From IMG/VR virus record IMGVR_UViG_3300017824_000070, positions 1 through 21,059 of that record: 21,059 nucleotides of DNA. One strand, given 5' to 3'. A program made the translations under genes and the position numbers. Origin of the DNA: a virus. The notes under the pieces are model-generated. The model worked only from the letters and a program-made list of their open reading frames with translations, searched no databases and was not told where the DNA came from. Below, in pieces: positions 1-21,059 of the stretch (positions within the stretch are counted from its first letter, which is position 1; each line of letters opens with the position of its first letter).

Positions 1-386
1 ACAGACGAGAACAATACGCTTCCGTCAGCGCGTAACTCAACTCCAGCGCCAGTTCGATGTTTTATTAGTATACGCTCTCCGCCTGGAGTATCATCAACAT
101 GTATGGCATGACCTGCTGGGGTTTCTTGCACTTGGTTGTGTGGATATAGAGAAGGTTTTTGATCAGAGAACTCGATTGAAATTCCATAGTCCCCGCCGCC
201 AGAAAACAATTCTTCAATTCTTTCCCCTCGAGCAGATTTATTAATAGAAGAACCGAAATAATATTCTCTATCTGGGTATTCACCGTTAGCGTCGGAAAAT
301 CCGTCTCTCGGTATTCCAATAGAATTTTCTCTACCTTCACCCAAGTCTAACGATCTTGAACTGAAATTGTCTCTATTGTTGGTCAT
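1..386 (-). CDS. gp5 C-terminal-domain-like baseplate spike protein, partial (3' end beyond the window)
   Basis: Reading leftwards from ATG at 386-384, an open frame of 128 codons runs off the left edge. It begins MTNNRDNFSSRSLDLGEG. At about residues 95-125 it contains HAIHVDDTPGGERILIKH followed by RTGAGVELRADGSVLFSS. This resembles the segment of T4 gp5 just after its lysozyme domain (SGHIQEFDDTPGQERYRLVHPTG), which leads into the trimeric beta-helix needle. The protein is therefore probably the membrane-piercing spike as a stand-alone gene; the beta-helix repeats would lie outside the window. The ATG overlaps the stop of the amidase gene by one base (TAATG), so translation is probably coupled. 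An ORF at 65-340 in another frame is a shadow. The similarity is judged by eye. Confidence 0.8.
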   Translation of the reverse strand, partial: MTNNRDNFSSRSLDLGEGRENSIGIPRDGFSDANGEYPDREYYFGSSINKSARGERIEELFSGGGDYGISIEFSDQKPSLYPHNQVQETPAGHAIHVDDTPGGERILIKHRTGAGVELRADGSVLFSS

Positions 387-2140
387 TATGTAATTCTCGT
401 ATTATTAATTTCAGAAGAAGTAAAAGGAGACTGACTGTATGTATTTGAGAATAAACTTTTCTTTCCAAACACATCATCAACATAATCTCTAACGTCAAAT
501 CCAGGGTCTTCTTCATTGATGTCTAAATCGTTATGTCCTAGTATCTGTCCTCCTGGATACGCTAGGTAGAAAGCTCTGCAGATTTCTTGGAAAGAAGACA
601 TTTGACTTCTTGTTAAAGATGACGATGACCTATATTCTATTGGATTTGGGGTTCCAGAAGCACAATTTAACCCGCCAACAAATACAACGCCAATGCTTCT
701 AGAATTATGTCCATTTATTTGGGCGTGTTCGCCTTCAACTCCAGGCGGTCTTCCACGCTGCACCGAACCATCTCTTCTAATAACATAATGATAACCAATG
801 CCTCTATAACCCAATTTAATAAAATTTTCATTGATTTCTTCAGAACCGATGTTAGAGTTTGTGTATGTATCGCTCCAATGAAAAACCATTTCTGTGATTT
901 CTCTGTTTATGTTTTTAAATTCAGCTTCTAATTCTTCGAAGGAGGATACAAATGAAAAAACAAATTCTTTCGCACCAACTCCATTATTCCACTTAGAATT
1001 ATCTTGACCCACTCTGAATGGGTCTGCAAAAACGCTGTTGCTGGTGTCAACAATTACTGATCCCGCTACTGTAGTATCCAAATCTAACAAAAACTTCTCA
1101 ATTTCTTTTGTCGATTTGCCGGTGCTTTCTCTTAAAATCTTTGTTGCTTCAACTCTTTGATTTGGAGTTCCTTGTGCTAATTCGGCAATTCGGTTTTGAT
1201 CACTTGGAGAAATATCAATGCCAGAATTTCTAAATGTATTTGCAAGACTTTTCGGGTCAACTTTTTGAACCAAATCTTGTGCAAACCCCAAATCCGACTT
1301 AGGAAAAACGCGAGAAATATCACTTTGAAATTGATTTGTTTTATTGACAACACCAGCTCGAGTGTTCGAATAATCTCTCACCGATTTAAATAGATCTTTT
1401 GGATTAGTCGCTCCGGAAACAAGGTTCAACGTTTTTGATAAGTTAGAAACTGTTCCGCCATTGTTCATCATACTAGCAACGTCTGCTATAGCATTTGCAC
1501 CCTCGGCGGAAACAGAATCGAGAGCTGAATCCGAAGCAGTCGAACCATCAGTAATTGCGGTAGAAACCATTTGATCAACAACTGCTTGCGTTCTAAAGGA
1601 AACAGCATTGACGGAACTAGGATTAGAGAACGCTCCGATCTTTCCAGGTAACGATCCTAAAGATTTTGCAACACCTTTTGCGTTAGAGGCAGAAATCATA
1701 TTCTGCAAAAATCCTGGCGCTGCACCAAGACCCGTCATCTTAGAAATTATAGTAGAGATATCAGTGGCAGGTCCAGTAGTTTTTGATATTGAATCTACAG
1801 AACCGCTGTCTGTGTATTGAATAGTAACTGAAACTCCTGGTCTTGTCGTGAGCGCACTAGTGTTAGTGTTTAATGCATTATTTATCATTCCAGGGGCAGC
1901 GCCCGAAGTTACTAATCCTTCGGTTGGATCTAAATTGATTGCACCAAGAACATCTGTTTTAGAACTAAGAGATTTAATTCCGCCAACCGTGTCACTTGTC
2001 TTTGCTCCCACTGCTGTCTGTTTTACGTCAGTGAATACTTCTTTGGTTTGTTCTGCGGCAGTGTCAACATCCCCATAAGTTTTAATTACGTTCTGGGGTA
2101 GCTTAACTGTTTCTTTTAATTTGTCTTTTGATATTGCCAT
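386..2140 (-). CDS. Tail-associated protein with C-terminal zinc amidase (type 2 / T7-lysozyme-like) domain
   Basis: 584 residues. Residues 1-380 are rich in Ser, Thr, Ala and Gly with no domain I recognise; an AAPG motif recurs near residues 81 and 140. Residues about 415-560 look like an N-acetylmuramoyl-L-alanine amidase of the T7 lysozyme / AmpD / PGRP type: FHWSDT (His421), GYHYVIRRDGSV (Tyr450, matching the catalytic Tyr of T7 lysozyme), NSRSIGVVFVGG, and GHNDLD...EEDPGFD, giving His536 and Asp545 as the other two zinc ligands. The position of the catalytic Lys128 of T7 lysozyme is occupied by Glu543. Its place between the gp5-like OB gene and the spike gene, with one-base overlaps at both ends, suggests a baseplate enzyme that opens peptidoglycan during injection (inference). 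Confidence 0.8.
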   Translation of the reverse strand: MAISKDKLKETVKLPQNVIKTYGDVDTAAEQTKEVFTDVKQTAVGAKTSDTVGGIKSLSSKTDVLGAINLDPTEGLVTSGAAPGMINNALNTNTSALTTRPGVSVTIQYTDSGSVDSISKTTGPATDISTIISKMTGLGAAPGFLQNMISASNAKGVAKSLGSLPGKIGAFSNPSSVNAVSFRTQAVVDQMVSTAITDGSTASDSALDSVSAEGANAIADVASMMNNGGTVSNLSKTLNLVSGATNPKDLFKSVRDYSNTRAGVVNKTNQFQSDISRVFPKSDLGFAQDLVQKVDPKSLANTFRNSGIDISPSDQNRIAELAQGTPNQRVEATKILRESTGKSTKEIEKFLLDLDTTVAGSVIVDTSNSVFADPFRVGQDNSKWNNGVGAKEFVFSFVSSFEELEAEFKNINREITEMVFHWSDTYTNSNIGSEEINENFIKLGYRGIGYHYVIRRDGSVQRGRPPGVEGEHAQINGHNSRSIGVVFVGGLNCASGTPNPIEYRSSSSLTRSQMSSFQEICRAFYLAYPGGQILGHNDLDINEEDPGFDVRDYVDDVFGKKSLFSNTYSQSPFTSSEINNTRIT

Positions 2141-3072
2141 TATCTGCTCGTTGCCTGTTCATATGCGATTGTGGCCAATTCGATCGCGAGGTTTTTTCCT
2201 CTTTCGGTCGTTATCGTAGATTTGGTAACATTACCGCCAGCAATTGTGCGATCTTTCATATAATATCTACTTATCACATCTACAGAACCTCCATCTCCGT
2301 CAATGACTTCGGTCTTTAATAATTTAGAATTTGCTGAAGAAAATGATGTTCTCAATTCATACAATACGAATTGTAATTGAACCGAAAATCTAGTGTTTAA
2401 TTGTTTCTGAGAAAATTGCCCAGCAAATTGAAATAATGCATTAAACCTACTTCCTCCACGAATCCATTTACCTATTCCGAAATATTTCGAATTTAAATCT
2501 TCAGGATCGTGTGTAACAAATTGAGAAATCGCCTCAATACATCCTGTTATTCCTGCTGCTTGCCTTGGCGTATAATTATTATCAATAAAGAACATCATCG
2601 ATTGACTTCTTCTTTTTGCAATATTGACTTTAGGTAATTCGTCGTCTTCAATTCCTTCTGTAACAGTGTTGAGTTTTCTTTCGGGGTCGTAGTTTGCTTT
2701 AAACTGACTCAATGCTTTATCTTTTGAGGATTTTACCTGGACGTCTGTGGGGAATTCTAATTTTGTCATAGACCCCAAAACCAAAGGTATTTGTGAAGAT
2801 TTACCGTCCATGAATACTCCATAAACGAATGCTCCTGGGAGAACCTGCGGAATCTTCCCAATGCCCGAACTACCACCCTCGGTCAAAGGAATCGCAACAG
2901 TCGCCCACGGCAAATCTGATTCGGGTACATTACCGCTATATGGATCATGTACCCCATGTATCCTTATTTTTATTCTTCCCTCTAGTCCAGGAGGAGGAGA
3001 TGAATTGACGACGATCCCGATGAACCATCGGGTTTCATCTCCGTAATATTCGTTATTAATTGTCTTCATCAT
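2140..3072 (-). CDS. 5: Baseplate hub gp5-like protein: OB-fold plus degenerate tail-lysozyme-like domain
   Basis: 310 residues. Residues 14-102 match the N-terminal OB-fold of T4 gp5: RWFIGIVVNSSPPPGLEGRI, then VHDPYSG, LPWATVAIPLTEGGSSGIG and FVYGVFMDG...PLVLGSM. Residues about 156-276 (FFIDNNYTPRQAAGITG, YFGIGKWIRGGSRFNALFQFA, QLQFVLYEL) resemble the Phage_lysozyme2 (tail lysozyme) family. Members of that family usually carry a Glu-Ser pair after AAGIxGN; here the expected Glu is Ile182, so activity is doubtful. OB domains of gp5 bind the gp27 hub, and the hub gene lies directly upstream. There is no beta-helix; that part is encoded two genes downstream. The start is ATG at 3072 or the next codon, also ATG. 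Confidence 0.8.
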   Translation of the reverse strand: MMKTINNEYYGDETRWFIGIVVNSSPPPGLEGRIKIRIHGVHDPYSGNVPESDLPWATVAIPLTEGGSSGIGKIPQVLPGAFVYGVFMDGKSSQIPLVLGSMTKLEFPTDVQVKSSKDKALSQFKANYDPERKLNTVTEGIEDDELPKVNIAKRRSQSMMFFIDNNYTPRQAAGITGCIEAISQFVTHDPEDLNSKYFGIGKWIRGGSRFNALFQFAGQFSQKQLNTRFSVQLQFVLYELRTSFSSANSKLLKTEVIDGDGGSVDVISRYYMKDRTIAGGNVTKSTITTERGKNLAIELATIAYEQATSR

Positions 3073-4427
3073 TCACTGCTCGAAAAAAATTCTTTTGATA
3101 ATTTAGTAATGTTTACAGAAACAGAATGTTTGGTTCCTCTGAACATGTGTCGGGCTGCATAGATCAGATAATCACCAGATTTTTGTTTATCTGTCAAAGT
3201 TTCTGTATCCCGAATCTTTGTGTCGTCTACTGAAGATGCAAATTGACAACGCATAATATCGCCAACGCTAATCTTAGAATACATAAAACCCACGCCTGGA
3301 ACCACAACATTCAACATGTTTCTATATAATGCATTACGAATTGAGATGTTTTTTAATTTCAATGTGTGTTCGCGCGAATCGGTAACGTCATGATATCCCT
3401 GAAATTTATCATATGTTCCTAAAGAAGTTATTTGATGATATATTTTCGAATCATATTGATCTACGTATTTGTTGATAAAAAATTGGTTTTCATCGAAGAC
3501 AGATTGAGATGCATCGGACGATATTAAATCTCGAGATTTCATCTCAGACATTATGTCGCGTATACTAAATCTATCTCTTGATGTCAATCCTGTTCCGATA
3601 TCAGTATTAGTATAAAGAGACCCCAAGGCACCTTTAGATACCATTTTCAAAGAATCTTCAGATCCACCTGACTTAAATGCCTCAATCAAAAAACTCCTTT
3701 GTGCTTCGGTAAGATCTTCTGATTTTTGAGCCATTGCTGATGAATATATAAACGGTGATCTACTATTGAAAGGTTGTTTTTCTAACAACCCGTCAAGAGA
3801 TGCAATCCTTATATTGTTGTCGAAAATCGAAGAGTATGTGAAAAACGGACCTCCAAGTTCAGTGGTTGCACGATCACGTATCCAATCAATTGCTTGGAGT
3901 GGGTGCATATAGGGAATATTTATTTTCCTAACACCCTGCGATGATTTTGTCAAATAAGACTGATCCACATTTTTATTCAACGAACCAACAAATATCTCAG
4001 TCATAATACCTTCAAGGTATGCAGTATATGATTTGCTGATTTTGATCAATTTGTCAAAGAAAAAATGTTCTTCGACAAGGGATATCAAGTTTACTTCTGT
4101 TTTGTCGTTAGTTCTTATAGTTTTTTCGATCTTTGTCATCAAAAAAGTTTTTTCTTTTCCAGCAGGTCCGCCGATTCTCGGCTCGTTGATATCAGCAACG
4201 CCTGCAATCTCTATTGTTAATTTCTCAGTACCACTAAAATTGAGATTATCAACAATAGATGAATCGTCTAGTAAAATAAGTGATCCTGTTAAATATGGTT
4301 TCTCCAAACTTTCAAATAAATTTAATTCTCCAATCATTGCTCTTACGTCAACGGTCACTGGCGCCAAACGTTCAGCAGAAATTTCTGCTTTAATAATTTT
4401 AAATTGTTGTAAAACCTGCTGAGTCAT
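3069..4427 (-). CDS. 27: Baseplate hub protein, gp27-like
   Basis: 452 residues. T4 gp27 (391 residues) forms the trimeric hub ring under the tail tube and holds gp5. Support here is partly positional, since the next gene encodes the gp5-type OB protein, and partly sequence: the N-terminal pattern IGELNLFESLEKPYLTGSLI followed by SGTEKLTIEIAG, and NIPYMHPLQAIDWIRDRATT followed by PFFTYSSIF, are typical of gp27 / gpD-type hub proteins of contractile tails. It is slightly longer than T4 gp27. The stop overlaps the gp5-like start, and the ATG overlaps the gp53 stop as ATGA. The hub role is fairly safe; one-to-one orthology with gp27 needs a profile search. Confidence 0.7.
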   Translation of the reverse strand: MTQQVLQQFKIIKAEISAERLAPVTVDVRAMIGELNLFESLEKPYLTGSLILLDDSSIVDNLNFSGTEKLTIEIAGVADINEPRIGGPAGKEKTFLMTKIEKTIRTNDKTEVNLISLVEEHFFFDKLIKISKSYTAYLEGIMTEIFVGSLNKNVDQSYLTKSSQGVRKINIPYMHPLQAIDWIRDRATTELGGPFFTYSSIFDNNIRIASLDGLLEKQPFNSRSPFIYSSAMAQKSEDLTEAQRSFLIEAFKSGGSEDSLKMVSKGALGSLYTNTDIGTGLTSRDRFSIRDIMSEMKSRDLISSDASQSVFDENQFFINKYVDQYDSKIYHQITSLGTYDKFQGYHDVTDSREHTLKLKNISIRNALYRNMLNVVVPGVGFMYSKISVGDIMRCQFASSVDDTKIRDTETLTDKQKSGDYLIYAARHMFRGTKHSVSVNITKLSKEFFSSSE

Positions 4428-5218
4428 GTTCTAAGCAACTTCTTAAACTCTCCCGCCACAGAATCGACAATTTCTGGTTTCAGAACAATTATTTCTTTGA
4501 GGTCGTTATTTTTTGCTTGAAAAAAATCTTTAATTGTAATCAACTTTTTGCCAGATCTATCTTGAGAATAAGGATTAACGTCGACGTATTCCCCATTAGA
4601 ATTTTCATAATGATGAGCAGCATTATATTCTGCTTGAGACAACCAAACAGATGCAACTTGGGTTATACTTCCATCGCTATAAGATATCGAAGTTACCCCA
4701 GTAAAGTTGTTTGGATATTCTAAAGGTGATGCCGAAACTATTTGATATGAATTTTGTTCACTAATGTACGTTTCTTTTAACCCATTGGGTTTTATGATTA
4801 TTTGCCCCAAATCTAATTTTTTTCTAACAACCGTCGCAAAATATCCAGTGCTGGTTTTCACAATAGTTCCTTCCGGAAAGGTTGTCGCAACGAAAGAGTC
4901 TGTTGTCATAGTATAATTAGGATACCTTTCATATAAAACCTCATATTCTCTTTCAGAAGGCAATGGCCATCCAGACTCTCGTAATTTATCGTTCATTAAA
5001 AAGAAAGTCCAATAGTAATCACTAGTGCCATATAATTTATATGAAAACGTGTCTGGTCTTTCATTGTCTAAAATTGTCTGTTTGGTATAGAGAGAAACCT
5101 GTTCTTTCAAAACATCAATTAAATCAACACTCGTGGATATCTTTTGAAAATATACTAATGGTTCTTGGTCCCCAAAAGAATATTTCACTAAAGGAAAATT
5201 TTTAAAATATGTAGACAT
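4424..5218 (-). CDS. 53: Baseplate wedge protein gp53
   Basis: 264 residues. The N-terminal half matches the gp53 wedge family: YFKNFPLVKYSFGDQEP, then DVLKEQVSLYTKQTILDNERPDT and KLYGTSDYYWTFFLMNDKL followed by WPLPSEREYEVLYERYP. In T4, gp53 joins neighbouring wedges around the hub. Residues about 110-155 (GTIVKTSTGYFATVVRKKLD) look like a small beta domain. The gene sits between gp48-like and gp27-like genes; its ATG overlaps the gp48 stop by one base. Family assignment is strong because the Tyr/Trp-rich motif around residues 60-80 is characteristic. Confidence 0.85.
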   Translation of the reverse strand: MSTYFKNFPLVKYSFGDQEPLVYFQKISTSVDLIDVLKEQVSLYTKQTILDNERPDTFSYKLYGTSDYYWTFFLMNDKLRESGWPLPSEREYEVLYERYPNYTMTTDSFVATTFPEGTIVKTSTGYFATVVRKKLDLGQIIIKPNGLKETYISEQNSYQIVSASPLEYPNNFTGVTSISYSDGSITQVASVWLSQAEYNAAHHYENSNGEYVDVNPYSQDRSGKKLITIKDFFQAKNNDLKEIIVLKPEIVDSVAGEFKKLLRT

Positions 5219-6261
5219 TAGTATTTACCTTCGCTTATATCTGCTCTGGATAAGGTTCTTGATTCTCTGAATGTCATATTTATGTCAACTTCTTGAAAGT
5301 TTCCATCTTTATGCATGCCCATAGAAGTTGAGTTATAATTGACAGAAAAATTTTCAAGGTAGCAGGGCAAAAGTTTTGTTGCAACTGAAACCTCATTATA
5401 AAACATTTTAATTAAAAATCTGCTGGGGAATCGATAACCGATGGGGATTGATCCAGAACCATCTTTTTCTTCGCCCAAAAACAGTTCTTCGGGATATAGT
5501 TCTGTTCGAAATAGTTTAATTATTTCTGATATGTTTCTCGCTTCTTGTGCTGACTGTGGTATCATCTTAAACGAAAAAGAAAACGTTCGCATATTGACCG
5601 ATTTGAACAATGCCCTTGTGTTAGGGTTCACAGTAATTCTTGTAGCGGATTTAACTCCAGCGGCAACTCCCTCTCCAGACATCCCAGCAAGTTGTGTTGC
5701 TACCAATTTGCCAACACCAGAAGAAGAAGGTCCGGTAAACTGATCAACTAATGAAGAAACACCCCCGCCAAAACCAGAAGCAGATCCACCCTTTACCGCA
5801 GCTTCGGCAGCGCCACCGCTAATCCCAAGGTCTTGATTCTCATATTGAACTGCGTCAGAAAATTGAATTGCTTGCGGCAAGTATAGAGTAACACTTCTTC
5901 CTGGTTTAGTTTTTGGTTCTTTAAATGTTCTTCTTTTTGGTTGCAATCCTTGCTGTAATGCCTGAGACCTTCTTTCTGCCTCTTCTTTCTGTTGCTGGGG
6001 CGTTTTCTTTATTGCATCACCCCGCTCGTCTTTTTCATTATCTCTAGAAGTTGGATTTTGTTCGCCAGAAACACCAGAAAGTATTTCGCTAAAATTAGAA
6101 GCGATTTCGTCAACAACAGAAAAAACAATTCGTCCTTTATAGTCGGCAACGTCTTCTATTGGAAAAATTAAGTTTTGTTCAGAATTTGGTTCTGAGGCAA
6201 TGTAAGATCCAATGAGTTTTTCATCAGAATTATCAGAGTTTTGAGGTTGGGCGGTAGCCAT
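5218..6261 (-). CDS. 48: Baseplate tail-tube cap protein, gp48-like
   Basis: 347 residues. Residues 65-125 are low-complexity and charged (Glu, Lys, Gln), and residues 145-205 are Gly/Ser/Ala-rich. Residues about 210-345 carry the tube-like domain: VNPNTRALFKSVNMRTFSFS, FKMIPQSAQEARNISEIIKL, and a C-terminal YLENFSVNYN followed by FQEVDINMTFRESRTL, typical of gp48/gp54/gp19-fold proteins. T4 gp48 (364 residues) sits on the hub and nucleates tube assembly. It is the first gene of the leftward baseplate operon, about 30 bases downstream of the predicted late start site. gp54 is the alternative assignment, but size and the N-terminal layout fit gp48 better. Confidence 0.75.
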   Translation of the reverse strand: MATAQPQNSDNSDEKLIGSYIASEPNSEQNLIFPIEDVADYKGRIVFSVVDEIASNFSEILSGVSGEQNPTSRDNEKDERGDAIKKTPQQQKEEAERRSQALQQGLQPKRRTFKEPKTKPGRSVTLYLPQAIQFSDAVQYENQDLGISGGAAEAAVKGGSASGFGGGVSSLVDQFTGPSSSGVGKLVATQLAGMSGEGVAAGVKSATRITVNPNTRALFKSVNMRTFSFSFKMIPQSAQEARNISEIIKLFRTELYPEELFLGEEKDGSGSIPIGYRFPSRFLIKMFYNEVSVATKLLPCYLENFSVNYNSTSMGMHKDGNFQEVDINMTFRESRTLSRADISEGKY

Positions 6262-6274
6262 TATAATTGCACTC

Positions 6275-6282
6275 TATAAATA
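6275..6282 (+). promoter_or_regulatory. T4-type late promoter (-10 TATAAATA), rightward
   Basis: A perfect TATAAATA octamer, the element recognised by RNA polymerase carrying the T4-type late sigma factor gp55. A start about six bases downstream (near 6288) would leave a leader of about 25 bases before the gp4 ATG at 6313. It lies in the only divergent gap between two blocks of late structural genes, as expected. Confidence 0.75.
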
Positions 6283-6296
6283 TTGGTGATTACATT

Positions 6297-6304
6297 TATT
6301 TATA
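6297..6304 (-). promoter_or_regulatory. T4-type late promoter (-10 TATAAATA), leftward
   Basis: The plus strand reads TATTTATA, which is TATAAATA on the minus strand. A start near 6291 would give a leader of about 30 bases before the gp48-like ATG at 6261. The two octamers of this spacer face each other 14 bases apart, so predicted start sites of the divergent operons nearly coincide. Confidence 0.75.
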
Positions 6305-6312
6305 GTTGAAAA

Positions 6313-6804
6313 ATGGCATATTCTGGAAGATATAAACCCAAAAACCCAAGTAAATACGCGGGAGACCCGACAACAGTTGTATATAGGTCAATGTGGGAAA
6401 AATATTGCATGATGCATTTTGATGGATCGTCTGATGTTAGATACTGGTCGAGTGAAGAAACCGTTATCCCCTATATCTATGACGTAGATAAAAAAATTCA
6501 TCGTTACTATATGGACTTCCGAATTACTTGGAAAGACGGTAGTGTATCATTGATTGAAGTGAAACCAAACAAAGAGACTACGCCGCCCAAGAAGGTCAAT
6601 ACTCGGAATAAAAAATATTTAACCGAAGCACTCACCTACGTTCGTAACATGAACAAATGGGAAGCAGCAAACGAATATGCAAAAGACCGTGGTTGGAGAT
6701 TTGAGATATGGACTGAGGTCGAGTTGATAGAAAAAGGTATAATGAAAAAACCACTCAAACCTCTAAAAAAACTGAAACCATATTCTAGAAAAAAGACTAA
6801 ATAG
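6313..6804 (+). CDS. 4: Head completion protein gp4 (TnsA-like nuclease fold)
   Basis: 163 residues. T4-like gp4 completes DNA-filled heads before tail joining and shares the TnsA-type restriction-endonuclease fold. Here the core is YRSMWEKYCMMHFDG (Glu29), YYMDFRITWKDGS (Asp68) and LIEVKPNKE (Glu82, Lys84), the E...D...ExK pattern of an active PD-(D/E)XK site. The C-terminus is Lys-rich. The start ATG has only a weak ribosome-binding sequence. The gene is first in the rightward late operon, directly downstream of the late promoter. Length is close to T4 gp4 (150 residues). Confidence 0.85.
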   Translation: MAYSGRYKPKNPSKYAGDPTTVVYRSMWEKYCMMHFDGSSDVRYWSSEETVIPYIYDVDKKIHRYYMDFRITWKDGSVSLIEVKPNKETTPPKKVNTRNKKYLTEALTYVRNMNKWEAANEYAKDRGWRFEIWTEVELIEKGIMKKPLKPLKKLKPYSRKKTK

Positions 6805-6809
6805 TATTC

Positions 6810-7403
6810 ATGAGCAATTTATTCAAAACATTAGAACTAGCAGCGTTTAGGTCTGGGATCACCCCAAGGACAGCGCAGTCTCGCGATTGGTTTCGTAAAA
6901 AAGCACAAGCAATTCGTGGAGTTAATCGCGAAGCGTTGATGAAAGAAGAAGAGCTAAAGAAATCAAGTAGTGAAATCGCCGGACACATGTACATGTTCTT
7001 CTATGACCCCAAGACAAAGGACCAGCTTCCTTACTATGATAAATTCCCATTAGTTATTGTTGTTGGTCCTGCACAGGGTGGTTTTTATGGGTTAAACCTG
7101 CACTATCTTCCTCAAACTTTAAGAGCGAAATTTTTAGATGGGTTGTTGGATATAACCAATAATAAGAAATATGACGATTCAACCAAGTTTAAGTTGTCAT
7201 ACTCGTTCCTAAAAAGATCATCAAAATTAAAGTATTTTGCCCCTTGCTTCAAACACTATTTAACTGATCACGTTAAAGGAAATTTTGCCAAAGTAAGTGC
7301 TCCTGAATATGAAATTGCAGTATTTTTACCAACGGCAGATTGGGCTAAAGGAAACCCCAATAAAGTATACGCAGACTCAAGGAAAATAATCAGTGGCATA
7401 TAA
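6810..7403 (+). CDS. Probable DNA end protector protein, gp2-like
   Basis: 197 residues. Recognisable stretches are YDPKTKDQLPYYDKFPLVIV and GGFYGLNLHYLPQTLRAKFL, which I associate with the protein annotated as gp2 (DNA end protector) in marine T4-like phages. gp2 binds packaged DNA ends, blocks host RecBCD and acts late in head completion. Adjacency to gp4 supports this, since genes 2 and 4 are close together in T4. It is shorter than T4 gp2. No nuclease or membrane motif is visible. Only five bases separate it from gp4, and there is no clear Shine-Dalgarno sequence. The function is recalled from family annotation, so certainty is moderate. Confidence 0.5.
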   Translation: MSNLFKTLELAAFRSGITPRTAQSRDWFRKKAQAIRGVNREALMKEEELKKSSSEIAGHMYMFFYDPKTKDQLPYYDKFPLVIVVGPAQGGFYGLNLHYLPQTLRAKFLDGLLDITNNKKYDDSTKFKLSYSFLKRSSKLKYFAPCFKHYLTDHVKGNFAKVSAPEYEIAVFLPTADWAKGNPNKVYADSRKIISGI

Positions 7404-8064
7404 TATAGAAGAAATTAAAAATTTAGTATCCTCTTCTGGCGGAATTGCAAAGACGAATCAGTATAGAATTGAACTAAGTGCAGAGAACGCAGCCAAGCGG
7501 TTAGACACCATGTGTCGCTCTGTTAATATGCCAGGAAGACAAATTCTTACCACAGATCGTAGAATTGGTATAACTACGAAACTTATCCCTTATGGATATG
7601 CTAAAGAAAATGTTTCCATGACATTCACTGTCCTTAATGATTCTTTCGTTAGATATTACTTTGAAACGTGGATGGATTCAATTGTAGATAACAATTCTTA
7701 CGAAATCGGATACTACAACGATTTCACTCGACAGATAACAGTAAAACAATTGGCGCCAAGCCAAAACGTCCAAGAATTAAAAAAGAAAATAACGCCGCGT
7801 GGTTCGAACACTGAACAATCTGCTGATATATCCACAGGGAGAGAAGGTTCAGTAATTAATCTCCCAGAACGAACAATCTATACTTGTATCCTAGAAGAAG
7901 CATATCCTATCTCAATAACAGGAGTAAACTATTCAGACAACTCTCCTGACACGGCCGTAGAATTGACAGTAGAATTTAGTTATAAAAACTGGAGAACAAA
8001 TGTCAATTCTCAAATAGAAGAAAGGCGGCAGCAATCTGGTGCGTTCAAAAGAGGAAAACTATAA
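7393..8064 (+). CDS. Tail-tube-fold protein (gp54/gp19-like)
   Basis: 223 residues, starting at GTG (7393) and overlapping the previous gene by 11 bases. The pattern GGIAKTNQYRIEL, CRSVNMPGRQILTTDRRI, LIPYGYAKENVSMTFTVLND, FETWMDSIVDNNSYEIGYYN and a C-terminal YPISITGVNYSDNSPDTAVE followed by EFSYKNW is that of contractile-tail tube proteins. In T4 this fold occurs in gp19 (tube) and gp54 (initiator on the baseplate). Being one copy among baseplate genes and longer than gp19 (163 residues), it may be the initiator; residues 135-160 are an insertion of low complexity. The choice between gp54 and gp19 is open. Confidence 0.6.
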   Translation: MAYNIEEIKNLVSSSGGIAKTNQYRIELSAENAAKRLDTMCRSVNMPGRQILTTDRRIGITTKLIPYGYAKENVSMTFTVLNDSFVRYYFETWMDSIVDNNSYEIGYYNDFTRQITVKQLAPSQNVQELKKKITPRGSNTEQSADISTGREGSVINLPERTIYTCILEEAYPISITGVNYSDNSPDTAVELTVEFSYKNWRTNVNSQIEERRQQSGAFKRGKL

Positions 8065-8067
8065 ATC
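8060..8067 (+). promoter_or_regulatory. Possible late promoter (TATAAATC) upstream of gp26-like gene
   Basis: Seven of eight bases match TATAAATA. It overlaps the stop codon of the tail-tube-fold gene and lies in the 66-base gap before the gp26-like gene, the only sizeable gap in this operon. A start near 8073 would leave a leader of about 58 bases with GGAG before the ATG at 8131. Weak on its own in A+T-rich DNA. Confidence 0.3.
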
Positions 8068-8130
8068 TCTAATACAACGGGTGGAGATATATAATTCACA
8101 AAATGATTTTTATTATAGACGGAGAATGAA

Positions 8131-8841
8131 ATGGCGTTACCTAAGTTAAATGATAGTCCGAAGTTTGAATTGACTATCCCCTCAACTCAAAAAAGTGTGA
8201 GGTTTAGGCCATATTTGGTCAAAGAAGAAAAAGTTTTATTGATGGCGTTTGAGTCAGGAGATGAGACAGCAACATTGGCAGCAGTGTTGGACACTATAGT
8301 GTCTTGTGTGCAGGGCGATATTAATCCCTCTGCGCTGACAACGTTTGACGTAGAATATATGTTCACGCAGATTAGAGCAAAATCTGTGGGTGAAAAAACT
8401 AAGGTTGGTGTAATTTGTAATGAATGTAATACTAAGAACGAGGTATCAATCAATTTAGAAGAAGTCAAGATTAAGATACCAGATAACAAGGCGTCAAATA
8501 AAATTGCTATTAGTGATGAGATTACAATAGAAATGGGTTATCCTTCTTATAGTAATCTTACCGATGGATCTCATATGCTTAACGGGAATTCAGAAGGTGC
8601 TTTTGATTTAGTAGCAAGTTGTATGGTTGCCATTGAAACAGAAGAAGAACGAATTGCAACCAGAGATGAACCAAAGGATAGCATTAAAGAGTTTTTAGAA
8701 TCAATGACATCATCTCAGTTCCTTATGTTGGCAGAATATTTAAAGGAAATGCCCAAGACAACGTATGAACTAGAGTTTACTTGTGAGCATTGCGGTGCTG
8801 AAAATAAAAGAACAATAGAAGGAATGCAGAATTTTTTCTAA
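8131..8841 (+). CDS. 26: Baseplate / tail assembly protein gp26-like (zero-frame product)
   Basis: 236 residues, preceded by GGAG. It matches the T4 baseplate protein family that includes gp26: LPKLNDSPKFELTIPSTQKS and VRFRPYLVKEEKVLLMAFES near the start. Two CxxC pairs (Cys96/Cys99 in ICNECNTKNE and Cys218/Cys221 in CEHCGAENK) could form one zinc ribbon bringing distant parts together. The gene ends in Asn-Phe-Phe-stop, where the two Phe codons are a -1 slippery site (see the fusion entry). Placed directly before a tape-measure-like gene, it occupies the position of the lambda gpG-type tail assembly chaperone. In T4, gp26 is needed for hub assembly. Confidence 0.75.
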   Translation: MALPKLNDSPKFELTIPSTQKSVRFRPYLVKEEKVLLMAFESGDETATLAAVLDTIVSCVQGDINPSALTTFDVEYMFTQIRAKSVGEKTKVGVICNECNTKNEVSINLEEVKIKIPDNKASNKIAISDEITIEMGYPSYSNLTDGSHMLNGNSEGAFDLVASCMVAIETEEERIATRDEPKDSIKEFLESMTSSQFLMLAEYLKEMPKTTYELEFTCEHCGAENKRTIEGMQNFF

Positions 8842-9029
8842 TATGCCTCTCTCATGACAATTTGGTAAATCATTATAGGTTGAATTTTCAGTTAATGCAG
8901 CATCACAAATATTCATTAACGGAATTGAACGAAATGTTACCTTGGGAGAGGGAAATTTATGTCATGATGTTGATTGAACACGTTAAAGAAGAGAACGAAA
9001 GGATTAAACAGAAAAATGGCGGAAGATAA
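8131..9029 (+). CDS. gp26-like -1 frameshift fusion (predicted 299 residues)
   Basis: If ribosomes slip back one base on the heptamer at 8832-8838, translation continues past the zero-frame stop for 63 codons (CTA at 8838 to AGA at 9026) and ends at TAA 9027-9029. The extension begins LICLSHDNLVNHYRLNFQLM, then has QHHKYSLTELNEMLPWEREI and ends VMMLIEHVKEENERIKQKNG, then GR. Its composition is fully protein-like, with a Trp-Glu-Arg-Glu-Ile-Tyr core like the short second parts of tail assembly chaperones. There is no good start codon with a ribosome-binding site for separate expression; an internal ATG at 8895 would yield 44 residues. It overlaps the next gene's start by 14 bases. The frame is certain; use of the shift is inferred. 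Confidence 0.7.
8832..8838 (+). promoter_or_regulatory. Programmed -1 ribosomal frameshift site (T_TTT_TTC)
   Basis: In the gp26-like frame the codons are TTT TTC followed at once by TAA, giving a perfect X_XXY_YYZ heptamer. An AGAAGGA motif at 8817-8823 ends eight bases upstream and could act as a Shine-Dalgarno-like stimulator. I see no strong hairpin in the following 40 bases; only a weak ATGA/TCAT pairing is visible. Confidence 0.65.
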
Positions 9030-10917
9030 AAACAATATAATGAGTGGTGATTTTCTGCCAGCTTCTACTCAGCTAGCAGAAGTCACTCTAGCGTTGAAGA
9101 TTGCCAACGAAAATAGATTAACTATTTCGGAAAGGGAATCTGAGAAAGAGACTGACGCTCTTAAGATCTTCCAATCTATTGACGAGAATATTAAAAGTAT
9201 CGCGGAATCCATCAAGAATTTTTCCAAAGATTTGGTGCAAGAAGTTCAGATACTCAACGAATTCCAAATTGAACAAGCAAAAAACGAATTGATACAAGAC
9301 AAACAAGATGAAAATAAAAAGAAAGAAGAAGAGAGAGAGAAAGGAATAGTTGCGGCCGCCAAGGCAGATTTTGGTAAAGGAAAGGAAGACGCTGAAAAAG
9401 AGATCGGAGAAAAAGGTCTTCTCAAATACATTGCTGATATTACTGGATTTGGAGGAACTCTTTCTACAGTTATGAAAAGTCTTGGAACCTTTTCTGCTAT
9501 AATAAGTACTGTGTTGGGACCATCCTTAGCAGCAATAGGTGGATCCTTAGCTAGCGTGGGTGCTTTTATAACGGGAACTATTGTTCCTGCTATAACTGCA
9601 TTTGCAACAACAGCAATGACGGTTCTTGCTCCGGTTGCTTTAGTTCTTGCCGGAGCATTGGCAGCAATCGAGTTTATCAAAGGGTTTGTTGATGGATTTA
9701 CTGCTAACGCAGAAGATGGATTTGCCACAAAAGTTCTAAGAGGTCTTACTCGAGGCATTGAAGAAGTTCTTGATATGTTTATCATGTGGCCGCTGGATCA
9801 AATAAAGAACCTTGTTTCTTGGGTCGCCGGAGCACTTGGGTTTGCTGATGTAGAGAAGGCACTGGACAACTTTAGTTATCAAGAATCGTTTGCCGAAATA
9901 ATGGATAGTTTCGAAGAATGGATAACTTCTATACCCACTGCTATTTCTGAATTCCTTACAAGAATGTTCGAACCAGTCACATCAATGTTCTCTTTTATTG
10001 GTGATATCGTAGATGATGTCACCAATGCGATCGCCGAATTTGTTTCGGGCGATTTCTTCGACCTATCAAAAATCAAGAGCATGATGACCAACATGTTTGC
10101 AGAGATCGGCGTTCCAAGAATAGAGTTTGATGTTCCTGTTATTGGTAAGGTGGGGTTTGGTCCTTTCTATCCGTTTATGCCTGATCAAGTTGATATGGGC
10201 GGTGGGAAAACAGGCAGCAATGCCGTGATAAGCGGAAAAGAATCATCAGAAAATGTTGTGGAATCGACCCAAGAGATAAACACATCGTCGATCGCTTCAT
10301 TAGATTCTGGATCTGTTGGAAACCAATACTCAGAAAGTATGAGTTCGAGGATCTTACAGCAAGAAATGGTTACAGAGAATGGTGGTGGCGAGAAGTTCAA
10401 AGAATCGTTTGGTGATTTTGATTTTGAAAAAGGCAAGGGAACTATTAGTATATCTCAGACCGACTCTTCTAACGAACTGAACAACATGACAGAAGAATTT
10501 ACTGGTCTTGGTCCGGTTGCATTTGGTCAGGCAAGGAGACTAGTTGCTTCTGGGGCGTCTATCGAAGAAGTAAGAACATTCTTGAAACAAAAAGAGAAGT
10601 CAGTATTTACATTAGTTAAAGAAATGATCGGTGGTGGTATATCTTCAATATCCGAGGGTGGATCTGCTCTATTAGATTCGTCGGCGGATTCAACATCATC
10701 TTTGTTGGGGTTGTCTTCTCCGGATACAACAATTCGAGGAATTTCTGCCGAAGCACTAGAAAAAGAAACAAAGCAAAGAGAAGAAACGAAGAGCGAAGTC
10801 CGTAATGCTCCGGTGGTAGTCAACGCGCCATCCACAACGACCAACACTAGTGTTAACAACCAATCTATGATTATGGATACACCAAGTGCAATTGACGGAT
10901 TGTCTTTAGGATACTAA
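9016..10917 (+). CDS. Tail tape measure / baseplate hub protein, gp29-like
   Basis: 633 residues from ATG 9016. The frame stays open upstream to a TTG at 8974, but that part overlaps the frameshift extension and ATG has AAGGA about 12 bases before it. Residues about 36-126 are charged and helical (coiled-coil-like, ending in a Lys/Glu-rich run). Residues about 146-228 are strongly hydrophobic, Gly/Ala-rich and contain possible membrane segments. The remainder is Ser/Glu-rich with Val-Asn-Ala-Pro and Thr-Asn repeats at the end. That layout is typical of tape measure proteins, and T4 gp29 is of similar size (590 residues). Position after a chaperone with a frameshift supports it. It ends with tandem TAA TAA. 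I see no lytic motif. Direct sequence identity with gp29 was not recognised. Confidence 0.65.
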   Translation: MAEDKNNIMSGDFLPASTQLAEVTLALKIANENRLTISERESEKETDALKIFQSIDENIKSIAESIKNFSKDLVQEVQILNEFQIEQAKNELIQDKQDENKKKEEEREKGIVAAAKADFGKGKEDAEKEIGEKGLLKYIADITGFGGTLSTVMKSLGTFSAIISTVLGPSLAAIGGSLASVGAFITGTIVPAITAFATTAMTVLAPVALVLAGALAAIEFIKGFVDGFTANAEDGFATKVLRGLTRGIEEVLDMFIMWPLDQIKNLVSWVAGALGFADVEKALDNFSYQESFAEIMDSFEEWITSIPTAISEFLTRMFEPVTSMFSFIGDIVDDVTNAIAEFVSGDFFDLSKIKSMMTNMFAEIGVPRIEFDVPVIGKVGFGPFYPFMPDQVDMGGGKTGSNAVISGKESSENVVESTQEINTSSIASLDSGSVGNQYSESMSSRILQQEMVTENGGGEKFKESFGDFDFEKGKGTISISQTDSSNELNNMTEEFTGLGPVAFGQARRLVASGASIEEVRTFLKQKEKSVFTLVKEMIGGGISSISEGGSALLDSSADSTSSLLGLSSPDTTIRGISAEALEKETKQREETKSEVRNAPVVVNAPSTTTNTSVNNQSMIMDTPSAIDGLSLGY

Positions 10918-10965
10918 TAAAAAAGGCAACGATCGTTGCCCTTTAGGATACTAATAAAAAAGGCA
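10904..10965. repeat. 25-base direct repeat spanning gene end and terminators
   Basis: Bases 10904-10928 and 10941-10965 are identical over 25 bases. The unit includes the last codons and stop of the gp29-like gene (CTTTAGGATACTAATAA), an A6 tract and GGCA, the left foot of each hairpin. The period is 37 bases. The sequence between them completes the first hairpin, so the repeat looks like duplication of a terminator with later divergence of the stem. Confidence 0.9.
10919..10940 (-). terminator. Rho-independent terminator 1 (mainly leftward)
   Basis: GGCAACGATCGTTGCC (10925-10940) is a perfect 16-base palindrome forming a 6-bp stem with a GATC loop. On the minus strand it is followed by six T, so it fits best as a terminator of the leftward gp32 transcript. 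On the plus strand only CTTTA follows, so rightward termination of the tape measure operon would be weaker. Confidence 0.75.
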
Positions 10966-10979
10966 CCCGAAAGTGCCTT
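10955..10979 (-). terminator. Rho-independent terminator 2 (mainly leftward)
   Basis: AAGGCAC (10960-10966), loop CCGAAA, GTGCCTT (10973-10979). On the minus strand the stem is followed by T6. It is the first terminator met by transcripts leaving gp32, with terminator 1 as back-up about 35 bases further on. Confidence 0.75.
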
Positions 10980-11024
10980 AGTGATTGTTCTGGTGGTTTT
11001 AAGGAGAATACACTCCCGTCTTAC

Positions 11025-11153
11025 ATGTGTTCCAACGCGGGATACCCAAGGTCATCAACCAGCGTCAAGTTTACGGCTGATGAACAAAAAGCAATGCTCT
11101 TGTTCGCACGATTGCCTGACGAGCAACTTTTTAGTCTTCTTGCGCCAACTTAG
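11025..11153 (+). CDS. Possible small ORF between tape measure gene and gp32
   Basis: A 42-codon frame (MCSNAGYPRSSTSVKFTADE then QKAMLLFARLPDEQLFSLLA, PT) with protein-like composition. It overlaps the 3' end of gp32 on the other strand by 23 bases. An AAGGAG lies at 11001-11006, but 18 bases from the ATG, which is too far; no other start codon fits better. It is the only candidate content of the 150-base gap between terminator 2 and gp32. It may be a remnant or a non-coding 3' region. I do not recognise the peptide. Confidence 0.25.
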   Translation: MCSNAGYPRSSTSVKFTADEQKAMLLFARLPDEQLFSLLAPT

Positions 11154-12021
11154 CGAAATAAGACATTGTATCATCTTCGTTTTCATCAGAACTAGCAGAA
11201 GCGATCTCGGGGGCTGGTTTAACCTTCATAGGAGTAGGTTCCTCAGTTTTTGCGAGATCAGGATAATCAGAAGCAACAGATTGACCGAGTACTATATGCA
11301 GTCTTGCTTCTAGTTCAGCATAACTCTTATATCCCGCTGGGTCAGTAAACTCGTTCAGGTCATAAACCTTCCCATAGATTTCTTCCAACTTATCGTCGTC
11401 TTCTGATAATGCTTTGGGAGAACTGAATTCAGACTTATCATAGTTACGATAACCTTCAACGTTTCGGATCTTCAGTTTGAAAGACGCACCTTCCCAAAAG
11501 TCGAATGGGTTAATAGGATCTTCATCCTGAAATTGTGGTTGCATAACATCCATAATCTTGTCAAAGATTTTCTTACCGAAGATAAACAGTTTTACCTGTC
11601 CTTCATTAGATGGGTTTGCTGCATCTTGCTCAACCAGAACATTTGCAACATAATGCAAACGACGCTTACGTTCGCGAGCAATTTCTTTATCGCGATCATC
11701 ACCAGAGTTCCATAGTCTTGAGTTTGCCTCTGATACTGGATCGGATTGACTGATTGAAGTCAAAGACTTCTCAATGTACCATTGTCCGGTTGGCCCTTTG
11801 AACCCGTGATCCCAGTAGCGAGCCCATGGGAGTTCATTACCCTCTGCTGCAGGAAGAAAACGAAGAACTGCATAACCATTGCCTGCTTTATCAACAGTAG
11901 GTTTCCAGATTCTATCGTCAACATAAGATTTTTTATCGGATGGTCCGCTATCACCAGCGGCAGCAGATACGAGTTTAGAGATAGCACTTGCGCGATTGCG
12001 CTTTAAATTTTCAAAAGACAT
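11131..12021 (-). CDS. 32: Single-stranded DNA-binding protein gp32
   Basis: 296 residues, starting at ATG 12021 with AAGGA nine bases upstream. It aligns along its length with T4 gp32 (301 residues): N-terminal LKRNRASAISKL (basic cooperativity segment), WKPTVDKAGNGYAVLRFLP, DHGFKGPTGQWYIE, LHYVANVLVEQDAANPSNEG, FGKKIFDKIMDV, FWEGASFKLKIRNVEGYRNY, and an acidic tail (DENEDDTMSYFAKLAQED) of the type that recruits replication partners. The T4 zinc site (His64, Cys77, Cys87, Cys90) is missing: the protein has no cysteine at all, and the region corresponding to CPVC reads DPVSEA. gp32 coats ssDNA in replication, repair and recombination. Its T4 homologue represses its own translation. Confidence 0.95.
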   Translation of the reverse strand: MSFENLKRNRASAISKLVSAAAGDSGPSDKKSYVDDRIWKPTVDKAGNGYAVLRFLPAAEGNELPWARYWDHGFKGPTGQWYIEKSLTSISQSDPVSEANSRLWNSGDDRDKEIARERKRRLHYVANVLVEQDAANPSNEGQVKLFIFGKKIFDKIMDVMQPQFQDEDPINPFDFWEGASFKLKIRNVEGYRNYDKSEFSSPKALSEDDDKLEEIYGKVYDLNEFTDPAGYKSYAELEARLHIVLGQSVASDYPDLAKTEEPTPMKVKPAPEIASASSDENEDDTMSYFAKLAQED

Positions 12022-12122
12022 ATAGTATTTCCTTGTATTTACAATGTATGGTACTTAGTTTATCCACGTTATTCATAATATAGACATATATATTACTTCT
12101 TTTTTTTATAAAAAACAAGCAA
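12022..12122 (-). promoter_or_regulatory. A+T-rich gp32 leader / intergenic region
   Basis: The 101 bases between gp33 and gp32 are very A+T-rich with a T6-AT-A8 run and little potential structure near the start codon. T4 gp32 mRNA has an unstructured A/U-rich operator for autoregulation, and this leader could serve likewise (inference). On the minus strand TTGTTT (12117-12112) is followed 17 bases later by TAATAT, a weak sigma70-like pair. I see no convincing late octamer. Confidence 0.3.
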
Positions 12123-12356
12123 TCATTCAAACGTCAGGGCATTACCCTTCGGCATGAAATTCAGGTTTTGGGCTTCGACTTCAATCTTGCCCTTTATTGC
12201 GGGAGAAATATACTTCTTAATCTCCTCTATTTCGATATTATTTTTTTCACAAAGATGAACAACAGCATCCATATAAGAAATTCGTTTTTCCAATACAGTA
12301 GATTCGACCATTTTTGTGAATTTGTTTTTTGTCAACATCAATCCATCAAGATTCAT
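12123..12356 (-). CDS. 33: Late promoter transcription coactivator gp33
   Basis: 77 residues from ATG 12356 (MNLDGLMLTKNKFTKMVEST), preceded by AAGGGA at a good distance; the frame is open further upstream, but that part lies inside the previous gene. The core KMVESTVLEKRISYMDAVVH, then LCEKNNIEIEEIKKYISPAI and GKIEVEAQNLNFM, parallels T4 gp33 (KMVEEFGMSYLEATTAFLEE, NSIPETQFAKFIPSGIIEKI, QSEAIDENLL). gp33 bridges RNA polymerase and the sliding clamp so that gp55 can use TATAAATA promoters. Its location one gene from gp32 also matches T4. It is shorter than T4 gp33 (112 residues), mainly at the N-terminus. Confidence 0.85.
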   Translation of the reverse strand: MNLDGLMLTKNKFTKMVESTVLEKRISYMDAVVHLCEKNNIEIEEIKKYISPAIKGKIEVEAQNLNFMPKGNALTFE

Positions 12357-12852
12357 CTTCTTCTTCCCTTCCATAAAAACCAACGTCGGTGTAAAAATGC
12401 CCTTTGGTTCTTTTAATCTCACCATTACCCTCATAAGCATTTGCTATAACTTTCCAAACAACTTTATGTTCTCTATTCTCTCCATACCAAAAGTCACACC
12501 AAGTTCCAGTCGTTAAATAACTTTGCATGTTTTTTATGTAAGTTTCTGCTATCTGATATTCTTGGCGCTGATTCTTATCTTTAGAATTTTTCCAGTATTT
12601 CATCCCGTTTATCTTTGCTTTCCAAATCTTAATCCATTCTTTTACCTTATCCGGATGTAAGTAATGGCCTTTATCTAGATTCCGGATATTTTCGGGAAGT
12701 GATAAGTTCTTTGCTGGACCCCTCGCTTCTCTTGCCTTACGCAATCTCTCGGTCGCTGCAGCGCGTTGCTCTTCACTCATAGGTTTACGCTTGCGTTTAA
12801 TTTTCGCCCTCTCTATCTCCCCAGAGGGTTCTTCCCATTTATTGCTCGACAT
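12346..12852 (-). CDS. Conserved phage hypothetical protein
   Basis: 168 residues from ATG 12852, with GAGG nine bases upstream; the earlier in-frame ATG at 12867 lacks such a site. The N-terminus is strongly basic (AKIKRKRKPMSEEQRAAATE then RLRKAREARG), suggesting nucleic-acid contact. The middle holds HYLHPDKVKEWIKIWKAKI and the C-terminal half is rich in aromatic residues (TWCDFWYGENREHKVVW). I recall similar proteins beside gp32/gp33 in marine T4-like phages but know of no assigned function. In T4 gene 59 (helicase loader) lies between 32 and 33; this gene is upstream of 33 and does not obviously resemble gp59. It overlaps the upstream gene by 14 bases. Confidence 0.7.
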   Translation of the reverse strand: MSSNKWEEPSGEIERAKIKRKRKPMSEEQRAAATERLRKAREARGPAKNLSLPENIRNLDKGHYLHPDKVKEWIKIWKAKINGMKYWKNSKDKNQRQEYQIAETYIKNMQSYLTTGTWCDFWYGENREHKVVWKVIANAYEGNGEIKRTKGHFYTDVGFYGREEEDES

Positions 12853-13627
12853 TTCTGTTTTCCTCATTAATATCTACGATGACGTCTAACAGAGGGCTGC
12901 GGTTCGTTATGGATCTCAATGCTGCCATATCCTTCGGCAAACAGTGACCACCATACCCGAACTTGCCGTCTGGTCCAGGAACCTGAGTATGTGAACGTCC
13001 TATACGGGGATCAATGGTAATCGCATCGACCATCTGATCAAAACCCTCAAACCCAATATCATGAAAGATCTTGTACATTTCATTAAAAAAAGTAACCTTA
13101 GTAGCAAGAAAACAATTCTCAACGTACTTGGCGAACGAAGCCTGTTGTAACGAGCAGTATTTAACTCTTTCTAGTTTAGGTAATACCTTACCCAACAACT
13201 CGTCCCAAAATCGACAGTCATCGCCCCCATAAATCGCAAAGGTCTGATTAAGAAACTCTTCACACGGATCTCGATAAACGTTAGAACCACCAAGGAACTC
13301 AGGTGAGTATGTAAAACTACCAGCACGTACTCCTGCTTCCCAATCTAACCAAACAGGGTCAACGGCTGATTTGATCAGATACTTTGTATTACCATACTTA
13401 TTAAACACTTCTTCTACGTGATCTGTATTGCAAGAGCCATCTTCGCGCATAGGAGTTGCTACACAAACGATAACAGCGTCAACCGGATCAATTTGTACAT
13501 CGCGGTAATAATTGTATCCTTTTGCGGGATCATCGATATACACATCAACTTGATTTGGATCATATCCTTGAAGCGCGTACTCAACAGCAACACCAACTGT
13601 TCCAAAACCTGCTATTACTATCTTCAT
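12839..13627 (-). CDS. UDP-glucose 6-dehydrogenase-like protein (short form)
   Basis: 262 residues, ATG preceded by GGAG. Nucleotide-sugar dehydrogenases oxidise UDP-glucose (or GDP-mannose and relatives) to the uronic acid in two NAD-dependent steps. Visible motifs are a Rossmann GFGTVG (residues 7-12), VATPMREDGS (57-65), YSPEFL with Glu110, SFAKYVENCFLATKVTFFNE with Lys167 and Asn171, and the catalytic Cys229 in GYGGHCLPKD. So all catalytic residues are present. Cellular enzymes are about 390-450 residues; the C-terminal nucleotide-sugar-binding domain is absent here. Such short forms are seen in marine phages. It may supply modified sugars to the glycosyltransferases further along the same strand (inference). 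Confidence 0.8.
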   Translation of the reverse strand: MKIVIAGFGTVGVAVEYALQGYDPNQVDVYIDDPAKGYNYYRDVQIDPVDAVIVCVATPMREDGSCNTDHVEEVFNKYGNTKYLIKSAVDPVWLDWEAGVRAGSFTYSPEFLGGSNVYRDPCEEFLNQTFAIYGGDDCRFWDELLGKVLPKLERVKYCSLQQASFAKYVENCFLATKVTFFNEMYKIFHDIGFEGFDQMVDAITIDPRIGRSHTQVPGPDGKFGYGGHCLPKDMAALRSITNRSPLLDVIVDINEENRNVEQ

Positions 13628-13646
13628 ATAATTGGTCTCCTAAATA

Positions 13647-13654
13647 TATAAACT
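13647..13654 (+). promoter_or_regulatory. Possible promoter (TATAAACT) for the lone plus-strand gene
   Basis: Six of eight bases match the late octamer, about 24 bases before the ATG at 13678. The site lies in the 50-base divergent gap between the dehydrogenase gene and the plus-strand gene. Weak support because the gap is A+T-rich. Confidence 0.2.
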
Positions 13655-13677
13655 ATTCTACTACAAATGGAGTTGAC

Positions 13678-13944
13678 ATGTCAACCACCGATATTTTTGA
13701 TTTCGGTTTTACTGCCGTAGACGAACAAGAATTAGATGCTGTTCAGCAAGCAGAACAAACGATTCAGGCAACGTCTGCAGAAGCAAGCTCAGCACAAGAG
13801 AGATTAGAAAAATTATTTAATGCTATCCAACCTCTGCTAACTAATCTAAAAAAGAACCCTGAAAAAGATTATATTTATTGGCCTAATCGATTGTCTAAAG
13901 TTGAACAGTTTGAAGATTTGATTCAAGGAATATATTCTTCTTGA
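13678..13944 (+). CDS. Small acidic conserved phage protein, unknown function
   Basis: 88 residues from ATG 13678 with GGAG seven bases upstream; the frame is open further left but runs through the dehydrogenase gene. It starts MSTTDIFDFGFTAVDEQELD, has an Ala/Gln/Glu-rich helical middle (AEQTIQATSAEASSAQERLE) likely to form a coiled coil, and ends NPEKDYIYWPNRLSKVEQFE. The C-terminal Glu-Lys-x-Tyr-Ile-x-Trp-Pro-Asn-Arg signature recurs in T4-like phages, in proteins I know only as hypothetical. It is the only plus-strand gene in a 10-kb minus-strand block, and its 3' end overlaps the opposing gene by 22 bases. Confidence 0.75.
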   Translation: MSTTDIFDFGFTAVDEQELDAVQQAEQTIQATSAEASSAQERLEKLFNAIQPLLTNLKKNPEKDYIYWPNRLSKVEQFEDLIQGIYSS

Positions 13945-14246
13945 TAAAGAACATAGTTCTCAGCACAATCTTCTGCCCATTGCAATGAGTGCCCAGAACA
14001 GTCGATGGTTCTGACAAACTTTGATTGTTCATATAGATCAACAAAGTAACCGTTTTCTGATTTCAACAAAACAGATTCTTTTTTGCCATCGCGCGACCAA
14101 TGCCTAGATATCTCTTCTGCGATCTGTACATTTCTTTTATGTTCATATTTTTTCATATTTTTATTTCTAAAGATAAGATCCCATTGTTTGTCGAATTCAG
14201 ATTGAGAGACTGATAATGGTCTAGGTTTGCTTCCTTTGCCTGTCAT
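13923..14246 (-). CDS. Conserved phage hypothetical protein
   Basis: 107 residues, ATG preceded by GGAG. The N-terminal segment GKGSKPRPLSVSQSEFDKQW then DLIFRNK is a motif I recall at the start of many small phage proteins with no known function. The C-terminal half (SENGYFVDLYEQSKFVRTID and SLQWAEDCAENYVL) looks like a small alpha/beta domain. It starts two bases after the stop of the upstream gene, so both are probably translated from one message. Confidence 0.6.
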   Translation of the reverse strand: MTGKGSKPRPLSVSQSEFDKQWDLIFRNKNMKKYEHKRNVQIAEEISRHWSRDGKKESVLLKSENGYFVDLYEQSKFVRTIDCSGHSLQWAEDCAENYVLYQEEYIP

Positions 14247-14248
14247 AT

Positions 14249-14863
14249 TTACTCCAGTATTAATCCGTAATCTTGCCCTATAACACCCATTGTTTGATCC
14301 TTTTCTCTGGTGATAAACTCATTCCACCATTGAGGGGTTTCTCTTTTTTTCCACTTTGCAATATCCTGTTTTGCAATCCAATAGTAGTTACGATAAGAAG
14401 CGATAGAGTTTTTTTCTACGATACATTGGGGGTAATGTTGCATAGCAGGAATTGGTTGAGTGAATGGACCATCAAACATATCAGTAGGAGGAAATAAAAG
14501 ATAATCAGACAGTTTTCTAATGGATTCATGCACTTTCCCATAGCGATAAGTATATTCATCACCCAACGCTATCCACATATCATATAGCCACTGATAATTC
14601 TTTATAGAATCTCGAACCCAAATGGCAGATGGGTGGTTTATATGAGAAGCTTTATAGAGAACAGAATTCATTTCACCATTTTTTAGAAAGTACCGTTTAA
14701 TAGATCTTCCATTTGCGGTTTTGCCCATCCACATAGTACCATCAATAACTCTATGCGCTGTAGAAAGTAACTGCGCGTATTCAATATTCATCTTGACAAC
14801 ATGTTTGTCACAATGCATTTGCGCGCAAATAACAGGGTCTTTGTGCAAATAAAAGATATTCAA
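14249..14863 (-). CDS. Conserved phage hypothetical protein with HCDKHVVK motif
   Basis: 204 residues starting at TTG (14863-14861), which overlaps the thyX stop as TTGA and has GAGGAA nine bases upstream. It carries the signature NIFYLHKDPVICAQMHCDKH followed by VVKMNIEYAQLLSTAHRV, then NHPSAIWVRDSIKNYQWLYD and MHxSIRKLSDYLLFPPTD-like segments, and PxWWNEF near the end. This family is widespread in T4-like and other phages and I know no established function. The conserved His/Cys/Asp cluster at residues 17-21 and the later His residues could bind metal. Link to thyX is by translation coupling only. Confidence 0.7.
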   Translation of the reverse strand: MNIFYLHKDPVICAQMHCDKHVVKMNIEYAQLLSTAHRVIDGTMWMGKTANGRSIKRYFLKNGEMNSVLYKASHINHPSAIWVRDSIKNYQWLYDMWIALGDEYTYRYGKVHESIRKLSDYLLFPPTDMFDGPFTQPIPAMQHYPQCIVEKNSIASYRNYYWIAKQDIAKWKKRETPQWWNEFITREKDQTMGVIGQDYGLILE

Positions 14864-15540
14864 CTTTGAATTTCCTCAACAGCTGCCGTTACATCTGGAA
14901 AGTGTGTTTCAAGGATTTCCCAAGCGGTCTTTGCTACGTCCATGTGTTCTTTCTGAGTACCATGGCCCATCCTAAGATCACAATAGTGGATCCACGAGCG
15001 AAGAGTGCCGGACATGTACAACGTAGTCTCGGTCAATCCCTCGGGCAGTAATGCTCGAGCTTGCTCTTTTGCAATGCCAGTGTTTAGTGCCATTTCATAG
15101 TAATCTTTGGCGACTCTAGATACTTCGGCTTGCATCTCGCGGAAGACTTCTTGTGCTTTTTTCTGGCGTTCTGCATCATCATCTATTAGACTTAACTGAC
15201 GATTAGTGGGATGTTGTTTGCGCGCCTCTCGGTTTGTTACAAACGATTCAGAAACCGCATATCGTTGACTAAATTCTTGAAACGAGAACGAACGATGTCG
15301 TAGAATCTGCCTAGAGATATCACGCGTCGTAGTAATTTCCATTGTAACACTGACCATCTCAAACGGAGACCAGTGCCCCTCTTTGATCAGATAACTAAGG
15401 AGTTTTTTAGCAGTTTTGGTATTATTCTGATTGGCGGGATTACTTACACGCGCTGCGTACGCTATCAACTCAGCGGCATTTTTACATCCAGTAATTGCGC
15501 TAGGGGTTGTTATACCTACTAAACTAACTTTTGTCGTCAT
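14860..15540 (-). CDS. thyX: Flavin-dependent thymidylate synthase ThyX
   Basis: 226 residues from ATG 15540, chosen because GAGGA lies eight bases upstream; the frame is open to 15582 but that part overlaps the preceding gene. ThyX makes dTMP from dUMP using methylene-tetrahydrofolate, FAD and NADPH. The diagnostic motif RHRSFSFQEFSQRY fills residues 81-94. Other family features are NPANQ near residue 35, EGHWSPFEMVSVTMEI (54-69), and the C-terminal EQARALLPEGLTET followed by LRSWIHYCDLRMGHGTQKEH. Length is normal for the family. Many marine T4-like phages carry thyX instead of the T4 td gene. It overlaps the gene upstream by 17 bases and the one downstream by 4. Confidence 0.95.
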   Translation of the reverse strand: MTTKVSLVGITTPSAITGCKNAAELIAYAARVSNPANQNNTKTAKKLLSYLIKEGHWSPFEMVSVTMEITTTRDISRQILRHRSFSFQEFSQRYAVSESFVTNREARKQHPTNRQLSLIDDDAERQKKAQEVFREMQAEVSRVAKDYYEMALNTGIAKEQARALLPEGLTETTLYMSGTLRSWIHYCDLRMGHGTQKEHMDVAKTAWEILETHFPDVTAAVEEIQS

Positions 15541-15715
15541 ACTTTCCATCCTCATATTCGCCAGGAACACTATAGTATGCAATCACACGATGTAATGCAT
15601 TTACTAAATTTGTATCTGGATATCGTGTATCTTCATTTATATCTAGATCTTCTTTAAGGTGTTCAATTACAAATTGATCAAGTGCTTCGCCTTTAATCAT
15701 TTCTCTTAAACGCAT
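15524..15715 (-). CDS. Small hypothetical protein upstream of thyX
   Basis: 63 residues from ATG 15715 (MRLREMIKGEALDQFVIEHL), with TTGAGGT upstream. The remainder is acidic (KEDLDINEDTRYPDTNLVNA then LHRVIAYYSV). No motif or membrane segment is visible. It overlaps thyX by 17 bases, which suggests co-expression. A longer frame to 15733 would need a TTG that is itself part of the ribosome-binding site. Confidence 0.6.
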   Translation of the reverse strand: MRLREMIKGEALDQFVIEHLKEDLDINEDTRYPDTNLVNALHRVIAYYSVPGEYEDGKYDDKS

Positions 15716-15752
15716 AATATTATTATACCTCAATTAAATATTTAAAACAAGT

Positions 15753-15836
15753 TGGTGGAGGGGGCTGGATTCGAACCAGCGTAGCTCTCGCGTCAGATTT
15801 ACAGTCTGATGGTTTTAACCACTCACCCACCCCTCC
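15753..15836 (-). tRNA. tRNA-Tyr (anticodon GTA)
   Basis: On the minus strand the acceptor GGAGGGG pairs with CCCCTCC, followed by A and an encoded CCA. The anticodon loop is CTGTAAA (GTA), the T-arm contains GGTTCGAATCC, and a long class II variable arm (CGCGAGAGCTACG region) is present, as expected for bacterial tRNA-Tyr. Total 84 bases. Confidence 0.95.
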
Positions 15837-15840
15837 GAAT

Positions 15841-15916
15841 TGGCTCCCTGTCGTGGGCTCGAACCACGGACCCAATGATTAACAGTCATTTGCTCTACCA
15901 ACTGAGCTAACAGGGA
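15841..15916 (-). tRNA. tRNA-Asn (anticodon GTT)
   Basis: On the minus strand TCCCTGT pairs with ACAGGGA, then G and encoded CCA. The D-arm reads TTAGCTCAGTTGGTAGAGCA, the anticodon loop CTGTTAA (GTT), and the T-arm GTGGTTCGAGCCCAC. It lies four bases upstream of tRNA-Tyr and 16 bases after a glycosyltransferase gene, so it is probably processed from the same leftward transcript. Confidence 0.95.
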
Positions 15917-15932
15917 ATAGTGCGGCAAGTTA

Positions 15933-16610
15933 TTAAACAATAAACATCTTATCGTGTCCGACTTTGCAAGATGGATCAACCCAAATATCTATTCCGGCCA
16001 TAATAGCGTCGCGACAGAAAGCAACGTCTTCAGAACACATTTCTGTGATATCATCAGAAATTTTAATTGCTTTAGGAGCGAACCATGGATATTCCATTTT
16101 TTCAAAGACACCTTTCTTGATCAAGACCCACCCAAAACCGATGTAGTCTGCCACAAAAGGCTCTTCTTTTTCTTTAATTTGATTAGAAGAAAGGAATTGG
16201 TAAGAACCGTGCTCTAGGAAGAATGATTCAGACATTACTTCTACAACGGGGGTCATTCTACTTCCATCTGTCATTGTAAAGGGTTGACAGTACCACCCAG
16301 AAGCAATATCTTTGTCCATATCTACAAGTTTCTGAAAAGCATTATTATCAAAAACTTGATCTGAATCAATCCAAAGCATATAGTCATAATCCATACCACC
16401 AAAGGGTAATTGATTACGTCCCCTCAACGTGGAAGCGCCAGCGACTTTACATCGAGCAAAATTCACCATAGGCGAGTAATGCTGAGATATCAGAGCTCTC
16501 CCTTTTTGAGATTGAATGTAAGCGACCAATTCGACAATTGATGTAATAAATTTGCCAGAGTATGTTTTTCCTGGAAGACAAATTACAATTGTTTTGTCTT
16601 TAATAATCAT
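15933..16610 (-). CDS. Glycosyltransferase, GT-A fold (family 2-like)
   Basis: 225 residues. The fold is indicated by an N-terminal strand (KTIVICLPGKTYSG), NFARCKVAGASTLRGRNQLP, and a DxD-type metal-binding motif in YMLWIDSDQVF (Asp82-Ser-Asp84). Further on come ASGWYCQPF, DYIGFGWVLIKKGVFEKM, SEDVAFCRDAIMAGIDIWVD and VGHDKMF, where the late Asp and His residues resemble the acceptor-side base and metal ligand of such enzymes. Similar proteins are common in marine T4-like phages. Donor and acceptor cannot be told. It precedes the two tRNAs on the same strand. Confidence 0.75.
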   Translation of the reverse strand: MIIKDKTIVICLPGKTYSGKFITSIVELVAYIQSQKGRALISQHYSPMVNFARCKVAGASTLRGRNQLPFGGMDYDYMLWIDSDQVFDNNAFQKLVDMDKDIASGWYCQPFTMTDGSRMTPVVEVMSESFFLEHGSYQFLSSNQIKEKEEPFVADYIGFGWVLIKKGVFEKMEYPWFAPKAIKISDDITEMCSEDVAFCRDAIMAGIDIWVDPSCKVGHDKMFIV

Positions 16611-16638
16611 ATTTTATCTCACTTTAACAATGTGGTTA

Positions 16639-16666
16639 ATTATATATTGAATCTTTATAAGGACAA
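16639..16666 (-). promoter_or_regulatory. Candidate sigma70-type promoter upstream of the glycosyltransferase/tRNA genes
   Basis: On the minus strand TTGTCC (16666-16661) is followed after 16 bases by a perfect TATAAT (16644-16639), about 30 bases before the ATG at 16610. A TATAAAGA also lies in the spacer. It would suit early transcription by the host polymerase of the glycosyltransferase, the tRNAs and thyX. Confidence 0.35.
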
Positions 16667-16792
16667 TGTCGCAATAATAACTATTGCCAAAACTAATGAA
16701 AATGTTGCAATACTATGCACAGTATTCATAAAATTATTTTCAAAATCAGAAGTTCTGGCGACCCACCCATTTCTGTTTTTTCTTCTTTCCAT
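16655..16792 (-). CDS. Tiny membrane protein (45 residues)
   Basis: From ATG 16792, with AAGGA nine bases upstream: MERRKNRNGWVARTSDFENN, then a hydrophobic C-terminal helix (HSIATFSLVLAIVIIATLSL). The basic N-terminus followed by one C-terminal membrane segment suggests insertion with the N-terminus inside. The frame is open further upstream, but that part overlaps the next small gene. I do not recognise it; it forms a pair with another small membrane protein immediately upstream. Confidence 0.55.
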   Translation of the reverse strand: MERRKNRNGWVARTSDFENNFMNTVHSIATFSLVLAIVIIATLSL

Positions 16793-16803
16793 AAACGAAA
16801 TCC

Positions 16804-16953
16804 TTAGATAAAATGACTTAAAAAAATTGTTCCTAAAGCGATAGCAAAACAAAGAATAGACCCGACGATCGTTTCGATTTCAGACTCGTAATAGACGATT
16901 GGTTCTTTCTTGACAGGTTTTTTATACACACATCCGACTCCGTTACCGACCAT
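16804..16953 (-). CDS. Tiny membrane protein (49 residues)
   Basis: From ATG 16953, with GGGAGG ten bases upstream, one base after the stop of the upstream gene. It reads MVGNGVGCVYKKPVKKEPIV then YYESEIETIVGSILCFAIAL then GTIFLSHFI: a basic segment followed by a C-terminal membrane helix. The GVGCVYKKP start is faintly lipobox-like but lacks a signal peptide. Function unknown; it could affect the host envelope (inference only). Confidence 0.55.
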   Translation of the reverse strand: MVGNGVGCVYKKPVKKEPIVYYESEIETIVGSILCFAIALGTIFLSHFI

Positions 16954-16954
16954 A

Positions 16955-17329
16955 TTAGAATATCCTCCCAAAATCAATGTTAGACCAACCTTCACTATCA
17001 CACATCCATGCAGTACCACACTTCTCGTTGACAATGATATCACCCACAGAAACCGAATGCATTCGAGTGAATTTCTGGATGCAAGACCCTTCAGGACCAT
17101 ATCCATTACCAACATGAAACACATCTTCGAGGGTATCAACACCCGTCACACGAGCAACTGATGAGAAATGCTCTTCCATCCAAGGTTCATAGTTTTCTGA
17201 ACCGCTGAACTTGACATCACGTTGGATTGCGATCTCGGGAAAGTCACCGAAGTCGCCGCCCCAACCAACCTTATTCAAGTGGTCTGAAGCTTCGTTGCTG
17301 AGGTGAAACTGGTGGATTAAGTAAGACAT
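16955..17329 (-). CDS. Conserved marine phage hypothetical protein
   Basis: 124 residues, ATG preceded by AAGGAAAG. It begins MSYLIHQFHLSNEASDHLNK, then VGWGGDFGDFPEIAIQRDVK and SENYEPWMEEHFSSVARV. The C-terminal part (HSVSVGDIIVNEKCGTAWMC then DSEGWSNIDF) looks like a beta-rich fold. I recall relatives in marine T4-like phages without an assigned role. It is the first gene after a 78-base gap and is followed at once by the two small membrane proteins. Confidence 0.65.
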   Translation of the reverse strand: MSYLIHQFHLSNEASDHLNKVGWGGDFGDFPEIAIQRDVKFSGSENYEPWMEEHFSSVARVTGVDTLEDVFHVGNGYGPEGSCIQKFTRMHSVSVGDIIVNEKCGTAWMCDSEGWSNIDFGRIF

Positions 17330-17355
17330 ATTCTTTCCTTTTTGCTTATGTAATT

Positions 17356-17361
17356 ATTATA
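17356..17361 (-). promoter_or_regulatory. Candidate sigma70-type -10 element (TATAAT)
   Basis: The minus strand reads TATAAT within GCGCGGTATAATAATT, in the 78-base gap (17330-17407) between the nuclease gene and the 124-residue gene, about 27 bases before that gene's ATG. No good -35 is seen at 17 bases (TTTCTT). Apart from this the gap shows nothing. Confidence 0.35.
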
Positions 17362-17407
17362 CCGCGCTTTTTGCTAAAAAGAAACCTATGCTAAGTTGTT
17401 GATATCA

Positions 17408-18094
17408 TTACATTTTTGACGTTTTGTAGAGTTCGATAGTGTTGAGGAGTTTTTCCGACCAGTTGTCTCTGTGCTCGACAAAGACCTGCGCGGGTTCATT
17501 ATCCACAGCAATTATGGTAACGAGTTGGGTAATAGGAACTCCGGTTCTCTCTTCCCACATGATGGCATATGCGGCTTCTTGTTGGAAGTAATTCTCGATA
17601 TATTTTCGCAGTTTGGGTTTTCTGCTCGTTTTGTAATCGATGATTGATATTTTCCCATCAAACTCAGCAACGCAATCAACACGACCAGCAACCCCAAGAT
17701 GGTCGCTGTATAGGGGAAGTTCTTGACCATATACCTTTCCAATTCGTTCGTCTAATATATCCTTTACGGTAAGAAAATTACTCACAATGTTCGGCATATA
17801 CCCAGAAAGATAATTGGGGTCGTTGTTTACATATTTTTCAATAAGTTCATGAACTGCGGTGCCCCGTGTTGCCGCCCGATAAGAAATTTTATTCGCTTCT
17901 TCCTCGCCAATTCTTTTCTTCCAGGCGTTGATCGAGTCTTCGGACAAAACGCTGAGAACAGTTGTAATTGAAGGATAGTTGTTTTCTGGCGTCACATAAT
18001 AACGCTTGCCATCAATTTGTGTTACTGATAGATCTTCATACCCCAAATCAACTGTACTATGTTCAAACAAGTCCCTTTCTCTTTTTTGATTCAT
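17408..18094 (-). CDS. PD-(D/E)XK family exonuclease (RecB/MGME1-like)
   Basis: 228 residues. Motifs in order are YPSITTVLSVL (41-51), RAATRGTAVHELIEKYVNND (His82-Glu83), GQELPLYSDHLGVAGRVDCV (Glu125, Asp140), ISIIDYKTSRKPK (Asp153, Lys155) and YFQQEAAYAIMWEERTG, the usual set for RecB-type nucleases related to PDDEXK_1 and to mitochondrial MGME1. Such proteins in marine T4-like phages are expected to degrade or trim ssDNA ends in recombination or host DNA breakdown; the substrate is not visible here. The start overlaps the upstream gene by 32 bases with an AGAGA ribosome-binding sequence. No helicase partner lies next to it. Confidence 0.85.
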   Translation of the reverse strand: MNQKRERDLFEHSTVDLGYEDLSVTQIDGKRYYVTPENNYPSITTVLSVLSEDSINAWKKRIGEEEANKISYRAATRGTAVHELIEKYVNNDPNYLSGYMPNIVSNFLTVKDILDERIGKVYGQELPLYSDHLGVAGRVDCVAEFDGKISIIDYKTSRKPKLRKYIENYFQQEAAYAIMWEERTGVPITQLVTIIAVDNEPAQVFVEHRDNWSEKLLNTIELYKTSKM

Positions 18095-18815
18095 ATTCTC
18101 TTCTTTGCTTTCGGTTTAATTTTTTTAAAATTTCTTCTTCTTTTTCAAGTTTTTTCTTTTCTTGGATAATCGTTTTCTTACTTTTATAAACAACGAACTC
18201 CATATTTTTCTGCTTGGGAATCTTAATGTCGTCATGATTATGATGAAAAACAAATTTTGTATTAGGGAATTCAGCAAACATGTTATGCCAAATGGGTCGC
18301 CAATTGCTAATCAATCTAAAGTTGTTAGTGTCTGTACGGTCACTGTACAAATACAAATCAGTGACTGATCTCATATTAAACTCAAACAAAGTGTCGAACC
18401 CATACATGTGAACTTCGGTCGCTTTGTGACGATTGCAGGCGTAGTGTACCGCCATGTGTCCGCAATTAAAATTAGTTGCTGCTTGGGGGCTTCCAGGTTC
18501 GCCACAGTAATCTGGAACAATTAGATTAAATTCTTTTATCAGGGGGGCATATTTTAAATAGAAAGAAGATTGACTAGGGTCTTCCATCCAAATTTTCGGA
18601 CGAGTGCCTAATACCCACGGGTACATATCTAAGTTGACATGTCCTTCGCTAAGTGATTTCATCATCTTGAAATCTACCATACAGGTTGCATAAACTTCAT
18701 CGCGAGGAATTGCGAATGGAGGCATATTGCACAAAAGTTTCATGCCTGTACGTTTTTCGCTCATATAGTGAACTGACTGGTCGCCATTTCCAATTACATG
18801 GACTACTCTATTCAT
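18063..18815 (-). CDS. Putative glycan-related Rossmann-like protein (GT42/DUF115-like), unknown function
   Basis: 250 residues. The N-terminus VVHVIGNGDQSVHYM is a nucleotide-binding-like strand-loop, followed by LLCNMPPFAIPRDEVYATCM then VDFKMM, and a central PGSPQAATNFNCGHMAVHYA followed by ATEVHMYGFDTLFEFNMRSV. This GNG / NxG / YGFD succession is reminiscent of bacterial sialyltransferase (GT42) and DUF115 proteins, but I cannot claim membership. Residues 208-250 are a Lys/Glu-rich helix (KKLEKEEEILKKLNRKQRRE). It lies between a GT8-like and a nuclease gene, overlapping both; context favours a sugar role. Confidence 0.45.
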   Translation of the reverse strand: MNRVVHVIGNGDQSVHYMSEKRTGMKLLCNMPPFAIPRDEVYATCMVDFKMMKSLSEGHVNLDMYPWVLGTRPKIWMEDPSQSSFYLKYAPLIKEFNLIVPDYCGEPGSPQAATNFNCGHMAVHYACNRHKATEVHMYGFDTLFEFNMRSVTDLYLYSDRTDTNNFRLISNWRPIWHNMFAEFPNTKFVFHHNHDDIKIPKQKNMEFVVYKSKKTIIQEKKKLEKEEEILKKLNRKQRREYESKKRKGLV

Positions 18816-19467
18816 TATAAATTATCTTCCTTATTTTATCTTTTCCTTTCTGCCCCGTCCAATGCATTGCCAGTTTTTTACTACTATCCATTCCATCAAG
18901 AAGTTGTATTCTCATCCAATTGTATTTGTTAGGAAGGTCAGTAATGTGCTGCAATCTCATCAATGGACTTATACTTAGTATCTCATGAAGAACCTCTTGG
19001 TCGCCCACCTTGGGCGATACACTACATTGCTCGACCCATTTCTTCAGCATGGGGGGTTTTCCTCTAAATGCAACTACACCAGAATTGTGCCACTTCTCGC
19101 CTCTTCTTTTAGACCAAGGTTTGTCTTCTACCATTGCGATTTTATTATCTTCGAGATGATCAAATACTCCACTCATATCACCAAGGATTTCTATGTCTGT
19201 GTCAACCCAGCAAGTTTCTTTTCCAGGAGATAGCATGAAGGTTTTGGGTTTAAGAAACCATCCATTTACTCTTTGCTTTGGAACATCGATTATATCGTCA
19301 AATCCGCTTATCTGATACACCCATGTTTTAACTTCTTTACTAACACCAAAGTCTGCAAATATAATTGGTGTGTTGTTGTGTTTCTTATAGTTTTTGATAA
19401 ACCACTCTAGCATCCATTCGGTGTTAGAGTCACAACCTGTGATAAAACATCTATCGTAAGATTTCAT
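18808..19467 (-). CDS. Glycosyltransferase family 8-like protein
   Basis: 219 residues, ATG with an excellent GGGAGGAAAG upstream. Motifs follow GT8-type retaining transferases: RVNGWFLKPKTFML, CWVDTDIEILGDM with the Asp89-Thr-Asp91 metal site, HNSGVVAFRGKPPMLKKWVE, VGDQEVLHEIL (155-165), LPNKYNW, and the C-terminal MHWTGQKGKD, where the His is the third metal ligand. The size is compact compared with cellular GT8 enzymes (about 300 residues). It overlaps both neighbours by 8-17 bases in the sugar gene run. Substrate unknown. Confidence 0.75.
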   Translation of the reverse strand: MKSYDRCFITGCDSNTEWMLEWFIKNYKKHNNTPIIFADFGVSKEVKTWVYQISGFDDIIDVPKQRVNGWFLKPKTFMLSPGKETCWVDTDIEILGDMSGVFDHLEDNKIAMVEDKPWSKRRGEKWHNSGVVAFRGKPPMLKKWVEQCSVSPKVGDQEVLHEILSISPLMRLQHITDLPNKYNWMRIQLLDGMDSSKKLAMHWTGQKGKDKIRKIIYNE

Positions 19468-20098
19468 ATTTCTTTCCTCCCCGCCAATTGTGTTTGGCGA
19501 GGCAACCTTCCTCTTTCTGTATTGTAGTGAAACTATCTTTTGCTACAACCGGCCAAGGGTAGTATTCTTCAAGGAAAGGAAACCTATCGTTGTGTAAAAA
19601 TATATCTGTTGGTCCGGCATCTATCTTCGCTTGTTGTATCAAGGCGAGAGCAGCACCAGGCTTTACGCGATATGCATGCGCACCAGGAAAGTATTGCTTA
19701 GAAACTAGATCAACAGGTCCAAGCCCTTCAGGATATTTAAACCTGCCATAACTGGGTTGCCCCAAAGAAATACACCCTTTGTGGTTAATGAATTCGGGAA
19801 GATGACTCACTGCCACAGCGTCATGCTCAAATATTTGCAATTCCTGTTTTTTAGAGACGCTAAGTTTCCAAAGAGTATAATGAGATAAGAACGCCGACAT
19901 GCAAGACTCAAGGTAAGAATATTTCTCGAAAAAGTTCTCTATAGGCAAACCCTCCTCTTTAAACAACTCGTGTGGTTTGTCTTTGGGGGTTATGGCAGGA
20001 AACATAGTGGTGCCAAATTCTTTGGTTGATCTAATACATCTTTCTGCCGAAGCAACGGAACGTGGATTGTCCATTATAGTTATAACAAATGATTTCAT
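19451..20098 (-). CDS. Glycosyltransferase family 25-like protein (copy 1)
   Basis: 215 residues from ATG 20098, whose ATGA overlaps the upstream stop; the earlier frame to 20152 lies inside the next gene. The GT25 pattern (LPS galactosyltransferase type) is seen in MKSFVITIMDNPRSVASAER, CMSAFLSHYTLWK, the DxD-like IFEHDAV (residues 89-95), and YFPGAHAYRVKPGAALALIQ. It is related in every motif to the two genes upstream. There is no Shine-Dalgarno sequence, so it probably depends on coupling to the upstream gene. Confidence 0.75.
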   Translation of the reverse strand: MKSFVITIMDNPRSVASAERCIRSTKEFGTTMFPAITPKDKPHELFKEEGLPIENFFEKYSYLESCMSAFLSHYTLWKLSVSKKQELQIFEHDAVAVSHLPEFINHKGCISLGQPSYGRFKYPEGLGPVDLVSKQYFPGAHAYRVKPGAALALIQQAKIDAGPTDIFLHNDRFPFLEEYYPWPVVAKDSFTTIQKEEGCLAKHNWRGGKKYEILR

Positions 20099-20787
20099 AG
20101 TGTCGTCGTCGATTTTATTTTTTGTATAGCGGTGGCATATACACCCATACATCCAAGCATGTTAGGCATAAGTTGTTTGCACATAATCGCGTCGTTGGGC
20201 CATGCACCGTATTCTTTAACGAGTTTCAGTAATTTTTTTGCGCCCTTTGGGTTTATATAGTAAGCAGAATTTCCAGGTAAACCTTGTGGTAAGTTATGGT
20301 CGTCGATCCATGGCACAGGCACTACTTTTTTGCCATGAATAATATCATGATACAATGCCGATTTACGGGTAGCGCCTCGTGGATCATTTAAAGATACTAT
20401 ATTGTAACTCAAATTATCAAAGAAAGCAAGGTCTAATTGTCTAATGAATATAGCATCATGCTCAAAGACCAAAAAAGGTTCTTCGTTTTCAGCGCATTTA
20501 TTCCACAACATCCAATGTGATAGAAAACACGCCATTCGTTTCTTAGGGTCTTTGGTTTCATATGGCGTCTTTCGCATGCCGCTTTGAATATCCAGGATTT
20601 CTTTATCCCATGGGTAGTTCCATTTGATACCGCGATTAAAAAACCCAGAAGTGACATCTTTAGGTTCTGCTGCTTTGAATTTACTAATCGTAAACTGATT
20701 ATTAAAATGATTAGAACTGTCGATCAATCGGTCAGCGGCTGAAAACGAATCAACGTTTTTTGATAGTGTTATGACAAATGCTTTCAT
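20095..20787 (-). CDS. Glycosyltransferase family 25-like protein (copy 2)
   Basis: 230 residues, ATG overlapping the stop of the third copy (TAATG). It begins MKAFVITLSKNVDSFSAADR, then MACFLSHWMLWNKC, FLVFEHDAIFIRQL (metal site 108-111), and LPGNSAYYINPKGAKKLLKL (170-189) followed by WPNDAIM. These match GT25 enzymes, which transfer galactose or similar sugars onto LPS cores. It is longer than copy 1 through an insertion around residues 45-80. The products may decorate phage or host surface glycans (inference). Confidence 0.75.
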   Translation of the reverse strand: MKAFVITLSKNVDSFSAADRLIDSSNHFNNQFTISKFKAAEPKDVTSGFFNRGIKWNYPWDKEILDIQSGMRKTPYETKDPKKRMACFLSHWMLWNKCAENEEPFLVFEHDAIFIRQLDLAFFDNLSYNIVSLNDPRGATRKSALYHDIIHGKKVVPVPWIDDHNLPQGLPGNSAYYINPKGAKKLLKLVKEYGAWPNDAIMCKQLMPNMLGCMGVYATAIQKIKSTTTL

Positions 20788-21059
20788 TAATTACCATGAG
20801 AAGTATTTAGATTTACTTTATTATACCTTACTGGAGAAGGAAAAACAAACTCCATATGAACGTTTAAAGAATTGATATGGAAATCAGATTGTTCTAATCC
20901 CCATTTCTCGGAAGCATGCAATAGTTTTCTAGCACCTTTAGGAGTGAGACAATATGCTGCGGTTCCAGGAGACATTGTTTGATTTTGATATAATGTGTTC
21001 TTGTAATACTTTAACGGGAAATCAGCGGGAAAGTCATGAACGCCTGGAAAAGGAATATG
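20787..21059 (-). CDS. Glycosyltransferase family 25-like protein (copy 3), partial (5' end beyond the window)
   Basis: The frame is open from the right edge to TAA at 20789-20787: 90 residues of the C-terminal part. It reads HIPFPGVHDFPADFPLKYYK near the edge, then QTMSPGTAAYCLTPKGARKL followed by LHASEKWGLEQSDFHINSLN. The PGTAAYCLTPKGARKLL segment corresponds to PGNSAYYINPKGAKKLL of copy 2. The ATG at 20975 is internal, not the start. The metal-binding FEHD motif, if present, would lie outside the window. Confidence 0.7.
   Translation of the reverse strand, partial: HIPFPGVHDFPADFPLKYYKNTLYQNQTMSPGTAAYCLTPKGARKLLHASEKWGLEQSDFHINSLNVHMEFVFPSPVRYNKVNLNTSHGN

Follow-up and report, generated by a model that had tools for sequence, protein, structure and literature searches.

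A probable programmed -1 frameshift joining gp26-like and gp51-like parts of a tail assembly chaperone in T4-type phages, with a candidate long-range RNA stem

Introduction

How is a gp51-like sequence expressed when it lies beyond the stop codon of a gp26-like gene, in another reading frame and ahead of a tape-measure-like gene? This question is raised by a 21,059-base virus record of IMG/VR, which we analyzed over its whole length (hereafter, the window). The locus recalls the G/GT pair of phage lambda and the HK97-type chaperones, where a short and a -1-extended chaperone are likewise encoded ahead of the tape measure gene.

T4-like chaperone genes were reportedly identified by Vladimirov, Gautam and Davidson in 2022, in work known to us through the papers that cite it. 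The accessible part of the PRFect paper, citing Vladimirov et al. 2022, states that some T4-like phages do without frameshifting and have one short copy and one long, fused copy (PMC10885494), and the accessible part of the phage Adele paper credits that study with poly-T -1 slippery sequences in the TAC-N genes of T4-like phages (PMC12846349). As far as these excerpts go, the genes described here share with those TAC genes both the phage group and the poly-T -1 slippery sequences attributed to them. A 2016 recoding review, in the portion available, describes G-T frameshifting as widely conserved 'except T4' (PMC5009743), and the available text of Sullivan et al. 2010 reports that cyanophage gp51 has about 20% of the length of the others and is missing the first ~200 residues (PMC3037559). 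The initial annotation of this DNA had treated the frameshift as not being an established feature of T4 gp26. The passages from the PRFect and Adele papers correct this, and a frameshift of this kind is already recognized in T4-like phages and is not new in kind.

Results

Layout of the locus

The gp26-like gene (8131..8841, plus strand) encodes a 236-residue protein, the candidate short form (G, or TAC-N), and ends in the codons AAT TTT TTC TAA. These contain the slippery heptamer T_TTT_TTC (8832..8838, plus strand), with the zero-frame TAA stop immediately 3' of it (8839..8841, plus strand). The -1 frame is free of stops from 8808, 5' of the slip site, to a TAA at 9027-9029. Its post-slip codons occupy 8838-9026, and the extension, of 63 codons plus the stop, therefore spans 8838..9029 on the plus strand and would bring the frameshift product to 236+63 = 299 residues. 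A tape-measure-like gene of 633 residues (9016..10917, plus strand) lies 3' of the extension, and its ATG at 9016 creates a 14-nt overlap. The initial annotation had given the same heptamer coordinates, which held exactly, as did its 63-codon open frame overlapping the start of the tape-measure-like gene and its 299-residue product.

On the 5' side, the gp26-like gene is preceded by a clear member of the tail tube family (7393..8064, plus strand; phrog_45, 2.3e-28). The downstream gene is probably the tape measure gene, as suggested by its position, a weak match to phrog_27688 and the tape measure annotation that HTVC008M and Cr30 carry for the genes 3' of the same gp26/extension pair.

Relations to T4 gp26 and gp51 and to tail assembly chaperones

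We found that the gp26-like ORF matched PF12322 (T4_baseplate) with an E-value of 1.4e-57 and 195.3 bits, against a cut-off of 24.5, and phrog_150 with 1.2e-60. The extension matched phrog_634, the 'baseplate hub assembly catalyst' or gp51 family (3.9e-27, profile positions 59-116 of 121), and also the C-terminal end of the phrog_150 profile. Among 50,697 phage records, a tblastn search with the extension matched 609 at E<=1 and 645 at E<=10. In the 60 of the 609 matches that were listed, cyanophage records often had it annotated as a short gp51 gene in its own right.

Profile comparisons with HHalign placed both products within the T4 system. For T4-type gp51 (3 sequences), the alignment with the fused product took in almost all of gp51, with columns 6-251 placed on 17-293 (probability 99.6, E 4e-24). 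T4-type gp26 aligned with the short form (probability 99.7), and gp51 and gp26 aligned with each other (probability 98.2). The T4 hub assembly chaperones gp26 and gp51 thus correspond to the short and the long form, in keeping with the initial proposal that T4-type gp26 is the G-type protein and the extension its T part. In T4, Aeromonas phage 25 and SSG23, however, gp26 and gp51 are separate, divergently transcribed genes that look like paralogs, so frameshifting is not needed there. A profile comparison with known GT proteins had been proposed in the initial annotation as a check; HHalign against single lambda G and T sequences found no sequence match (probability 0.1-0.2).

Structural comparison pointed to a chaperone fold in the N-terminal domain. 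An AlphaFold2 model of the gp26-like protein, built with 48 sequences, had a pLDDT of 92. In a second look with VIA-align, 3fgx, 2ob9 (the HK97 tail assembly chaperone) and 3klu scored Z 7.9, 7.4 and 7.2, with matches that fall inside residues 1-96, and the next row scored 4.0; 3fgx and 3klu we take to be prophage chaperones. Foldseek against the pdb alone placed the HK97 chaperone ninth, with an E-value of 0.78 and a probability of 0.87. The resemblance of the predicted domain to this fold is therefore moderate but specific, with Z below 8 and the Foldseek E-value just given. Among viral models, the named top rows of the structure search were other T4-type gp26 proteins. A PDB sequence-profile search had as its best E-value 0.068, to unrelated proteins, and was set aside. 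The gp26-like protein differs from lambda G and the HK97-type chaperones in having a further C-terminal part, and its gene differs in having a Shine-Dalgarno-like element and a candidate long-range stem.

Conservation of the heptamer and the -1 register

All 159 loci having both parts, the window included, carried the extension in frame -1 relative to gp26, and an in-phase TTTTTTN (T6) was found at most 25 codons from the stop in 172 of 173 loci (136 distinct sequences, again with the window). The single exception, L136, also has T6, but its gp26 frame is broken upstream; it was left out of later analyses. The last base of the heptamer was C in 95 of the 172 loci, T in 67, A in 8 and G in 2. 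Among 240 loci fetched later, the -1 register held in 240 and the in-phase T6 in 239. Since 36 of these duplicate an earlier sequence exactly, 204 relatives had not been seen before, with counts of 204/204 for the -1 frame and 203/204 for the T6 heptamer. The one locus without T6, L360, reads GTGTTTTC.

In a set made non-redundant at 80% (107 loci, all carrying the T6 site), the chance of finding xxT-TTT in every locus is about 10^-42 for these amino acids under ordinary codon usage, a figure that ignores relatedness and comes from a set defined by having T6. The tallies of register and T6 are the cleaner test. In these 107 loci the zero-frame stop followed the heptamer at a distance of 0 nt in 42, 3 nt in 60, 6 nt in 1 and 24-27 nt in 4, and some loci have a TGA just 5' of the slip site, so that the -1 frame opens exactly there. 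Judged from sequence conservation, the pairing of T6 with a -1 extension at the end of gp26 is not a chance occurrence. Conservation of both among homologues, which the initial annotation had named as the way to check its proposal, was thus borne out. The homologues without a heptamer that would have counted against it do exist (L360 and the named phages K476, phiA8-29 and SUMAE); all of them keep the -1 extension.

An upstream Shine-Dalgarno-like element and a long-range downstream stem

A Shine-Dalgarno-like sequence, GAAGGA, lies 5' of the slip site in the window (8818..8823, plus strand). Of the 107 non-redundant loci, 74 had a Shine-Dalgarno-like 4-mer 4-20 nt 5' of the slip site, with its start at 12-15 nt in most of them, as compared with 1550 of 21617 other in-frame positions (7.2%). 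Glu-Gly codons were Shine-Dalgarno-like in 47 of 58 cases at the site versus 187 of 476 elsewhere, which suggests that the signal does not come only from the amino acids and that synonymous choice contributes.

We scanned all stems in a gapless alignment of 97 sequences (the discovery set), which left out 8 of the 107 loci that lack a PWER/PFER/PYER motif at residue 34 and 2 that were too short. The best stem by pairing times mutual information joined an arm 6-7 nt past the heptamer to the Trp-Glu-Arg codons some 105-113 nt downstream. When only pairing was scored, it came fourth, after pairings that involve the invariant T-run, and no consensus structure was returned by RNAalifold on the same alignment. 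In the window, the proposed 5' arm CCTCTCTCA (8846..8854, plus strand) begins 7 nt past the heptamer, and the 3' arm TGGGAGAGG (8943..8951, plus strand) falls in the Trp-Glu-Arg codons of PWERE, across an 88-nt loop. Pairing at every one of the nine canonical positions was seen in 59 of 180 loci; the window is one of these, and has a single G-U among its nine pairs.

The codon-third positions of the two arms face each other, giving five third-position pairs (numbered from the last base of the heptamer). In the discovery set, two of these took the first two ranks among 1035 third-position pairs, both by Watson-Crick excess and by corrected mutual information. A held-out validation set, from the same phage groups, was drawn from the 240 later loci. 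Setting aside the locus without T6 left 239, of which 233 were full-length with PWER at residue 34, and a filter that kept identity below 85%, both to the discovery sequences and within the new set, reduced these to 83. The same two pairs ranked 1 and 3 in this set (n=83), and 1 and 2 in both sets combined (z 8.0 and 7.5). Pairs (5,116) and (14,107) gave no signal and (17,104) a weak one. The second rank in the validation set went to pair (44,83), with a z of 4.74, perhaps a helix inside the long loop.

Of the alignment cells in the stem, 80.2% were paired versus 41-63% for slid versions, as is expected of a structure drawn from these sequences, and the covariation score was reached in 0 of 500 shuffles. 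Neither the number of pairs with changes on both sides (5 versus 4.3) nor that of pair types (16 versus 15.6) exceeded the shuffles. The 120-nt fold of the window had a z of -2.2. Folds of the 60 nt downstream had a mean z of -1.20 over the 107 loci, with 24% below -2, compared with -0.45 to 0.03 and 1-12% for controls. A standard local hairpin was rejected as the stimulator: hairpins of at least 6 bp were not enriched (8 of 180 loci versus 6-50 at control positions), and the 60-nt downstream fold of the window had no stability (z +1.6). Three loci (L124, L156 and L158) have perfect hairpins just past the heptamer, with 8-9 bp and a 4-nt loop (GCAA in L158), in the place taken by the long-range arm at other loci.

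Could the stem instead serve another role, such as mRNA stability or translation of the tape measure gene, or simply reflect shared ancestry? Pairing of each arm with its own locus was compared with pairing across loci. The first such tests used the loci with a PWER/PFER/PYER motif (all but 6 of the 107), and in them z values as low as -6.2 were obtained for local control segments. Because relatedness inflates these z values, we relied on the third-position ranking, in which all pairs share one tree. Own-locus pairing over cross-locus pairing gave z -16.6, and control arms showed a signal too, at -2.6 to -5.7; the GC-matched difference was -2.98 kcal/mol (s.e. 0.29). Only 21 of 180 loci had an own region in the top 5% of partners for the arm, a low figure because the arms are alike, and relatedness and shared arm sequences both contribute to this comparison. 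Against another role or ancestry stand the size of the own-locus signal, its survival of GC matching, the constant spacing to the heptamer, the use of three partner sites by one arm (both described below) and the placing of synonymous pairs at the top of 1035 pairs that have the same tree. We therefore regard such an explanation as unlikely. The downstream stem covaries, a result that held in the validation set, and on this sequence evidence we propose that it probably acts as a stimulator.

The partner of the 5' arm appears to differ between lineages. An uninterrupted helix from this arm reached p<=0.05 in 101 of 180 loci versus 15 of 180 from a control arm. When short loops were allowed in a rerun, the counts were 101 versus 13 and 27 of 180 for two control arms. 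The remaining 79 loci had no significant helix by the first of these tests. The spacer to the heptamer was 6-7 nt in 73 of the 101 helices, and the partner lay near +100-118 in 81, at +76-99 in 9 and up to +75 in 11. Among loci whose Trp-Glu-Arg partner is poor, some have long, perfect alternative helices, at +82-93 in L042, L050, L051, L058 and L064 and at +49-70 in L002, L107, phiM7 and Milchi. Among 13 named records, the partner helix had a z below -2 in six (phiM7, Milchi, RHph_I46, Melnitz-3, Mosig and C48C1) and not in the other seven (VH7D, R11Z, Cr30, Atu_ph04, ACP17, BUCT608 and HTVC008M). We lean slightly towards a model in which a movable long-range stem drives the frameshift: the 5' arm would stay fixed at 6-7 nt, the partner would occupy one of about three sites within the extension codons (~+38-70, +79-94 and +100-118), usually across a loop of ~90 nt, and the stem would persist while the partner changes by lineage. 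If true, a relocating stimulator embedded in coding sequence would be new for phage tail chaperones. A literature search, within the text it made accessible, found no mention of the stem or the Shine-Dalgarno-like element for T4-like chaperone genes, and the long-range stem is the part that may be new.

Whether the extension has a start of its own

An alternative to frameshifting is that the extension is a separate small gene (gp51) translated from its own start, by internal initiation or by stop-and-restart, in line with existing annotations. The window offers in-frame TTG codons at positions 8 and 14 of the extension and an ATG at codon 19, and no well-placed Shine-Dalgarno sequence was found before any of these candidates. 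Among relatives, the first in-frame ATG stood at residue 18-19 in 77 of 107 loci, within the conserved domain, and the position of the first ATG, GTG or TTG varied, with at most 30 of 107 loci sharing one place. Homology and purifying selection begin earlier, at the slip site: residues 1-17 past it had a pN/pS of 0.27 (72 disjoint pairs), with 246/188/472 substitutions at the three codon positions. An internal start at the ATG of residue 18-19 cannot account for this constraint, because the codons before that ATG are constrained as protein. The initial annotation had called the extension protein-like; that much stands, but the sequence is a member of a known family, phrog_634, and not an unknown.

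An in-frame ATG overlapping the zero-frame stop (TAATG or TGATG) was found in 9 of the 107 non-redundant loci, where restart could yield the extension, but it is absent from the window and from most loci. For the window, we therefore rejected a separate start, which lacks an overlapping start codon and would leave the constraint before the first ATG unexplained. An own start for the extension, which the initial annotation had named as evidence against its reading, thus very probably applies neither to the window nor to most loci, and could hold for lineages with the stop/start overlap. As a general account, a separate gene also leaves unexplained the T6 run, the constant -1 register and the fused gp51 of T4, and we consider it very improbable. 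Less credible still is transcriptional slippage, in which RNA polymerase would slip on the T-run and the edited mRNA would yield the long form: one added U gives the -1 frame and the run has eight Ts in 51 and seven in 16 of 172 loci, but it has just six in 105, the window included, which is short for such slippage, and the Shine-Dalgarno-like element and a stem 6-7 nt downstream are features of ribosomal events.

Named phages and their annotation

We compared 18 named phage records, chosen by hand for diversity. The extension was in another frame in 17, which span Kyanoviridae, Schizotequatrovirus, Pootjesviridae, Emdodecavirus, Busanvirus, Menderavirus, Cr30 and Milchi. It was in the -1 frame with T6 in 14 of these (Mosig, S-WAM1, C48C1, HTVC008M, Melnitz-3, VH7D, R11Z, Cr30, phiM7, Atu_ph04, ACP17, Milchi, RHph_I46 and BUCT608) and in the -1 frame without T6 in 3 (K476, phiA8-29 and SUMAE). 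The 18th record, Campylobacter phage WX1, has a single fused gp51-like ORF of 246 residues (L174:1856-2596) that aligns with the frameshift product (probability 97.9).

Half of the 14 T6 records have an in-frame ATG that overlaps the gp26 stop (VH7D, R11Z, Cr30, phiM7, Atu_ph04, RHph_I46 and BUCT608). In these lineages stop-and-restart could yield the extension, beside or instead of frameshifting; the two may coexist, or restart may have replaced frameshifting. The annotations differ between records. The extension is given as a short gene from a later start codon in Mosig, C48C1, HTVC008M and Melnitz-3, starts at the ATG overlapping the gp26 stop in Cr30, RHph_I46 and R11Z, and has no annotated gene in S-WAM1, VH7D, Atu_ph04 and ACP17.

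By locus, overlaps of stop and ATG at the end of gp26 were seen in L167, L168, L169, L171, L177, L178 and L180, all of which retain T6, and in K476 (L176, 2521), which has no T6. The distant gp26 relatives phiA8-29 (L179, 2554) and SUMAE (L181, 2712) have a -1 extension with neither T6 nor an overlapping ATG.

Discussion

The heptamer, the conserved -1 frame, the homology to T4 proteins and the predicted chaperone fold together give good support to the G/GT-type -1 frameshift pair put forward in the initial annotation. We consider it very likely, on comparative sequence grounds, that in this marine relative of T4 a single mRNA yields a short and a long form of a tail assembly chaperone by programmed -1 frameshifting; frameshifting itself, the slip rate and the stimulatory role of both signals are what we infer. 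Most ribosomes would terminate at the TAA at 8839 and release the 236-residue gp26 (G, TAC-N). Some would move back by one nucleotide at T_TTT_TTC, a site that lets both Phe tRNAs pair again in the -1 frame, and would add the 63-residue gp51-like domain to give the 299-residue form (GT, TAC-NC). The Shine-Dalgarno-like sequence on the 5' side and the stem 6-7 nt past the heptamer probably stall the ribosome and so raise the slip rate. As in the case of lambda GT, the 299-residue form probably connects the product of the next gene, the tape measure protein, with proteins of the tail tube or hub; gene order suggests that the downstream tape-measure-like protein is the client of the chaperone.

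Programmed frameshifting would explain why, in marine T4-type phages, 'gp51' seems to have a fifth of the expected length: the extension would be the frameshifted tail of gp26. In the accessible text of Sullivan et al. 2010, cyanophage gp51 is a reduced protein (PMC3037559), whereas here gp26 would supply the missing part via the frameshift. This 'gp51' would then be a tail of gp26 and not a gene, and annotations that assign it a separate start codon would be in error. Schizotequatrovirus retains the overlapping arrangement and belongs to the same family, Straboviridae, as T4-type phages with separate genes. Recoding may thus have been replaced by gene duplication, or the reverse, within one family, and the stop/start overlap in Schizotequatrovirus also allows restart. 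For bacteria, the stem provides a simple model, open to testing, of how frameshifting could be stimulated over a long range.

The surroundings of the pair vary. In L001, L165 and L166, from Pelagibacter and Methylophilales phages, additional small ORFs separate the extension from the tape-measure-like gene; the window has none. On its minus strand, at 4424-6261, the window carries baseplate genes that belong to the tail tube cap and wedge families and are divergent from the gp26 operon.
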